NCBI GenBank assembly: GCA_001858525.1
Contig: LAPX01000004.1
Span: forward strand, 372,001-436,000
Reading direction: 5' to 3'
Length of the DNA: 64,000 nucleotides
DNA from: Vampirovibrio chlorellavorus
GTDB taxonomy: Bacteria; Cyanobacteriota; Vampirovibrionia; Vampirovibrionales; Vampirovibrionaceae
Notes under the pieces: model-generated
Told to the model about the DNA's origin: nothing
The model's database searches: none
Seen by the model: only the letters and a program-made list of their open reading frames with translations
Position numbers and translations under genes: made by a program
Shown here: positions 1-64,000 of the stretch, piece by piece
How positions within the stretch are numbered: the first letter of the stretch is position 1
Layout: each line of letters begins with the position of its first letter

Positions 1-2
1 AC

Positions 3-437
3 CAATGGCTGGTGCAGGATTTGGAAAAACGCGGCCTGTGGGGACCCAACATGGTGGCCGCACTGAAAGCCGCCGATGGTCAGCTCTCCAAGCTGAAAAA
101 CATTCCGGCCGATCTCAAGGAAAAATACCCGGAAGTGTTTGAGATCGATCAAACTTGGCTGATTCGGGCTTGCGCCGTGCGGGGCAAGTGGATCGATCAA
201 TCCCAGTCTCTCAACCTGTTTGTGGCCAAACCCAGCGGAAAGTTACTGCATGAACTGTACACCACCGCCTGGAACATGGGCTTGAAAACCACCTATTACT
301 TACGGACGCTGGGGGCTAGCCAAGTGGAAAAATCCACCGTGGATCAATCCCAATTCGGGAAAACCCACTTGCGGCAAGCCGAAACCGAGCCGCAGGCCTG
401 CGCCATCGATAACCCCGATTGCGAAGCCTGCCAGTAA
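3..437 (+). CDS. nrdA: Ribonucleoside-diphosphate reductase alpha subunit, C-terminal part (5' end outside window)
   Basis: Catalytic large subunit of class I ribonucleotide reductase, which reduces ribonucleoside diphosphates to deoxyribonucleotides in the cytoplasm. The reading frame is open from base 3, so only the last 144 codons are present. The sequence contains the family's C-terminal barrel block, including FVAKPSGKLLHELYTTAWN followed by GLKTTYYLRTLGA. It ends in a flexible tail with a cysteine pair (CEAC, two residues before the stop), which in this family relays electrons from thioredoxin or glutaredoxin to the active site. A terminator-like hairpin follows the stop codon. The small subunit gene is not visible here. 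Confidence 0.93.
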   Translation, partial: QWLVQDLEKRGLWGPNMVAALKAADGQLSKLKNIPADLKEKYPEVFEIDQTWLIRACAVRGKWIDQSQSLNLFVAKPSGKLLHELYTTAWNMGLKTTYYLRTLGASQVEKSTVDQSQFGKTHLRQAETEPQACAIDNPDCEACQ

Positions 438-465
438 GCAAGTTACTTTCATACGCTTATGAGGT

Positions 466-513
466 TCCCCTCTTCCCTTGGCCGATGGTGCCCTGTGGAA
501 GGGGGGCTTTTTT
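466..513 (+). terminator. Probable rho-independent terminator of the ribonucleotide reductase gene
   Basis: A C/T-rich arm (CCCTCTTCC) pairs with GGAAGGGGG, with one G-T pair, across a loop of about 20 bases. A run of seven T follows. It lies directly after the nrdA stop codon and abuts the 3' end of the convergent pilin gene. Confidence 0.5.
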
Positions 514-821
514 TAAAGACGACTAGTTCCTCCAGAGCCACAACCACCGCCATCGCACCCTCCGCCCGACGTGTTCGATGTACTAGAAGGGGGAACGGAA
601 GCAGGAGTCGTTGGAGGGGAAGCTGCAGGGGGATTGGTGCCGCCGCCAGCACTGGCCACAGCCGATGAACTGGTGGACTGGGCCCCGATTTGAGAGGCCA
701 AACCCGACAGCATGCCTTGCATGGAGGTGCCCAAGACACCCAACCCACCAATGGCCACCACAGCCACCAAGGCCAACACCAGGCCATATTCCACCAGGCT
801 TTGGCCGTTAACGGATTTCAT
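513..821 (-). CDS. Flp-type (type IVb) pilin with Pro/Ser-rich and Gly/Cys-rich tail
   Basis: Small prepilin of the Flp/Tad family, 102 residues from the chosen ATG. The start gives a six-residue leader MKSVNG followed by QSLVEYG, which matches the short-leader Flp pattern with prepilin-peptidase cleavage after Gly and Glu at position +5. A hydrophobic helix of about 20 residues follows (LVLALVAVVAIGG). The second half is unusual: a Ser/Ala/Pro/Thr-rich linker and then a glycine-rich tail holding two cysteines (GGGCDGGGCGSGG). A GTG start at 854 would extend the leader by 11 residues, but it lies beside a TATTATAAA element that looks like a -10 box, so the ATG is preferred. No tad assembly genes are in the window. 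Confidence 0.8.
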   Translation of the reverse strand: MKSVNGQSLVEYGLVLALVAVVAIGGLGVLGTSMQGMLSGLASQIGAQSTSSSAVASAGGGTNPPAASPPTTPASVPPSSTSNTSGGGCDGGGCGSGGTSRL

Positions 822-1006
822 CCTAAAACTCTGCGATCGTTTCAAAGCAGTCACCCTTTATAATACCCACTTGTTATCAATCTTTTTTTTGAAACCCAAA
901 TTGCACAATGGTATTTGCTACCGTTTCGGTCAGCGCCGCCTAAACTTGAATATTTTGTTACAATTAAAAACAATTATTTTTTAAATGATATTTCTTAGGT
1001 TTTGGC

Positions 1007-2518
1007 GTGGCAGCAAATCGGGCAATACTTTGGCAAACGGCCGGGCGAAATGGCTATCGCCTGCTACTAACCGTGTTGGGCCTATGGGTAGTGGGCATGG
1101 CCCTGATGCCCCTGAGCAAAATGGCCTTTGCCTGGGAACTGGACTTCCTGAGCATTGTACAGCAGTGGCACCCCCCCCAACCTCGAATGCATCAAGCCCC
1201 CATTCGATTAATCAGTATTGACGCCAAAACCGAAGCAAATCCAACGTATCGGAAGCTTTTTGGCGACAGTTTCTCCCGCCGGGCGGCCGGGTACGCCATT
1301 CGCTTCCTGAATCGAACCAACCCCAAAGCGGTCGTTCTGGATGTCAGCTTCAACGGGGGCGCGCACCAGGAGGATCGAGCCGGCGATCAATTTCTGGTAG
1401 ACAGTGTCAAGCCAGGCCATCCGGTCATTTCTCAATTGATGTTTGAAAACCTGGGTCCTTCGGCCCAGTGCTGGGAAAAGCAGCCAAAGGATATACAGCA
1501 AGCCCTGATGGCCAGTACCATCACAGTGCAGGGACTAAACAATTTTCCCGTTTACCACCGCCAAAATCATTATGACAGCCTGGTAGCCCCTTACACCGAT
1601 CTACTGCACAGTGGCATGCACTTTTACTCGGCCACCTTGGGTACCTTTACCACCGATTTAAGCGGCCAACTGGTGGATACTCAGGCCAAAATCAGGCGGT
1701 GGGCCGTTTTTTCCCAATACGGTGGCCATATCTACCCTTCCGTGCCCCTGGCTGTGCTGGCCCGGGGAGCACGACACTTTTCTATCAACCGGCAGGGGGA
1801 ACTACGTTGGCACCAACAAGCGCTAGACCTGGGAATGGACGGTTCCCCCCTGATTAAATGGTATGGACATGGGGTTAACCTCCGGCAACCCGTCTATCAG
1901 GAATATTCTTTTGCCGATGTCATCCTCTCTGAACTGAGTCTGGAGTGTCAGGAAAATCCAAAAGCAGCCCTGTGCCAAAGAGCTGACCTCCCCCGCCACC
2001 CCTTGCTAAAGCCCGATCAGTTTCGAGATCAGTTCACCCTGATCGGCTTTGTCAACCCCAACTTCGACGTTCACCCCACCATCTACAGCAGTCGGTATCC
2101 GGGCTTCTATGTCATGGCCAATGTACTGGATAACGCCCTGCACAATGACTTTGTCAAGCCAGCTCCCTTCTGGCTCAACGGGCTTTGCCTATTGGTGCTA
2201 CCGGGTCTACTGAGTCTGGCGATTCATCGATTTTCATCGACCCTCATCAACCTGCTGGTTGCTGTGAGTTTGGCTGGTGGCCATTTTTTGCTTTGCCTGC
2301 ATGCCTATTACGCATGGAACCTGTGGATATATGCCATTTACCCCATTCTGGCCCTGGCCCTCTGCTTTAGTGGGCTTTATATGTACCAGTACGCCAAAGA
2401 ACACAAGCAGCGCCTGCAAATGCGCTACGCGTTTGGCAAATACGTTTCCCCCGCCGTGCTCAAAATCATTGAACAACAAGCGGGCAAAATCGCCCTGGGT
2501 GTGAGCGCCGGGAAATGA
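1007..2518 (+). CDS. CHASE2-domain sensor part of an adenylate cyclase, cut off by a frameshift
   Basis: Membrane-anchored sensory half of a class III nucleotide cyclase, 503 residues. There is an N-terminal membrane helix (about residues 18-36), then an extracytoplasmic CHASE2 domain (about 60-380, including RLISIDAKTEAN and AVVLDVSFNGG). Three closely spaced membrane helices follow near residues 385-460, then the juxtamembrane block FGKYVSPAVLKII that normally leads straight into the cyclase domain. The frame then runs into a TGA after only about 10 residues. The next ORF, in the -1 frame, continues the expected protein, starting with the family's MTFMFSDIRGFT. The start is GTG with no strong Shine-Dalgarno. 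See the downstream entry for the catalytic half. Confidence 0.85.
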   Translation: MAANRAILWQTAGRNGYRLLLTVLGLWVVGMALMPLSKMAFAWELDFLSIVQQWHPPQPRMHQAPIRLISIDAKTEANPTYRKLFGDSFSRRAAGYAIRFLNRTNPKAVVLDVSFNGGAHQEDRAGDQFLVDSVKPGHPVISQLMFENLGPSAQCWEKQPKDIQQALMASTITVQGLNNFPVYHRQNHYDSLVAPYTDLLHSGMHFYSATLGTFTTDLSGQLVDTQAKIRRWAVFSQYGGHIYPSVPLAVLARGARHFSINRQGELRWHQQALDLGMDGSPLIKWYGHGVNLRQPVYQEYSFADVILSELSLECQENPKAALCQRADLPRHPLLKPDQFRDQFTLIGFVNPNFDVHPTIYSSRYPGFYVMANVLDNALHNDFVKPAPFWLNGLCLLVLPGLLSLAIHRFSSTLINLLVAVSLAGGHFLLCLHAYYAWNLWIYAIYPILALALCFSGLYMYQYAKEHKQRLQMRYAFGKYVSPAVLKIIEQQAGKIALGVSAGK

Positions 2519-3063
2519 CCTTTATGTTCAGCGATATCCGGGGGTTTACGGCCTTCTCTGACCAGAATGAACCCGAAGTGGTGCAGACCTTTTTAAGCCA
2601 GTACTTTTCCACCATGAATGGCATTATTATGCACCAGTACCGGGGCTCCATTAATAAACTGATTGGGGATGCCATTATGGCCTACTGGGGCTTCCCTCTC
2701 AACAATGAGGACCACGCCTTTTTAGCCGTTTGTGCGGCCATGACCATGAGAGAAGCCATGCAAGCCTGGCAAAGCCAGCAAGATAAACTCCCCATTCACA
2801 TTGGTATTGGCATTAATACCGGAGACGCAGTGATTGGCAACATTGGCTCCGATGATTTTATGGACTTTACAGTCATCGGAGATGCCGTCAACGTGGCTTC
2901 CCGGCTGGAGGGGATGAACAAAGAATACGGTACCACCATTATTATTTCCGCAGCCACTTACCAAAAAGTGCAGGATCGCATTGAGGCCCGCAGCCTGGGC
3001 TGGTGTGAACTCAAAGGCAAAAGCGAGCCTGTAGAGATTTTTGAACCCTTAAGAATACTCTAG
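2515..3063 (+). CDS. Class III adenylate/guanylate cyclase catalytic domain, separated from its CHASE2 half
   Basis: Catalytic domain that makes cAMP (or cGMP) from the nucleoside triphosphate, 182 residues. Visible family features: FSDIRGFTAFSD with the first metal-binding Asp, LIGDAIMAYWG with the second (GDA), HIGIGINTGDAVIGNIG, and DFTVIGDAVNVASRLEG with the transition-state region. The ATG overlaps the upstream stop as ATGA, so translational coupling could still make a separate soluble cyclase. In the upstream -1 frame the bases before the ATG encode G-E-R-R-E, the normal linker in this family, so the gene was most likely one reading frame that lost one G near 2493. A strong terminator follows. 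Confidence 0.9.
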   Translation: MTFMFSDIRGFTAFSDQNEPEVVQTFLSQYFSTMNGIIMHQYRGSINKLIGDAIMAYWGFPLNNEDHAFLAVCAAMTMREAMQAWQSQQDKLPIHIGIGINTGDAVIGNIGSDDFMDFTVIGDAVNVASRLEGMNKEYGTTIIISAATYQKVQDRIEARSLGWCELKGKSEPVEIFEPLRIL

Positions 3064-3107
3064 TCCGCCGCATCGGGCCTCACCAACAACACATTAAAAA
3101 ATATTAC

Positions 3108-3141
3108 AACCGATCCTGTCTCAAAGCGGGATCGGTTTTTG
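3108..3141 (+). terminator. Rho-independent terminator after the cyclase gene
   Basis: Perfect nine-base stem AACCGATCC / GGATCGGTT with a 12-base loop, running into TTTTT. It is placed 45 bases after the cyclase stop. Confidence 0.85.
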
Positions 3142-3154
3142 TAAAAGGAACTAT

Positions 3155-3182
3155 TTGACTCTGCTGTATTTTGCAATAGGAT
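3155..3182 (+). promoter_or_regulatory. Candidate sigma70-like promoter of the first HExxH paralog
   Basis: TTGACT, a 16-base spacer, then TAGGAT. It lies after the upstream terminator and about 100 bases before the ATG at 3285. The -35 box is good and the -10 box is fair. Confidence 0.45.
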
Positions 3183-3247
3183 GCTAATCATTCAAGTGAT
3201 CGCTTCATTCAAAGTTGATAAGACAATCAAATCAACATAATAATTTT

Positions 3248-3256
3248 TTCAAGTGG
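3248..3256 (+). promoter_or_regulatory. TTCAAGTGG motif, 28 bases before start codon (copy 1)
   Basis: The nonamer TTCAAGTGG ends 28 bases before the ATG at 3285. The same nonamer has the same spacing before the second paralog (ATG 5059) and a 27-base spacing before the orphan gene at 51370. Its function is unknown: a protein site or a 5' UTR element are both possible. Confidence 0.5.
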
Positions 3257-3284
3257 CCCATTATTAAAGAAGGTTTATCGCTCC

Positions 3285-4844
3285 ATGATTAATTCCATGA
3301 CGTCGTTTCCAGACCCGCGTTTTGCTGGCAAAAAAGCACAAAACAAGCCCTCTGTCTTTAAAACCGCACTCGTTGGTTCATTACTGGCTTCCGCTGGAGC
3401 CGGTGCGTCCTTAACAGGCCCAAAAAACGCCAATGATAAAAATGCCCTGACTCAAAACAGCCTCAGCCTGGATCACGCGCACTTGCCCCTTGCTTTAAGT
3501 AAAGCCGCACAGACCAATTGGGATGCATTAATTTTGGCTGACCCCCAAGATTCCTTTGATGGAAGCGACAGCCCAAAAAACGATCTGGAAGAGGGTCCAA
3601 CCAACCGAAAATTACTGAATAAAAAACACCCACATAGCTCCTTTCGGATACGGCGGTGGTTCTCGCCCGTCAGACCGGTCCAACCCAGACTGTTAAGTGA
3701 GAAAAATGCGCAATCCGCCTGGAATGCTTCCAGCCTGACCCCACTGAATTATGAATTATTCAGCCAAGTTACATTCCCAAACACAAGCCCTATGACACCG
3801 GCCCCCCTCACGCCCTACACCGAAGCGGAGATTAAAGCCCAACTGGTGCCCTTTCTCAATAAAATTACCGGCGGCAATCGGACAAAAAATAACCAAGCCT
3901 TGGCTGTGTTTAATGACCCAATGCTCAAAGCCAAAGCCCCAGACGCCAAAATTAGAGCAGCTCTCGCAAGCATCAAAGCTCTCGGGTTTGACTCCGTCAT
4001 CAATGCTTATAAAAGCAACCTATTTTCAGTCATAAAATTTAACACCATCCCCTTCGATAGCGCTATAGCTTATAGTGTAAAACTTGACGGAGAAACCCAG
4101 CAACAAATCTGGCTCGATCCCAGAAGTCAAGGTGAAGATTGGAAACTCTTTATTAAAACACTGATACATGAAGCAAATCATCAAGACACTAATGTTGATA
4201 ATGCAGAAGAACTGATTGCAAGTGGCATAGCTGATATTACTCACGGTAAAGTAATTTTAGCTGAGCCCAGTCTTGTGACCCAGGGAACCAAATTAACAAG
4301 AAGAATTAATACTCAACTTTTATCTCGCATAGTAACCCGCGGTAACAATGGTGAACTCAAACTAATCAATTCCACCAAGCCTACTGGATTGCCCTGGGGT
4401 AGTTTTGCCGGGCTGTTTGATATTAACAAACCGGAGGATGTGAAAGCCAGTCCGGGCAATCCGCTGTTGGCTTCTCTATTGAGAACCTTTACCGGCAAAA
4501 CCGTCAGAAACCCCAACTTCGACTGGAACACCATTCAGTTGCTGGATCAAAACCAAAAGTACCTGAGCTACTCCGAATTGCTGCAAGCCGCCAAGCTCCT
4601 GCAATTAAACGTCGCCACGCCCAGCCGTTTCAAATCACTCGATGAGGTGGCTGAAGGCCCCGCCATTGCTCCTTCCATTGCTGAGTTCGAGGCTCCCGCA
4701 TCAGCGCCAGCCCCTGGCCCTTCGGATGATCAGGCAATGGCTCCTGCGCCTGAGGCAGCCACCAGCGATGCCAACACTCGCAAGCTCTCCAGACGATTAA
4801 TGGCGGCAGTAGGCCTGGGAGCCGGATTTCTCGGACTAGGATAA
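3285..4844 (+). CDS. Exported or anchored HExxH protein, paralog 1 (putative zinc metallopeptidase, unknown family)
   Basis: 519 residues; I do not recognise the family. N-terminal FAGKK motif (about residues 13-17), then a short Gly/Ala-rich hydrophobic segment (about 25-42), which may be a signal or anchor. A low-complexity linker with RKLL follows. The block shared with paralog 3 starts near residue 146 (WNASSLTPLNYELF). The core holds TLIHEANHQD, an exact HExxH, followed nine residues later by NAEE, which could supply the third zinc ligand as in gluzincin-like enzymes. Then come a second block shared with paralog 3 (SPGNPLLASLLRTF to LQLNVATPS), an Ala/Pro-rich stretch, a basic RKLSRRLM tail and a final short hydrophobic segment (AAVGLGAGFLGLG). 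Peptidase activity is inferred from the motif only. An in-frame ATG at 3297 is an alternative start. Confidence 0.75.
   Translation: MINSMTSFPDPRFAGKKAQNKPSVFKTALVGSLLASAGAGASLTGPKNANDKNALTQNSLSLDHAHLPLALSKAAQTNWDALILADPQDSFDGSDSPKNDLEEGPTNRKLLNKKHPHSSFRIRRWFSPVRPVQPRLLSEKNAQSAWNASSLTPLNYELFSQVTFPNTSPMTPAPLTPYTEAEIKAQLVPFLNKITGGNRTKNNQALAVFNDPMLKAKAPDAKIRAALASIKALGFDSVINAYKSNLFSVIKFNTIPFDSAIAYSVKLDGETQQQIWLDPRSQGEDWKLFIKTLIHEANHQDTNVDNAEELIASGIADITHGKVILAEPSLVTQGTKLTRRINTQLLSRIVTRGNNGELKLINSTKPTGLPWGSFAGLFDINKPEDVKASPGNPLLASLLRTFTGKTVRNPNFDWNTIQLLDQNQKYLSYSELLQAAKLLQLNVATPSRFKSLDEVAEGPAIAPSIAEFEAPASAPAPGPSDDQAMAPAPEAATSDANTRKLSRRLMAAVGLGAGFLGLG
3720..3900 (+). repeat. Near-duplicate block 5' of the core, shared with paralog 3 (7020-7200)
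   Basis: This stretch, starting GGAATGCTTCCAGCCTGAC, recurs in the third paralog with the same reading frame. It includes a long exact stretch around TACACCGAAGCGGAGATTAA and onward. Similarity falls off on the 3' side, where the HExxH core starts. Confidence 0.7.
4449..4621 (+). repeat. Near-duplicate block 3' of the core, shared with paralog 3 (7748-7920)
   Basis: About 172 bases, beginning with CCGGGCAATCCGCTGTTGGC, match the third paralog with only about seven mismatches by eye. The coding sequence between this block and the 5' block is far more diverged. Confidence 0.75.
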
Positions 4845-4883
4845 TTCCGCCCTCCATTAATTTAGAGGGTACACGCCTCTACC

Positions 4884-4922
4884 AAAAAGCCGATCTGCCT
4901 TAAAAATCAGATCGGCTTTTTT
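4884..4922 (+). terminator. Rho-independent terminator of paralog 1
   Basis: Perfect 14-base inverted repeat AAAAAGCCGATCTG / CAGATCGGCTTTTT with a 10-base A/T-rich loop, ending in T. Nearly the same sequence follows paralog 3 (8151-8190). Confidence 0.9.
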
Positions 4923-5021
4923 AATTCATTTATTTACGCTCAACTTATTTACTCTCAATCATGTTGATACTACGATTTGCACACTCTCAATAAAAATTCA
5001 AACGCATTCTATTCATCATAT

Positions 5022-5030
5022 TTCAAGTGG
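5022..5030 (+). promoter_or_regulatory. TTCAAGTGG motif, 28 bases before start codon (copy 2)
   Basis: TTCAAGTGG ends 28 bases before the ATG at 5059, the same spacing as before the first paralog. The sequence between motif and start codon differs between the genes, so the motif is not simply part of a recent duplication. Confidence 0.5.
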
Positions 5031-5058
5031 TTACTCAAAACACAAGGGCTCAATTCCC

Positions 5059-6450
5059 ATGATTACTTCCTCACGTCCGTTAGCGCAGCCGTTATTTGCA
5101 GGCAAGCAAAAGAAAACACCAAACCCCATCAAAGCAGGTCTCATCGGCCTCCTGCTCGGCTCCGCGGGTGGTGCTGCCGCCTTGGGCAATCAACCCATCA
5201 CCCTAAACTCAAACAGCACTGTGGCAGGGGATTCCTTAAGCCTAGCGCCATATCGCCAGCAGCTCAAAAACCCGCCATCTTCCGCCAAGTGGGATGCCCT
5301 GATTTCAACGAAAGAACCACAAACAGGCAAAACAAAGCACAATCGTAAGCTGCTGCAAGAAACCGCCCTGCCGCCACTTCCGGCAGAGACCCCTGAAGAC
5401 CAGGCAGCCCGGGAGATCCTACAGCAACCACCATTCGCCCCAACCGATGTTAACCTGTTTAATCCATCCTCCTACCCGGAGGCAAGCCCCACGGAACCCG
5501 CGCCATTGGTGCCTCAAACGGATGAAAACTTTAAAGTTGCAATAGAAGAAGTTTTGAATAAACGCTTTCAGGGAGATACCCAAAAAGTACAGGAAGGCCT
5601 GGCCCTTTTTGACGACCCCATTCTGAAAGCCAAAATCTCCCCCAGCAGACTACGGGCTGCAGTGGCCATTATGAAAGGCACTGCCTGCGAAAGCGCCATT
5701 GATTATTTCAAAAGCGATGCCTTCGGGGGCATGAAGTTCAAGGTACACGGGGATCCAGAGACCAATATTGCAAGTATGGTGTTACCAGAGGATCAAAACA
5801 AATTGGAACTTTGGGTCAATCCACGGTACATAGGTGAAGACTTCCGTTTGTTGCCGTTTTTTTTAGCTTTTGAAGCGACCAACCAGGATCTGGATAATTT
5901 AGACAAAGTCAATGCGGAGCCCTTAATTGCCTTTGCTGCAGCCTCTTTGGAATACCTCAAGCTGCTTACTCTATATCCTGAATTGGCACAATCAAACACC
6001 GAGCTGACCAGAATGGCGAATACAATGGCGCTCAATCGCTATAATACCCGAGATGAACAAGGAAATCTCCGCCTCTTTACCTATACTGATAATACAAAAC
6101 CCGGTAGCGTAGAGCCTTACAGGCACAACGTTGGTGAATTATTTGAAATCAATGACCCCAATGAGGCTTACCCCACACCCGGAAACGACTATTTAAAGTC
6201 CCTTTTAAAGAATATTGCTGGCAAAGAAGTTGAAAACCCAGACTTCAGCACTGAAACATTAAAACTGATTGATGATCAGGTTTACCTCAGTCCCACCGAA
6301 CTCATAAAAGCAGGCCAAGCGCTCAAGTTAAATATGACGGGCACCGAGGATCCGGAAATGTGGGACGGATTAACTAATCTGGAAGCGCCAGCTCCCGCTC
6401 CTAGCGGTGAAACCAGGAACCGCAGGCTTTTCAGACGGTATATGGCCTGA
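5059..6450 (+). CDS. Exported or anchored paralog 2 with degenerate HExxH (putative catalytically dead homologue)
   Basis: 463 residues, the most diverged of the three tandem paralogs. It keeps the N-terminal FAGK motif (about residues 13-16), the Gly/Ala-rich hydrophobic segment LIGLLLGSAGGAAALG, an NRKLL linker motif, the helical region before the core (LFDDPILKAK), and the Pro/Ala-rich C-terminal stretch with a basic RRLFRRYMA end. At the position of HExxH it has FEATN, so both histidine ligands are gone. If the other two are zinc peptidases this one should be inactive. It may be a decoy, inhibitor or structural partner, but that is speculation. ATG 5059 is the first start in frame with the conserved N-terminus. 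Confidence 0.72.
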   Translation: MITSSRPLAQPLFAGKQKKTPNPIKAGLIGLLLGSAGGAAALGNQPITLNSNSTVAGDSLSLAPYRQQLKNPPSSAKWDALISTKEPQTGKTKHNRKLLQETALPPLPAETPEDQAAREILQQPPFAPTDVNLFNPSSYPEASPTEPAPLVPQTDENFKVAIEEVLNKRFQGDTQKVQEGLALFDDPILKAKISPSRLRAAVAIMKGTACESAIDYFKSDAFGGMKFKVHGDPETNIASMVLPEDQNKLELWVNPRYIGEDFRLLPFFLAFEATNQDLDNLDKVNAEPLIAFAAASLEYLKLLTLYPELAQSNTELTRMANTMALNRYNTRDEQGNLRLFTYTDNTKPGSVEPYRHNVGELFEINDPNEAYPTPGNDYLKSLLKNIAGKEVENPDFSTETLKLIDDQVYLSPTELIKAGQALKLNMTGTEDPEMWDGLTNLEAPAPAPSGETRNRRLFRRYMA

Positions 6451-6507
6451 ATCCAGAAGCTTCATTGCACAACCTGGTTTAAAGAGCCCTCTTGCACCAA
6501 TCCTACC

Positions 6508-6546
6508 CAAAAGCCAATCTGTTATTACAAACAGGTTGGCTTTTTA
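6508..6546 (+). terminator. Rho-independent terminator of paralog 2
   Basis: AAAAGCCAATCTGT pairs with ACAGGTTGGCTTTT with one G-T pair, across an eight-base loop, then T. Its layout matches the other two paralog terminators but the sequence is more diverged, as is the gene. Confidence 0.85.
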
Positions 6547-6676
6547 AATCAATTATTTTACTTGGCATTATGTTGGCACTAAAATCATGTCAGATTTTTT
6601 AAATCACCTATCAAATCAAAAAACATATTAATAAATACTTATCCCTCCTCATAAAACCCAAAGGTCCCCGTTTGCC

Positions 6677-8095
6677 ATGCTACAGCCAACCCAGTTCACC
6701 CCTCAGCCCCACTTTGCCGGGCAGAAAAAGAAAACATCCTCCCAAAGCATTCTAAAGACTGGGTTCATTGGCCTGTTACTGGGCACTGCGGGGAGCGCTG
6801 CCGCCTTCAGCAACCCTCGACAAAACGTGCTGGATAACATGACTGGCACCCCCACCGCTGACGCCCTGGAATTAAGCCACCACCACCGCCAGTTACTGGC
6901 CAGCAGCCCAACTCCGCCAGCCAGCAGACCCGCCCCGCGCCAGTTAATTCGACGCCCCTCCAGAGTCAAACCCACCCCGCCACCGCCTCACTCTCAGGCC
7001 ATCCTCGACCAAAGGCTCTGGAATGCTTCCAGCCTGACACCCAAAAACTATGAACTCTTCAGTAAAGTGACCTTTCCCAATACAAGCCCCATGACACCGG
7101 CGCCCCTCAAGCCCTACACCGAAGCGGAGATTAAGGCCCAACTGGTGCCCTTTCTCAATAAAATTACCGGCGGCAATCGGACAAAAAACACCCAGGCCCT
7201 GGCTGTATTTAATGACCCCATCCTAAAGCAGAAAACCAACAATGACCCCAAAATCAGGGCCATGTTAGCCAGCCTACAAGCCTTAGGGTTTGATTCTGTT
7301 ATTAATACCTATAAAAGTAATCGCTTCTCCACGCTTAAATTTAACCCAGTTCCGTTTCAGGACGCTACTGGCTACAGCGTACGTTTCAACAATGAAACTC
7401 AACAACAAGTCTGGTTAAACCCCAGATACCAAGGTGAAGACTGGAAACAGCTCATTGACACAGTCCTGCATGAAGCACTCCATGATGATACCACTGTTGG
7501 TAATGCAGAAGAGTTAATCAATACAGCGATGGACTCACTTGTGGGTACAAAAGTCCGCCTTTTGGATCCAACAATCGTAACTCAAAATACTGAACTCTCT
7601 AGACGATTGAACACAGCCAGTTTATACCGAATGTTGAGCCGTGGCCCCAACGGTGAACTGAGAATGAATTCAACCAAGCCTAACGTATTACCGTTGCGTA
7701 ATTTTGGGGCACGATATGGCATTAGTAAACCTGAGGATGTGCAGCCCAGCCCGGGCAATCCGCTGTTGGCTTCTCTATTGAGAACCTTTACCGGCAAAAC
7801 CGTTTCAAAGCCCAACTTCGACTGGAACACCATTCAGTTGCTGGATCAAAACCAAAAGTACCTGAGCTACTCCGAATTGCTGCAAGCCGCCAAGCTGTTG
7901 CAATTAAACGTCGCCACGCCCAAAAGCCCAGCCCCCCGACAATTAATTACCTTTGAAGAATTAGACAGTGAAGCGCCTGCACCTGCCCCGACCTTGGCCG
8001 AAGCAGATCAAGATCTGGCTCCGGAAACGGCGCCCGCTTCTGCTCCAGCCCCTGAAGCCAACGATCGCAAGCGCTCCAGACGCTTGCTGGCATAA
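6677..8095 (+). CDS. Exported or anchored HExxH protein, paralog 3 (putative zinc metallopeptidase, unknown family)
   Basis: 472 residues. N-terminal HFAGQKKK (about residues 12-19), then a hydrophobic segment FIGLLLGTAGSAAAF, a HRQLL motif and a Pro-rich linker. The shared block starts near residue 114 (LWNASSLTPKNYELF). The core contains TVLHEALHDD, an exact HExxH, with NAEE nine residues downstream as in paralog 1. The second shared block is SPGNPLLASLLRTF through LQLNVATP. The C-terminus is Ala/Pro/Glu-rich and ends in a basic RKRSRRLLA tail; it lacks the last hydrophobic segment of paralog 1. No TTCAAGTGG motif is seen upstream. The function is unknown; zinc peptidase activity is an inference from the motif. 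Confidence 0.75.
   Translation: MLQPTQFTPQPHFAGQKKKTSSQSILKTGFIGLLLGTAGSAAAFSNPRQNVLDNMTGTPTADALELSHHHRQLLASSPTPPASRPAPRQLIRRPSRVKPTPPPPHSQAILDQRLWNASSLTPKNYELFSKVTFPNTSPMTPAPLKPYTEAEIKAQLVPFLNKITGGNRTKNTQALAVFNDPILKQKTNNDPKIRAMLASLQALGFDSVINTYKSNRFSTLKFNPVPFQDATGYSVRFNNETQQQVWLNPRYQGEDWKQLIDTVLHEALHDDTTVGNAEELINTAMDSLVGTKVRLLDPTIVTQNTELSRRLNTASLYRMLSRGPNGELRMNSTKPNVLPLRNFGARYGISKPEDVQPSPGNPLLASLLRTFTGKTVSKPNFDWNTIQLLDQNQKYLSYSELLQAAKLLQLNVATPKSPAPRQLITFEELDSEAPAPAPTLAEADQDLAPETAPASAPAPEANDRKRSRRLLA
7020..7200 (+). repeat. Near-duplicate block 5' of the core, partner of 3720-3900
   Basis: Counterpart of the block in paralog 1. It encodes the segment from WNASSLTP through TGGNRTKN. It contains long exact stretches, with scattered synonymous changes elsewhere. 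Confidence 0.7.
7748..7920 (+). repeat. Near-duplicate block 3' of the core, partner of 4449-4621
   Basis: Counterpart of the block in paralog 1, with about seven mismatches over about 172 bases. This is far more similar than the HExxH-containing region just upstream. Confidence 0.75.
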
Positions 8096-8150
8096 GGCAG
8101 CCCGAACGCCTATTGAGCCATCATCCCACTTCTCTCCATCTGGCCCTTCT

Positions 8151-8190
8151 AAAAAGCCGATCTGCCTTAAAAATCAGGTCGGCTTTTTTC
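8151..8190 (+). terminator. Rho-independent terminator of paralog 3
   Basis: AAAAAGCCGATCTG pairs with CAGGTCGGCTTTTT (one G-T pair) across the same 10-base loop as in the paralog 1 terminator, then T. The two terminators differ by about one base. Confidence 0.9.
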
Positions 8191-8237
8191 AAAAATCATA
8201 TTTTGTTTACAAACTCAATCATAATGATTGCTTTTTC

Positions 8238-8267
8238 TTGACAGTTTTCGACATAAGTCATTATAGT
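8238..8267 (+). promoter_or_regulatory. Strong sigma70-like promoter for the uracil-DNA glycosylase gene
   Basis: A consensus TTGACA, an 18-base spacer and TATAGT, in an AT-rich stretch after the terminator at 8190. Transcription would start near 8274, leaving a leader of about 150 bases before the glycosylase start codon. Confidence 0.7.
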
Positions 8268-8328
8268 TAATAATAACAATTGATTATTGTTCAGGTCGAT
8301 CCACTTTTTTGTGTTGGTAGTATTCTAA

Positions 8329-8348
8329 CCCCTCGCCCACGGGCGGGG
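8329..8348 (+). other. GC-rich hairpin in the leader of the glycosylase mRNA
   Basis: CCCTCGCCC and GGGCGGGG face each other across a two-base gap and can form about eight base pairs with one G-T pair. No T-run follows, so it is not a normal terminator. The 8096-8424 gap otherwise holds only the terminator and promoter listed here. Confidence 0.4.
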
Positions 8349-8424
8349 TGTTCATAGGGCAATCACGAAACTTTTCTTTGCCAGACACGCTGGCGGGACT
8401 TGGTTTGTGTTGTCCTTTTTCGGT

Positions 8425-9156
8425 ATGATGACCCTCCATACCATTGACCTGTTGCCTCAAACACCAATGCCAACCCACTCGTTCAATTCGTCCATTTTAG
8501 ATATACCTGCGTTGGAGAGACCTGCCGCAAACCAAAGTCTGGAAACGCTGGCCAAGGCCGCCGCCGACTGTACCCGTTGCCCGTTGGGAAGTACGAGAAT
8601 TCAATCGGTTTTTTCCGATGGCAACCCCCAAGCCCAAATTATGGTAATTGGGGAAGGCCCCGGTCAACAGGAAGATGAAACTGGCATCCCCTTTGTGGGA
8701 CGGGCCGGGCAATTGCTAACCCAAGTTCTGGCCTGGGGGGGCATCGATCGCCAACAGGACACCTACATTTGCAACACCGTCAAATGTCGTCCGCCTCAAA
8801 ACCGCAAGCCAAAACCCGCAGAAACCGACGCCTGCTTTCCCTATCTGGCAGGACAGATTCAAATGATCCAGCCCAAAATTATTTTGCTGGCTGGGGCCAC
8901 TGCCGTTCAGGATATTTTAAAGACCAAGCAAGGCATTACCAAAATTCGGGGTCAGTGGTTTGAAACGCCATATGGGGCCAAAGTCATGCCCATTTTCCAC
9001 CCCTCTTATTTACTAAGAAATCCTTCCAAAGCAGAAGGCAGCCCCAAGTGGCTGATGTGGCAGGATATGCAAACCGTTCGCCAAGAAGCGGAAGCTCTGG
9101 GCATTCCACTGCACGGCACGCCCAGCCCGCTGGTTGCTCCAACCGAGCAAGCCTAG
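8425..9156 (+). CDS. Family 4 uracil-DNA glycosylase (iron-sulfur type)
   Basis: Removes uracil from DNA as the first step of base excision repair. 243 residues from the ATG at 8425. Family-4 features: the cysteine pair CTRC near residue 50, the first active-site motif GEGPGQQEDETGIPFVGRAG, cysteines at NTVKCRPPQNRKP and in TDACFPYL that complete the 4Fe-4S ligands, and the second active-site motif IFHPSYLLR. The N-terminus is about 40 residues longer than the conserved core, and ATG 8467 or GTG 8407 are alternative starts; none has a good Shine-Dalgarno. Transcribed alone, from the promoter at 8238, and convergent with nhaA. Confidence 0.93.
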   Translation: MMTLHTIDLLPQTPMPTHSFNSSILDIPALERPAANQSLETLAKAAADCTRCPLGSTRIQSVFSDGNPQAQIMVIGEGPGQQEDETGIPFVGRAGQLLTQVLAWGGIDRQQDTYICNTVKCRPPQNRKPKPAETDACFPYLAGQIQMIQPKIILLAGATAVQDILKTKQGITKIRGQWFETPYGAKVMPIFHPSYLLRNPSKAEGSPKWLMWQDMQTVRQEAEALGIPLHGTPSPLVAPTEQA

Positions 9157-9216
9157 TGTCTTTATACCCGTAATACACTCAGCAGCTTTAAAGTACGGGT
9201 TGTGCCCCTCCAAACC

Positions 9217-10587
9217 TTACGGGTCTGAGGTTGCTTCTGTTGTGTTGGTCTGCGTTTGCAATAGCTTCCACAAAAGCAGCGATCCCACCACCCCGGCACA
9301 AGCCGAAGCCAAAAGCACCCCGGTCTTGGCGCCATTCACAAAGCTGGGCGCGGAAAAGGCCAAGTCCGCAATAAACAGGGACATGGTAAAGCCAATGCCT
9401 CCCAAAATGCCCGCCCCAGCAATCAGGGACCAATTCACGCCTTCCGGTAATTCGGCCAGTTTTAAGCGAACCGCCAGCCAGGAGAGGGCAAAAATGCCCA
9501 ACGGCTTGCCCAAAAACAAACCCGCCATAACCCCCAAGCCAATAGGATGTAGTAAGGCCTGCAAAATGCCGCCCACAGGCAGTGGCACACCGGCGTTAGC
9601 CAGCGCGAACAAGGGTAAAATACCGTAGCTGACCCACGGGTGTAAAGTATGCTCCAGCTGTTGCAGGGGCGATTGCACCGCCTCACACATCAGCTCCAAT
9701 TCCTGCACGCTGGCCTGATGCTCCTGATTGGTCAGCATCAGCACCGGCTGAGGATCGGAATCGGCCGCCTGAAAGCGTTTTAAGGAGGCCATACCCCGCT
9801 CATAAAAATCCACGGGATTGAGACGTGAGCTGGCCGGGATGGTAAAGGCCAACAACACCCCCGACAAGGTGGCATGCAATCCAGAATTAAGAACGGCTCC
9901 CCACAACAACAACCCCAGCAACGCATAAGGCAAAGGGGCATCCACCTGCAGGCGATTCAGAAGATACAGTGCCCCGATAATGATCAAGGCCAAGCCCAAC
10001 GCTTCCCACTGTAAGCCGTGAGAATAAAACAGGGCAATGAGCACAATGGCGCCTAAGTCATCGATAATAGCCAGAGCCGTCAAAAAAACCTTGAGGCCCA
10101 GAGGTACCCGCTCCCCCAGCAAGGCCAAAACCCCCAAGGCAAAGGCAATATCGGTCACAGTAGGAATGCCCCACCCTGATTGATAGGACGCTTGGGCAGC
10201 GGCAGGCTGCAACCCAAGAATGCCTAAATACAGCAAGGCCGGGAACAACATACCACCCAGGGCTGCCATAAAAGGCAACACCGCCTTTTTGGGAGAGGAC
10301 AGTTCCCCCACCCACAGCTCCCGCTTGATTTCCAGGCCCACCACAAAGAAAAAAACGGCCATCATGGCGTCATTAATCCAGAAGTGGAGCGAATGCACTA
10401 GACGCCAGGAACCCACCTCTAACCCCACCGGTAATTGCCAAAACCAGTCGTAACTCTCTCGCCAGGGGGAATTGGCCCAAAATAAGGCCATTAACGTCGC
10501 TGCCAGCAATAAAATGCCACTGGAGGTTTGCAGCTGAAAAAACTGATGAAAGGGCTTAAATAAAATTCGCTTGAGTCGGCCAGCCAT
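9217..10587 (-). CDS. nhaA: NhaA-type sodium/proton antiporter
   Basis: Inner-membrane antiporter that exports Na+ in exchange for H+ and controls internal pH and sodium. 456 residues, with about 11-12 hydrophobic helices. The double-aspartate motif in LAIIDDLGAIVLIALFYS holds the ion-binding residues, and FFFVVGLEIKREL is a hallmark of the family. It has the extra cytoplasmic segment of about 60 residues (ending VQSPLQQLEHTLHPW) seen in the longer bacterial NhaA subfamily, which explains why it exceeds the E. coli protein (about 388). Its stop faces the glycosylase stop, with a weak hairpin (ACCCGTA at 9166, TACGGGT at 9194) between them. Confidence 0.96.
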   Translation of the reverse strand: MAGRLKRILFKPFHQFFQLQTSSGILLLAATLMALFWANSPWRESYDWFWQLPVGLEVGSWRLVHSLHFWINDAMMAVFFFVVGLEIKRELWVGELSSPKKAVLPFMAALGGMLFPALLYLGILGLQPAAAQASYQSGWGIPTVTDIAFALGVLALLGERVPLGLKVFLTALAIIDDLGAIVLIALFYSHGLQWEALGLALIIIGALYLLNRLQVDAPLPYALLGLLLWGAVLNSGLHATLSGVLLAFTIPASSRLNPVDFYERGMASLKRFQAADSDPQPVLMLTNQEHQASVQELELMCEAVQSPLQQLEHTLHPWVSYGILPLFALANAGVPLPVGGILQALLHPIGLGVMAGLFLGKPLGIFALSWLAVRLKLAELPEGVNWSLIAGAGILGGIGFTMSLFIADLAFSAPSFVNGAKTGVLLASACAGVVGSLLLWKLLQTQTNTTEATSDP

Positions 10588-10728
10588 TGGGGGTCCCCGT
10601 CGACAAGATTCAGCGTTGATACTTTAGACAAAGTGGGTGCATTTCTCTCAATGCCTCTGTCCTTGGACGCCTCTAATTATTGTACCGCTTTCCCGGCATC
10701 GACTAAAAAACAACCCGTTGCAGAGACT

Positions 10729-11760
10729 TTAGCCCACAAACGCTGCCCGAGCCAAACGATCGGCCACCGCCGTCCACCGGGCATCCGCAGGCACTCGCTC
10801 CACCCAAATACAAGAAAGCCCCATGGCGTCCAAGTCCCGCAAGGTAGCGTATAACCAACGGGCGTATTCCTCAGGCTTATTGGGCATCTCCACCCATTTC
10901 TCACAGGAAAAAGCAGGAGAACCCAAAGCAGAAACATCAGACAAAGCCATAACCCCAATCCGATCTTGAGGCTGCATATCCGCCAAATGCGCCTGTAATT
11001 CGGGAAGACTGAACAACCGCAAGGGGGTACCCGGGGCATAATGACTGGCCAAAGTACCCGGGGCTCGACTGACTGTAGACGTTGGCGCGTTTACCCAATT
11101 CGCTTGCTGGGGCTCAAATGACCCCGACGCCTTCTGCAACGCCTGCTGAATCTGATCTTCGGTAATTAAACCGGGCCGCAAAATAACCGGCTGACCCTCT
11201 CGAAAAGCCACAATGGTAGATTCCACACCCACCTGACAGGGACCGCCATCCAGAATGGCATCCACATCGCTGCCCAAATCCGCCTGCACATGTTGTGCAG
11301 TGGTGGGGCTTAATCGCCCAAACCGATTGGCGGAAGGAGCCGCCACCCCGCCCCCGAATGCCTGGAGCAAGGCCAACGCCACCGGATGATCCGGCACCCG
11401 AATGCCCACTGTCTCCTGCCCACCAGTCACCGCATCGGGCACCCGGCCGGATCGCTTTAAAATCAGGGTGAGGGGGCCGGGCCAAAAGGCCCTTGCCAGA
11501 GCCATGGCGGACTCTGGAATCTCCACCGCCCACTGAGAGAGTTGCTGAGCACTGGCCACATGCACAATGACCGGGTGATGGGTGGGTCGCCCTTTCACGG
11601 CATATAATTTAGCCAAGGCTTCCGGGTTCTCGGCATCAGCCCCCAGCCCATACACCGTCTCCGTGGGAAAGGCCACCAAGCCACCCGCCTTCAGGCACTG
11701 GGCGGCGGCCTCAAGTTCCACCTGAGAACTACTAAGAAGTTGAGTCGGTGATGGGGACAT
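10729..11760 (-). CDS. L-threonylcarbamoyladenylate synthase (Sua5/YrdC type)
   Basis: Makes threonylcarbamoyl-AMP from threonine, bicarbonate and ATP, the first step of t6A tRNA modification. 343 residues: an N-terminal YrdC domain (FPTETVYGLGADA, KLYAVKGRPTHHPVIVHV, APSANRFGRLSPTTAQHV) and a C-terminal Sua5 domain joined by SRAPGTLASHYAPGTPLRLF. This is the long Sua5 form, not short TsaC. The ATG at 11760 is chosen over a TTG nine bases upstream. The partner TsaD, B and E genes are not in the window. Confidence 0.94.
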   Translation of the reverse strand: MSPSPTQLLSSSQVELEAAAQCLKAGGLVAFPTETVYGLGADAENPEALAKLYAVKGRPTHHPVIVHVASAQQLSQWAVEIPESAMALARAFWPGPLTLILKRSGRVPDAVTGGQETVGIRVPDHPVALALLQAFGGGVAAPSANRFGRLSPTTAQHVQADLGSDVDAILDGGPCQVGVESTIVAFREGQPVILRPGLITEDQIQQALQKASGSFEPQQANWVNAPTSTVSRAPGTLASHYAPGTPLRLFSLPELQAHLADMQPQDRIGVMALSDVSALGSPAFSCEKWVEMPNKPEEYARWLYATLRDLDAMGLSCIWVERVPADARWTAVADRLARAAFVG

Positions 11761-11986
11761 ACAGATCAATCCAACAGGGTCTGTTCGTAAATCAATTTAG
11801 AGACTACCATTGTAGCCAAAGCAGGCAATTCATAAAGCGGCATCCCAATGCGCGCATTGACCGCCTAAAACAAGCTGCCATAACAAAAACCAAACCGGTC
11901 CATGGCTTGCCTAGGACACCTGCTTAACGCATGATAAACAAACAAGCTACCGAACGGTACATAATTTGAGGGACACTGGAGGAACC

Positions 11987-12472
11987 ATGTTGAATCTTTT
12001 AGACCCCCAACCGACCTTACAAGTCGGCCAAACCGCGCCCGACTTTGAGTTACCAGACGCTGAAGGCCAGCCCATTCGTCTCTACGACTTGCTTTCTAAA
12101 GGCTGGGTAGTATTGTTTTTCTACCCCAAGGACAACACCCCCGGCTGCACAGCCCAAGCGTGCTCATTTCGCAACAGCTATCAGGAATTCCGCACTTTAG
12201 GGGCACAAATCTTTGGCATTAGTGCCGATTCTAAAGAATCGCATCAAGGCTTCAGCCAGCAACAAAACTTGCCTTACCCCTTGCTCAGTGATAGCGACGG
12301 CCAAGTGGCCAAAGCCTTCGGGGTGAAAAAATCACTGGGACTACTACCCGGCCGGGCCACCTTTGTCATTGCCCCCGATCGAACCGTGCGACTTTCTTAT
12401 GCCTCCCAATTAAACCCGGAATCGCATCAGCAAAAAGCACTGGAAGTTTTACAAAATCAAAAACAAGCCTAG
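11987..12472 (+). CDS. bcp: Bcp/PrxQ-type peroxiredoxin
   Basis: Thiol peroxidase that reduces hydrogen peroxide and alkyl hydroperoxides using thioredoxin. 161 residues. The motif DNTPGCTAQACSFR carries the peroxidatic cysteine and, five residues later, the resolving cysteine of atypical two-cysteine Bcp enzymes. The AhpC/TSA fold is seen from GQTAPDFELPD onward. The start is fixed by GGAGG placed six bases before the ATG at 11987. It is divergent from sua5. The following ABC operon starts about 40 bases later in the same direction and may be cotranscribed. Confidence 0.95.
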   Translation: MLNLLDPQPTLQVGQTAPDFELPDAEGQPIRLYDLLSKGWVVLFFYPKDNTPGCTAQACSFRNSYQEFRTLGAQIFGISADSKESHQGFSQQQNLPYPLLSDSDGQVAKAFGVKKSLGLLPGRATFVIAPDRTVRLSYASQLNPESHQQKALEVLQNQKQA

Positions 12473-12512
12473 TCGCTCCGTCTGCGTTCATCCCAAGAGG
12501 TCCCTTTAAGTG

Positions 12513-13214
12513 ATGCCTGCCACCGCTTCGTCCGCAAGCCCTCAACCCATCATTCAAGTTGAACAGTTAAAAAAAGAATACGGTGAGCATCAGGTCAACG
12601 CCCTGAAAGGGGTCAGCCTGTCCATTCAGCCCGGCGAGTTTGTGGCCCTGATGGGCCCCAGTGGCTGCGGCAAAAGCACCTTGCTCAACATTTTAGGCAC
12701 TTTGGATGAACCTACTGACGGACAAGTACTCTTTCATGGAGAGCCCCTGTTTGGCAAAAGCGAAAAAGCGCTCACCGAGTTTCGGCGCAAGGAGCTAGGC
12801 TTTATCTTCCAGTTTTTCAACCTGCTTTCTACCTTGACGGTGCGAGAAAACGTCTCATTGCCGCTGGACTTGGATGATCGCCTGCCGGAAGCCGAGCGCA
12901 GCAAGAAAGTCAACGCCATACTAGAACGCGTGGGCATGAGCCATCGGGCCGATTTTTTCCCGGCCACCCTGTCTGGCGGAGAAATGCAACGGGTAGCCAT
13001 CGCCCGGGCACTGGTCCACCAGCCCAAAGTCATTTTGGCCGATGAGCCGACCGGCAATCTGGATACGGAAAACGGCACCGCCATCTTAAAACTGCTGCGG
13101 GAAGTCTCTGAGCAGGAAGGCCCCATTATTTTAATGGCCACCCACAGCGAAGAGGCCGCCGCCTGTGCCCACCGAATCATTCGCATGCGAGACGGCCAGA
13201 TCCGCCATGAATAA
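12513..13214 (+). CDS. ABC transporter ATP-binding protein, LolD/MacB/AttE type
   Basis: ATPase of an FtsX-type ABC system. 233 residues with Walker A GPSGCGKST, Q-loop FIFQFFNLL, signature LSGGEMQRVAIARAL, Walker B VILADEPTGNLD and the H-loop ATHS. Such ATPases power lipoprotein release or mechanical transmission across the envelope instead of classical transport. Its 3' end overlaps the permease start by eight bases, which implies translational coupling. GTG at 12510 directly precedes the ATG and could also serve; AGAGG lies upstream. With the next two genes it resembles AttEFGH operons. Confidence 0.93.
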   Translation: MPATASSASPQPIIQVEQLKKEYGEHQVNALKGVSLSIQPGEFVALMGPSGCGKSTLLNILGTLDEPTDGQVLFHGEPLFGKSEKALTEFRRKELGFIFQFFNLLSTLTVRENVSLPLDLDDRLPEAERSKKVNAILERVGMSHRADFFPATLSGGEMQRVAIARALVHQPKVILADEPTGNLDTENGTAILKLLREVSEQEGPIILMATHSEEAAACAHRIIRMRDGQIRHE

Positions 13215-15816
13215 ATTCCTCAAGTGGCTCCCCGGCCTCATCCTGCGCTCTTTGGCCCAAAACAAACTGAGAACCTTGCTGACCATTCTGGGCATTGCCC
13301 TAGGGGTGGGCATTTTGCTGGCCATCAATCTGGCCAACGAAATGGCGTTGGGCAACTTTAAAAACAGCATCAACCGGGTCAGTGGAGACAACAATCTCAC
13401 CATTTATCCCACCCAAAGCGATGTTCTGGATGAAAAGCTGCTGAACCAACTGCGCTGGATCTGGCTCATACCGGGCCAAGCCCCCAGTCACTTCAGCCCG
13501 GGCATTGAACAAACCGCCCTGTGGGCCGACACCCAAAAAACTCCTGATTTGGCAAACCCGCCCGAAGTGATTCGTATGCTAGGCGTAGATATGCTGTCCA
13601 GCTTTCAAAGCGATAGCCCGGACAGTATGAAGCTGACCAGCAGCGCTGCCAGCCCCTTTGATATTTTAAAACCCAACCATGCCTATGTGGGCGAAGTGCT
13701 GGCCCAAAAGCATCACTTGAAACCCGGCAGTCGCTTTGGCCTGTTCCTCAATGATGGCATCAGCTACTTTACCGTGGCTGGCATACTCTCTCGGGGGGAG
13801 CTGGGCGATGCTTACGGCGGGCATATTATGGTGATGGATTTATCCACGGCCCAACAGGCCTTTGGCTTGCAAGGCACCATTAACAAAATTGACATCCGGG
13901 TGCCAGAAACCGCCGTAGCCGAGGTGCAAGCCAAACTGAAAGCACAACTGCCGCCCGGCGTGGAAGTACATCGCCCCGCCCAAAAGGGGGAGCAGGTGGA
14001 AAAAATGGTGCGCTCTTATCAATACAACCTGACCACCCTGAGTTTTATCGCCCTGCTGGTAGGTGTGTTTCTGATCTACAACACCATGTCCATCACCATC
14101 ATCCGCAGACGTTCCGAAATTGGCACCCTGCGGGCCATTGGCTTTTCCAAGTGGCATATTTTCGGGCTGTTTTTGGTAGAAGCGCTGCTAATTGGCTTAT
14201 TGGGAACGCTACTGGGCTTGGGCTTTGGGGTCTTTCTGTCCCAGTTTGCGGTCAAAGCGGTAGCCACCACGGTGGCCGCCTTGTACACCGGACAAGTGCT
14301 GGATCAGTTTTCTATCAATCCGTGGCTGGTTGTGCAGGCCTTTGGATTCGGACTCATCATGACTTTAATAGGAGCATTGGCCCCCGTGCTGGAGGCCACC
14401 GCCGTGGCCCCCGCTGAAGCCAGCCGCAGAGCCACCTACGAATCCAAAATCTTTGAAGCCTCTGGCAAACTGAGCCTGCTGGGGCTGGTTTTTCTGGTGG
14501 GTGCAATCGTTAGCGCCCTGCAACCGCCCATTAACGGCTTGCCCATTTTTGGCTTTGTGTCCGCCCTGTGCATCATTTTAGCCATGGCCCTGTGGATGCC
14601 CCTACTGCTCAAGCTCTCCCTGGGCGGGTTACTACCCCTGTTAAAACGCACCCTAGGTATTGAAGCCAGACTGGGTGGATTGATTCTGCGGGGAGCCTTG
14701 GGTCGCACCGCCGTTTCCGTGGCCAGCCTGATGATAGGCATTGCCATGATGGTCAGTCTGGCGGTCATGATTAGCAGCTTCCGGCAAACGGTCATCACCT
14801 GGGTGGAGCAAACCCTGAAAGCCGACTTATGGATTGAGCCTGTTTCCAAATTCGACAGCAAGCAAACCGGACGCATTCAGGAAGGCGCTGTGGCCATTAT
14901 TCAAGCCATTCCGGGAGTGGCCGCCGTGGATGATTTTTATGAGTTTCCCATTGATTACCGGGGCAATCCCTCCAACTTGGGGGTGGGGCAATTTCAGGTC
15001 TTGGCCCGACACGGCAATTTGCAGTTTTTAGACAATGAGGCCCCCCAATCCGTTCTCAAGCGGGTTATGGCCGAACCCTCCGTGATTGTCACCGAAGCCT
15101 TTTCTACCCGTAACAAGGTGGGCAAAAACAGCGTGATTGAACTGGCCACCCCCACCGGCTTGCGAAAATTCCGGGTGCAAGGCGTTTATTACGATTATTC
15201 CAGTGACCTGGGCTATATCGTCATGCCCAGACAATGGTACAAGCCCTTTTACCAGGACAACCGCATGAGCAACCTGGCCGTTTACCTGAATCCGGGAGTA
15301 AACGCTGAAACGGTGCGTCAGGCCATTCATGCCCGCTTGCAAGGAAAAAGCCGACTGGACATTCGCAGCAATCAGGAACTGCGAGAGAACGTGCTGCGCA
15401 TTTTCGATCGCACCTTTGCCATTACTTACGCCTTGCATGTGATTGCCATTGCCGTGGCCCTGCTGGCAGTCATGAACGCCCTGTTCGCACTGGTTTTAGA
15501 AGCCCGCCGGGAGTTCGGACTGCTGAAATATCTGGGGGCCACCAATGCCCAAATTGGCAAAATAGTAATGGTAAAAGCAGCCCTACTGGGCCTATTCGGC
15601 AATCTCAGCGGCTTGGCCGTGGGGTTGGCCCTGTCGTTTTTGCTGATTGAAGTGATTAACAAGCAGTCCTTCGGGTGGACCATTCGCTTTGAACTGCCCT
15701 GGTTCTTCCTACTGCAATCCTTTGGTCTGGTGATGATCACCGCCATTGTGTCCGGAATAATTCCGGCCCGTATTGCCGCCAAAACCCCTGCCCCCCAAGT
15801 GATTAAAACGGAGTAA
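13207..15816 (+). CDS. Large FtsX-family ABC transporter permease (AttF/G-like, fused repeat)
   Basis: Inner-membrane permease of 869 residues with two FtsX modules in one chain. An N-terminal helix (about 17-40) is followed by a MacB-type periplasmic domain (about 45-270), then three helices with the FtsX block (about 280-410, including TLSFIALLVGVFLIYNTMS and RRRSEIGTLRAIGFSK). A second set starts near residue 440 with a further periplasmic domain (about 540-750) and a final FtsX triad (LHVIAIAVALLAVMNALFAL, EFGLLKYLGATNAQIGK). The ATG at 13207 lies within the last eight bases of the ATPase gene. The role is probably to extract or move lipid or lipoprotein in the envelope; the substrate is unknown. 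Confidence 0.9.
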   Translation: MNKFLKWLPGLILRSLAQNKLRTLLTILGIALGVGILLAINLANEMALGNFKNSINRVSGDNNLTIYPTQSDVLDEKLLNQLRWIWLIPGQAPSHFSPGIEQTALWADTQKTPDLANPPEVIRMLGVDMLSSFQSDSPDSMKLTSSAASPFDILKPNHAYVGEVLAQKHHLKPGSRFGLFLNDGISYFTVAGILSRGELGDAYGGHIMVMDLSTAQQAFGLQGTINKIDIRVPETAVAEVQAKLKAQLPPGVEVHRPAQKGEQVEKMVRSYQYNLTTLSFIALLVGVFLIYNTMSITIIRRRSEIGTLRAIGFSKWHIFGLFLVEALLIGLLGTLLGLGFGVFLSQFAVKAVATTVAALYTGQVLDQFSINPWLVVQAFGFGLIMTLIGALAPVLEATAVAPAEASRRATYESKIFEASGKLSLLGLVFLVGAIVSALQPPINGLPIFGFVSALCIILAMALWMPLLLKLSLGGLLPLLKRTLGIEARLGGLILRGALGRTAVSVASLMIGIAMMVSLAVMISSFRQTVITWVEQTLKADLWIEPVSKFDSKQTGRIQEGAVAIIQAIPGVAAVDDFYEFPIDYRGNPSNLGVGQFQVLARHGNLQFLDNEAPQSVLKRVMAEPSVIVTEAFSTRNKVGKNSVIELATPTGLRKFRVQGVYYDYSSDLGYIVMPRQWYKPFYQDNRMSNLAVYLNPGVNAETVRQAIHARLQGKSRLDIRSNQELRENVLRIFDRTFAITYALHVIAIAVALLAVMNALFALVLEARREFGLLKYLGATNAQIGKIVMVKAALLGLFGNLSGLAVGLALSFLLIEVINKQSFGWTIRFELPWFFLLQSFGLVMITAIVSGIIPARIAAKTPAPQVIKTE

Positions 15817-15821
15817 TCGCC

Positions 15822-16958
15822 ATGGTCTCCCTGCCATTATTTTTAAAAAAAATCCCCCGCTGGAGTTTACCCCTATTGGGCTTACTACTGTTAGTGCCGC
15901 TGGCCTTGGCCTTTCAGTACAAAGCGGCCTTGCCCGGTTATCAGTATCAATTCCCCCGAGATCATGCCTCTCATGAGGCATATAAAACCGAATGGTGGTA
16001 CTACACCGGCCATTTAAAAACGCAAGCGGGTAAGCGCTACGGCTATGAATTAACCTTTTTCCGCATCGGCAACGACCCCCAAATTCGCACCGATAACAAA
16101 TCGCCCTGGAATACCAATAACCTGTACGCGGCGCACTTTGCCCTGAGCGATGAAAATAAAAAAACCTTTTACTATTCGGAAAAACTCAACCGGGCAGGAC
16201 TCAATCAGGCAGGCGCCCGCAGCGATAGCTACTATGTGTGGAATGAACTGTGGTTATCCGAATTACTGGGCAATCAAATGCTATTGCGGGCCAATTCCCC
16301 CGATGGGCAGCAGGAAATCCATTTACTGCTCTCCAGCCTCAAGCCGCCGGTCATCCACGGACAGGGTGGGGTCAGCCAAAAGGCCTCCTGTGTGGGCTGC
16401 GCTTCGCATTATTACTCGCTGACCCGATTAAAAACTGAAGGCTTGCTGTTCATTGATGGCAAGGCCGAACCGGTGCAAGGTCTTTCCTGGATGGATCATG
16501 AGTTTGGCAGCAACCAGCTCAGTCGGGAGCAAACCGGCTGGGATTGGTTTAGCCTGCAACTCAACGACAACACCGAACTGATGTTGTATCTGCTCAGGAA
16601 TGAAAATGGAACCATTGATCCCAACTCCAGCGGCACCGTGGTGAACGGCCAAGGACAAAGTCGCCATTTAACCCTGAAGGACTTCAAGGTTATTGAAAGC
16701 GGGCAGCACTGGACCAGCCCGGCCAGCAAAGGCACTTATCCTTTGGGTTGGCAAATTCAGGTGCCTTCAGAAAAACTGGATTTGAAAGTAACGCCTAGCT
16801 TTGACAACCAGGAGCTTTACACCGCCGGGTCCACCAAGGTGGCCTACTGGGAAGGCAGTTCCAGCGTCAGCGGCAGCAGGACCGGAAAACCCGTTCAGGG
16901 CCAAGCTTATGTGGAAATGACCGGATACGCCAAAGAAAGCGTAAAAGGCAAACTGTAA
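15822..16958 (+). CDS. AttH-like lipocalin-domain protein (CrtC/AttH superfamily)
   Basis: 378 residues. An N-terminal basic stretch and membrane helix (about 12-30) suggest a signal anchor, with the rest outside the membrane. The conserved AttH opening is FPRDHASHEAYKTEWWYYTG, then YELTFFRIG and the central GLSWMDHEFGSNQ, matching the two lipocalin-like domains of the CrtC/AttH superfamily. It starts five bases after the permease stop. The order ATPase-permease-AttH is known from att-type operons and other diderms. The role is inferred to be a periplasmic lipid-binding or hydratase-like partner. Two closely spaced cysteines (SCVGC) are present mid-protein. Confidence 0.85.
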   Translation: MVSLPLFLKKIPRWSLPLLGLLLLVPLALAFQYKAALPGYQYQFPRDHASHEAYKTEWWYYTGHLKTQAGKRYGYELTFFRIGNDPQIRTDNKSPWNTNNLYAAHFALSDENKKTFYYSEKLNRAGLNQAGARSDSYYVWNELWLSELLGNQMLLRANSPDGQQEIHLLLSSLKPPVIHGQGGVSQKASCVGCASHYYSLTRLKTEGLLFIDGKAEPVQGLSWMDHEFGSNQLSREQTGWDWFSLQLNDNTELMLYLLRNENGTIDPNSSGTVVNGQGQSRHLTLKDFKVIESGQHWTSPASKGTYPLGWQIQVPSEKLDLKVTPSFDNQELYTAGSTKVAYWEGSSSVSGSRTGKPVQGQAYVEMTGYAKESVKGKL

Positions 16959-17052
16959 ACAACACCCCTTCACATTGCAGGTTCGCGCATTGATTTCGGC
17001 TACAATAAAGGCCGGTACGATGCCGCAATAGTGCTGCAATGGTGATGAAACG

Positions 17053-17565
17053 ATGTCTGCAAATTCACTGAAAACCAAATCGCAAAATGCACCGCTGTCT
17101 TTAACAGAGGCCCAACGCATGGCCAGCCTGCATCGCCAGAGTTCGCCCACCACCTCCAGAGAGGCCCTCGGCCGAGTACTGGAAAGTGCCCGCTTTGCAC
17201 TGGAATCTTTTGACGCGGATCAACTGATGACCACCCAGATTTCCTTAGAGGATACCCTGATTCGGGTTTTAGTGGCCATGAACAGCCTGAACATTCAGCC
17301 GGAATTGGCCATGCAACGAGCTTTAAGCCGCCTGCAAGAGGGGCATGCCCAAGGGACGTTTCACATTTACGTGGATCGGGTAGAAATACAGGCCCAAGGG
17401 GAAATTCGGGGCGAATGGCCTTTATACTCCCAATCCGATTATGAGGCGGCTTTACGCTTGGCCCATGAGTTGGGCTGCACCGTGGTGCATGAAGATTCCT
17501 GCCAGTTGGGCCTGTTTCAGCATGTTCGCCTGCATCAGGGCAAAGCAACGGCCCACTCGGCCTAA
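17053..17565 (+). CDS. Hypothetical protein, 170 residues
   Basis: I do not recognise this protein. After a Ser/Thr-rich first 40 residues there is a helical stretch (about 44-105), then a mixed alpha/beta C-terminal part. The segment DTLIRVLVAMNSLNIQPELAMQRALSRL loosely recalls the helix pair of MazG-like pyrophosphohydrolases, but the metal-binding glutamates are not seen, so no function is claimed. Its stop codon overlaps the start of the pseudouridine synthase gene by one base (TAATG), which suggests coupled expression. Confidence 0.75.
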   Translation: MSANSLKTKSQNAPLSLTEAQRMASLHRQSSPTTSREALGRVLESARFALESFDADQLMTTQISLEDTLIRVLVAMNSLNIQPELAMQRALSRLQEGHAQGTFHIYVDRVEIQAQGEIRGEWPLYSQSDYEAALRLAHELGCTVVHEDSCQLGLFQHVRLHQGKATAHSA

Positions 17566-18302
17566 TGGAAACAAACACCCCCATGATTCGACTGAATAAA
17601 GCCATCGCCGACAGCGGCTACTGTGCCCGTCGCAAGGCCGATGAACTGATTGCCCAAGGCAAGGTAAAACTCAACGGGGACGTGGTGACTGAACTGGGCA
17701 CCAAAGTAAACCTGGAAACCGATCACATCACGGTCAACGGGCAGCCCCTGCAATCGCCCCCCAAAGTGTATTTACTGCTCCACAAGCCGGTGGGCTATGT
17801 GACCAGCCGGAAAGCAGGCAAAACCCAAAAAAGCTTTTATGAACTGGTACCGCCCGAATTCCGCACCGTGGATCCGGCCGGGCGACTGGATCAAGATAGC
17901 AGCGGCACGCTGATTTTATCCAACGATGGGGATTTTATTTACAAAGTGACCCACCCACGGTTCCACTTGCCCAAGGTCTATGAAATTACCCTGGATCGCC
18001 CGCTGGAAGAAACGGATTTTCAGAAACTGAAAGACGGTGTGCGACTGATGCCAGAAAACAAGCTGGCCAAAATGACCCGCGTGGAAACAGTGAATGGCAA
18101 TCGCCCCACTTACCAGGTCGAACTGATCACCGGCTTCAATCGGCAGATCCGGCGCACCCTGATTGAACTGCGCTACCGGGTTCTCAGCCTGCATCGGGTG
18201 TCCTTTGGGCCGGTTCGGCTGGAAGGCTTGGGCGCTGGTCAAATTCGTCCGCTGACAGAAACAGAGCTGTCCAGTTTATTGGCGCTTCCGTTGCCAGAGT
18301 AA
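17565..18302 (+). CDS. RsuA/RluB-family pseudouridine synthase
   Basis: Converts a specific rRNA uridine to pseudouridine. 245 residues. An N-terminal S4 RNA-binding domain (IRLNKAIADSGYCARRKADELI) is followed by the catalytic domain with GRLDQDSSGTLILSNDGDF, where the Asp of GRLD is the nucleophile. FNRQIRRTLIELRYRVLSLHRVSFGP is the usual C-terminal family block. RluB (23S) is more likely than RsuA (16S), but sequence alone does not settle the target. The 3' end overlaps the convergent zinc-ribbon gene by 27 bases. Confidence 0.93.
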   Translation: METNTPMIRLNKAIADSGYCARRKADELIAQGKVKLNGDVVTELGTKVNLETDHITVNGQPLQSPPKVYLLLHKPVGYVTSRKAGKTQKSFYELVPPEFRTVDPAGRLDQDSSGTLILSNDGDFIYKVTHPRFHLPKVYEITLDRPLEETDFQKLKDGVRLMPENKLAKMTRVETVNGNRPTYQVELITGFNRQIRRTLIELRYRVLSLHRVSFGPVRLEGLGAGQIRPLTETELSSLLALPLPE

Positions 18303-18524
18303 GGGCAAAAACCCGGCCAATATAAACACCGGGAAGTGAAAGAGCCAAGTCAGCAAAAGCGTTAAAGCCAAACTACCCAGCAAAGTGAAAGCAAAGGTTG
18401 CCCACCCTGCTGTTGGCTTTGGCTCTGCGTTGAGCTCCGTTGATTTTTGCGGCAATAATTGCCCACAATGTGAACAATAGCGGTCGGTTTCCCGGGTTTC
18501 ACCTGAACAATTTGGACATGCCAT
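18276..18524 (-). CDS. Small zinc-ribbon membrane protein
   Basis: 82 residues from the ATG at 18524, which has an AAGGGGG sequence upstream. It starts MACPNCSGETR and continues CSHCGQLL, so two CxxC pairs form a classic N-terminal zinc ribbon. After a linker, one or two hydrophobic helices fill the C-terminal half, ending in a basic RKRQ. Proteins of this layout are common and mostly uncharacterised. A start at 18560 would add 12 residues. The C-terminus overlaps the convergent pseudouridine synthase gene. Confidence 0.75.
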   Translation of the reverse strand: MACPNCSGETRETDRYCSHCGQLLPQKSTELNAEPKPTAGWATFAFTLLGSLALTLLLTWLFHFPVFILAGFLPLLWQRKRQ

Positions 18525-18737
18525 GGCTACACTAACCCCCTTGATTCCTGAAAAAAACATTAAATTCTGAATGTTAGAGCTTTTATGCTCTTGTACGGGC
18601 GTCCCCGATAGGATACACTAGATATGTGAAGTGAGGGGAGCGAGTGCGTTTGAGAGAGATTTCATGCCGCTGGTCGCCTCTTTTACAATTTGATACTAGA
18701 ATGTTTACAAAGAGATCGGTTTGCATCTGAGGCGCTT

Positions 18738-21206
18738 ATGTTTGAAAGATTTACAGAAAAAGCAATCAAAGTCATCATGTTGGCCCAGGAAGAAGCACGT
18801 CGGTTAGGCCACAACTTTGTGGGCACCGAACAAATTTTATTGGGCTTAATTGGCGAAGGGACTGGCATCGCTGCCAAAACCCTGAAAGGCATGGGCGTTA
18901 ACCTCAAGGAAGCACGCGCTGAAGTCGAAAAGATTATTGGCCGAGGCTCCGGCTTTGTAGCCGTTGAAATTCCATTTACCCCCCGAGCCAAACGCGTTTT
19001 GGAACTGTCCTGGGATGAAGCCCGGCAGTTGGGACACAACTACATCGGTACCGAGCACTTGTTGCTAGGCCTGATCCGGGAAGGGGAAGGCGTAGCCGCT
19101 CGCGTGCTGGAAAATCTGGGCGTGGATCTGACCAAGGTCAGAAGCAACGTCATCCGCATGTTGGGCGAAACTCGGGGCGCTGCTACCACAGCCACCCCAG
19201 GGCGCAGCAAAACCCCAACTCTGGATGAATTTTCTACCAACCTGACCCAATCTGCTCAGGAACAGCGACTGGATCCGGTGGTGGGCCGTGAAAAAGAAAT
19301 TGAACGGGTGGTTCAAATCCTGGGCCGTCGTTCCAAAAATAACCCGGTGCTCATCGGGGAACCAGGCGTGGGTAAAACCGCTATCGCTGAAGGCTTGGCC
19401 CAACGTATCGTCAACGGCGACGTACCCGAAATCCTGAACGATAAAAAAATCGTGCAGTTGGATATCGGCCTGCTGGTGGCGGGTACCAAGTACCGAGGCG
19501 AGTTTGAAGAGCGCCTGAAAAAGGTCATGGATGAAATCCGGCAGTCCGGCAACATCATCCTGGTCATCGATGAATTGCACACCCTGATTGGGGCCGGTGC
19601 CGCTGAAGGGGCTATTGATGCCGCCAACATCCTGAAACCAGCCTTATCCAGAGGCGAGTTGCAGTGCATTGGGGCCACCACCATCAGCGAATACCGCAAG
19701 CACATTGAAAAAGACGCCGCGCTAGAGCGTCGTTTTCAGCCAGTCATGGTGGAAGAACCGTCTGTGGAAGAAACCATCGAGATCATGCGTGGGCTGCGGG
19801 AAAAATACGAAGCGCACCACAAACTGGTCATCACTGATGAAGCGCTGGAAGCGGCTGCCAAGTTGTCTTCCCGCTACATTGCCGATCGTTTCCTGCCCGA
19901 TAAAGCCATCGATTTGATCGATGAAGCCAGCTCACGGGTGCGTTTATCTTCCAGCGCCTTGCCGCCGGAAGGCAAAGCCCTGGAGAAAGATCTCAAAGGC
20001 ATCATTCGGGAAAAAGAACAGGCCATCCGTAACCAGGAATTTGAAACCGCCAGCGACCTGCGAGACAAAGAAGCAGAGCTGCGGGAAAAAATCCGGGAAA
20101 TGGCTGAAGACTGGAAAAAACAGCAGGAAGATAAAAAAATCCTGGTCACCGTCGAGCATATCGCTCATATCGTGTCCAGCTGGACTGGCGTGCCGGTTTC
20201 CAAGCTGACCGAAAGCGAATCCGAAAAGCTGCTTAAAATGGAAGATACCCTGCACGAGCGGGTTATTGGCCAGCATGACGCGGTGACAGCCATTTCCAAG
20301 GCCATCCGTCGAGCCCGTGTGGGTTTGAAAAACCCCAACCGGCCCATTGGCTCCTTCATTTTCAGTGGTCCCACCGGGGTGGGAAAAACCGAATTGGCCA
20401 AAGCCTTGGCCGATTACTTCTTCGGCTCTCAAGACAACATTATTCGGGTGGATATGTCCGAATACATGGAGCGGCACACGGTTAGCAAGCTAATCGGCTC
20501 GCCTCCAGGGTATGTTGGCTACAGCGAAGGCGGACAGCTCACCGAAATGGTGCGTCGTAAACCTTATGCCGTCATCCTGTTTGACGAGATCGAAAAAGCG
20601 CACCCCGATGTGTTCAACCTGTTGCTGCAAATTCTGGATGATGGTCGCCTTACTGATTCCAAAGGCCGCAACGTGGACTTCAAGAACACCATCATCATCA
20701 TGACCAGTAACGTGGGTGCACGGGGCATTGAAAACCCGACCCCGCTAGGCTTCTCGGTGAGCGATGATGATGAGAAGGCCCGCTACGAAAAGATGAAAGA
20801 AACTGTGATGGACGAAATGAAAAAAATGTTCCGTCCCGAGTTCCTGAACCGTCTGGACGACACCATCATCTTCCACCAGCTGACCAAAGAAGAAATCCGC
20901 AACATCGTGGACATCATGTTGCAGGATCTGATCAAGCGGTTGAGCAGCCAAAGCATGACTTTGTCCGTGCCGGATGAAGTCAAAGACGAGCTGGCCAAAG
21001 AAGGCTACAGTCCGTCTTACGGTGCGCGTCCCTTGCGTCGGGTTATCCAGAAGAAACTGGAAGACGAATTGTCTGAACAGATTCTGCTGGGTCGGTTTAA
21101 AGAAGGCGATAACATCTCTGCCAGCTTGAAAGATGGTGAGATCGTTTTTGACAAAACCGATGAAAAACCCGCTAAAAAAGCAGATTCTACCCAGGTAACC
21201 GCTTAG
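18738..21206 (+). CDS. clpC: ATP-dependent Clp protease ATP-binding subunit ClpC
   Basis: Hsp100 unfoldase that feeds proteins to ClpP. 822 residues. A double N-domain begins [20 protein letters not shown]. The first AAA+ module has [15 protein letters not shown] and [12 protein letters not shown]. The middle region has a UVR-like [19 protein letters not shown], which marks ClpC instead of ClpB. The second AAA+ module has [15 protein letters not shown] and [15 protein letters not shown]. The ATG at 18738 has GAGG six bases upstream and matches the family start; upstream starts are rejected. No McsA/McsB genes are adjacent. A small membrane protein follows after 20 bases. Confidence 0.97.
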
Positions 21207-21226
21207 CTTAATCACGCCAGAGGCAG

Positions 21227-22261
21227 ATGAGCAATACCAATAAAACCAGCTATGAGGTCTCTCCATCCCTAACGACGGGGGTATCAGCGTTTGATCTGAT
21301 CCTTCCGCCTCAGGCGATACCTCTGCTGGTTTTATTGCTTCTGGTAACCCCCTTGGTCATTTTAACCGCCGAAAGCCTGATCGTTCCGCTTTTTGAATGG
21401 ATTCGGGCGCGCATTATGGTGGCAGCCGGACAAGAGCCCACCTTTGGGGATCTGCCATCCTACTTTTTTATCAAGCTAGGGGCCTTTAGCATCCTCTCTT
21501 TTTTGGGCGGCTTTCAGTTGTTGCTGCGTATCAAATCCATTTACTTCACCACATGGGCCAGGATTTTTCCCCGCCCCCACAGCCTGCATGTGGATTACCA
21601 AACGGATGGCAATCAGGGCATGACCGCTCTCATCCAATGGAAAATTTATCAGGTGGCCGCCATCTGCCTACCCCCCATTGTCATGGGTACCATCACCTTT
21701 ATTGTGGGGCTCATCGAACTCTACCTGTTTAATACCTTCAGCGATCTGTCCTTTATTGGACTGTCCATGCAACTCACCATTGAACTGTTCCTGATTATGA
21801 TGCTAGGACTGTTCACTCTGTTTGCTTTCTGCAATAGCCTCTGGAACGCTTTAACCTCTTTATTTGGAGACGTCATTGCCGTCACCGAACCGGATTTATC
21901 CAACTCGCTAATTTTACAGCGGTGCGGTCGCATTGCCTTTTGCTCCCCTTACGTTTATGTGTTGTTCCCGGCCTACGTCATTTTAATGCTCGGTATTTTC
22001 GCAGAAGTGTACTGGCTCTTAAGTAACGTAGACATTCACGATTTCACCAGTTTCCAGACCAATCTATTTCTCATCTTCGGGATGGAAGTTCTCACTGTGG
22101 CCTGGTACCTGGGCTTCAACTTTTTCAAGTTTTTTACCTATCACCACGGCCTGTCGCTCTATTACAGCAAGCTCCCCCCTCAACTGAGAGACTGTTTCAG
22201 CCCACCCCCCACCCGTAGCAACGCCCACCAAATAGCGGCACAACTCTTCGCCAAGCGCTAA
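21227..22261 (+). CDS. Multi-pass membrane protein of unknown function
   Basis: 344 residues, unrecognised. About six hydrophobic helices can be seen: near residues 30-55, 80-105, 140-168, 180-210, 238-265 and 280-300. A loop with HSLHVDYQTDGNQG lies between helices 2 and 3. The C-terminal tail is hydrophilic and Pro-rich. AGAGG lies just before the ATG. It starts 20 bases after the clpC stop and is probably in the same transcript. A perfect nine-base hairpin and a short terminator follow it. Confidence 0.8.
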   Translation: MSNTNKTSYEVSPSLTTGVSAFDLILPPQAIPLLVLLLLVTPLVILTAESLIVPLFEWIRARIMVAAGQEPTFGDLPSYFFIKLGAFSILSFLGGFQLLLRIKSIYFTTWARIFPRPHSLHVDYQTDGNQGMTALIQWKIYQVAAICLPPIVMGTITFIVGLIELYLFNTFSDLSFIGLSMQLTIELFLIMMLGLFTLFAFCNSLWNALTSLFGDVIAVTEPDLSNSLILQRCGRIAFCSPYVYVLFPAYVILMLGIFAEVYWLLSNVDIHDFTSFQTNLFLIFGMEVLTVAWYLGFNFFKFFTYHHGLSLYYSKLPPQLRDCFSPPPTRSNAHQIAAQLFAKR

Positions 22262-22304
22262 TTAAGCGCTAACTTCAGCCTTTCGGCCAGACCTTCTACT
22301 CTGC

Positions 22305-22327
22305 GCAGACAGAGGGATTCTGTCTGC
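22305..22327 (+). other. Perfect nine-base hairpin after the membrane protein gene
   Basis: GCAGACAGA and TCTGTCTGC flank a five-base loop. No T-run follows. It may be an RNA-stability hairpin or part of a two-hairpin termination site together with the one at 22376. Confidence 0.4.
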
Positions 22328-22375
22328 TCTCAGCTAAAAACTGTCAAACCCGATTTTCTACATACACTTTGAACA

Positions 22376-22399
22376 GCTCCTGTAAAAGCAGGATTTTTT
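22376..22399 (+). terminator. Candidate short rho-independent terminator
   Basis: TCCTG / CAGGA stem with a six-base loop, followed by six T. The stem is short, so strength is uncertain. Confidence 0.5.
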
Positions 22400-22514
22400 C
22401 GATTCTTTTCTGGATTTCCATCCCATCTCACCGAAACCACGGATAGGGCCCAAAGCCCGATTGAGCATTCCAGAATCCATGCCCACCAGTCCGCATTGGG
22501 AGCAGCCAGAATCC

Positions 22515-23816
22515 ATGGTATCACGTGTTTATACACCACTCATCACCCCGTACCAGCGTCCTCAGCAAAACGCTGGCAACGGCAATCCGGGAAGTATCAA
22601 CCCCGATGAGCGACGGGCGCCAGCCTGGCAGCCGCCCCAGCCGGATCAGCAACGGGCTCCCATCGAATCGGGGCCATCGAACTCTGGACTGAAAGCCATC
22701 CAGCACAACCAGTTCCAGAAAATACCACTAAACGATGTCATTCATGACTTCAACAACACCATGACCGCCCTGGGAGTGGATGATACCACCCAGCAGGAAG
22801 TGGCCACCTATCTGGGCGTGGTTCGCCTACAAGCAGGCAAAGATCAGCCGGAAGTGGGCTATATCAAACAAACCCTGCGCACCGCCGCCAACACCCTGGA
22901 TCAGTACATTTCCAAAGCGTTGGGTCAGCCCTCCAAAGTGGTGAAAGAATGGGTGGATGCCCTGCTGATGCAGGACATTGACTACAAAGCCAACATTGCC
23001 CCGGAAGAAATCGCCCCGCCAAAGGCCACAAGCCAACCACCAGGCTCGCAGGAACCCGAAACCGCTACCGAATCGCCAGCCCTCACAAAACCAGAAACCC
23101 TCAACGTCAAGACACAGCTCAAATCGCTGATTGAAACCGCCAAAACCTTTCAAAGCCAGCAACAGTACCCGCAGGCTGATGAAAAGCTGCAAACGGCCTT
23201 AAACTTACTTCAGGATCAAGACAAGCCGGACTGGGAAGGAAAAATCTGGGGGCTGCGAGGAAAAATTCTGGATCAAAGCGGGCAATGGCAAAAGGCCCTG
23301 AACGCCTACGAACAGGCCGCCAATCGCTTTGCCCAGGCACAGTTACCCCAAAAGCAGTCTTATGCCCTGCAAGCGGCCGCCTCTCTGCTGGAAGACCACG
23401 GGGACCTGCAAAAGGCCAAAGGCTACTACGAACAAGTGGTGGCTTTAGACGAGCTGGCGAACGATCCCAGAACACTGCTGCATTCCCTCAACGATTTGGG
23501 CAGCGTGGCCCTTAAAACCGGCGATGCCGCTCAGGCCATTCATGTTCTGGAAAAAGCGGCCAAATTCTTGCAAACAGAAGGCGTTTCACCAGCGGTCAAA
23601 AGTGATATTCAGGCCAATTTGGCGGCCGCTTACCGCAAAAACCAGAACTACAACCAAGCCATTGAAACCTATCAGCAATCCCTTAAAACCGCCAGGCAGG
23701 CTAAGGATAAAACACGCTACACCAGTGGATTGCAACAATTGGCCTCCCTGTTTGTTGAGGCCAATCAGCCCCAGAATGCCATGAAAGCCCTGCAACGCTT
23801 ACAGCAATTAGGCTGA
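22515..23816 (+). CDS. TPR-repeat protein
   Basis: 433 residues from the ATG at 22515 (GGGAG lies 12 bases upstream); ATG 22479 and TTG 22461 are alternatives. A Pro/Gln-rich N-terminal region (about 1-75) is followed by a globular or helical part and a Pro/Thr/Glu linker. From about residue 200 to the end there are five or six tetratricopeptide repeats, for example WQKALNAYEQAANRFAQ and YNQAIETYQQSLKTARQ. No signal peptide is clear. It is probably a scaffold for protein contacts; partners are unknown. The MITE-like element (copy A) lies just after its stop. Confidence 0.85.
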   Translation: MVSRVYTPLITPYQRPQQNAGNGNPGSINPDERRAPAWQPPQPDQQRAPIESGPSNSGLKAIQHNQFQKIPLNDVIHDFNNTMTALGVDDTTQQEVATYLGVVRLQAGKDQPEVGYIKQTLRTAANTLDQYISKALGQPSKVVKEWVDALLMQDIDYKANIAPEEIAPPKATSQPPGSQEPETATESPALTKPETLNVKTQLKSLIETAKTFQSQQQYPQADEKLQTALNLLQDQDKPDWEGKIWGLRGKILDQSGQWQKALNAYEQAANRFAQAQLPQKQSYALQAAASLLEDHGDLQKAKGYYEQVVALDELANDPRTLLHSLNDLGSVALKTGDAAQAIHVLEKAAKFLQTEGVSPAVKSDIQANLAAAYRKNQNYNQAIETYQQSLKTARQAKDKTRYTSGLQQLASLFVEANQPQNAMKALQRLQQLG

Positions 23817-23858
23817 ATCCGCCCGTTAGGCCGTAACGGGTTGATGATTAAAAATTTA

Positions 23859-24015
23859 GTAAGGCTGCCTTCGCCTCACGTTTGTAACTGTTTGAGTACA
23901 GCGAGTGAAACATTGATGCCTGGCAACTTTGCCAAAAGCAATTCCACAGCTTGTCTGAGCTGAACTTGTTGTTTAAACAGGCGGTTTTACAAACGTGAGG
24001 CGAAGGCAGCCTTAC
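23859..24015. repeat. MITE-like inverted-repeat element, copy A
   Basis: Perfect 29-base terminal inverted repeats (23859-23887 and 23987-24015; ends GTAAGGCTGCC / GGCAGCCTTAC) enclose about 100 bases. The inner sequence carries CTGTTTGAGTACAGCGAGT and GCTTGTCTGAGCT, both found again in copy C. There is no room for a transposase. The right arm encodes the last eight residues and the stop of the radical-SAM gene. An A/T run flanks both ends (AAAATTT). Confidence 0.85.
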
Positions 24016-25336
24016 CAAAAATTTTATCCACCAATTCACGAGCGCTGTATGGATCTTGAACCACCAGGAACGGCAGGTTCAACGCTTGCGAAAGTTCGCT
24101 CACCGTTTTGCCGTCCAAAAACGCGTCGGTGGATTGTTTCAGCATCACTGACGGGATAATGGCAGCCCGGTAGCCGGAAATATCCATTTGGGAAAGCGTG
24201 GCTAAAATATCCTGCCCGGTGACCAGACCGGCCACATCCACAGAATCGCCCCAGAACTGGCTTTTAACCGCCAGTAAATCCACATACAAGCCCTCCACAG
24301 CGTTCAGGCGGGTGGCAATGGGTTGTAAAATCATGGCCCCCAACTTGCCGGTCAGCAACAGCACGTTAAAGGGTTCCTCAATCTGGGCGGGAAGCTCGTT
24401 CTCCAGATTAAAAAAGTCTTCCAGCAGCATGCGGGCCGTACCCACCCCGTCATCCAACTGGGGAAACTCTCCGTACTCCGCATAAGACGGCAACGGGAGC
24501 CCGACCTTGAAATAAAACTCATCGGATAAGAAGACAAAATCAGCCGCATCGGGGTGCTGGGCTTTGAAAGTATCCACAATTTGAATGACCCCCAATGCAC
24601 TTTGACTGTCCACCGGGGTCAATTCAGATAGCTGTTCCCGGTATTGGGTCAGACCCACGGGCACCACAGCCACCGACATGGCCTCAGGGCGCAAGGTGTA
24701 GAGATCCGCCAGCGATTGGCGCAAGCTATCCCCATCGGTCAGGCCGGGACAGACCACAATTTGACAGTGAAAAGGCACTTCCAGGCTTTTCAACCAGGAA
24801 AGCTCCTTCATGATGTGGCCGCCCTTTTTGTTTTTCAGGGCCACTTCCCGCACGGCTGGCACGGTAGAATGCACCGAAACATACAAAGGGCCGGGGCGCA
24901 AGCGGGCAATGCGCTCCCGATCCCGCTCCGTCAGGTTGGTTAAGGTAATGTAGGTATTGGCAAAGTAGGACAGGCGATAATCATCATCCTTGACATACAG
25001 GCTGGCCCGCAAGCCAGAGGGCTGCTGATCGATAAAACAGAAGGGGCAAGCGTTATTGCAGGTTTTAATAGGCGTAAACACCGGCGAGGTAAAGACGATG
25101 CCCAAATCCTCATCCGGTTCTTTCTCCAGTTCGTAAATCTCCTCTGAACTGTCGTTGTGCCGAACGTGCAATTCAAGGTATTCTGAACCGGAGACTTCAA
25201 ACTGATAGTCAAACATATCCTCCAGGGCATCGGAGCCATTGATAGCCAAAAGGGCGTCACCCGGCAGCAAGCCCAACTGGTCGGCAATACTGCCAGCAGC
25301 CACCGAGGCAATTACAGCATTCATTTTGAAGGACAC
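23987..25336 (-). CDS. PDZ plus radical-SAM DUF512 protein (putative Fe-S oxidoreductase)
   Basis: Putative radical-SAM enzyme of a family widespread in cyanobacteria and clostridia (DUF512, TIGR03279-like) with unknown substrate. 449 residues. A PDZ-like domain (VIASVAAGSIADQLGLLPGD) is followed by the cluster motif CNNACPFC, which binds 4Fe-4S and SAM, then FIDQQPSGLR and YVSVHST. The DUF512 region makes up the C-terminal half. GTG at 25336 is chosen because GGAG lies 10 bases upstream; ATG at 25324 is the alternative. Oddity: the C-terminal residues KAAFASRL and the stop codon are encoded by the right arm of the repeat element at 23859-24015, so the original C-terminus was replaced. Confidence 0.88.
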   Translation of the reverse strand: MSFKMNAVIASVAAGSIADQLGLLPGDALLAINGSDALEDMFDYQFEVSGSEYLELHVRHNDSSEEIYELEKEPDEDLGIVFTSPVFTPIKTCNNACPFCFIDQQPSGLRASLYVKDDDYRLSYFANTYITLTNLTERDRERIARLRPGPLYVSVHSTVPAVREVALKNKKGGHIMKELSWLKSLEVPFHCQIVVCPGLTDGDSLRQSLADLYTLRPEAMSVAVVPVGLTQYREQLSELTPVDSQSALGVIQIVDTFKAQHPDAADFVFLSDEFYFKVGLPLPSYAEYGEFPQLDDGVGTARMLLEDFFNLENELPAQIEEPFNVLLLTGKLGAMILQPIATRLNAVEGLYVDLLAVKSQFWGDSVDVAGLVTGQDILATLSQMDISGYRAAIIPSVMLKQSTDAFLDGKTVSELSQALNLPFLVVQDPYSARELVDKIFGKAAFASRL

Positions 25337-25441
25337 GTATGGTTTTCTCCTGCCATTAATGGCTTGACCAAGCAACGATCATAACCGCTTACCTAACAAA
25401 AACCAGTCCCGACCCTGACTTGCCTGATGGCGACAAAGCGA

Positions 25442-25470
25442 TTGGAAGCAGCAGTTAGAGAGAGTAATGT
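25442..25470 (+). promoter_or_regulatory. Candidate promoter for the helical-repeat protein at 25486
   Basis: TTGGAA, a 17-base spacer and TAATGT. Transcription would then start only about 8 bases before the ATG, and no Shine-Dalgarno is seen, so the mRNA may be nearly leaderless. The -10 box is weak. Confidence 0.3.
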
Positions 25471-25485
25471 AATACAATTTGAATT

Positions 25486-27210
25486 ATGAGCCAATCGCCA
25501 CCACCCACCTCCAAACTTTTTATTCGCAGTGAAGTGCTGTCGGTCATTGATTTTTTGAACACTTGGGATGAAGCGTCCCGGCTGGACAAAAACAAGCAAA
25601 TCAAGCGCCTGCAGGTCATCACCGACCGGGAAACCGTGCTGCGCATTCTGGTGAAAGAGTTACAACGGGCCAGTAGCCCCCGAACCATGCAGGTGGTGTC
25701 TGAGTTGCTGATGGAGCTGGGCAGCATTGAAAGCCTGCAAAAACCCCTGTGGTCGCTGATTGAAAACGCCAAAAGCGCCGATGAAGTCAAAGATGCCGCC
25801 AACGTCATTCTGCGGCAATTGGGCGATGAAACCGATCCCAACCTGTACCTGGATTATTTAGAGGATCCGGCAGGCCTGATCAACCGGGAAACCGAGCGCA
25901 TGCTGGAAGTTTCTACCCGAAACCCGGAAGCGCTGATTGATTTTATCGATTTTATTTTCTCTCTGCCGGTGGATGAACAATGCAATCTGATCAGCTCCCT
26001 GCAAGCGGATTACCCGGTGGAATACCTGCTCAATATCTTTTTGCCCGCCATTTTGGCCTTACCCCCGCATCAGACCCAGGAATTGATTTTAACCCTGCTG
26101 GGAGAAACCCGCTCCAAAAAGGCGGCCTTGTTTCTGGCAGAAAATCAGGATTGGTTTGACGATGATCCCAAGTTGATGAAGGTCATCAAAAAATCCATCA
26201 ACGCCTTAAAAATCGGGGGCTTGTACCGGGACGACAAACTGGATGAGGCTCGCCAGGAAGCTACCGAAATCCATCCGCTGGTGGCCCAAACCGATCTTTA
26301 CCAATGCTTTGCCACCATTCCCGATGGCATTGGCAATCAGGGCATCATCATCAGCCGGGAACGAGAGAACGGCGACATTTGCATGATGAGCGTGGCCATT
26401 AACGACCTGCACGGCGTGATGGACTGCTTTGGCTTTTACGAGCTTTCCAAACCGGATTTTCACAAGCTCATTGAAAAATTCCACGAAGAAAACACCAAAA
26501 TCCACACGCCTGCGGCCTACTGCCTGCAAAAATTGAAAGCCGCCGAAGCCATCAATCACCAGCAAAAGTTTCGGATTCCTTACGAGTACAGTTGCTGGAA
26601 GGTCTTGTTACAAGACCCGGCCCTGATGGCCATGCAAGCCATAGACCCTATTGCCGCCAGTGCCCAATGGGCCAACCCCAACTGGCATCAGGCCAGCGTC
26701 AGTTTGTATCAGCATCCCGATTTCAGCACCTGGTTTCTGGAAGAAGGCGATCATCCGGTGGTCACCAGCATTCTGGAAAACGTGCTGGACGTATGCGCCC
26801 GCGCCATGGCCGAAGCCAATGACGCCGAGAAAGAACATAAACTGAAACAGCTGGAAACCGCTTTTATCGCCACCCTGGATAAACTGGCCGAAGCCATGGT
26901 GCACGGCCTGTTAAACAGCGAGTGGAAGGATATTTTGATCAACCGACTGGCCGATTCCGCCTACCTGTTGATGGAGCAAAAGGCCAGCACCTTCGCTGGA
27001 CTGGCCGCCACCGAAGTGCAAAAGCTGGTGAATTACAAAGGTATCGAATCGGAATTGGATGGCTTTATCAAGCATTACGGCCGCCGCTGCGTGGAAGAAG
27101 ATCTGTTGCGTTTAAAGCAAGGGGCCCAAACCAGTCCGGAACTTCAAAACAGTGAAGCCTTTGAACATTTGGTGGATGCCGTTTTAACGGCCTGGGAACT
27201 GGAGCCGTGA
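25486..27210 (+). CDS. Large helical-repeat protein of unknown function
   Basis: 574 residues, unrecognised. The first 240 residues are alpha-helical and look like degenerate HEAT-type repeats (ELQRASSPRTMQVVSELLMELG and similar pairs). A middle domain (about 265-330) has beta-rich sequence with GNQGIIISRERENGDICMMS. The C-terminal 200 residues are helical again. No signal peptide or membrane segment is seen. It is divergent from the radical-SAM gene and lies 10 bases upstream of ruvX, so the two are probably cotranscribed. Cytoplasmic location is inferred. Confidence 0.82.
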   Translation: MSQSPPPTSKLFIRSEVLSVIDFLNTWDEASRLDKNKQIKRLQVITDRETVLRILVKELQRASSPRTMQVVSELLMELGSIESLQKPLWSLIENAKSADEVKDAANVILRQLGDETDPNLYLDYLEDPAGLINRETERMLEVSTRNPEALIDFIDFIFSLPVDEQCNLISSLQADYPVEYLLNIFLPAILALPPHQTQELILTLLGETRSKKAALFLAENQDWFDDDPKLMKVIKKSINALKIGGLYRDDKLDEARQEATEIHPLVAQTDLYQCFATIPDGIGNQGIIISRERENGDICMMSVAINDLHGVMDCFGFYELSKPDFHKLIEKFHEENTKIHTPAAYCLQKLKAAEAINHQQKFRIPYEYSCWKVLLQDPALMAMQAIDPIAASAQWANPNWHQASVSLYQHPDFSTWFLEEGDHPVVTSILENVLDVCARAMAEANDAEKEHKLKQLETAFIATLDKLAEAMVHGLLNSEWKDILINRLADSAYLLMEQKASTFAGLAATEVQKLVNYKGIESELDGFIKHYGRRCVEEDLLRLKQGAQTSPELQNSEAFEHLVDAVLTAWELEP

Positions 27211-27220
27211 GTATAATCCG

Positions 27221-27673
27221 ATGAGCGATGAAGAATTTCTCCCGCCCCGCATTTTGGGCATTGATCCCGGAGAAAAGCGCTTGGGCTTAGCCATTAGTGA
27301 CCCCTTCGGCAACTTCGCGGTGGGCTTAGACACCATTAGCAACTACGAGGGCAAAGACCTGTTGCCTGAATTTCGGGCGGTGTGTGATCGCTATGAGGTA
27401 AAAGAAATCATTATTGGGTTGCCCTTGCACATGAGCGGGGAAGAAGGGGTTTCCGCCCAAAAAGCCCGGGAATTGGGCGCCATATTGAGCGACGGGCTGA
27501 GCCTTCCGGTGGCCTTTATGGATGAGCGGCTGACTTCTAAAATGGCCGAGCAATCCTTGCGGGACATGGGCATTCAAAGCTCCCGAGATCGCCACAAAGG
27601 CAAAGTGGATCAAGCGGCCGCCATGCGAATTTTACAGGATTATCTGGATCGAAAGCGATTTTGTTCCAATTAA
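27221..27673 (+). CDS. ruvX: Putative pre-16S rRNA nuclease / Holliday junction resolvase-like RuvX (YqgF)
   Basis: RNase H-fold nuclease; YqgF of E. coli takes part in 16S rRNA 5' end maturation. 150 residues. The catalytic aspartates are seen in ILGIDPGEKRLGLA, in FMDERLTSKMAE (with DER) and in the C-terminal KVDQAAAMRILQDYLD. IIIGLPLHMSG is another family landmark. It starts 10 bases after the preceding gene. Confidence 0.94.
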   Translation: MSDEEFLPPRILGIDPGEKRLGLAISDPFGNFAVGLDTISNYEGKDLLPEFRAVCDRYEVKEIIIGLPLHMSGEEGVSAQKARELGAILSDGLSLPVAFMDERLTSKMAEQSLRDMGIQSSRDRHKGKVDQAAAMRILQDYLDRKRFCSN

Positions 27674-27759
27674 AAAAACCCGGACTTTTTGAGTTCATTT
27701 ATTTAATTTAGAGACTCCTTTATACTGCTTTAAATACAAAATATTGGAGAATTCTTATC

Positions 27760-28335
27760 ATGAGCTTTTTAAAAGCGCTTTTTTCAAGTGGTGAAAGTAA
27801 AGTCAGAGAAATTGTGGATATTGGCTATATACAAGGCCTGCAGAAATGGGAATTGAAGCAATTCAATGAATTTGAAAAACAAATAATAGTTTTTTTTAGT
27901 TTAAACAGCCATACCTATGCTCTTTTTCATTTACAAGCCTTGTCTTATGGGGATCATAGATACGATGAGGCAAAAACCATTGCTTATTTGGCAGAACTTG
28001 CACCGTTTCTAATATTAGAACCTCTAGATTCTGTTAAAGCCTATAAAGAATATCAACTCGTAAAACAAGGATTGAAAGATAAGTGTAATTGGAAATTTTT
28101 AAAAGAATCTCTTAGCAAGTCTGTAAGTCAGGCATTAGCAGGTATTAAAGACCAAACTTTATTGTTGTTATTTATCTACGCTGTAGATCATCAGTCTCCA
28201 CCGAGCTGGTTTAATTTACTTTACGCCCAAGAACAATCTGCCTTATTGAATGAATTTATCATTTCAAAACATTATAGCCCTGGAAATTTACCACAAGCTT
28301 TATGGAGTCACCCCAGAAAATCTAGAGCCTTTTAG
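27760..28335 (+). CDS. AT-rich orphan hypothetical protein
   Basis: 191 residues, unrecognised, mostly helical, no signal peptide. The base composition is clearly more AT-rich than its neighbours: codons end mostly in A or T, while flanking genes prefer G or C. That suggests recent acquisition. GGAGA lies ten bases before the ATG. The stop overlaps the stop of the convergent UDP-xylose synthase gene by four bases, so the gene ends tightly inside the nucleotide-sugar cluster. Nothing in the sequence indicates a function. Confidence 0.8.
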
Positions 28336-29279
28336 GTCGCTCTGAGTTTTCCGTCAAAGTAAGCGATGGTCTTTTTCAGGCCTTCTTCCAGCATAATGGT
28401 GGGCTCCCAACCAAGTTTTTCCTTGGCAATGGTGATATCCGGCTTGCGCTGGGTGGGATCATCCGGCGGTAAGGGCAAGCGCTCAATTTTGGAGCTGGAG
28501 CCGGTTAAGGCAATAACCTTCTCCGCCAGTTCCATAATGGTAAACTCACCGGGGTTACCAATGTTCACCGGGCCGGGATAATCATCCGGGGTTTTATCCA
28601 TCAGGCGAATAAAGCCTTCCACCAGGTCATCCACATAACAGAACGATCGGGTTTGCTGGCCTTCCCCATACACGGTAATGGGCTGGTTTTGCAAGGCTTG
28701 CACAATAAAGTTACTGACCACCCGGCCATCGTTAATGGCCATGCGGGGGCCGTAGGTGTTGAAAATCCGTACGATTTTGACCCGCAATCCATGTTGCCGG
28801 TGATAATCCATGCACAGGGTTTCAGCGATGCGCTTGCCTTCATCGTAGCAACTGCGAATGCCGATGGGGTTCACGTGCCCCCAGTAGCTCTCCTGTTGGG
28901 GATGCTGCTCCGGATCGCCATACACTTCCGAAGTGGAAGCCTGAAAGATTTTGGCCTTGGTGCGCTTGGCCAGGCCCAGCATGTTGATCATGCCCATGAC
29001 ATTGGTTTTAACCGTTTTTACCGGATTGTACTGGTAATGCACGGGTGAAGCAGGACAGGCCAGGTTATAGATTTCATCCACTTCCAGCAAAATGGGTTCA
29101 ATCACATCGTGCCGAATGATTTCCAGATATTTATGATCCAGCAGGTGCACAATATTGTCTTTGCTGCCGGTAAAAAAGTTATCCAGACAGATGACTTCAT
29201 TGCCTTCGTTCAGCAAACGCTCCGTAAGATGGGAGCCGATAAAACCAGCCCCGCCCGTAATCAGAATTCGTTTTTTCAT
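28332..29279 (-). CDS. UDP-glucuronate decarboxylase (UDP-xylose synthase)
   Basis: Short-chain dehydrogenase that converts UDP-glucuronate to UDP-xylose with NAD+. 315 residues. The Rossmann motif GGAGFIGSH is at the N-terminus, then [20 protein letters not shown], the catalytic Ser/Thr region [14 protein letters not shown] and the YDEGKR active site (Tyr-x3-Lys). This combination is typical of UXS enzymes. The ATG overlaps the UDP-glucose dehydrogenase stop (ATGA), so the enzyme that makes its substrate is translated just before it. Confidence 0.93.
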
Positions 29280-30634
29280 ACGCCCGCCCGCTCCCGTTGA
29301 TTTTCTGATTCATCCACCTCGGCGGCATCCACACCGGGACGCCCCACGCAATAGTATTCAAAGCCACGACGGCCCATGCGCTCAATCTCGTACTGGTTAC
29401 GGCCATCAAAAATAACGGCCCGCTTCATCAGCGATTTCATCTTGTCAAAATCCGGACGACGGAACTCGTTCCACTCCGTGACCAGCAATAAGGCATCGGC
29501 ATCATGTAAGGCTTCGTAAGCGGTCTCGGTGTAAGCAATTTTTTCACCAAACAACTGACGGGCCACATCGGTGGCCTTGGGATCAAATGCCTTGATGTGA
29601 GCCCCTTTAGCCAACAGGGCTTCAATAATGGTTTTGCTGGGCGCTTCCCGCAAGTCATCGGTTCGAGGTTTGAAGGCCAAGCCCCACATGGCAAAGGTTT
29701 TGCCTTTCACGTCGCCTTCAAAGTAAGCCAGCACTTTATCGATGAAATCCTGACGCTGCTGGTCGTTTTTCTGATCCACCGCTTCCAGAATATTCATTTG
29801 ATGCCCGTTTTCCTGACCGGTTTTAATCAGGGCTTTCACATCCTTGGGGAAGCAGGAACCACCGTAACCCAAGCCAGGGAACAGGAACTGTGGGCCAATG
29901 CGGCTATCGGTGGAAATTCCGGTGCGCACCATGGAAATATCAGCGCCCACTTTCTCGCACAGGGTACTCATTTCGTTGATAAAGGAAATTTTGGTGGCCA
30001 AAAAGGCGTTGGCCGCGTACTTGGTCATCTCGGCGGACTTAATATCCATGTTGATAATGGGATTTCCTGTGCGCAGAAAGGGCCCGTACAACTCCCGCAT
30101 AATATCGAAAGCCCGTTGATTGTCAGCCCCAATAACCACCCGATCCGGCTTCAGGAAGTCATCCACAGCCGCCCCTTGCTTCAGGAATTCCGGGTTGGAA
30201 ACGATGGAAAACTCATGGTGAGTGGTTTCGGCCACAATGGCCCGAATTTGATCGGCGGTGCCAACGGGGACAGTACTTTTGGTCACGATGACCCGGTAGT
30301 CATCCATGGCCTTGGCAATTTGACGGGCCACCCCGAACACGGCGCTCAAATCAGCGGAACCATCAGCTTTTTCTGGCGTGCCCACGGCAATAATGCAAAT
30401 CAGGGACTTGCGCACGGCCTCATCCAAATCGGTGGTGAAGGACAAGCGGCCTTCCTTGGTGTTGGAACGAATCAACTCTTCCAGCCCCGGTTCGTAAATG
30501 GGAACCAGCCCCAGCCGCAAGGTTTCGATTTTGGCGGGGTTGTTATCCACGCAGATAATATCGTTTCCCATTTCGGCCAAACAGGTTCCGGCCACCAGGC
30601 CGACATATCCGGTTCCAACGACACATACTTTCAC
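29276..30634 (-). CDS. UDP-glucose 6-dehydrogenase
   Basis: Oxidises UDP-glucose to UDP-glucuronate with two NAD+. 452 residues: N-terminal NAD domain with [12 protein letters not shown], the catalytic cysteine in [15 protein letters not shown], and the C-terminal UDP-binding domain with [17 protein letters not shown]. The start is GTG at 30634 with GGAG eight bases upstream. It feeds both the decarboxylase downstream and, by inference, the 4-epimerase-like gene upstream. The 175-base gap before it carries a weak -10 like box (ATTCTA at 30676 on the plus strand) and an AAGCTTGT inverted repeat. Confidence 0.95.
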
Positions 30635-30809
30635 GGGCGAGGCTCCATTTTCAAAACGAACAAATACGCTCTTCCATTCTAGCGCAAGGTTTGAAGCTTG
30701 TTACTTCAAAACCAAAAGACTGGACAAGCTTTCATACTATTTTTGTTAAAAACCAAACTCCCAATCTGAATTGATCTGGACGATGCAACTTAAACCAAGT
30801 ATCCCAATA

Positions 30810-31814
30810 CTAAGCCATAGCCGGAGATTTTCGGTAATGCTGATACCAGTCCACAAACTTGGGAATACCATCCCGGATTTTGGTTTTGGGGTTGTAACCC
30901 AATAAGCGGTGAGCTTTTGAAATATCGGCAAAGGTCACCGACACATCTCCCGGCTGGCGCGGTTGACGATCGATCACCGCTTTTTTGCCCAGAGATTGCT
31001 CAATCAGGGAAATCAGCGTGCCCAGCTCGGTCGTTTGGGATTCACCCAGGTTGAAGATCTCATACGGGGTTTTATCGTAGGCCGTCGCAGCCAACACCCC
31101 CTGAATAATATCGTCGATATAAGTATAGTCCCGACGGCTGGAACCGTCCCCGAACACTGGGATGGGCTTACCCTCATCTATCAGGCGGGTAAACTTGTGA
31201 ATGGCCAAATCCGGACGCTGCCCCGCCCCATACACGGTAAAAAAGCGCAAGGCCACCACTTGCAACTTGTACAAGTGGCTGTAGGTATGCAAGAGGCTTT
31301 CTCCCATGGCCTTGGTAGAAGCGTAAGGGGAAATAGGCTTGGAAATATCTTGATCTTCCCGGAAGGGAACCCGATCCGGGGAATCCCCGTAAACGGAGCT
31401 GGAAGAGGCGAATACAAACTTTTTCACCCCAAACTCACGGGCCAAATCAGCCAGATTCAAGGTGCCCGTGACATTGGTATCCAGATACAAACGGGGTTCT
31501 TTCAGAGAGGGGCGCACGCCAGCCCGAGCGGCCAGGTGAATAATGCCACCGCTTTGCAGCGCTCGTCCGTGGTGCTCAAAAATATCGCGTAGACCGATAA
31601 ATTCCCGAATGTCTTTGCGGTAAAGCCGGAAATGAGAATTATTCAGAAAAGGCGCCACGTTGGCTTCTTTAATGGCCGGATCGTAAAAATCGTTGAATTC
31701 ATCAACCACGATGACACCCGCACCTAAGTCCAGCAGCGCCTTGGTCAAGTGAGAGCCTATAAAACCAGCTCCGCCAGTTATCAAATAAGTCTTTCCCGCA
31801 AACGGATTACTCAT
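30810..31814 (-). CDS. NAD-dependent epimerase, UDP-glucuronate 4-epimerase-like
   Basis: Probably converts UDP-glucuronate to UDP-galacturonate for cell-surface polysaccharide. 334 residues with the Rossmann motif GGAGFIGSH, the subfamily-like [16 protein letters not shown], catalytic SSSSVYG and YASTKAMGE (Tyr-x3-Lys). The substrate is inferred from the FNDFYDP motif and from the neighbouring UDP-glucose dehydrogenase; other UDP-sugar epimerases cannot be excluded. Its start overlaps the stop of the upstream aminotransferase by four bases. Confidence 0.88.
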
Positions 31815-33022
31815 GACTCGTAACGGATGCCTTTCTCTTTTAAGCGGTCAATGGCTTTTTGCAAAGTTTCCTTGGGGGACACCAGCGACACCCGGAAGTA
31901 GCGATCCCCGGCGTCTCCAAAAGCGATCCCGGGAGTAATCACCACATCAGCGGTATCAATCAGGTGGCGGCACCAGGCTCTGGAATCGGGAAACGATTTG
32001 GGAATGGGCAGCCACATATAAATAGTAGCCTTTGTGGGCTCAACGTGCCAGCCCAATTCTCGGAACCCCTTGACCAAAACATCCCGGCGTTCCTGATAAG
32101 TTTTCACCAATCCGGGTAAAAACTCTTCACCATGATTAAGCGCATTGATACAGCCATCCTGGATGGCAGAGGCCAAACCGTAGTCCAAATTGGTTTTCAC
32201 GGAATAGAGAGCCTTCACAATCTCCGGATTCCCCACGGCGAAACCGGCTCGCCAGCCCGCCATATTGAAGTTTTTAGAGAAAGAGTGAAACTCAATGGCC
32301 ACGTCTTTAGCGCCCGGCACATTGAAAATACTGGGCGGATGGAAGCCGTCAAAAGTGATTTCCCCATAGGCCAAATCGCTCACCAAAACAATGCCGTACT
32401 TACGGCAGTAAGCGACCAGTTTTTCGTAAAAAGCCAAATCGGCCACCCCGGCGGTGGGGTTGTTGGGATAGCTGACGAAAAACAGCTTGGCCTTTTGGGC
32501 CACTTCTTCCGGAATACTGTCTAAATCGGGCAGAAAATTATTTTCAGCGGTCAGCGGCACGTGATGGACATGCCCATCGGCAATCCAGGTGGCCCGACTG
32601 TGCACCGGGTAGTAGGGAGACGGCACAATACTGTAGTCCCCGGCATCAATGTAGGCAAAAGTAATGTGGGCCAGGCCTTCTTTGGAACCAATGAGGGGCT
32701 GCACCTCGGTTTCCGGGTCAATGTCCACGTTGTAACGGCGCTTCATCCAGGCGGCCACGGCTTGCCTAAACTCAGGTTTCCCTTTGAAGTTTGGATACCC
32801 ATGGTTGGCCGGATCGGCCACGCCTTGCTGAATGGCCTTAACAATCGGTTCAGGCGTGGGCTGATCGGGGTTTCCCATCCCCAGGTCAATCAAATCCGCG
32901 CCCCGATTCCGTGCCGCCGCTTTCAACTCATCCAATTCAGCAAAAACGTAGGTGGGTAGCTTGGTCAGGCGATTGGCCGGAGACTTTAGCTGGCTGTGAG
33001 CGGTGCTAGGGGGCGTGGACAT
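31811..33022 (-). CDS. Class I/II aminotransferase (LL-diaminopimelate or alanine aminotransferase type)
   Basis: PLP enzyme of 403 residues. The pyridoxal lysine is in [12 protein letters not shown]; other fold type I landmarks are [21 protein letters not shown] and SDLAYGEI. The sequence type fits the DapL/AlaC group, so it may make LL-diaminopimelate for lysine and peptidoglycan or transaminate alanine and pyruvate; the sequence does not decide. The ATG at 33022 has AAGGA upstream; a further upstream start is rejected. It leads the operon with the epimerase-like gene. Confidence 0.85.
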
Positions 33023-33052
33023 ACCAAAACGATCCTTATTTGTGACTTTTTT

Positions 33053-33058
33053 ATTATA
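33053..33058 (-). promoter_or_regulatory. Candidate -10 box of the aminotransferase operon
   Basis: TATAAT on the minus strand, about 30 bases before the ATG at 33022. No good -35 box is placed at 16-18 bases. The rest of the 217-base gap up to 33239 shows no clear feature. Confidence 0.4.
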
Positions 33059-33239
33059 GATAAAAAACCAGATTCCACCTATCCAAGGCAGCATCAGGGT
33101 TTAAACTTTCATGCTGCTCCGCTGGGCAAGGCAAAGTCAAGTCGAGTCCTTGTTTGGCTATTTGATGTTTAACGTTTGGCCTTTTGCAAATTCCACAAAA
33201 AAGCCACTCAAACGACTAGCCCAAAATTCCCGAAAGCCC

Positions 33240-34127
33240 CTAGAACAACGGACTCTTCTGAAAAATAAGATGTCCCGCCTGCGGGTCAATGGTCACCACA
33301 AACTGGCGCATAAAACTGAGACCCAACAAGCCGGAAAAACTGGAACCTGCCCGCACCGGTATGACCGTGGCCTCCACATTGCGAGCCTCCAGGCCATTGA
33401 CTTGCAAGCGCTCAATGGTGATTTTAGGCACCTCAATCCGTCCATTGGCCGTGGTGATCAGCACCTTCTCGCAGTCTTCAAGGTCTAACCCCAGTTGTTC
33501 GGCCATTTGCTGGGAAATAGAGGTATAAGTGGCCCCCGTGTCAATGATAAAGGCCCCACTGCTGTGTTGCCCTTCCTGATGCAAGACAGCATCCACAATC
33601 AGGGCATTCTGGGTATTTTTTAACAGAACCTTGATCGGCTCTTGAAAAGAACGGCCCGATTGGTTGCTAGCGGCGGTGATGACCGGCTGATAGGAAACGG
33701 GCTGAATCCCGCTGGATTGGGAGGTATAGGGAGACTGCTGCATGGGAATGGCAGAAGCCAAGGCGTTTACCCGTTCATGGGCATAATGCACAATCCGGGC
33801 CTCCCGGCCTTGGCGAATAACAAATTCATACTCATACAAAGCCTCAGAGGCCTGTCCCAGTTTATCCAAGGTTAAACCCAGATAGTAGTGGGCATTGGCA
33901 TTGGCGCTATCGGCTTGCAAGGCCCTGCGGAAATAATCCGCGGCCCGATAATAATCCGCGGATCGAAAGGCCTGCACGCCCCGGGCATAATCCGGCTGAA
34001 GGTAGCCACCCGCCGCGTCCTGAGCGTTAAAAGTCTCTGCCTGAGCGTTCAATGCAAAAGTGACCAAACAGCACATAAACACTGTTTGCAAACCTTTGGT
34101 CATCTGTAACAGTAGCGCCGACCCCAT
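33240..34127 (-). CDS. Secreted TPR plus retropepsin-like aspartic protease
   Basis: 295 residues. Signal peptide with MTKGLQTVFMCCLVTFALNAQAE and probable cleavage after Ala (ALNAQA-E). Two TPR-like units follow (about 45-110: YYRAADYFRRALQADSANANAHYYLG). A Ser/Gln-rich linker leads to a retropepsin-type domain with FIIDTGATYTSIS (catalytic Asp in DTG), then GRIEVPKITI and FSGLLGLSFMRQFVVTID, the second hallmark of clan AA single-domain proteases. It should act as a dimer in the periplasm or outside. AAAGGA lies seven bases before the ATG. Confidence 0.85.
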   Translation of the reverse strand: MGSALLLQMTKGLQTVFMCCLVTFALNAQAETFNAQDAAGGYLQPDYARGVQAFRSADYYRAADYFRRALQADSANANAHYYLGLTLDKLGQASEALYEYEFVIRQGREARIVHYAHERVNALASAIPMQQSPYTSQSSGIQPVSYQPVITAASNQSGRSFQEPIKVLLKNTQNALIVDAVLHQEGQHSSGAFIIDTGATYTSISQQMAEQLGLDLEDCEKVLITTANGRIEVPKITIERLQVNGLEARNVEATVIPVRAGSSFSGLLGLSFMRQFVVTIDPQAGHLIFQKSPLF

Positions 34128-34318
34128 GCAATATCCTTTGGTTACCTAATCGCACTTGGAGGACCTATCGGCACAACCGGAAAAAAACTTTAATTTTTAT
34201 TCTCGTTTCAAAAATAAAACTTTATAACAAAAAATAATAGAACTTTGTTTTTATGCACATACAAGGGACAGAGCTTTATCAGAAAGCTCCTATAGGGACA
34301 CAATTGGGGGACAGTATT

Positions 34319-34615
34319 ATGGTTCAACCGTTTTCGGGTGGCCCCGGCTACTCAGGATTTCCACCACCAGGAAGTTATCCACCGCCTGCGGGTGCCGGCA
34401 TTCCGCCTTATCCGGGTCCTCCCGGTATTCAGGCCGCATTTCCTTATGGGCCCAGTTTTGATGGTCTAAACGCCCATGGCTTAACCACCAACGCCTATAC
34501 CAACTCGCTGTTTGAAGACGTCAACGTCTTGCAAGGGCTAATTTACAGTGGCCGTGGCGTTGGCTATCCATCCATACCACCATTCCCCCCGCAAGGGCCG
34601 CCTCCATCCAAGTAA
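34319..34615 (+). CDS. Small Pro/Gly-rich protein
   Basis: 98 residues from the ATG at 34319, which has GGGGG nine bases upstream; an in-frame ATG at 34253 would add 22 residues but has no ribosome site. The first 45 residues are rich in Pro, Gly and Tyr (GGPGYSGFPPPGSYPPP), followed by a short less repetitive part (TNAYTNSLFEDVNVLQGLIY) and another Pro-rich end. No signal peptide is seen. A terminator follows at once, so it is a monocistronic unit. Function unknown; low-complexity proteins like this can be surface or scaffold proteins. Confidence 0.6.
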   Translation: MVQPFSGGPGYSGFPPPGSYPPPAGAGIPPYPGPPGIQAAFPYGPSFDGLNAHGLTTNAYTNSLFEDVNVLQGLIYSGRGVGYPSIPPFPPQGPPPSK

Positions 34616-34642
34616 ACCGCATCAATAAAATCAACATTCATG

Positions 34643-34692
34643 AAAGCCCTCTGGCGGTAAGGCCATCCAGCCAATTCCCCAAGAGGGCTTTT
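34643..34692 (+). terminator. Rho-independent terminator after the Pro/Gly-rich gene
   Basis: AAAGCCCTCT pairs perfectly with AGAGGGCTTT, ending in T. The 29-base loop contains a smaller GGC/GCC hairpin. It also lies just downstream of the convergent recN gene and may stop both. Confidence 0.65.
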
Positions 34693-34707
34693 ATGCTTCA
34701 TCTAGTC

Positions 34708-36465
34708 TTAACGAACAGGCGTACAGTCTTCCATCTGCCGATAAAACTGATCCGCATCCGACTGCAAGCGGCGAATAAACTTCTCCACTGCGTCATCCCC
34801 GCTGTCCATCCCACTGACCAGACGACTCAATACCTGAACGCGCTGCTCATCATCGCCTGCCAGAATATTGACCAACACCTGTACGGTTTCCAGCCCGTCT
34901 TTTTGTTGCAACACCTGCTTTTCCACATGGAAATGCTGTCGTCCCATGGCCGCAATCATGGGCTGGTGGGTAATGGCAATCACCTGAATAGCTTTAGACA
35001 ATGCCGCCAGTTTCTCCGCCACGGTTTTGGCCGTGGGGCCGCTGATGCCGCTATCAATTTCATCAAACACCAGGGTCAGCAAGCCATCGGCCCCGGCGGT
35101 TAGCACTTTCATGGCCAGCAAAAACCGGGATAGCTCCCCCCCACTGGCCACTTTGGCCAAAGAGCGCAAAGGTTCCCCAGGGTTGGCCGAAAACAGAAAC
35201 TCCACCTCTTCCAAACCGTCCCGGCTATAAGAAATTGGCAGGAAATCAATGTCAAAAGACACCCCAGGCATGGCCAATACCTGCAATTGTTCCAGCAAAC
35301 GCTGCTTAAGCTGTTCAGCCAATTGTCGCCGAGAGTCACTCAATTGTTGACTGACCTGCTGCAAGGAAGTCTGCTTCTCGGCAATGGCTGCTTCCAAAGC
35401 CTGAAAATTCTGCTCGCCCGATTCCAGAAAATCCAGCTCTTGGGCCAAGGCATCCCGCCGCTGCATCACCTCTGCCAAGGTATGGCCGTACTTGCGTTTT
35501 AGCTTTTCCAGAGTATCCAAACGCTCTGAAAGTTGCCCTATGCTCTCCGGTTGCACTTCCACCCGATCCGCATAGCGGCTCAACTCACTGGCCACGGCCT
35601 GCAATTCGGCGTAGGCGCCATCCAGTTGATTGGACAAGACCAGCAAGGCCGGATCGTAAGTGGCCCCTTCCGATAGTTTCTTTTGCAGAAACGATAACTG
35701 ATCCAGAACAGCCGGCGTTTGGGCGTCTCCTTCGGTTAACAAATTGGCCCCTTGCTCTGAAATGCGAATCAAACGCTCCGCATGACTCAAAATTTCCAGT
35801 TCCTGCCGGGTTTTCAGGTCCTCTTGATCATCTTCCAGCCGGGCCTCTTGCAATTCCTGCAACTGGAACATCAAAAAATCCCGCTGGCGCTCAATATCCT
35901 GACGGTTTTTCATCAGCGTATCCAATTGACGCTTAACCGCAGCCCACTCATCGTAGGTTTGAACCACCTGCCGCTTTAAAGACCGATGACTGGCATCTCC
36001 GAAGGCGTCCAGATAGGCCCGCTGTTTATCTCGCTGGAACAAACTGGTCAACTCATGCTGACCGTGTAAATCAATCACCCAGGGCCGTAGCGCTTCCAAA
36101 ACATCCCGGGTCACCGGCGTTCCGTTGATTCGGGAACGACTCCCACCGGGGGTAAACTCCCGAGAGAGTAAAATCTCGGTTTCATCCGGCAGCAAGGAAA
36201 CCCCTTGAGCCTCTAAAAAGTCCCGCAACGCCTGAGAATCTTGCAAGGCGGTAATATCAAACAGCAATTCAACCTGACCCCGCTGCGTGCCGGCACGCAA
36301 AATTTCCCGGGGGGAGGCTTTGGCCCCAAAAGCCAAGGCAATGGCATCCAGCAAAATGCTTTTACCAGAACCACTTTCACCGGTAATGACCGTAAAGCCC
36401 TTGTCAAATGAAACCGATACGGTTTCCACAATGGCGATATTTCGAATTTGAAGCTGTTTGAGCAT
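34708..36465 (-). CDS. recN: DNA repair protein RecN
   Basis: SMC-like ATPase for double-strand break repair. 585 residues. Walker A GESGSGKS follows the LQIRNIAIVETVSVSF opening. A long coiled coil fills about residues 160-400. The ABC signature ASGGELSRFLLAMK and Walker B LVFDEIDSGISG complete the ATPase. Length and order match RecN. It lies downstream of nadK in the minus-strand run dprA-polA-nadK-recN. Adjacent nadK and recN genes are common in many bacteria. Confidence 0.96.
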   Translation of the reverse strand: MLKQLQIRNIAIVETVSVSFDKGFTVITGESGSGKSILLDAIALAFGAKASPREILRAGTQRGQVELLFDITALQDSQALRDFLEAQGVSLLPDETEILLSREFTPGGSRSRINGTPVTRDVLEALRPWVIDLHGQHELTSLFQRDKQRAYLDAFGDASHRSLKRQVVQTYDEWAAVKRQLDTLMKNRQDIERQRDFLMFQLQELQEARLEDDQEDLKTRQELEILSHAERLIRISEQGANLLTEGDAQTPAVLDQLSFLQKKLSEGATYDPALLVLSNQLDGAYAELQAVASELSRYADRVEVQPESIGQLSERLDTLEKLKRKYGHTLAEVMQRRDALAQELDFLESGEQNFQALEAAIAEKQTSLQQVSQQLSDSRRQLAEQLKQRLLEQLQVLAMPGVSFDIDFLPISYSRDGLEEVEFLFSANPGEPLRSLAKVASGGELSRFLLAMKVLTAGADGLLTLVFDEIDSGISGPTAKTVAEKLAALSKAIQVIAITHQPMIAAMGRQHFHVEKQVLQQKDGLETVQVLVNILAGDDEQRVQVLSRLVSGMDSGDDAVEKFIRRLQSDADQFYRQMEDCTPVR

Positions 36466-36531
36466 AACAAAAGGGATCTCAACGAATTTTGGCGAAAAAC
36501 TCAGACCGAAGAAGAATCAGGCTGATGAAAC

Positions 36532-37476
36532 TCAGACTGAAGGAGAGGAACTTTGCTGGGGCGGGTGTTCCGTGTAAACCTGAGCCCCGGCTCGGGCCTC
36601 CTGAGATTGCCAGCGGGGGTTCATAGACCACTGCAACTTGCGCTTGAGCAGGGAGTAAAAATCATTTTCGCTCTGCTCAAAGTTCACCATCTGAAAGGGA
36701 ATGGCCGCCCGAACCACCACCAGGGATTCACCCGGTTTTAGCACGCCGCATTCCAGACCATCCAGAGCGTACACCACGTCCTGATTTTTGGCGTCCGACT
36801 GAATTTTAAATTCCTTGTTAAAGGGCACCACCACCGCTTTGGCCGAAAAACTGTGAGGGCAAATGGGGGTAATGGAAATGGCATCCACTTCCGGAGAAAT
36901 AACCGGTCCGCCAGCAGCCATGGTATAGGCCGTGGTTCCACTGGGCGTAGATAAAATCAGCCCATCAGAATCGTAAACGGCCACTGGGGCATTATTAACG
37001 TACAAGTGTAACCGGCACAACTGACTGGGATTGGCATTTTTCACCACCACATCATTCAAAGCCAGCTCTTCTTGCAAGGCGCTGACATCACTTCCCGTTT
37101 CCCCGGAATTTTGAATGGAGAGCATCATGCGGGGTTCCAGACTGTATTTGCCCTGAATGAGTAAATCCAGGTAAAACCGAATCTTGTCGGCCTCAATATG
37201 AGTTAAAAAGCCCAAAGCACCGGTATTAATACCCACCAGTGGCACATTTTGACTGACAAATTTCCGGGCCGCCCTTAAAAAGGTGCCATCGCCGCCCAAC
37301 ACAATGACCAAATCGGGATTGGCCGCCGCCGGAGGCACCACCGGGCAATCCTTGCCCAACACCTGCAAATGGGAAACATGCACCCCATGATGGGTTAAAT
37401 ATTCCAACACCTGATTGGCGTAAACGCTCTGGGGATCGGTACTTAGATTCTGGACCAAGGTAATGTGCTTTAGCAT
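36532..37476 (-). CDS. nadK: NAD kinase
   Basis: Phosphorylates NAD to NADP. 314 residues. Family landmarks: VLGGDGTFLRAAR (GGDG active site), NTGALGFLTH, NDVVVKN and SDGLILSTPSGTTAYTMAAG. GAGG lies five bases before the ATG. The C-terminal 30 residues (Ser/Gln-rich) extend past the core. It starts 60 bases after the polA stop. Confidence 0.95.
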   Translation of the reverse strand: MLKHITLVQNLSTDPQSVYANQVLEYLTHHGVHVSHLQVLGKDCPVVPPAAANPDLVIVLGGDGTFLRAARKFVSQNVPLVGINTGALGFLTHIEADKIRFYLDLLIQGKYSLEPRMMLSIQNSGETGSDVSALQEELALNDVVVKNANPSQLCRLHLYVNNAPVAVYDSDGLILSTPSGTTAYTMAAGGPVISPEVDAISITPICPHSFSAKAVVVPFNKEFKIQSDAKNQDVVYALDGLECGVLKPGESLVVVRAAIPFQMVNFEQSENDFYSLLKRKLQWSMNPRWQSQEARAGAQVYTEHPPQQSSSPSV

Positions 37477-37536
37477 GGGGCCTCACAACAACACTGCCAG
37501 CAGTCCACGAAACCAACGTGACCACTCTGTCCCATT

Positions 37537-40476
37537 CTACTCCATCCAGCTGGGGCCAACATACACATCCACCTCTAAAGGCACATGCAAAGGCTGTCCC
37601 AACTCCATGGCCGTGCGCACCAACTGCTTCACCTGGGTCAATTCCTCATCCGGGACTTCCAGCACCAGTTCATCGTGCACCTGCAGAATAATACGTGTCT
37701 TCAAGCCTTCCGCCAAAAGCTTTTGATACAACCGGATCATGGCCACTTTCATCAAATCAGCGGCAGAACCTTGCAAAGGGGTATTAAAGGCCGCTCGCTC
37801 GGCGAATTCCCGAATGCTGCGGTTACTACTTTGCAAGTCCCGAGAGAGATCACGGGTGCGCCCACAAAGGGTTTCCACCTGCCCGGTTTTATGAGCCTGC
37901 GCTTTAATGGCGTCAATACACTGCTTGACCTTGCCATACCGGGAAAAATAAAGCTGAATGAATTGAGCGGCTTCACTTTGGGGGATTTTAAGCTGCTGAG
38001 CCAAGCCAAAGGGCGATTGTCCGTAAACCACTCCAAAATTGACGGTTTTAGCCCGATATCGCTGCTCTTTGCTCACTTTATCAATGGGCAAACCAAACAC
38101 CAGAGAGGCCGTGGCGGTGTGGATATCTTCCCCTTGTTGGAAGGCCTTGACCAAGTGCGGATCTTCCGAGAAGTGGGCCAGCAGGCGCAACTCAATTTGG
38201 GAATAATCGGCGGATAACAAAGACCAGCCTTGGGCTTGCTGAGGCACAAAGGCCTGTCGAATCAGACGCCCCAGTTCCGTCCGAATGGGAATATTCTGTA
38301 AATTCGGATTACTACTGGACAAGCGCCCGGTGGCCGTCACTGTTTGGTTGAAACTGGTATGCAGACGATGGGTTTTCGGGTTAACCAGAGCCGGTAAGGC
38401 ATCGATATAGGTCGATTTCAACTTGAAAAGCTGACGATACTCCAGCAGCTTGCGTACAATCTCATGCTCATCGGCCAGCAATTCCAGAACCTTCACATCG
38501 GTGCTGTAGCCCGTTTTTCCCTTGGTTTTTCGGGTGGGGGCAATGCCCATCTTGTCAAACAGGACTTCAGCCACCTGCTTGGGCGAATTCAGGTTAAAGT
38601 CCCCGCCCGCCAGATCGCAAATCTCCCGCTCCAGTATTTGCAAGCGATCGGCCAATTCATCGCTAAGCTTTTTCAAGTAGGCCGTATCCAGAGAAACGCC
38701 CATCCACTCCACATCCGCCAGAACATGGGCCAAAGGCATTTCAATTTCATAGAACAGCGTCCACTGTTGTTCATCCAGCCGTTCCAAAAAATACCGAGCC
38801 AGAGCCATGGTGGCGTACCCGTCACAACTGGCATAGCCCGCCGCCAATTCAACCGGCACCTCGGAAAACAGCTTTTCCTTTTTGCCAATGCCAATCAGCT
38901 CCTTAATTTCGGTCATAGACTGACCCAATAGCTCTTCCGCCAGTGCTTTTAACCCATGTCGCCGGTCCGGGTTCTGCACGTAACTGGCAATCATGGTGTC
39001 AAACACCAAGCCCCGCAAAGGAATTTGTAATTGCCTGAAAATATTGCACTCAAACTTGGCGTTATGAACCAGCTTCACCACAGACTCACTGGAGAGAACC
39101 GGGCGCAAAGCCTCTAAAATCTGGGATTCCGAAAGCGACGTTTCCAGCCCTTCGGCCCGAATGGGAATATAAAAATTGGCAATGGGCTCCGCAGGCAAAT
39201 TTTCTTTCAAGCGGAGTGCTGGAAACACAGCCGGGTAATCGGCCAACGCCAACTTATTTTGGGCGGGCCGCTCAACTTGCTCAAAGGCGTCCCACACGGA
39301 AATGGCGATACCAGCCAATTGGGCCGTGTGCACATCCAGACCGGTGGTTTCCAAATCCAGGGCAAACACCTTGGCCTGATGAATCTGCTGGATGAGCGCA
39401 GACAACTGCTCCAACTGGGTCACAATGGTATGATCCACCTGCATGGACTGCACCTGAAGACTGGCCAACGAGGAAATCTCAGTCCCCCTGGTTAAATCCG
39501 ATGAATCCAAGGCTGAGTCTGTGGACTCAGATAGTTCCCCTGATTGAGTTTCCGTCAAAAACGATCCAAACAAAACCGGGGCTTGCTTGAGAATGGACTT
39601 AAACTCCATTTTCTCCAAAAAGGCGGTCAAGGCTTCCAAGTCGGGAATGACCAAATGGCAATCTTCCCAAACCACGGATAGTGGCACTTCACGATTGATG
39701 GTCGCCAATTGCTGACTTAAAAATGCCTGATCTTTGTAAGTTTCCAGCTTTTCCCGCAGCTTATTGGCAGGCAGTTCTTGAATATGCTGGTATAAATTCT
39801 CCAACGTTTGGTATTCAGTGAGCAGTTTTACAGCGGTTTTATCGCCCACTCCCGGCACACCGGGAATATTATCGGAGGTGTCTCCTTTTAACGCTTTAAA
39901 ATCAACCACCTGCTCCGGATAAATACCCCACTTCTCAAACACTCCTTGCCGATCGTAGGTTTTCATCTCCTCACGTGGCATGCGGGCAGGAATCAAGACT
40001 TCAATCTTCCCGGCGTGGGCTTTGGCCGGATTGGTGGGGTCCAAATCATCCACCAACTGAAAGGCATCCTGATCCCCGGTCAAAATTTGCACCCAAAAAC
40101 CCTCTCGAGCGGCTTTAGAGGCCAAGGTGCCAATCACATCATCGGCCTCAAATCCTTGCTTCTCGTATATGGGGATGCCCAATAGTTCTACTCCTCGGCG
40201 GATTAAGTCCATTTGAGAGCGCATCTCATCGGGCATGGAATCACGGTGGGCTTTGTATTCAGGGTAAAGCTCGTTGCGAAAGGTAATCCGGCTAACATCG
40301 AAAGAAACCGCGATGGCATCCGGCTTGATTTTTTTGAGCAAGGCAAACAGATTATTGAAAAACCCATAGACCGCCCAACTGGGCGTCCCCTCGGAGGTGC
40401 GCATATTGGTACGCTCCAAGGCAAAATGCATGCGATAGGCCAGCGAGTGACCGTCAATCAACACCAGGGTCTTCAT
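37537..40476 (-). CDS. polA: DNA polymerase I
   Basis: Repair and Okazaki-fragment polymerase, 979 residues. N-terminal 5'-nuclease domain (DGHSLAYRMHFAL, KGDTSDNIPGVPGVGDKTA). Middle 3'-5' exonuclease with FALDLETTG, the Asp-Glu metal pair; the third exo motif reads HNAKFE, with Glu where the E. coli enzyme has Asp. C-terminal polymerase domain with LSADYSQIELRLLAHFS, RAKTVNFGVVYG and the final VHDELVLEVPDEE. The ATG at 40476 fits the family start and has GGGG upstream; an ORF extension to 40530 would overlap dprA. A linker of about 60 Ser/Glu-rich residues lies before the exonuclease domain. Confidence 0.96.
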   Translation of the reverse strand: MKTLVLIDGHSLAYRMHFALERTNMRTSEGTPSWAVYGFFNNLFALLKKIKPDAIAVSFDVSRITFRNELYPEYKAHRDSMPDEMRSQMDLIRRGVELLGIPIYEKQGFEADDVIGTLASKAAREGFWVQILTGDQDAFQLVDDLDPTNPAKAHAGKIEVLIPARMPREEMKTYDRQGVFEKWGIYPEQVVDFKALKGDTSDNIPGVPGVGDKTAVKLLTEYQTLENLYQHIQELPANKLREKLETYKDQAFLSQQLATINREVPLSVVWEDCHLVIPDLEALTAFLEKMEFKSILKQAPVLFGSFLTETQSGELSESTDSALDSSDLTRGTEISSLASLQVQSMQVDHTIVTQLEQLSALIQQIHQAKVFALDLETTGLDVHTAQLAGIAISVWDAFEQVERPAQNKLALADYPAVFPALRLKENLPAEPIANFYIPIRAEGLETSLSESQILEALRPVLSSESVVKLVHNAKFECNIFRQLQIPLRGLVFDTMIASYVQNPDRRHGLKALAEELLGQSMTEIKELIGIGKKEKLFSEVPVELAAGYASCDGYATMALARYFLERLDEQQWTLFYEIEMPLAHVLADVEWMGVSLDTAYLKKLSDELADRLQILEREICDLAGGDFNLNSPKQVAEVLFDKMGIAPTRKTKGKTGYSTDVKVLELLADEHEIVRKLLEYRQLFKLKSTYIDALPALVNPKTHRLHTSFNQTVTATGRLSSSNPNLQNIPIRTELGRLIRQAFVPQQAQGWSLLSADYSQIELRLLAHFSEDPHLVKAFQQGEDIHTATASLVFGLPIDKVSKEQRYRAKTVNFGVVYGQSPFGLAQQLKIPQSEAAQFIQLYFSRYGKVKQCIDAIKAQAHKTGQVETLCGRTRDLSRDLQSSNRSIREFAERAAFNTPLQGSAADLMKVAMIRLYQKLLAEGLKTRIILQVHDELVLEVPDEELTQVKQLVRTAMELGQPLHVPLEVDVYVGPSWME

Positions 40477-40517
40477 GGTACCTGCCCCTTTGGCTGTTCC
40501 GCTTTTTTCCAGAATCT

Positions 40518-41666
40518 CTACTTGCGACAAACTTTAGCCCCCGGCAACAAAACAATCAAGCCTTCCAACTCCAACAAAGTTAAAAGCTCATTGATTTTAG
40601 CAGAAGCGTATCCGGTTGCCCTCGGTAAATCATCAATGGCCATGGGATCAAAGACAATGGCTTGTAATAACCTCCCCTCTTCTTCTGACAAGTCCGGCAA
40701 ACTGGTCATTTTCGGTGGACTTGGGTCTGTCATTGCAGACGACTGTGCGACACCCCAGCCCAGATCACTCAACAGCTCTGAGCCTTGGCTAACAAGCGTA
40801 GCCCCTGTTTTCAGCAACTCATGAGGCCCCTGACTCCCGGAACTAAAAATGTTTCCGGGTACGGCATACACAGAACGACCCTCTTCCACCGCCAGCCGGG
40901 CCGTAATTAGCGCCCCACTTTTGATATCACCTTCCACCACCACAATACCCTGACACAAACCGGCCACAATGCGGTTCCGTTGGGGAAAGGTGTACCGGGT
41001 GGGTTGAGTTCCAGCGGGATACTCACTGACCCAGGCCCCGCCTGCGCTCAGTATTTCCTGGGCCAACGTACGATTCGACGCTGGATACAGGATGTCCAAA
41101 CCGCACCCAAAAACAGCCACCGTTGGCAAACCACCCCGAATGGCCTCCCAGTGGGCACAGGTATCAATGCCTGCGGCCAAGCCACTGACCACCACTACAT
41201 CGGCCAGCTTCAATTCCTGAATCAGTTTTTCAGTGACGTTGCGTCCGTACTCACTGGATTTTCGGGTACCCACAAAAGCCAGAGTGCGCCCCGATAAAGC
41301 ATCCAAAGCCCCTTGTACATACAACAATACCGGTGGGTTATAAATCTCTTTTAGTAAGGCAGGATAAGCAGAATCAGTGATAGCCACAGCTTGGATACCC
41401 TTGAGCTGCTCCTGCTGACACGCCGTTAAGGGCAGTCCTTTCGCTCTGCGATTTAAAAAAGCAGCCAACTTGCTCGCCCCCAAGTGAAGCGCCAACTGGG
41501 CCTCGGTGGCATGCCAAAGGGCTTCTGGCGATTCAAAGGCCCGTAATAACTTTAGGATGGATAAATTTCCCAGTCCATCCACCTCTAATAAAGCGCGCAA
41601 GTAAACAGAATCAGGGTAAGGCTCTGTGGAAAGAGAGGTTATTGGGGGTATTTCAGTGGGCGGCAT
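40518..41666 (-). CDS. dprA: DNA processing protein DprA (Smf)
   Basis: Loads RecA on incoming single-stranded DNA during natural transformation. 382 residues from the ATG at 41666, which has GAGGGG ten bases upstream. An N-terminal helical (SAM-like) region is followed by the Rossmann-type DprA domain: FVGTRKSSEYG, VSGLAAGIDTCAHW, FGCGLDILYPASNR and YPAGTQPTRYTFPQRNRIVAGL. A C-terminal winged-helix (DprA_WH) segment ends the protein. Longer starts up to 42098 run into the divergent kdsA gene and are rejected. It suggests competence, but no comE or pil genes are in the window. Confidence 0.95.
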   Translation of the reverse strand: MPPTEIPPITSLSTEPYPDSVYLRALLEVDGLGNLSILKLLRAFESPEALWHATEAQLALHLGASKLAAFLNRRAKGLPLTACQQEQLKGIQAVAITDSAYPALLKEIYNPPVLLYVQGALDALSGRTLAFVGTRKSSEYGRNVTEKLIQELKLADVVVVSGLAAGIDTCAHWEAIRGGLPTVAVFGCGLDILYPASNRTLAQEILSAGGAWVSEYPAGTQPTRYTFPQRNRIVAGLCQGIVVVEGDIKSGALITARLAVEEGRSVYAVPGNIFSSGSQGPHELLKTGATLVSQGSELLSDLGWGVAQSSAMTDPSPPKMTSLPDLSEEEGRLLQAIVFDPMAIDDLPRATGYASAKINELLTLLELEGLIVLLPGAKVCRK

Positions 41667-41819
41667 CAAACTCATACCCCTCATGGTGACAAAAGACGGC
41701 TCTTCGTCACAGGGTAAAATCTTCGGTTTTACTTCCCATGCCTGCCAGTCCGCTTGAAGCGCAAGTCGAAAAATGGTTTGATAAGGCAAAATTCCCCAAC
41801 GCACAGGATGAAACTCCCC

Positions 41820-42662
41820 ATGTCCAATCCCCTCAAATCCCAATTCATCGTTATTGCTGGCCCTTGCATCCTTGAAAATAACCGGGGCGAGGTCAATTTT
41901 GAGACAGCCCGTCAACTCAAAGCCATCATGGCCCAGTTCCCCGAAGTCAAGTTTTACTTTAAAAGCTCCTATGACAAGGCCAATCGCTCCTCCATCAACT
42001 CCTACCGAGGCCCGGGACTGGAAGAAGGTCTTCAAATTCTGAAAGAAATCAAGGAAAGCGTGGGTGTCTCCATCCTGACTGATGTCCATTGGCCCCATGA
42101 GGTGGCCCCCGTGGCTGAAGTCGTTGACATGATGCAGATTCCGGCCTTTTTATGCCGTCAAACCGATTTATTGCTGGAGGCAGGCAAGACCTCCATCCCG
42201 GTAAACATCAAAAAAGGGCAGTTTTTAGCGCCGCTGGATATTCGCCACGCCGCCCAAAAAGTAAAGAGCATGGGCAATGAGCAAGTCTACATTACCGAAC
42301 GAGGCAGCACCTTTGGCTACAACAATTTGGTAGTCGATATGCGGGCCATCCCAATGGTGCAATCCCTGGACTTGCCCATTATTTTAGATGCCACGCACAG
42401 CGTGCAGCTTCCCGGCGGGGCGGGAGAGACCACCGGGGGTAATCGGGAATACGCCCCCTTATTAGCAAAAGCCGCCGTGGCGGTAGGCTGTAACGGTTTA
42501 TTCTTTGAAACCCACCCCCAGCCTGAAAAAGGACTCAGTGACGCCAGCAACATGCTGCCCTTGCATTGGGTGGAACCCATGCTGCAAACCTGCATGAAAA
42601 TACGGGCTTTGGTCCAGCAGGAGACCCCTTACACCCTCACTGAAGCGCTGCAAGAAGTTTAA
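41820..42662 (+). CDS. kdsA: 3-deoxy-8-phosphooctulonate synthase (Kdo-8-P synthase)
   Basis: Condenses phosphoenolpyruvate with arabinose-5-phosphate to make Kdo-8-phosphate for the LPS inner core. 280 residues. Landmarks: IAGPCILEN, FYFKSSYDKANRSSINSYRG, DVHWPHEV and LDATHSVQLPGG. ATG 41820 has AGGA ten bases upstream; ATG 41808 is possible. Divergent from dprA. Its presence argues for an outer membrane. A decayed repeat element (copy B) starts right after the stop. Confidence 0.96.
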   Translation: MSNPLKSQFIVIAGPCILENNRGEVNFETARQLKAIMAQFPEVKFYFKSSYDKANRSSINSYRGPGLEEGLQILKEIKESVGVSILTDVHWPHEVAPVAEVVDMMQIPAFLCRQTDLLLEAGKTSIPVNIKKGQFLAPLDIRHAAQKVKSMGNEQVYITERGSTFGYNNLVVDMRAIPMVQSLDLPIILDATHSVQLPGGAGETTGGNREYAPLLAKAAVAVGCNGLFFETHPQPEKGLSDASNMLPLHWVEPMLQTCMKIRALVQQETPYTLTEALQEV

Positions 42663-42667
42663 AATTT

Positions 42668-42742
42668 GATAAGGTTGCCTTCACCGCACGTTTGTCACTG
42701 TTTGAGTACAGCGCCTTAAAAATATGGGTTTGGTAGCCTTAC
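42668..42742. repeat. MITE-like element, copy B, internally deleted
   Basis: The left end (ATAAGGTTGCCTTC, CACGTTTGTCACTG, then TTTGAGTACAGCG) matches copy A, and the right end (GTAGCCTTAC) matches the terminal repeat, but the middle is missing, leaving about 75 bases. AAAATTT flanks the left end as in copy A. It sits six bases after kdsA. Confidence 0.6.
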
Positions 42743-42879
42743 TTTTTCAGACCACCCAGCCGCCACCACCTGACGGTTTATACCATGCCTGCCCATGAAT
42801 GCCCCTTTGTGATCCACCGACCAGGCTCTTGCTTTGGCGCAGACCGTTCTAGGGCCTTATCAGCCCTTTGAGTCGCCAC

Positions 42880-43460
42880 TCAAAGCCAGGTTTCGATCGC
42901 CAGCAGGAGCTCCCTTAAGGTCCGATCCAGCATTTCGATCGCCGTGGGCCCTTTTACGCCTCTCCCCGATCGAAATGTCTACGCTAAAAAGCCTTTCACC
43001 AGACCCGATCGCCAAAACAGCCATACTGATCCACTGAAAAGCCCGCCACAGGATCACAATCCGCAATATTCGGGATCAATTCGTAATAAATACCGCTACT
43101 TTACACACCCTGATCTGTTGAAAACCTGTTGAAGCGATCGATTGAAGAAGTGATCAATCGCTGTTCAAAACCCAGATCTGTCAGAAACTTTCAACAACCT
43201 AAACAGGATCTCGACAAGTTTTCAACAACCCAAGAATCAGTCATATCAAACCTTTCACGGAGTTTTCTACAGGTTTTAGGTTACTCTAAGTACGATGATG
43301 GATCTAATTTATAAAAAACGATCAAGATCAGTGTCGATCAAAACTTCCCTTTGGAACGGCTTGTAAAAAGATCGCGGCATTGGCTTGAAGATCGCTACCG
43401 CAAATGTGTACTCTATAGTTGAATGAGTAAACGAAATGGACAGTAAGGAGATCCCGGATC
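42880..43460. other. oriC: Probable chromosomal replication origin (oriC)
   Basis: A gene-free stretch next to dnaN and recF. It holds DnaA-box-like nonamers: TTTTCAACA at 43219-43227 and, inverted, at 43116-43124; CTTTCAACA at 43188-43196; TTTTCTACA at 43263-43271; and CTTTACACA at 43099-43107. An AT-rich stretch (43305-43320) beside the last box could be the unwinding element. I count 21 GATC sites from 42895 to 43460, about ten times chance. Gene direction changes here from mainly leftward to mainly rightward. dnaA itself is not adjacent. The other part of the 42663-43460 gap is repeat copy B and about 130 bases with nothing clear. Confidence 0.75.
43414..43419 (+). promoter_or_regulatory. 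Candidate -10 box of dnaN
   Basis: TATAGT about 42 bases before the dnaN ATG. No convincing -35 box at the usual distance. AAGGAG at 43445-43450 is the dnaN ribosome site, and two GATC sites lie between it and the ATG. Confidence 0.35.
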
Positions 43461-44588
43461 ATGAAATTTGCCGTTCAACGTGAAGATATCCACCAGGCTG
43501 TAGCCGCCGTGCAACGGGCCACTGCCACCCGCGTCATCCAGCCTATTCTGTCCAATATTCTCATTGAAAGCGTCGACCCAGAGACCCTGAAACTCTCGGC
43601 CACCGATCTGGATTTTGGCATTCAGACCACTATTTCCGCCAAAGTGCTGGAAGAAGGTCGTACCACGTTATCGGCCAAAAAATTGGCCGAGATCATTAGC
43701 AAACTGCCCACTGGGCGTGAAATTGAGTTTGAAATCGAAGAGGCCGTGCAAACAGCCCGCATTCAGTGCGGTACCGCCTTGTTTGATATGCGAACCCTCC
43801 CCGCTGACGAGTTTCCGCTGATTAAACAGATTGATGAGCAAGGCTATCTGGAAGTGGATGGCAAGGCCTTTATTCGGGCCATCAATCAAACCGCCTTTGC
43901 CGCTGCCAGCTACGATGCCAACAACGTGTTGGGCGGGGTATTTTTCCAGCTGAATGAAAATGGACTGGAAATGGCCGCCACCGATGGGTCTCGTTTGGCC
44001 CGGCGGATTGAAACGGTCTCTGAAGGCGGAATGACCCCTCAAATGAACGTATCTGCGATTATTCCGGCCAAAGCCTTGCAAGAGTTCCTGAAGCTATGCT
44101 CTTCCGATATCAGCGCCCAACCAGTCCGGTTGGCCATTCAGGAAGGGCAAATTGCCTTCCGTACGCCCCGTTTTTATGTGCTGTCTCGTTTGCTGGATGG
44201 GCAGTACCCCAAGTACAACCAGCTGATTCCCGCTGAAAATAAAATTGTGGCCTTTGCCAACAAGAAAGCCTTCATCGATTCCCTGGAGCGCACGGCTGTT
44301 ATGGCCAATGAGCGCACCCATATCGTGAAACTCTCTCTGGACAAGAATAATATGAGTTTGGCCGCTCAAACCCCGGATGTGGGCGACTCCAAGGATACCC
44401 TGGAAGTGTTGTATGACGGCGATGCCCTGAATATCGCCTTCAACTACAAATACGTGATCGATGCCCTGAAGGTCATTGAGTCGGATGATGTGCGCATGGA
44501 AACCAATGGCCCGCTGTCACCCACCATCTTCCGGGGCAAGGAAGAAAATGGCTACCTGTGTCTGGTCATGCCGGTACAGGTCAAATAA
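43461..44588 (+). CDS. dnaN: DNA polymerase III beta sliding clamp
   Basis: Ring-shaped processivity clamp for DNA polymerase III. 375 residues with three clamp-fold domains. Landmarks are the opening MKFAVQREDIHQAV, LPADEFPLI, EMAATDGSRLARR and the C-terminal YLCLVMPVQVK. AAGGAG lies ten bases before the ATG. It is the first gene to the right of the putative origin and is followed by recF after a short hairpin. Confidence 0.97.
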   Translation: MKFAVQREDIHQAVAAVQRATATRVIQPILSNILIESVDPETLKLSATDLDFGIQTTISAKVLEEGRTTLSAKKLAEIISKLPTGREIEFEIEEAVQTARIQCGTALFDMRTLPADEFPLIKQIDEQGYLEVDGKAFIRAINQTAFAAASYDANNVLGGVFFQLNENGLEMAATDGSRLARRIETVSEGGMTPQMNVSAIIPAKALQEFLKLCSSDISAQPVRLAIQEGQIAFRTPRFYVLSRLLDGQYPKYNQLIPAENKIVAFANKKAFIDSLERTAVMANERTHIVKLSLDKNNMSLAAQTPDVGDSKDTLEVLYDGDALNIAFNYKYVIDALKVIESDDVRMETNGPLSPTIFRGKEENGYLCLVMPVQVK

Positions 44589-44595
44589 AGGCAGA

Positions 44596-44617
44596 GACAC
44601 CCTTCGTGGTGTCGTTT
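44596..44617 (+). terminator. Weak terminator-like hairpin between dnaN and recF
   Basis: GACACC / GGTGTC with a six-base loop, then GTTTT. The T-run is short, so read-through into recF is likely. Confidence 0.4.
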
Positions 44618-44637
44618 TCCCCCTAGAGAGATGAGTC

Positions 44638-45855
44638 ATGCGCGTCCAAACCCTACACCTGGTCAATTTTCGGAATTATTCGGAACTCAGCGTGACCTTC
44701 TCCCCCCGCAAAAATATTTTTCTGGGGAATAATGGGCAAGGGAAAACCAACCTGCTGGAGGCCCTGTATTTTCTGAGCAATGCCCGATCTCACCGCACCA
44801 GTAGCGATCGGGAGTTGATACGCACCGGCCAACCCTTTGCCACCATTCAGGCCCAGTTGGCCAATCATCATTACGAAGGCCGACTACAGGCCGAAGTGCA
44901 AATCAAGCTGGATGATGAGCGGCTGAAGACTATTTTTAAAATCAATGCCAGCCCCTTGCGCAGCCGATCGGAAATGCTCGGTCATTTGCCCACTGTGTCC
45001 TTTTTCTTGCCGGATTTGTTGTTATTGCGGGGCACCCCGGAAGATCGGCGCCGTTGGCTGGATGCAGCCATTGTGCAGTATGATAAGCGGCACCTGATTT
45101 ATCTGGCGGAGTTCCAGAAGGTGCGTCAGCAAAAAAACAGGTTGCTCAAAAGCCCGCCGGAGCAAATTTCCAGAGAGCATCTCAGTGCCTGGAATGTTCA
45201 GTTGGCGGCCACAGCGGCGAAAGTGATTGCTTCCCGGCAACAGTATTTGGCCATGATTGAGGACTTGGTAGCCTTGGCTTACCTGGAATTGAGCGATGCC
45301 CGGGAAGCATTGACCGTGCGCTATAAGAGCGCTGTGCTAGAGGAGACATCCCTTAAGGAGCCCGTGGAAAAAGGCTTACCCGATGTCTCGGTGATTGAAG
45401 CCGGTTTGGCTCAGTTACTGGCCCAGCGTATGCCGGAAGAATTGCGTCGAGGCACTTGCCTGGTGGGCCCCCACCGGGATGATATTTACTTTTATCTGGA
45501 TGGCATGCCTGCCGATGCCTATGGCAGCCAGGGGCAACAACGTAGCATTGTATTGGCTTTAAAACTGACCGAATTAAAGTGCCTGACTGCCAAATTGCAG
45601 GAACCACCCGTCTTGCTTCTGGATGACGTTATGGCCGAGCTGGATCCGGATCGTCAACGCTTGCTGGTGGAGCATATTCATCCGGAAAGTCAGGTTTTTA
45701 TAACCACTACCCACCCCACCTCCTCCTGGCAAACCTTGCTGGAGCGGGAAACGGGGAGCCATTCGGATGCAGACGCTGATTTGGCTGCATTTACCGTCAC
45801 GCAGGGCACCGTGTCTCAGCGTCGGCTTTCTGCGCAACTGGAGGTTTCCCCATGA
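44638..45855 (+). CDS. recF: DNA replication and repair protein RecF
   Basis: SMC-like ATPase that helps load RecA at gaps. 405 residues. The opening LHLVNFRNYSELSVTF is followed by Walker A LGNNGQGKTN, then LLLLRGTPEDRRRWLDAAI, the signature YGSQGQQRSIVLALKL and Walker B LLLDDVMAELDPDRQ. The C-terminus extends about 30 residues past the usual end. The stop overlaps the start of the dciA-like gene by four bases. Confidence 0.96.
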   Translation: MRVQTLHLVNFRNYSELSVTFSPRKNIFLGNNGQGKTNLLEALYFLSNARSHRTSSDRELIRTGQPFATIQAQLANHHYEGRLQAEVQIKLDDERLKTIFKINASPLRSRSEMLGHLPTVSFFLPDLLLLRGTPEDRRRWLDAAIVQYDKRHLIYLAEFQKVRQQKNRLLKSPPEQISREHLSAWNVQLAATAAKVIASRQQYLAMIEDLVALAYLELSDAREALTVRYKSAVLEETSLKEPVEKGLPDVSVIEAGLAQLLAQRMPEELRRGTCLVGPHRDDIYFYLDGMPADAYGSQGQQRSIVLALKLTELKCLTAKLQEPPVLLLDDVMAELDPDRQRLLVEHIHPESQVFITTTHPTSSWQTLLERETGSHSDADADLAAFTVTQGTVSQRRLSAQLEVSP

Positions 45856-46226
45856 ACGAACCGCCCCGTTCCACTTACCGTAAAAAGCCCAGTCGGGTGG
45901 GCTCGCTGGCTGCTTTCTCCGATGTGTTGCCCCAGATTTGCCAAAATTTAGAGTTAGACAAAAAGGTCAATGAAATGGCCTTGCTGGCCTTGTGGCCAAA
46001 TCAGGTCTCTCAATTAGCTGGTGCGGTGATGGGTCAAAACACCCGGGCCGTGCGGTTGCGGAAACAGGGCTATCAAACGGTCTTGTTTGTGAAAGTGGCC
46101 AATGCGGCGCTGGCTTCGGAATTGACCTTTCATATCCCTGCCTTGCTGAACGCCCTGAATGGGTATAAAGCCCAAACGGGCTTAACCGTGGATCGCATAC
46201 AGGTATCCGTAGCCAGTTTAAAATAA
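45852..46226 (+). CDS. DciA-like DUF721 protein
   Basis: 124 residues. DUF721 proteins related to DciA help load the replicative helicase DnaB at the origin in many bacteria that lack DnaC. The family pattern is seen in LDKKVNEMALLALWPNQV followed by AVRLRKQGYQTVLFVKVAN and LTFHIPALLNALN. The first 20 residues are basic (STYRKKPSRVG). It is coupled to recF by an ATGA overlap, in a dnaN-recF-dciA cluster that strengthens the origin call. Confidence 0.8.
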   Translation: MNEPPRSTYRKKPSRVGSLAAFSDVLPQICQNLELDKKVNEMALLALWPNQVSQLAGAVMGQNTRAVRLRKQGYQTVLFVKVANAALASELTFHIPALLNALNGYKAQTGLTVDRIQVSVASLK

Positions 46227-46434
46227 TTGTGGGAGAGCGATAGGAACCCCATTTTTTAGAACATGGGGAGAGGGATGGAACCAATCGGGGGTAATCCACG
46301 TCTTTTCCCAACAGTTTGAATTACTGTTTGAGTCAATGGGAACAGGCCAGAAGGCTTGGGGTTCTGCAACTGCCAGTCACGGGTGGTCAGAGGTCATTCC
46401 CGGAAGAGGCTCGGCAAAGCTCCCGGAAATTGTT

Positions 46435-46440
46435 TATAAT
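46435..46440 (+). promoter_or_regulatory. Candidate -10 box of the first ctpA gene
   Basis: A consensus TATAAT, about 62 bases before the ATG at 46503. No good -35 box at 16-18 bases. The 276-base gap also holds a CCCCAT/ATGGGG hairpin near 46249-46271 and a stretch with CTGTTTGAGT that may be a trace of the repeat family. Confidence 0.4.
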
Positions 46441-46502
46441 AAGTGTTACGTGGCTTTAAATTGGTGTGTTGTCACAAGCCAAGCAATCTGGATGGAACGT
46501 TG

Positions 46503-47816
46503 ATGAAGAGAAACAAGATTTTTGGTGCCCTGCTTATTCCGCTGGCGATGGTCACGACCATCCAGTCTGGTTTCGCTTATACGCCTCAGTCCCTCTACGA
46601 TGAGGTATGGAAACTGATTAACGCCCGTTTTGTGAATGAAGATAAGAATGGGCAGGATTGGCGCATTTGGCGTCATCGCTTTGATAGCCAGATCAAGGAC
46701 GAGGCCGATGCAAACGTGGCCATTGAAACCATGCTGGCCAGCCTGAACGATCGCTACACCCGCTTTTTGGATAAAGATGAATTCGCCGAGGAAGGTCGCT
46801 CCATCAAAGCCACCTTGTTTGGTATCGGGATTCAAATTGGTCTGCGCGATGACAAACTGGTGGTCATTGCTCCCATTGACGAGACCCCTGCCGATAAAGC
46901 CGGCTTGAAGGCCAATGACGAGATTCTGGAAATTGATGGCAAAAACACCAAGGGTATTTCGGTGAAAGATGCCGCCGATTTGATCCGGGGTGAAAAAGGC
47001 ACCAAGGTGCGCTTGCTGATTAAACGGGATGACAAAGCCGCCAAGTATTACGACATCATGCGGGATGAAATCAAGCTGAAATCGGTTTCCCTGGATAATC
47101 CTTTCAGTGTCAGCATTCCCCATAATATCGGCTACATCAAGCTCTCCACCTTCTTGAGCAGCAATGCCGCCCAGGAAGTGCAAAACGCCATGAAAGACCA
47201 AGGGGACAAGAGCGGCTATATTCTGGATTTACGCTCGAATCCGGGTGGACTGCTGTCCAATGCCATTCGTATTGCCGACTTTTTCTTGGAAGAAGGCTCT
47301 ATTGTCAGCACCGTGGATCGGGATGGCTACAAGGAAGTACGTTACTCCAGCCCGTCTGTGCTCACCAATAAGCCTCTGGTGGTGCTGATTAACGGTGGCA
47401 GTGCCAGTGCCAGCGAAATTCTGAGCGGGGCCTTGAAAGATAACAAACGGGCCGTGCTAATTGGCGAACGCAGCTTTGGGAAAGGGTTGGTTCAGGAAAT
47501 CAATCAATTGCCGGGCGGTTCCGGGGTGAACATTACCACCCAGCGTTATCTGACCCCCAACGATACCGATATCAACAAAAAGGGCATTGAACCTGATATT
47601 GCTGTGGAGTTGACCGAAGAAGATGCCAAGGCCAAGAAAGATCCGCAATTGCAAAAAGCAATTGGTGTGGTTGAGGAAATGGTTAAAGGCAAAACGGTGA
47701 AGGACATTATTAACCAGCAGATTCTGGCCAAGGCTCAGGCCAAATCGCCAGTGACTGTAGGGGACAGCAAGAAGGAAAGCACCGCTTTGCCCAAAGTGCA
47801 GCCGTCTGCCCAGTAA
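46503..47816 (+). CDS. Carboxy-terminal processing protease (CtpA, peptidase S41), secreted
   Basis: Periplasmic serine protease that trims C-termini of envelope proteins. 437 residues. Signal peptide MKRNKIFGALLIPLAMVTTIQSGFA-Y. A PDZ domain (about 95-175: GIGIQIGLRDDKLVVIAPI, GLKANDEILEIDGKN) is followed by the S41 core: SNPGGLLSNAI, the catalytic Ser in NGGSASASEILSGALKD and the Lys in SFGKGLVQE. The tail after the core is Lys/Ala-rich. ATG 46503 is chosen since it starts the signal peptide. A close paralog lies at 62170. Confidence 0.94.
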   Translation: MKRNKIFGALLIPLAMVTTIQSGFAYTPQSLYDEVWKLINARFVNEDKNGQDWRIWRHRFDSQIKDEADANVAIETMLASLNDRYTRFLDKDEFAEEGRSIKATLFGIGIQIGLRDDKLVVIAPIDETPADKAGLKANDEILEIDGKNTKGISVKDAADLIRGEKGTKVRLLIKRDDKAAKYYDIMRDEIKLKSVSLDNPFSVSIPHNIGYIKLSTFLSSNAAQEVQNAMKDQGDKSGYILDLRSNPGGLLSNAIRIADFFLEEGSIVSTVDRDGYKEVRYSSPSVLTNKPLVVLINGGSASASEILSGALKDNKRAVLIGERSFGKGLVQEINQLPGGSGVNITTQRYLTPNDTDINKKGIEPDIAVELTEEDAKAKKDPQLQKAIGVVEEMVKGKTVKDIINQQILAKAQAKSPVTVGDSKKESTALPKVQPSAQ

Positions 47817-47828
47817 TGATTGTTCATC

Positions 47829-47857
47829 AAGGCTTCGTGCCTATCGCGTGAAGCCTT
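47829..47857. other. Inverted repeat between convergent ctpA and ygjP-like genes
   Basis: AAGGCTTC and GAAGCCTT flank 13 bases. It overlaps the 3' end of the minus-strand gene. There is no T-run, so it is a structural element at best; the true ctpA terminator is probably at 47881. Confidence 0.35.
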
Positions 47858-48590
47858 CGCCCCAGAGTAATAACTGTTTGACAAAGCCGGGTAATAACCC
47901 GGTTTTGTCTTTTTGGGTTTTGTTCTTTTGAGGCGTTTTAACTGGGGCAGGCTTGGGCTTTTGGGAAAGTTCGGGGGCTAAAACGGGTCGTTTGGGCTTG
48001 CTGGTATAACCGGCTTTTACAGTAGGCGTTTCCGGCAAATTGCTGGGAGCGTCCTCTTGGATGACTGCCTGATGATGAAAGGCTTTCATAATACTGGATT
48101 GTAGACGGTAATCCGGCACATGCTTTGCGACCAAGGCCCAAAAACGGGGGCCATGTCCGGATTCAAAGTAATGGGCCAGCTCATGAACAATGAGATAGCG
48201 TAAGGCCTCTTTGGGGGCCTGATTCAGGCAATACCGGGACACGGTCATGGTTTTGGTCTTTAAATTAACCTGGGCCAAATGGTTGTACTTGGCCGTGCCA
48301 ATTTGTACTTTCCCCAACGGCACCTGAAAGGTTGCCGCGTTAATGGCCTGCACAAAGGCGGTCAGGGCCTCATTATCCGTAATAGTCACGGTTTCCTGCT
48401 GAGTCGCCTTATCCAGCAGGGCCCGTTCCTTGGCATCCTTTTTTTGCAGCCGTTCCACCAGCTCCTGGGTGACGCTGTGCTTGAGGTGCCGGGGCCAGTG
48501 ACGGGGCAACTTCACGTGAATGGTTCCCCCATCCCGAATACAGGCAGAGGCCCGGCGCAGTTTTTTGGATTCCTCAATAAGTACTTGCAT
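47841..48590 (-). CDS. YgjP-like (DUF45/SprT-like) zinc metallopeptidase
   Basis: 249 residues from the ATG at 48590. The metal site is VHELAHYFESGHGPRFW: HExxH plus a third His, the layout of the YgjP/WLM peptidases. The N-terminal part (LRRASACIRDGGTIHVKLPRHW) fits the family. About 70 extra residues at the C-terminus are Pro/Lys-rich (KPKPAPVKTPQKNKTQKDK). Longer ORF starts overlap ribF and are rejected. No strong ribosome site is visible. It lies 43 bases after ribF. Confidence 0.87.
   Translation of the reverse strand: MQVLIEESKKLRRASACIRDGGTIHVKLPRHWPRHLKHSVTQELVERLQKKDAKERALLDKATQQETVTITDNEALTAFVQAINAATFQVPLGKVQIGTAKYNHLAQVNLKTKTMTVSRYCLNQAPKEALRYLIVHELAHYFESGHGPRFWALVAKHVPDYRLQSSIMKAFHHQAVIQEDAPSNLPETPTVKAGYTSKPKRPVLAPELSQKPKPAPVKTPQKNKTQKDKTGLLPGFVKQLLLWGEGFTR
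47881..47914 (+). terminator. Rho-independent terminator of ctpA inside the opposing gene
   Basis: ACAAAGCCGGGT pairs with ACCCGGTTTTGT (one G-T pair) around a four-base loop, followed by C and five T. It reads correctly for ctpA but lies within codons of the minus-strand YgjP-like gene, where it encodes DKTGLLPGFV. Confidence 0.7.
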
Positions 48591-48633
48591 GCGGAAACAT
48601 CGTTTCTGGTTGAGAGGACGTTGATGGGGCGCT

Positions 48634-49632
48634 TTATTGGGGCTGTTGAGTGGCGGCTTTGGCGCAAGAGGACTCGGTGGCGGATAAATGATCGGTCCAG
48701 TGTTGCCGGGCCTGTTGGCAATCGGCCTGAATTTGGGCAACCAGTGCCTGAATGTTAGGGAATTTTTGCTCGTCCCGCAGCTTGTGCGTGAAGCTCATGG
48801 TCAGGGTGTGCCCGTAGAAATCTTCCTGGGTGTAGTCCAGTAAATGCACTTCCACGCGCTTGCCCACCGGATCTTCAAAGGTCGGGCTGACCCCAATGTT
48901 ACACACCGCAGGATAAGTCACCCCATTCAGGATGGCATACCCAGCGTAAGTGCCATTTCCGGGAATCAGTCGATGGGCTTCAATGGTCAAATTGGCGGTG
49001 GGAAACCCCAATTGCCGCCCCCGTTGCAGGCCGCCTTCCACCGTGCCGCTAATGTGGTAATGCTGTCCCAGTAAGGTATTGGCCAATTCCACATCACCGT
49101 AGGCCAGCAATTTGCGAATCAGGGTGCTGCTGACGATCTGTCCGCCCCCTTCGGGTAGGGTGGTCTCGGTGCGCACCGGGTCAATGACTTGCACGGCAAA
49201 GCATTCGCTTTGTCCAAAACGCTTGAGCATGTCGCTATCCCCGGCCCGGTTCTTCCCAAACCGATGGTCATAGCCGACCGTCACGCTTTTGACTCCCAAA
49301 TGCTGCATTAAAATCAGCTCGATAAAGGCTTCTGCGCTTAAATTTTTCAGCCAGTCGTCAAAATCCAGAATTAGGGCGTGATCAAAGCCCATGGCTTCAA
49401 AGCGGGCCAGCCGTTCTTCCAGGGTGGACAACAACTGGGTGGGTGTTTTGCTGATTAAAAACTGGGGATGATTGGCAAAACTGACCACCACGCTGGGCAC
49501 GTTAAACAGGCGGGCTTCCCGCAAGGCGTTTTCCAGCACCATGACATGCCCCACATGCACCCCGTCAAACATGCCCAAGGCACAGGCCGACTGGGGCAGG
49601 GAAATATCTTGTATAGAGCGGTGGATTTGCAT
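48634..49632 (-). CDS. ribF: Bifunctional riboflavin kinase / FAD synthetase
   Basis: Makes FMN and then FAD from riboflavin. 332 residues. The N-terminal FAD synthetase domain has CALGMFDGVHVGH and VGYDHRFGKNRAGD. The C-terminal riboflavin kinase domain has GRQLGFPTANL, followed by GTYAGYAILNG and VEVHLLDYTQEDFYG. ATG 49632 is taken as the start; 49686 is possible. A TACAAT box lies on the minus strand at 49664-49669. No FMN riboswitch was seen upstream. Confidence 0.96.
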   Translation of the reverse strand: MQIHRSIQDISLPQSACALGMFDGVHVGHVMVLENALREARLFNVPSVVVSFANHPQFLISKTPTQLLSTLEERLARFEAMGFDHALILDFDDWLKNLSAEAFIELILMQHLGVKSVTVGYDHRFGKNRAGDSDMLKRFGQSECFAVQVIDPVRTETTLPEGGGQIVSSTLIRKLLAYGDVELANTLLGQHYHISGTVEGGLQRGRQLGFPTANLTIEAHRLIPGNGTYAGYAILNGVTYPAVCNIGVSPTFEDPVGKRVEVHLLDYTQEDFYGHTLTMSFTHKLRDEQKFPNIQALVAQIQADCQQARQHWTDHLSATESSCAKAATQQPQ

Positions 49633-49803
49633 GCAACCAAAGCCAAGTTTGGGATCTGATTGTATTGTAGATCGCTTTGGTTTCAACGCAAAGCCGGTTG
49701 TCTTTACTGGGAGTTAGGGTGTGGTTGGGGGCTTTCTGCGGTCTTCCAAAATCCCTCTGTTTAAAGGACGTGGTTTGCGGCTCAGTGCTTTTAGGATGAG
49801 AGC

Positions 49804-50766
49804 ATGAGCAAAGCACGTCTTCCCAAAAAGCCATTCGGCGCGAAAAAGCCAAGCAGTGCCAAAAAACGGGTCTCCCAAGCAGCGGCGGCCCAATCCATTT
49901 CCATGGAGCCAGTGGGGGTGGAGCCACCCGCCAAGGTGTTGCCCTACAGTGACATTGATGTGAATCGCTGGCGGGAGTATGAGGATGTGGAAACCGGTAG
50001 TTTGTGGATGATCAACGGGCGGGAACGCCAAAATGGTCACCAGCTCGATTATCATGGCAATTGTGTGCCCCAAATCCTGACCCAGCTGCTCACCCGTTAC
50101 ACCAAGCAGGACGATGTGCTTCTGGATCTGTTTTTAGGTTCTGGTACCTCCGCCATTGAGGCGGTGAATTTGGGCCGCAAGGCGGTTGGGGTTGAGTTAA
50201 AGGCTGATATGGCCAACTATGTGCGCCAAAAGCTAGAAGAACAGGGCAAAAGCGAGCAGGTTCAAATTATTAATGGCGATAGTGCCAATCAAAGCTGGAC
50301 GGGTAAGGCCATTCAGCGTAGCCTTAAGCAATTTGAACGGGAGCAGGCCCAATTTCTGTTTCTACATCCGCCTTATGCCGATATTATTCGCTTTTCCGAC
50401 TCGGAGCAGGATTTATCCAACGCCGATAGTACGGATGCCTTTCTGGAACTATTTGAGCAGGTCTGCCAGTTGGGTTACGACATGCTGGAGCCGGGGCGTT
50501 TCGCTGGCTTGGTGATTGGCGACAAGTACGCCGCTGGAGAACTCATTCCCTTGGGCTTTCTGTGCATGGAGCGCATGAACCGGGTGGGCTTTAAAACCAA
50601 AAGTATTATTGTCAAAAACATCAGCGGCAACGAGAAAGCCAAGGGCCGCATGAGCAACTTGTGGCGCTATCGGGCACTGGTGGGTGGCTTTTACATCTTT
50701 AAGCACGAATACGTCTTCCTCATGCAGAAACCCAAGCAGGCTTCCAGTCGGGGAAAACGTTCATAA
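49804..50766 (+). CDS. Orphan DNA methylase of the N-4/N-6 type
   Basis: SAM-dependent methyltransferase of 320 residues. A basic Lys/Ser-rich N-terminus (1-30) is followed by the SAM-binding motif VLLDLFLGSGTSAIEA with GRKAVGVEL, then the catalytic motif FLFLHPPYADII about 80 residues later. The usual first residue (Asp or Asn of D/NPPY) is His here. The order (SAM motif before PPY) differs from the common beta class. No restriction gene is next to it, so it may be a regulatory DNA methylase or act on RNA. GGATGAGAG precedes the ATG. Repeat copy C follows the stop. Confidence 0.8.
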   Translation: MSKARLPKKPFGAKKPSSAKKRVSQAAAAQSISMEPVGVEPPAKVLPYSDIDVNRWREYEDVETGSLWMINGRERQNGHQLDYHGNCVPQILTQLLTRYTKQDDVLLDLFLGSGTSAIEAVNLGRKAVGVELKADMANYVRQKLEEQGKSEQVQIINGDSANQSWTGKAIQRSLKQFEREQAQFLFLHPPYADIIRFSDSEQDLSNADSTDAFLELFEQVCQLGYDMLEPGRFAGLVIGDKYAAGELIPLGFLCMERMNRVGFKTKSIIVKNISGNEKAKGRMSNLWRYRALVGGFYIFKHEYVFLMQKPKQASSRGKRS

Positions 50767-50776
50767 ATCGACTTCG

Positions 50777-50920
50777 GTAAGGTTGCTTGCACAACACGTT
50801 TTCTAAAACTGCGTGTAGCTTAGACAAACCATAGAACTGCTTCCGGGAATGCTTCCAAGCTCACGATTTTAACTCGCTGTACTCAAACAGTTAAAAAACG
50901 TGTTGTGCAGGCAACCTTAC
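50777..50920. repeat. MITE-like inverted-repeat element, copy C
   Basis: Thirty-base terminal inverted repeats (50777-50806 and 50891-50920; ends GTAAGGTTGC / GCAACCTTAC) with two mismatches, enclosing 84 bases. On the minus strand the inner part has CTGTTTGAGTACAGCGAGT and GGTTTGTCTAAGCT, matching copy A. It lies between the DNA methylase stop and a small membrane protein stop. Confidence 0.85.
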
Positions 50921-50928
50921 CCGAGTTT

Positions 50929-51156
50929 TTAGGGCTTTTTGTCTTTCTTGACGTAACTGTAGTCAAAGAAGGAAATGGGTTTGCTCACTTCAATGGGCCG
51001 GAACCCTTCCCGATTGGCCTCGTTGTTCATGGTGGTCAGCACAGCCACAGCGCACACGCTGACAAATACCAGAATAATGCCCACATAAGTAAGCCGGGCG
51101 TACAATTGGGACCGACGGTGTTTTTCAATATCTGAGAGGGATTTTTGGGACGTCAT
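50929..51156 (-). CDS. Small single-pass membrane protein
   Basis: 75 residues. A basic N-terminal part (KHRRSQLYARL) leads into one membrane helix, VGIILVFVSVCAVAVLTTM (about 25-43), followed by a hydrophilic C-terminal part ending KKDKKP. No family recognised. Its stop lies nine bases outside the repeat element. Its start faces a gap of about 210 AT-rich bases with no clear promoter for this strand. Confidence 0.7.
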   Translation of the reverse strand: MTSQKSLSDIEKHRRSQLYARLTYVGIILVFVSVCAVAVLTTMNNEANREGFRPIEVSKPISFFDYSYVKKDKKP

Positions 51157-51333
51157 CAGGCGCGCTCCGTAAAAATTGGGGATGGATTACGCTCATCTTA
51201 GAAAAGACGGCTGCCCGGATGCAAGCTTCAATTTTAAGATCGTTCCGTGGATTGCTTTATTTTTTAAAAAAATGCAAAAAATTGTCCAAACCAATTGGAT
51301 GTGATTAAGTAAATTGGGTTTCATTTTTTTTAG

Positions 51334-51342
51334 TTCAAGTGG
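51334..51342 (+). promoter_or_regulatory. TTCAAGTGG motif, 27 bases before start codon (copy 3)
   Basis: The same nonamer as upstream of the first two HExxH paralogs, in front of an unrelated orphan gene almost 50 kb away, with nearly the same spacing to the ATG at 51370. Confidence 0.5.
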
Positions 51343-51369
51343 TTATTTTTTGAGTGGGGAGGGTTCGCC

Positions 51370-52308
51370 ATGGTTTTTGGCATTTCTTTTAAAACACCGG
51401 TTGTGGGGCAATCCGTTGCCGAAACCGATCGGTTCAGTCGTAAAAAACAGTGCAGTTCAGACTTTCCGGATGCCTCGAAACGGAAGGGCGCTGTGCCTCG
51501 TGGTGCCCAGCCCTTGGTGATTTCCAATGGCTTGCTCAATCCAAACCGTCAGGCGGTGCGCAATCCCATTCCTAAAAAAGACATTCAGGCCCTGCAAGCC
51601 ACGTTTCAGTCTTTTCTAAGTCATCCTTTTTTAAGTCCTTCTTTTTTAAAGCAGACGGAAGATCCCAATGAGGCCTTGAGATCCTTGGTGTTGCTGGGGA
51701 CTCAACTTCTTCAACACGTGGAAGATTTGAAAGCAGATAATAACCTTCCCAACACTAAAATTATTGTGCATTCAGACAGAGATCAACGGGAGGGACGGCT
51801 TGCCAGGCGAGCTGACATCGATCTGCTGAACCCGGTACAAGATCAGAACGGTTTGCAGCGCATCACGGCTGGTATGGGCGCTCTACTTTTTTTTGCGATG
51901 ATCTATCAACAGCCGGAGATACTGACCAATGGCTTGGGCTATCTGGCCCAGGAAGGAGTTAAAGACGCTCAGGGTAAATTGAGTAACCATTCGGAAAACC
52001 TTAAATTCGATTGGGAGAGTTTGCTGGCCAAGGTACAAAACAAAGCGCTGCCTGCGAATACCCTGATTTTTTCCAAAAAAGAGCGAGAATTAATGGCCAA
52101 AGTTGCCGCCGCTCAAGGTTTTGATATTAAAACGGACGCAGGGCTTCAGGCCTATACCCAATGGGTGGTGCAGGTGCTGCAAAAAACCGCTCGGGCCATT
52201 GAAACCGTGGGGCACCCTTATCAGCTTTCGGTGATGGGGTATGGGTGGGACGCCCACGGTTTACTCAAAAAAACCGAGTGTCAGGATGTTTTTCAGCGCC
52301 AAGAGTAG
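51370..52308 (+). CDS. Hypothetical protein with TTCAAGTGG leader motif
   Basis: 312 residues, unrecognised. The N-terminus (VFGISFKTPVVGQ) is followed by a low-complexity basic stretch, and the rest is mainly helical with one hydrophobic segment (AGMGALLFFAMIYQ, about 175-190) that is too short and mixed to be a sure membrane helix. GGAGG lies eight bases before the ATG. No signal peptide is clear. Divergent from the small membrane protein and convergent with the DUF1015 gene. The shared upstream motif suggests common control with the HExxH paralogs. Confidence 0.75.
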   Translation: MVFGISFKTPVVGQSVAETDRFSRKKQCSSDFPDASKRKGAVPRGAQPLVISNGLLNPNRQAVRNPIPKKDIQALQATFQSFLSHPFLSPSFLKQTEDPNEALRSLVLLGTQLLQHVEDLKADNNLPNTKIIVHSDRDQREGRLARRADIDLLNPVQDQNGLQRITAGMGALLFFAMIYQQPEILTNGLGYLAQEGVKDAQGKLSNHSENLKFDWESLLAKVQNKALPANTLIFSKKERELMAKVAAAQGFDIKTDAGLQAYTQWVVQVLQKTARAIETVGHPYQLSVMGYGWDAHGLLKKTECQDVFQRQE

Positions 52309-52340
52309 GCTTGTTGGGGATTCTCTTGCTTTAAATTGAT

Positions 52341-53699
52341 TCAAACGGGGGCCAGATGATTCGTCGCTGGCACGGTTTGAATGGATTGAATTCCGCTTAA
52401 GGCATGCTGCTGGCTATTCAGAAATGTTCTGTAGGGGTAAATGACCAAGCCACTCAGGATTTTTGGGTAGAAATAAGTGGATTTTTGGGGCATGCGATTG
52501 CCCCCTTCACAGATTTCATGCACCAGCTTGACCGAGGGGGCGGCCAGGAAAAAGCCGCCCACGGTTTTGCCGTCGCGCCACAGGGCTTCAATCTCATCCT
52601 CGTTACGGTAAAAGCCCAGCAAATGCTCTTGTTTCAAGGCTTCCCCGGTGGTGTTGAAAATTCCTTTAAAAATGGTCTCTTCCAGCAATGCGGCATCGAA
52701 GGTATCTAGCAGCGGTGGCAGGGTGGGCGTGGCCTCAGGCTTTAAGCGCAGTTTGATTAATTCGCGAGTGCCGGGTTGTCGGTAGCTGAAGGTTTCATCG
52801 GCGCTGACCCGGTCGTATTTCTTGAATAACTCGGTCTCAAAGCGAGCCTGATCCCAGCCTTGGGGCCATTGGTACAAAATGCGATGGGTGGGATACACCT
52901 TTAAGCCCGCATCGTCCATATTGGTCAGGAAAATCATGGCGTAATCGGAGAGCAGGCTGCCTTCAGGCGGTTCTTGTCCGGTGGCTTGCTTTAATTGCTC
53001 CCGTACCTCTTGCTTGTAGGCCAGGCCGGTTTCGTAGCGGTGGTGTCCATCGGCAATCAGCAGGGTTTTTTCTTTGAATAAAGCCTGCAGCTTTTCAATG
53101 ACCGCCGCATCGGTGACCGGCTTGAACTGGTGGATGACTCCATCGGCATCGGTGGCCGAAGCCCAGTCATTCGGATTGGGATGGCTGTAGAGCAGGCTTT
53201 CCATAGTGCGCTGTGGGTCGCTGTAAATCATGAAAACCTGGCTTAAATTGCACAGGGTACTACGCATCAGCTGGATGCGATCCTGCTTTGGGCCTTTCAG
53301 CGTGTATTCATGGGGCAGCACTTTGCCGCTTTCAAAGGCTTCCAGCTTGAGGAGCGCGATCAGGCCTTTGCGCTCAATGGTTTCTCCCGCCTCCTGCCAG
53401 CTTTGGGAGTAGGCATAGATGGCCGGTTGAGCTTCCGGGATGAGGGTTTCTTCCGCTTCCCATTGTTGAATGAATTGTGCGGCCCGGGTGTAGGGGGTGT
53501 TGTGCTCATTGTCTTCCGCGGTTTTCTGGTTGAGATCCACCCGCACGAAGTTGGCCGGGTGCTTGGCGCAAAAAGCGGCCTGTTGCGCGTCGTTGATTAC
53601 ATCATAGGGTGGGGTGGCCACGCTATTCAGCGAGGCGCCTTCCTGGGACAGTTTTTGCAGGTTGTAACGCAAACCACGAAAGGGGAGAATATCCACCAT
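52341..53699 (-). CDS. DUF1015-family protein
   Basis: 452 residues of a conserved family with no firmly assigned role (some relatives are annotated as putative serine kinases). Landmarks: the opening VDILPFRGLRYN, SVATPPYDVI, HEYTLKGPKQDRIQL and ADGHHRYETGLAYK near the middle. AAGGAG lies 11 bases before the ATG at 53699, which is chosen over the longer ORF. Divergent from rlmH with about 100 bases between. Confidence 0.88.
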   Translation of the reverse strand: MVDILPFRGLRYNLQKLSQEGASLNSVATPPYDVINDAQQAAFCAKHPANFVRVDLNQKTAEDNEHNTPYTRAAQFIQQWEAEETLIPEAQPAIYAYSQSWQEAGETIERKGLIALLKLEAFESGKVLPHEYTLKGPKQDRIQLMRSTLCNLSQVFMIYSDPQRTMESLLYSHPNPNDWASATDADGVIHQFKPVTDAAVIEKLQALFKEKTLLIADGHHRYETGLAYKQEVREQLKQATGQEPPEGSLLSDYAMIFLTNMDDAGLKVYPTHRILYQWPQGWDQARFETELFKKYDRVSADETFSYRQPGTRELIKLRLKPEATPTLPPLLDTFDAALLEETIFKGIFNTTGEALKQEHLLGFYRNEDEIEALWRDGKTVGGFFLAAPSVKLVHEICEGGNRMPQKSTYFYPKILSGLVIYPYRTFLNSQQHALSGIQSIQTVPATNHLAPV

Positions 53700-53796
53700 G
53701 ATCAATCCGGCTCCTTGTTGGATGTTTAAACGGTAAATACAGCATAACCGGCTTGACAACCGGTTTCAAATGAAAGCACGTCAGAGCGTCTTTAAT

Positions 53797-54303
53797 ATGA
53801 ACATTCAAATTATTGTGGTGGGCCGCATGAAAGGCGGCTTCTCCTACCTTCAACCGGGGCTGGACGATTATCTCAAGCGGCTCAAGGCCTATGCCAATGT
53901 TTCTGTTATCGAAGTACCGGATGAGGCCATATTGCCTTCCCGTACCGATGAGCAGGTGATGTTGGGGGAAGCTCGCCGTATATTGCCCTATTTGGAGAAG
54001 GCCGCTTATGGCATCGCCCTCTCAGAGCGTGGGGAGCAGTTAACCTCGGAGAAGTTTTCCGCCGCATTTTTTGAGCGATTGGGGGCAAATCCTTCAAACG
54101 GAGGTATTCCCGGCAATGACACCCGGCCTATTATATTCATTGTGGGAGGGCCATTGGGCTTGCATCCATCGGTTTTACAAGCGTGTCACTGGACAGTGTC
54201 ACTCTCCAAAATGACCTTTCCCCACCCCATGGTTAGACTAATCCTGCTGGAGCAATTATACCGGGCCTTTAAAATCCGGCGGGGCGAACCTTATCACAAG
54301 TAA
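53797..54303 (+). CDS. rlmH: 23S rRNA (pseudouridine1915-N3)-methyltransferase RlmH
   Basis: SPOUT methyltransferase that modifies helix 69 of 23S rRNA. 168 residues. The start MNIQIIVVGRMKGG, FIVGGPLGLHPSV and the C-terminal knot FPHPMVRLILLEQLYRAF with GEPYHK are the family hallmarks. An upstream ATG at 53770 would add nine residues with no support. About ten residues longer than the E. coli protein, mainly in the middle. Confidence 0.95.
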   Translation: MNIQIIVVGRMKGGFSYLQPGLDDYLKRLKAYANVSVIEVPDEAILPSRTDEQVMLGEARRILPYLEKAAYGIALSERGEQLTSEKFSAAFFERLGANPSNGGIPGNDTRPIIFIVGGPLGLHPSVLQACHWTVSLSKMTFPHPMVRLILLEQLYRAFKIRRGEPYHK

Positions 54304-54411
54304 ATAACTGTCTGTAAAGATTTTGAGAGAAGCGCTCAAGTCTCTCGGCAAATGGCCGATAGGTTTGTGGCGGGTAACCGTTGACGTGCAAAAAAGCCAG
54401 GTGAGTGTGCG

Positions 54412-54843
54412 ATGAGTGACGTGAAAAAAATCAAGAAAATGGTGATGGTGGATATCTGCCACACCCAGTCTGTTAACGGTTATGATCCGCTGGAGATTGA
54501 GGAAGAAGCGCTGGGCTCTCTCTATCAGGTGGATAAAGATACCTACATTCTGGCCTTTGACACCATGTTGCGGGAAAAAAAGGTCACCACCACCATCAAG
54601 ATTTCCAAAAACACCGTTTCTGTAGTGAAAATTGGGGATGTGCACAGTCGCCAGACGTTTTCTGCCAACGAGTGGTACGCCAGCCAGTATTTTTACGGTG
54701 GCGCTTCCCTGGTTTGCCGCAATTTCACCAAGAAACTGGACTATGCCCTGACCCCGGAAGGCGGCATCATCGAGATTCTCTATGAACTGTGGAGTGGAGA
54801 CACCCACTTGGGATATTTCAATTTGGAACTCTTTATCCGCTAG
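54412..54843 (+). CDS. DUF1934-like (YwiB-type) small beta-barrel protein
   Basis: 143 residues. The pattern of alternating beta strands (TYILAFDTMLREKKVTTTIKIS) and the C-terminal GDTHLGYFNLELFIR fits the DUF1934/YwiB family, which has a calycin-like barrel and unknown role. GGTGAG lies six bases before the ATG. A CAGCCAC/GTGGCTG hairpin at 54866-54895 follows the stop but has no good T-run. Confidence 0.7.
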   Translation: MSDVKKIKKMVMVDICHTQSVNGYDPLEIEEEALGSLYQVDKDTYILAFDTMLREKKVTTTIKISKNTVSVVKIGDVHSRQTFSANEWYASQYFYGGASLVCRNFTKKLDYALTPEGGIIEILYELWSGDTHLGYFNLELFIR

Positions 54844-55010
54844 AATCTGTTTTGAATTTCAAAGCCAGCCACTGAGCCTATCGGTTCGGTGGCTGTTGCG
54901 TTATCGGTCATTTCAAGTTGCAAATTAGCCGGTTTGCCTATGGGAGCCCGCCGGTCTTCGCTGTAAAATAACAACAATCTTGCTTACAAATAATAAAGGA
55001 GGGGATTTCC

Positions 55011-55397
55011 ATGACCCAGACCCAACAAGTGAAAACTTGGCAGGATTTTGTGGCCGATGCCAAAACCCGCATTCGGGAAGTGACTCAGGAAGAGTTGCGG
55101 CAATGGATTGCGGAAGGCAAAGATATGATTCTCGTTGATGTGCGAGAAGCCAATGATCATGCCCATTCCCGGATTGAAAACTCCACCAACGTCCCACGTG
55201 GCGTTCTGGAGCTGGAAATTGACGAGGCTGCCCCAGATCGCAACCGTACCGTTGTGACCTACTGTGGGGGCGGTGGACGGTCGGCCCTGGCTGCCGATGT
55301 CTTGCAGCAAATGGGCTACCGCGATGTGTATTCTCTGCAAGGTGGTTATAAACAATGGAAAGAAAAACCATACCCCACCCTGGAATATGACCGTTAG
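55011..55397 (+). CDS. Rhodanese-like sulfurtransferase
   Basis: 128 residues with one rhodanese domain. The conserved LVDVREANDH opens it, and the active-site cysteine sits in the loop YCGGGGRSAL. The C-terminal LQGGYKQWKE is typical. Probably handles persulfide sulfur in the cytoplasm; the partner is unknown. A very strong ribosome site (AAAGGAGGGG) precedes the ATG. Its stop codon is part of a terminator stem, so this is a single-gene unit. Confidence 0.92.
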   Translation: MTQTQQVKTWQDFVADAKTRIREVTQEELRQWIAEGKDMILVDVREANDHAHSRIENSTNVPRGVLELEIDEAAPDRNRTVVTYCGGGGRSALAADVLQQMGYRDVYSLQGGYKQWKEKPYPTLEYDR

Positions 55398-55417
55398 CCT
55401 TTGACTAACGGTCTTTT
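55389..55417 (+). terminator. Rho-independent terminator of the rhodanese gene
   Basis: Perfect nine-base stem GACCGTTAG / CTAACGGTC with a seven-base loop, then TTTT. The TAG stop codon lies inside the stem. Confidence 0.8.
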
Positions 55418-55450
55418 GTCCTCATTTCCCCGCTCAATCTTCAGGTTTCG

Positions 55451-56155
55451 ATGATGTCCCCAATGAATCCCGCTGCGCTATTGTTTGATGAATGGGCTGC
55501 CGCGGGCCGTGATGAATCCATGGCCCGTGGGCACTGGCCCATGGTTTCCCAAATTTTGGGGCGTATGAACCTGGCGCCGGGTTTGACTTGTCTGGATGTG
55601 GGCTGTGGCAATGGCTACGCTGTGCGGGAAATGGCCCGTCGGGTGGCGCCCACGGGTCGGGCTTACGGGGTGGATGTGGCCCCTCGCATGATTGCGCAGG
55701 CCTGCCAACATCCGGAAAATCCAGTGAATAGTCAGTTTCAGGTCTCTCAGGCGGAATGTTTGCCTTTTGAGGCCAATGAGATGGATCGTCTGTTATCGGT
55801 AGAGGCACTCTATTATATGCCCGATCCCCTGATGGCTCTGGATGAATTTTATCGGGTGGCCCGGCCCGGGGCCACGGTTTGGCTGATGGTGGATTTCTAT
55901 CAGGAAAATCCTTACTCTCATTGTTGGGCGGATTTGGTGGAGATCCCCATGCACCTGTATGCCCAGCAAGAGTATATGGCCCTGATGACGCAGGCGGGGT
56001 TTCAGTCGGTACAGGTGGATCGGGTGTTGAACCCTACCCCCCTGACGCCAGAGGAGCAGGCCAACTTTAAGCCGGGTTGGGGCTATGAGCGTTGGCAGGA
56101 CGTGGTGGATTTTCGCACCCAGATTGGCTCTTTGCTGGTATGGGGTCAAAAATAG
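55451..56155 (+). CDS. SAM-dependent methyltransferase (class I)
   Basis: 234 residues. SAM-binding motif CLDVGCGNGYAVREMA, acidic motif YGVDVAPRMI, then QAECLPFEANEMDRLLSVEALYY. The fold fits the Methyltransf_11 group that methylates small molecules or lipids. The substrate is unknown and its neighbours give no clue. Two ATG codons in a row start the frame. Downstream to 56263 there is a 19-base tandem repeat. Confidence 0.88.
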   Translation: MMSPMNPAALLFDEWAAAGRDESMARGHWPMVSQILGRMNLAPGLTCLDVGCGNGYAVREMARRVAPTGRAYGVDVAPRMIAQACQHPENPVNSQFQVSQAECLPFEANEMDRLLSVEALYYMPDPLMALDEFYRVARPGATVWLMVDFYQENPYSHCWADLVEIPMHLYAQQEYMALMTQAGFQSVQVDRVLNPTPLTPEEQANFKPGWGYERWQDVVDFRTQIGSLLVWGQK

Positions 56156-56171
56156 GGTTTGATTTCGTTGC

Positions 56172-56209
56172 GTTGGCTGTATTTAATAAAGTTGGCTGTA
56201 TTTAGTAAA
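56172..56209 (+). repeat. Tandem 19-base direct repeat
   Basis: GTTGGCTGTATTTAATAAA is followed at once by GTTGGCTGTATTTAGTAAA (one mismatch). The next 40 bases (GGCGGCCTTGCCTCAGG) vaguely recall the repeat-element ends but are too degenerate to call. Confidence 0.6.
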
Positions 56210-56263
56210 AAGGTACGGCGGCCTTGCCTCAGGATGAAATGAAATATAGAAGGTGATGGACTG

Positions 56264-56614
56264 ATGACACTGCGCTTTTACGGTAAAAAAACGTGTGTAA
56301 CCTGTCAAAAGGCCAAGGCCTTTTTAGAAGAACACAAGGTTGCTTTTGAAGAACTGCCCATTGAAACGCAACCTCCCAGCGAAGCGGCGTTGGCGAAGCT
56401 GGTGAATGAGGCCGATGTGAAGGCCAGTTTGAACAGCCGCAGCGCGATTTATAAAGCCCAAAATCTGGGAAAAAACGTGCCGGACAAGCAAACCGCCATT
56501 GCCCTGATGTTACAGGACCCCAACTTGATCAAACGCCCGGTGCTGGTGAACGAGCAAGGACACATGATTCAGGGTTTTGACGCCGACCAATTGAAAGCGT
56601 TTTTAAAGCGCTAG
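56264..56614 (+). CDS. ArsC/Spx-family thioredoxin-fold protein
   Basis: 116 residues with the N-terminal CVTC motif after FYGKKT, followed by KAKAFLEEH and LNSRSAIYK. The C-terminal KRPVLVNEQGHMIQGFD fits the ArsC/Spx superfamily. It may be a glutaredoxin-dependent reductase or a Spx-like regulator. No arsenic-resistance genes are nearby, so arsenate reduction is not implied. Convergent with a membrane protein gene; the stops are adjacent. Confidence 0.88.
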   Translation: MTLRFYGKKTCVTCQKAKAFLEEHKVAFEELPIETQPPSEAALAKLVNEADVKASLNSRSAIYKAQNLGKNVPDKQTAIALMLQDPNLIKRPVLVNEQGHMIQGFDADQLKAFLKR

Positions 56615-57112
56615 CTAGTTGGAAACGGCTGTGGCTTTGGTGTCGCTGAATGATTTGAGATAGGTCAAGCTGCTGATAATCAGGGCAAAGCCAATCCCCA
56701 GGTTAATGGGGCCACGCACGATGTTTTCCACATGGAAAATATTGAGGGCCACGCTGATAGAGACCATCAGGGCAATGATGATCCAGCTGCGAACGCTGTA
56801 AACGGCAATGGGTTTTTGCGGTTCGCTAAACTGGTTCAGCCGCTCAATGTTTTTGGTGGAGGTTTTACCCAGTACAAATTTGCCTTTGCCAAAGCCAATG
56901 GCCAGAGACACGGCCACCAAACCGGCCAGCAGGGGAATGTTTTGGATGGCAGAGGACTCTACCAAAAAATTGGTTCCCCGGATAAACAGGACAATGCCAC
57001 CGACCAACCATAAGGTGAAGGCCAATTTTTTCAGGCTTTGTACACCCAAACGAATGGGCAATAACAGTAAAAGAGCCACAATAAAGGGCATAATGGGCAA
57101 GTTGTTGGGCAT
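56615..57112 (-). CDS. Small integral membrane protein, unknown function
   Basis: 165 residues from the ATG at 57112 (GAGG nine bases upstream); ATG 57148 would add 12 residues. Five hydrophobic segments: about 4-20, 28-48, 57-72, 108-126 and 133-152. A basic loop (FGKGKFVLGKTSTKNIERLN) lies between the third and fourth. No family recognised. The stop directly abuts the convergent ArsC/Spx gene. Confidence 0.72.
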   Translation of the reverse strand: MPNNLPIMPFIVALLLLLPIRLGVQSLKKLAFTLWLVGGIVLFIRGTNFLVESSAIQNIPLLAGLVAVSLAIGFGKGKFVLGKTSTKNIERLNQFSEPQKPIAVYSVRSWIIIALMVSISVALNIFHVENIVRGPINLGIGFALIISSLTYLKSFSDTKATAVSN

Positions 57113-57200
57113 GGGGAAAAACCTCAGTTGGCGATCGTGAATTTTCATATCTTGCCCCAGATCCCAATTTGCCGCAAGCGACTATGCAAAAAAAGCGCAT

Positions 57201-57237
57201 AAAAAAGCCGATCGCTTTAACGGATCGGCCTTTTTAT
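57201..57237. terminator. Terminator of the Cys-rich protein gene (can act on both strands)
   Basis: GCCGATC / GATCGGC stem with A-run before and T-run after, so it can stop transcription in either direction. Placed 28 bases after the stop of the minus-strand gene at 57265. Confidence 0.8.
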
Positions 57238-57264
57238 TTTCACTTATCCCGGAATACGAACTTT

Positions 57265-57492
57265 TTAGGAGAATTTGTTGACCATGCTGGCACTGGGCTC
57301 ACCGATGCTTTCCAGTAGCTGTTCCACGGCCAGGTTCATTTTGCAGCCGTAGGGCCTGCTGGAAAAGAAGTTTTGATAGTAACACCCGTCGCAATTGGCT
57401 TTGCGACTGTAGCATTCCACTGCTGAGGCGCTCCAACGCTTGAAAGTACCTACAACAATACTATCGGTCTCAAATGGATCAATTGTACTCAC
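57265..57492 (-). CDS. Small cysteine-rich protein, unknown
   Basis: 75 residues. Four cysteines lie in residues 27-50: ECYSRKANCDGCYYQNFF and then YGCKM (C-x6-C-x2-C-x11-C). This could bind zinc or an iron-sulfur cluster; no family recognised. GTG start with GAGGAG six bases upstream, and a TATAAT box further up. The unit has its own promoter and terminator, so it is expressed alone. Confidence 0.75.
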   Translation of the reverse strand: MSTIDPFETDSIVVGTFKRWSASAVECYSRKANCDGCYYQNFFSSRPYGCKMNLAVEQLLESIGEPSASMVNKFS

Positions 57493-57544
57493 GCTAACTC
57501 CTCTACCCTATCCCACAAAACTGTTTTGTTTTCCACGTTTTGAA

Positions 57545-57550
57545 ATTATA
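57545..57550 (-). promoter_or_regulatory. Candidate -10 box of the Cys-rich protein gene
   Basis: TATAAT on the minus strand, about 53 bases before the GTG at 57492. The -35 region (AACAAA at 17 bases) is weak. Confidence 0.4.
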
Positions 57551-57825
57551 AACAATCGAGCAAGATTTTGTTTACAAAAATTAATCTCGAACCGGTAAGC
57601 ATACGGTTCAGAATGGCCTTGTAATGATTGATTATGACTGGTTTACAATTCTTTAAAGATTCTCTCTGTGAATGCAAATCTGATTAGGTTCTTGAAATTT
57701 TAATATGTTTTTGCATAGCTTTTGCGCCTCGGTGAAACTTTTTGTTTTTTAAATTTTGAAACAATCGGCTTCATGCCTGCTGTTGTTTTTGTTAGAATGA
57801 CCACGTTTTACAAGGTGTACTTGTC
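57551..57825. other. AT-rich gap without a recognisable gene
   Basis: The 57493-57825 gap is AT-rich. Apart from the minus-strand -10 box above, it has a GAACCG / CGGTTC inverted repeat near 57589-57610 without a T-run, and an extended -10 like TGTTAGAAT at 57790-57798 upstream of the small ORF at 57826. No tRNA, longer ORF or repeat was seen. Confidence 0.5.
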
Positions 57826-57900
57826 ATGAACCGCTGCCAATATGGCATCGCGCCGCTGGGAGAGAAAATGATTGCTGAGGGCCGCGCGTTTGTCTGCTGA
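57826..57900 (+). CDS. Candidate 24-residue small ORF upstream of the HEAT-repeat gene
   Basis: ATG preceded at eight bases by AAGGTG, and an extended -10 like box about 28 bases before it. The peptide starts MNRCQYGIAPLGEKM and ends with Cys. It stops 46 bases before the HEAT-repeat gene. It could be a leader peptide, a small protein or chance. Evidence is only position and the ribosome site. Confidence 0.35.
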   Translation: MNRCQYGIAPLGEKMIAEGRAFVC

Positions 57901-57946
57901 AAAAATGGTACATTGGTCTCAGAAGACACGTTTAATCCGGAGCCAA

Positions 57947-58900
57947 ATGGACGCTATTCCCCAAAAAATCTACGAGCTGATGGGGATGATTGAGGCCAGA
58001 GACAGTCACGGGGTAGAAAACCGTTTGCGGGCCATCTCATCGCTGGGTGATTTGTTGCTGAAAGAGCCCATGGAAGCGGGTGTTTTGTGCTTGCTGGAAT
58101 GCGTGCGCCAAGAGAGCGAAGTGCGTATTATCATTCAGGCCATGAGCGTGTTGAGCCGTATTAAGGCCGAAGATGCCGTGCCGGTGCTCATCGATGCGCT
58201 ACTGGGCACGCACATTCAGATTTATGACGAGACCGGCACCCCAAATTTTGCCAAGACCGATGAGAGCATGCGCCTGCGTTGCAGTGCCGCTCAGGCCTTG
58301 GGTAAAATTGGTGACAACCGGGCCATTATTCCCCTGATGAGCGTTTTAAACAACCGGGAAGAGAATTACCGGTTGCGTTTGGCTGTGGCCGAAAGTTTGG
58401 GGCGCTTGGGTGATGAGTATGCCGTGAACCCCCTCATTGATATCTTGTCCGATGAGCGGGAAAAGTCGGTGTATCTCAAGGAATCCGCGGTGAAGGCCCT
58501 GGGCATGCTGGGAGATATTCGGGCCATTGAGCCGTTGATCGATGTTTTGGAATCCAAGCGGGGCATTCGGGATAAGTTCAACTTTTTAAAAGAGCAAATT
58601 ATTGAAGCGGTGGGCCGTATTGGTCAGCCGCACCGTAAAGCCAACCATAGCTTGTTAAATGCCTTAAAAGATGATGCGCCGTCCATTCGCTTGGCCGCGG
58701 TGGAGGCCCTGGGTCAAATTGGGGACGAGGACTGTATTGAGCCCCTTAAGCAGTGCGTTTTGGATGAAAATGATGAGGTGGCCAAGGCTGCCGTGTACGC
58801 CTTGTATAAATTGGCTGGAGAAGCGGCCATTCGTGATCTGCTGAGCCAGGAAAACTTGCCGCGTTTTTTACGGGAAGAGATGGAAGGGTATATTCCCTAG
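57947..58900 (+). CDS. HEAT-repeat protein (PBS lyase-type repeats)
   Basis: 317 residues from the ATG at 57947, set by GGAG four bases upstream; longer ORF starts are rejected. About six HEAT repeats of about 30 residues are visible, for example LRCSAAQALGKIGDNRAIIP, VAESLGRLGDEYAVNPLID and VKALGMLGDIRAIEPLID. In cyanobacteria such repeats occur in phycobilin lyases, but here no pigment genes are present. Best seen as a protein-binding scaffold. Confidence 0.88.
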   Translation: MDAIPQKIYELMGMIEARDSHGVENRLRAISSLGDLLLKEPMEAGVLCLLECVRQESEVRIIIQAMSVLSRIKAEDAVPVLIDALLGTHIQIYDETGTPNFAKTDESMRLRCSAAQALGKIGDNRAIIPLMSVLNNREENYRLRLAVAESLGRLGDEYAVNPLIDILSDEREKSVYLKESAVKALGMLGDIRAIEPLIDVLESKRGIRDKFNFLKEQIIEAVGRIGQPHRKANHSLLNALKDDAPSIRLAAVEALGQIGDEDCIEPLKQCVLDENDEVAKAAVYALYKLAGEAAIRDLLSQENLPRFLREEMEGYIP

Positions 58901-59010
58901 ATCTTTCACCCGGACTGAGTTTGAGAGCGTGTGATTCATTTCGGGCATGTTTGGCGGGATGGAGTGTGCTATGTTTCAAGCGTTATTTCCATTCCCCGCG
59001 AGGTTTCTTC

Positions 59011-59730
59011 ATGACTGGTTCCCCTTCTTCATCCGCTTCCAATGGTGCGGTTGTGCTATTGTCCGGTGGCTTGGATTCCACCGTGGCGCTGGCCGATGTT
59101 TTGTCCCGCCAACCGGTGGCCTGTGTTTTAACCTTTGATTACGGCCAGCGGGCCGCAGCCCATGAACTGAAAGCCACTCGGGCCATTGCCCAGCACTACG
59201 GGCTGACCCATCATATTATTCCCTTGCCCTGGTTATCAGATTTGCTGCCCAAAGCCCTGACCCCCAAGCAGGTGTTACAGGACAAGGGATTGTCGCTGGC
59301 CGCACCCGCCACGGAGGCCGAGTTGTTTGATGTCAATCGGGTGTGGGTGCCCAACCGAAATGGTTTATTTTTAAACATCGCCGCCTGTTTTGCGGAAGCT
59401 TTAAAGGCTGATTCCATTGTCTTTGGGGCCAACGCCGAAGAGGGCGTTGATTTTCCGGACAATACAGAAACCTTTCGCCAAAAGATGAGTGATGTGTTTG
59501 CCTATTCCACCCTGAGCGGGGTGCAGGTGCAAGCGCCTTTGGTTCATCTGAATAAAACCGAGATCATTGAACGGGGACTGGCCCTGAAGGTTCCGTTTGA
59601 ATGGGTGTGGAGTTGCTACGAGGACGCTGAAATCCAGTGTGGACAATGCCCCTCTTGCATTCGTGTACAAAATGCCCAACGCCAACTGGAAGCCCAGACC
59701 GGCAAAGCAGCGGGTTTGGCTTTTCAATAA
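59011..59730 (+). CDS. queC: 7-cyano-7-deazaguanine synthase QueC
   Basis: Forms preQ0 from 7-carboxy-7-deazaguanine, ammonia and ATP in queuosine biosynthesis. 239 residues. PP-loop LLSGGLDSTVALAD, then TFDYGQRAAAHELKA. The zinc site is in WSCYEDAEIQCGQCPSCIRV (four Cys). GAGG lies eight bases before the ATG; longer starts are rejected. No other que genes or preQ1 riboswitch in the window. A CGCTTGG / CCAAGCG hairpin at 59762-59779 follows. Confidence 0.96.
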   Translation: MTGSPSSSASNGAVVLLSGGLDSTVALADVLSRQPVACVLTFDYGQRAAAHELKATRAIAQHYGLTHHIIPLPWLSDLLPKALTPKQVLQDKGLSLAAPATEAELFDVNRVWVPNRNGLFLNIAACFAEALKADSIVFGANAEEGVDFPDNTETFRQKMSDVFAYSTLSGVQVQAPLVHLNKTEIIERGLALKVPFEWVWSCYEDAEIQCGQCPSCIRVQNAQRQLEAQTGKAAGLAFQ

Positions 59731-59800
59731 AAGCCGGGCGTCAGTCACACTAAACTGACAGCGCTTGGCGATCCAAGCGATTCGCTGCCTATAAAATCAA

Positions 59801-61006
59801 TTAAGCCGAACGGGCCACACTGGCATTGCGCTGGTAGGCCACTTCTCCGTTGATAAAGGTGGTTTCCACTTCCAGCGTGTCTTTGTTCCAAAGCACCATA
59901 TCGGCCAAACAGCCCGGCTCCAGCCTGCCGATACTGTCTTCATTTAAAAACTGGGCCACATTGAAAGAGGCCATTTGAACGGCGCTGGCAAAGTCGCACA
60001 GTTGCCAGTTGACCAAATTTTTCAGGCACTCATTCACCAGCTTGCCACTGCCTGCCAAGCCACCTTCCTGATTGATGACCTGATTCCCTCGCACAGTTAC
60101 AGTCTGCTGAGAGAAACTGCCACGGCTGCCATCGCTGAGTCCGGCCAAAGGGCTGGCATCGCTGGTTAATAAAATTCGGTTTTGAGGCTTTGTTTTCAAA
60201 ATCATCTGGATGGCTACCGGGTGAACATGGGCCCCATCGCTGATGAATTGCACGAAGACGTTATCTTCACACAAGGCGGCCCCAATCACGCCGGGTTCCC
60301 GGTGATGGAAGGGGCGCATGGCATTGTATAAATGGGTCACACTGCTAGCCCCTTGCTGAAAGGCCTGTACGGCCTGGGCATGGGTGGCATTGGTGTGTCC
60401 AATGGAGACCTGAATTCCTCGATCGGTCAATTCCCGGATAAAGTCCAGATTGTTGCCCACTTCCGGGGCCAGGGTAATCATTTTGGTGTGCGGGGATAAT
60501 AAAATGTTCAAATCATCGGCGGTGGCCGGTCGAACGTCCGCTTGGGGGTGGGTTCCCCGAAAGGTGGGGTTGATGAACGGCCCTTCCATATGGAGGCCCA
60601 AAGGGCGGCAATGAAAGGGATTTTTGTGATGAATCACTTCTTCCAGGGTGTGAACGGCGGCCATCATGTCGGTCAGGGCGCCGGTGATCACTGTAAATAC
60701 AACGCCGGTGATGCCAAAGGCGGGCAGTTGGGTTAATAGCGTTTGGACTTCCCGAATGCTGGTTTGGTTTAAATTGCAGCCCAAAGCCCCGTTAAAGTGA
60801 AGCTCCACCAAGCCGGGGGTCAGGTAGCACCCAGCACCGGAGAAGACTTCTACGTTTTCCTGATTCAGCAACAAGGAACCAGGCACTTCCTGGCTGATGC
60901 TGCGAATCCGGTTGCCCTCTATCAGTAATGTACTGTCCGTTTGCCGCCCGTCCGGGTGAACCAGCGTGGCACCCGTTATTATTTTCATCGTGGCGCTGCT
61001 CATCAT
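59801..61006 (-). CDS. nagA: N-acetylglucosamine-6-phosphate deacetylase
   Basis: Deacetylates GlcNAc-6-phosphate for recycling of cell-wall amino sugars. 401 residues. Amidohydrolase-fold landmarks: LTPGLVELHFNGALG, GLHMEGPFINPTFRGTHP (metal-binding Glu), SIGHTNATHAQA and VTHLYNAMRPFHHREPG, then LTSDASPLAGL with the catalytic Asp. A second ATG at 60988 (MKIITGATL) is an alternative start. No nagB is adjacent. Confidence 0.94.
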   Translation of the reverse strand: MMSSATMKIITGATLVHPDGRQTDSTLLIEGNRIRSISQEVPGSLLLNQENVEVFSGAGCYLTPGLVELHFNGALGCNLNQTSIREVQTLLTQLPAFGITGVVFTVITGALTDMMAAVHTLEEVIHHKNPFHCRPLGLHMEGPFINPTFRGTHPQADVRPATADDLNILLSPHTKMITLAPEVGNNLDFIRELTDRGIQVSIGHTNATHAQAVQAFQQGASSVTHLYNAMRPFHHREPGVIGAALCEDNVFVQFISDGAHVHPVAIQMILKTKPQNRILLTSDASPLAGLSDGSRGSFSQQTVTVRGNQVINQEGGLAGSGKLVNECLKNLVNWQLCDFASAVQMASFNVAQFLNEDSIGRLEPGCLADMVLWNKDTLEVETTFINGEVAYQRNASVARSA

Positions 61007-61166
61007 AGAAGGTATTTTAACAGTTTTCTGTTAATTCAGCCCGTTTTGTTCAGATTGCTTTGTGGTTGTCAAGTTTCATTGCTGAAATTCCACCGTTTGA
61101 GTGGTTTTAGGGTCGGCTTTGAAGCCTGTACTTGCCACACTCCCAATGGACACGGATAATAAAGAT

Positions 61167-62141
61167 ATGAGTGATTATGAAAACACAACAGGCTCCACGT
61201 CTCTTTTAAAGCAAAAGCTTTTTGAGGCATTGCGTACTTCGGTCTCTTCGACAGAAGGAGAGTCTCCGGTGCTGGAGAAACGGGTCGAGTCCGCCAGGAC
61301 TTTTGAGGGCCGTCTGTCGGAGTTTTCAGGCCAGGAGTCGGAGCCGGAAGAACGACTGCCTCCGGAGCTGCTGGAAAGTAAGCAGCGTTTGGAGTTGCAA
61401 ATGGAAGCGCTTCAGAAACATGCTGCCATTGAGGTGACACCAGACAAAGGAGTCCCCAAACAGGAATTTGATGATACACTAACGATGAGAGGTATGGTGC
61501 CTGATGCACAAACGGAGGCTCTCCCTTCAGCCGAAGTTCCTTCCTCTACATCTCAGGCAAATAATGTGAAGTCGGATAGCTCAATTTCGGGAGGACGTAT
61601 GGCTGACCTTTCAGGTTACAAAGATTTATCAAAAGCCCCTATATCTTTTGGTGAAGAGGAGTCGCACACTTCACCCTTGTCGCCAGACTTGGGTTTTGAG
61701 CGCGCTCATTTTCAATCGGTGCCCCAGCAGCAACAGCAGTCTTTTTCTGCCGCTCAGCATTTCGCTCAAGAGGCTATTCCTCAAGAGGTGGATACTGAAT
61801 TCAGCGGGAATGTGAAGACCTTGATTCGTTTGGTCAATGAATTGCCAGAAGGCGTGACCAAGCAAACTGGTGCCCAAATCATTCGTTTGACCATGGAAGC
61901 CATGGGCATTTCTATGGAAGATGTGCTATCTGAAGCACAGTCGGCTCAATCGGAAATGTTGGATGCCGTTCGGGCCAACATCAAGAAGATTGAAGAATAT
62001 AAGACTGTGATTCGTAAACTGGAAACCGATATTAAGTACTATCAAGGTAAAGCAAACGAACTGTCTGAGATTATTGATCTGTTCATTCTTTCCAACACCT
62101 CTGGTGGAAAAATGAGCAACCCAGAGGATATGTCTCATTAA
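61167..62141 (+). CDS. Hypothetical protein with disordered N-terminus and coiled-coil end
   Basis: 324 residues from the ATG at 61167; ATG 61146 and the ORF start at 61101 are alternatives. The first 220 residues are Ser/Glu/Gln-rich and look disordered, with a Gln run (PQQQQQS). The last 120 residues are ordered: VKTLIRLVNELPEGVTKQTG and GAQIIRLTMEAMGIS, then a coiled coil (VRANIKKIEEYKTVIRKLE, about 280-310). No family recognised. The stop lies about 30 bases before the lipoprotein protease gene, so they may share a transcript. Confidence 0.75.
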   Translation: MSDYENTTGSTSLLKQKLFEALRTSVSSTEGESPVLEKRVESARTFEGRLSEFSGQESEPEERLPPELLESKQRLELQMEALQKHAAIEVTPDKGVPKQEFDDTLTMRGMVPDAQTEALPSAEVPSSTSQANNVKSDSSISGGRMADLSGYKDLSKAPISFGEEESHTSPLSPDLGFERAHFQSVPQQQQQSFSAAQHFAQEAIPQEVDTEFSGNVKTLIRLVNELPEGVTKQTGAQIIRLTMEAMGISMEDVLSEAQSAQSEMLDAVRANIKKIEEYKTVIRKLETDIKYYQGKANELSEIIDLFILSNTSGGKMSNPEDMSH

Positions 62142-62169
62142 TTCAGTCAGTTCTGCTTTCTAGAGACAA

Positions 62170-63444
62170 ATGAATATTTTCAGTTCTCTATCCTGTGCTT
62201 TGAAGATCCCTGCCGTAATTTCTCGGCGAGGGATCTTCACCTTGTTGGGCCTGTTTTGGCTCAGCACGGTTTTGCTGAGCGGTTGTAACGTTCAGACTCC
62301 CAATCCGGGCTCTGTGTTCGTTTCAACCTCTGAAAATGACCAATCTCAACTGGCCAATCAGCTGTATGAAGAGGCTTGGCGCACGGTGCAGGAAGAATAT
62401 GTCGATGGCACCTTTAACGGTCAGGACTGGTCCAGTTGGCGATATCGCTACCGGGGTAAACTGAAGGACGTACAGGATGCTTATGTGGCCATTAGCACCA
62501 TGGTGGCCAGCCTGAACGATGAATACACCCGCTTTCTGCAACCGCGGGACATGAGTGAGCAGAGCATGAGCATTGACTCTCGCTTGTATGGGGTGGGGAT
62601 TCAAATTTCCAAACGGGACAATAAATTGCTGGTGTTAGCCACCATTGATGATACCCCTGCCCAACGGGCCGGATTGATGCCCAAGGATCAGATCACGCAC
62701 ATTAACGGCAAAGAAACCGCTGGCATGAGTGTGGAAGATGCGGCGGATCAGATTCGTGGGGAAAAAGGCACCTATGTCACCCTGAACATCAAGCGGGGCA
62801 AGGCCGAGTTGTCCAAGCGGATTCAGCGGGATGAGATCAAGATCAAATCGGTTTTTACCAAACCCCTGGACGATCAGCGGATTGGCTACTTGCGACTCAG
62901 TTCTTTCATCAGCGAAACCATGCTGGATGAAATGAAAGAAGCCTTGCAGAAGCTATCCTCTAAGCAGGCAGTGGTTCTGGATTTGCGGGGCAATTACGGC
63001 GGCTTGTTTACCAATGCCGTTGAGGCAGCCGATATGCTCATGGAGCAGGGTGATATTGTCTTTATCGTGAATCGAGAGCATGACAGGCGGTCTTTTGAGG
63101 CGCACCCGGGAACCATTAACGCCAAACCGCTAGTGGTACTGATTGATGGTGGCAGTGCCAGTGCCAGCGAAATTTTGGCTGGGGCGCTTAAGGACAATCA
63201 TCGGGCCACCCTGATTGGTTCTCAATCTTTTGGCAAAGGGCTGGTGCAAAAGGTGAATCCGCTGATGAACAACAGCGGCATTAATATCACCATTTCCAAG
63301 TACCTCACCCCCAATGGCACCGATATCAATAAAAAAGGCATTGAGCCCAATATTAAGGTGCCATACACCGAGGCGGATTATTTGGCCCAGCGGGATCCGC
63401 AACTGGATCGGGCCGTTCAATATTTGCGCGGTCACTTGAAGTAG
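62170..63444 (+). CDS. CtpA-type S41 protease, lipoprotein form
   Basis: 424 residues. The N-terminus has a hydrophobic segment ending in a lipobox (STVLLSGC, Cys near 40), so it should be membrane-tethered by lipid. It then follows the 46503 protein closely: YEEAWRTVQEEYVDGTFNGQDW, a PDZ domain (GVGIQISKRDNKLLVLATI), LRGNYGGLFTNAVEA, catalytic Ser in DGGSASASEILAGALKD and Lys in SFGKGLVQK. AGAG precedes the ATG. The two paralogs differ in anchoring, which may separate their substrates. Confidence 0.92.
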   Translation: MNIFSSLSCALKIPAVISRRGIFTLLGLFWLSTVLLSGCNVQTPNPGSVFVSTSENDQSQLANQLYEEAWRTVQEEYVDGTFNGQDWSSWRYRYRGKLKDVQDAYVAISTMVASLNDEYTRFLQPRDMSEQSMSIDSRLYGVGIQISKRDNKLLVLATIDDTPAQRAGLMPKDQITHINGKETAGMSVEDAADQIRGEKGTYVTLNIKRGKAELSKRIQRDEIKIKSVFTKPLDDQRIGYLRLSSFISETMLDEMKEALQKLSSKQAVVLDLRGNYGGLFTNAVEAADMLMEQGDIVFIVNREHDRRSFEAHPGTINAKPLVVLIDGGSASASEILAGALKDNHRATLIGSQSFGKGLVQKVNPLMNNSGINITISKYLTPNGTDINKKGIEPNIKVPYTEADYLAQRDPQLDRAVQYLRGHLK

Positions 63445-63465
63445 ATCGTGGAAAGCAGGATAAAG

Positions 63466-63885
63466 GTGTCCATTTCCGCTGAGCAAGCCCAGGTTTTACT
63501 CAATGCCGCTCAGGCAGCCGCGGAAAATGCCTATGCGCCCTACAGCGATTTTCCGGTGGGGGCGGCTTTGCTGACTACCAACGGGGCAATCTTAACGGGT
63601 GTGAACGTGGAAAACGCCAGTTTTGGGCTGACCTTGTGCGCGGAGCGAACCGCTTTGGTCAAAGCAATCAGTGAAGGCCATCGGGACTTTCAGGCCATTG
63701 CCGTGTGGGCCAGTCGGCGTCCCCATGGTTCGGTGACCCCGTGTGGGGCTTGTCGGCAGGTCATGGTGGAATTTTTATTACCGCAGACGCCGGTGGTGCT
63801 GACGGATGAAAGCAACGGGCAAGTGCGTATTTTATCCATGACCGAATTGTTACCAGAGGCGTTTGGGCCTGCCATTCAGCGCTAG
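63466..63885 (+). CDS. cdd: Cytidine deaminase
   Basis: Deaminates cytidine and deoxycytidine for pyrimidine salvage. 139 residues from the GTG at 63466, which has AGGA five bases upstream; GTG 63448 would add six residues. Zinc motif TLCAERTALVKA (Cys-Ala-Glu) and PCGACRQVMVEF. APYSDFPVGAALLT and NVENASFGLT are family landmarks. The small tetrameric type. The stop overlaps the convergent ABC gene. Confidence 0.94.
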   Translation: MSISAEQAQVLLNAAQAAAENAYAPYSDFPVGAALLTTNGAILTGVNVENASFGLTLCAERTALVKAISEGHRDFQAIAVWASRRPHGSVTPCGACRQVMVEFLLPQTPVVLTDESNGQVRILSMTELLPEAFGPAIQR

Positions 63886-64000
63886 AGGCTGGTTTGGCTG
63901 GTTAATTGTTCTGGGTAAAAACTCCCCGGATACAGATAGCAGCTCACTGAATGAGAGTCGCTCAGTTGGGCTTCTTTGGGAAAGCGAGAGGGGCACACCG
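63882..64000 (-). CDS. Oligopeptide/dipeptide ABC transporter ATPase, C-terminal fragment (5' end outside window)
   Basis: The minus strand is open from base 64000 to a TAG at 63882-63884. The 39 residues contain VCPSRFPKEAQLSDSHSVSCYLYPG. This matches the C-terminal oligopeptide-binding tail of OppD/OppF/DppF ATPases (Cys-Pro, a Leu, then SH-V-Cys), which follows the ATPase core in that family. Only the tail is visible, so subunit type and substrate are unknown. The stop overlaps the cdd stop by two bases. Confidence 0.6.
   Translation of the reverse strand, partial: VCPSRFPKEAQLSDSHSVSCYLYPGSFYPEQLTSQTSL

Follow-up and report, generated by a model that had tools for sequence, protein, structure and literature searches.

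The gap that directly precedes dnaN in Vampirovibrio chlorellavorus, a predatory, non-photosynthetic cyanobacterium, is a chromosomal origin of replication, probably of DnaA type, and it carries 21 GATC sites within 568 bases (positions 42893 to 43460 of the window, that is, of the whole 64-kb stretch of DNA analysed; C23:414894-415460), the highest density met in our genome sample and one that recurs in all five genomes of the genus compared. Textbooks tie DNA methylation to the timing of replication through origin sequestration by Dam and SeqA; for the Vampirovibrio array we lean, if only slightly, towards a Dam-marked origin whose hemimethylated state would delay re-initiation and would be read by something other than SeqA, or by the DnaA/DNA complex itself. 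An equally dense and conserved array in another phylum, with Dam and without SeqA, amounts to an independent experiment of evolution; it indicates that selection can act on a GATC array where SeqA is absent, and it gives a concrete footing to the search for a different reader of hemimethylation; cultured V. chlorellavorus strains as well as several uncultured relatives exist for comparison.

Position and parts of the origin

The genome comprises 3,030,228 bases in 28 contigs, the window belonging to contig C23. Of the 20 10-kb bins that precede 415 kb on this contig, 19 have negative GC skew and one stands at 0.001; of the 20 that follow, 18 have positive skew and two are slightly negative (-0.004 and -0.013). 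The cumulative minimum falls at C23:417011, about 1.6-2.1 kb from the array. The gene for the DNA polymerase III sliding clamp, dnaN (43461-44588, forward strand; TIGR00663, E 9.8e-91), lies directly downstream. As the skew switches at the array and dnaN follows at once, the gap is the chromosomal origin, which upholds both the putative origin of the initial annotation and its placement in the gap before dnaN. According to the open reading frame listing, a forward-strand frame at 44638-45855, which we take by eye to be recF-like, follows dnaN, and another at 41754-42662 (forward strand), presumably KdsA-like as judged by eye, lies upstream of the origin; dnaA itself is 272 kb away.

The DnaA-box-like nonamers also mentioned in that annotation do exist, though only as one-mismatch boxes, no perfect TTWTNCACA being found in the array region. 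One of them, TTTTCTACA (43263-43271, forward strand), has one mismatch to this consensus and is identical in all five genomes of the genus. The 9-mer TTTTCAACA occurs twice: on the reverse strand at 43116-43124, where it has one mismatch to the consensus, abuts a GATC at 43112 that is invariant in the genus and conforms to TTTTNWACA across the five genomes, and on the forward strand at 43219-43227, where all five genomes have TTTTSAACA. A further box-like 9-mer, TTTTGAACA (43162-43170, reverse strand), is present in the V. chlorellavorus genome (G000) and in G002 and G004. The 50-mer of lowest GC content (43268-43317; 14 of 50 bases) includes the invariant GATC at 43301 and is a candidate unwinding element.

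GATCT-led 13-mers at 43112 (GATCTGTTGAAAA), 43175, 43207 and 43301 (GATCTAATTTATA) resemble the three of E. coli oriC, GATCTGTTGAAAA for instance being comparable with GATCTGTTCTATT. Weak or partial matches to the DnaA family occur besides the true dnaA (G000:C1:24420-24830, C2:12272-13185 and C3:86030-86674) and perhaps lie on plasmids of the strain, two plasmids having been reported for a V. chlorellavorus strain (PMC4451040).

Density and conservation of the GATC sites

The direct count of sites starting within the 568 bases is exactly 21, in agreement with the figure of about 21 first given, and the accompanying estimate of about ten times the random expectation is recovered as a 6- to 10-fold excess: 2.2 sites are expected at the mean density of the window (245 GATC in 64 kb), and 2,000 dinucleotide-preserving shuffles of 42893-43460 gave a mean of 3.56 (sd 1.70) and a maximum of 10. 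The runner-up among palindromic tetramers in this segment, TCGA, occurs six times, none coming near the GATC count, and the densest other 568-bp segments of the 64 kb hold seven GATC. The genome at large was sampled over 1.1 Mb of its 3.03 Mb, in 55 stretches of 20 kb, with a background of 3.45 GATC per kb; the next-best 568-bp segments of this sample hold 13, 11, 10 and 9, so that the array is the sample maximum and a similar density was not encountered at many other intergenic regions. The array was split across two of the 20-kb stretches (17 GATC in one), and its count of 21 is taken from a contiguous 400 kb. The second densest segment of the sample, near 115.7 kb of contig C14 (L241:15716-16283; 13 GATC in 568 bp), has GATC-bearing repeats at a spacing of 27 bases.

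Conservation was assessed in five genomes of the genus (G000-G004), the dnaN identities of which range from 85 to 100 per cent. The 700 bp before dnaN contain 22, 20, 23, 21 and 22 GATC in G000 to G004, respectively. In the five-genome alignment, 10 of the 16 GATC in the core of the array (core at 43028-43393; sites at 43028, 43052, 43074, 43112, 43136, 43152, 43175, 43301, 43326 and 43390) occupy the same columns without change in every genome, compared with 96 of 438 for all tetramers, and GATC columns are invariant in 48 of 64 cases against 188 of 377 for the other columns (Fisher p 0.0002). G001 has 11 of the 16 sites in common with G000, where the identity of the remaining columns predicts 2.2, and G003 has 10, where it predicts 3.3; each also has four GATC sites not shared with G000, and since these new sites offset the lost ones, the density is held while the positions turn over. 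When 21 tetramer classes are ranked by their retention in the two most diverged genomes, GATC comes first (0.66; median 0.33), closely followed by AAAA and ACAG, which are parts of the box-like 9-mers. The flanking bases of 110 GATC sites are mixed and form no longer motif, so that the recogniser would see GATC alone, as a methylation target would predict. These comparisons support the view that the GATC sites of the array are maintained by selection.

The sites show no notable helical phasing at 10.5 bp (vector strength 0.20-0.34), and the left block, although evenly spaced in G000 (CV 0.30, matched by 1 in 3,000 random placements), has a CV of 0.46 in G003 and 0.87 in G001; evenness is strong in G000, G002 and G004 and absent in G001, and was dropped as evidence on the latter account. 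The dnaA promoter was likewise considered as a second sequestered site: the 560 bp that precede the dnaA match hold 8, 5, 5, 2 and 1 GATC in the five genomes, the 8 belonging to V. chlorellavorus itself (L083) and the 5 to each of two close relatives. The dnaA promoter is GATC-rich, as in E. coli, in three of the five genomes and not in the other two; the enrichment not being conserved, it was set aside as a second sequestered site.

The Dam methyltransferase and the distribution of dense origins

A clear Dam orthologue, of the sort that the initial annotation had proposed looking for, is the one D12/Dam protein encoded in the genome (C6:16030-16821). It scores 298 bits on TIGR00571 (curated cut-off 114.85), matches the D12-class domain PF02086 at E 3e-69 and has E. 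coli Dam as its best solved relatives (E 1.9e-86), while staying below the cut-off of the stricter E. coli equivalog NF008152 (341 vs 441 bits). The catalytic DPPY is retained, as are the positions aligned with E. coli K9, Y119, N120, L122, R124, P134, R137 and Y138, which we take to have roles in GATC contact; position 137 is K in G001 and G003. Of the 29 ORFs listed in 19.85 kb, 7 neighbours of dam were scanned against Pfam, which revealed ALDH and MarC and no restriction-enzyme or nuclease family; the neighbours are metabolic or uncharacterised, the other ORFs having been judged by eye. On its sequence and surroundings, the enzyme is an orphan (solitary) methyltransferase of E. coli type. 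It was recovered properly in four of the genus genomes and as a partial match (E 1.9e-4) in G002, a genome that is 76% complete.

In a maximum-likelihood tree of 50 Dam-family rows, the proteins of Vampirovibrio and of G006, G009, G010 and G014 are united with E. coli Dam (100/98) and stand apart from the 35 other rows sampled from the phylum, and 6 low-scoring rows form a further clade. The Vampirovibrio protein has its best database matches on one plasmid of Alicyclobacillus (57.5 per cent) and one of Legionella, and among enterobacterial Dam proteins (about 51 per cent), phage matches being lower than these; transfer may have brought the E. coli-type clade into the order. In sister genera whose Dam falls in this clade, the 700 bp before dnaN contain 7 (G006), 5 (G009), 2 (G010) and 3 (G014) GATC. 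Their origins being ordinary, Dam does not require a dense origin, and the array counts as a Vampirovibrio trait; in G009 and G007 the skew minimum adjoins dnaN, so the low counts sit at true origins. The comparison within families f1-f3 left out G002 (23 GATC, partial Dam match) and G016 (dnaN cut off) and counted as strong in Dam both G007 and G013, whose proteins are placed outside the E. coli-like clade.

A second set of GATC-dense origins was found in f4, another family of the class and presumably Obscuribacterales (a guess on our part), where 42 genomes have a dnaN match and 30 loci were counted. The counts are 13-15 in all five members of genus g33 that were counted, 4, 9, 17 and 18 in g40, 13 in G219, 10 in G212 and 1-8 in the others. 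In G047 (L264), the 15 GATC at dnaN compare with a mean of 2.17 and a next-best count of 8 in 100 kb of its own genome, and the skew changes sign there. The f4 dense origins are apparently independent of the Vampirovibrio array. The 21 f4 genomes with a Dam-family match of at least 260 bits average 9.4 GATC, compared with 3.2 in the 9 without (rank test p 0.0004; by genus p 0.028, both tests ignoring shared ancestry), and origins with at least 9 GATC number 10 of 21 in the former and 0 of 9 in the latter, the 260-bit divide having been set after a gap between 206 and 264 bits was seen; G033 and G042 (3 and 2 GATC, with weaker Dam-family matches) were left out of the rank test. The f4 proteins belong to a different clade from the E. 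coli-type enzymes, some differing at position 119, 134 or 137, and their specificity for GATC is not certain. At L276 and L280 (G210 and G208) and at L264, up to 18 GATC per 700 bp were seen in tight clusters about 120-210 bases before dnaN.

Elsewhere counts are low: 21 further f6 loci have 0-2 GATC (L151 being counted without start-codon anchoring), and f6 and most other families have 0-3 at the dnaN-proximal locus. The 14, 13 and 10 GATC upstream of dnaN in G071, G084 and G075 were dropped as further dense origins, given their high backgrounds (8.8-10.2 per kb) and equal peaks nearby; among the sampled photosynthetic relatives, these three, where this was checked, show no excess over their own background. 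Among open-licence papers, a literature search turned up none that deals with GATC-dense origins in Cyanobacteriota or Vampirovibrio.

Possible hemimethylation at the origin and rival readings

In E. coli, SeqA holds the hemimethylated oriC and dnaA promoter and keeps DnaA off them (PMC5145175, PMC10073500, PMC4786541), and SeqA is described as co-conserved with Dam, with GATC enrichment near the origin limited to the gammaproteobacterial Dam clade (PMC4786541). The Vampirovibrio origin resembles oriC in its probable DnaA type, in having a solitary Dam of E. coli type, in its GATC density (21 compared with a maximum of 19 per 568 bp in 2 kb of E. coli sequence, where the 232-bp oriC holds 11) and in the GATC that adjoin the DnaA sites, here box-like 9-mers, and lie in the AT-rich part. 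Unlike E. coli, Vampirovibrio belongs to a different phylum, has its origin before dnaN and far from dnaA rather than between mnmG and mioC, has DnaA-box-like 9-mers of the form TTTTNWACA, and lacks SeqA and MutH. Profile searches with a positive E. coli control detected SeqA in none of the 289 genomes of the class, V. chlorellavorus included, a highly diverged SeqA-like fold being of a kind that would escape them, and a narrower profile search found none in 19 relatives; MutH was found in none of the five genus genomes and in one of 19 relatives. Any reader of hemimethylation would therefore belong to neither family. The suggestion of a methylation-based timing or strand mark thus held in part: the origin, the Dam enzyme, the evidently selected sites and an organism outside the gammaproteobacteria (its nearest named relatives are Vampirovibrio MAGs) agree with it, while a literal SeqA system and a strand mark serving MutH-directed mismatch repair find no support.

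In the reading towards which we lean, the array would be a selected target set for the cell's own orphan Dam. Firing of the origin and passage of the fork would leave every GATC hemimethylated at once, and the high local number of sites would make this state strongest at the origin and the last to be removed there; re-assembly of DnaA and re-initiation would be held off until Dam catches up. The reader would be a protein other than SeqA or the DnaA/DNA complex itself, unless the methyl groups act directly on DnaA assembly and melting. This suggests that methylation-based control of replication may have evolved separately in Vampirovibrio, with a non-SeqA reader. The broader proposal, that control of initiation by hemimethylated GATC arose apart from the SeqA system at least twice in Vampirovibrionia (in Vampirovibrio with an E. 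coli-type Dam and in f4 with a different Dam-family enzyme) through an undescribed non-SeqA reader, is held only tentatively, and we would sooner bet against it than for it.

The absence of SeqA would also suit a scheme in which N6-methyladenine in the array acts directly on the melting of the duplex or on its affinity for DnaA, such that full methylation lets an origin fire well and hemimethylation makes it fire badly, with no sequestration protein. It is further favoured by the invariant GATC that abuts the 9-mer at 43116, by the one inside the lowest-GC 50-mer and by the resemblance of the GATCT-led 13-mers at 43112 and 43301 to the three of E. coli oriC; a melting effect, however, should not call for so many sites away from boxes and AT-rich DNA, where most of the 21 are found, and the array extends to 42895, which is some 370 bases distant from the AT-rich stretch. 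We hold this scheme to be unlikely, if the strongest of the rivals. Less likely still, the GATC sites might be low-affinity DnaA sites at which methylation is irrelevant, AGATCT-type boxes for ATP-DnaA being known sites of this kind (PMC10225481, which also mentions CtrA). The interspersion of GATC with DnaA-box-like 9-mers and two conserved GATCTGT elements fit such a role, but AGATCT accounts for 2 of 110 sites, the six-base contexts spread over 10 classes with no flanking preference beyond GATC, and in f4 origins with 9 or more GATC are confined to genomes in which the Dam-family gene is a strong one (10 of 21 vs 0 of 9). That the array reaches the ribosome-binding site of dnaN, with GATC at 43450 and 43457, would accord with a promoter or 5' leader region for Dam-dependent control of dnaN transcription; its extent of 566 bases, the evenly spaced left block 250-570 bases upstream of dnaN and the coincidence with the skew switch point make this quite improbable.

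Two further readings have very little left to recommend them. Hemimethylated GATC is the strand mark of E. coli repair, but a cluster of mismatch repair targets protecting the origin is largely refuted by the distribution of MutH, found in 0 of 5 genus genomes and 1 of 19 relatives. Chance, base composition, HIP1-type repeats or a by-product of restriction-modification are refuted for the genus: the genomes of HIP1 cyanobacteria are indeed rich in GATC throughout (G071, G075 and G084 have a background of 8.8-10.2 per kb), whereas the background is 3.45 per kb here, none of the 21 sites lies in the HIP1 octamer GCGATCGC, the shuffles never exceeded 10 and the sites are conserved. With no MutH and no nuclease among the scanned neighbours of dam, the MutH and restriction-modification readings were rejected for the genus.

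Returning to the Dam-marked origin, two other systems invite comparison. Caulobacter has an orphan adenine methyltransferase, CcrM (GANTC), tied to the replication cycle, and a CtrA-controlled origin; it shares with Vampirovibrio an orphan adenine methyltransferase outside the gammaproteobacteria and the coupling to the replication cycle proposed here, and differs in site, enzyme family and binder. Within the phylum, M.Ssp6803III (slr1803) is a solitary Dam-like GATC adenine methyltransferase reported as essential for viability (PMC6604393); the Vampirovibrio enzyme is likewise a solitary Dam type, with predicted GATC methylation, but groups with the E. coli-type enzymes and away from the sampled cyanobacterial Dam-family proteins, and its GATC are gathered at the origin, unlike HIP1, which is dispersed genome-wide (PMC6604393). 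In the one relative with a MutH family member (G013:C213:7963-9114, L139), a MutH/Sau3AI-like match stands right behind that relative's own Dam-family gene and there is almost no GATC around the origin and dnaN; the pair has the look of a restriction-modification system directed at GATC, accompanied by avoidance of the site.
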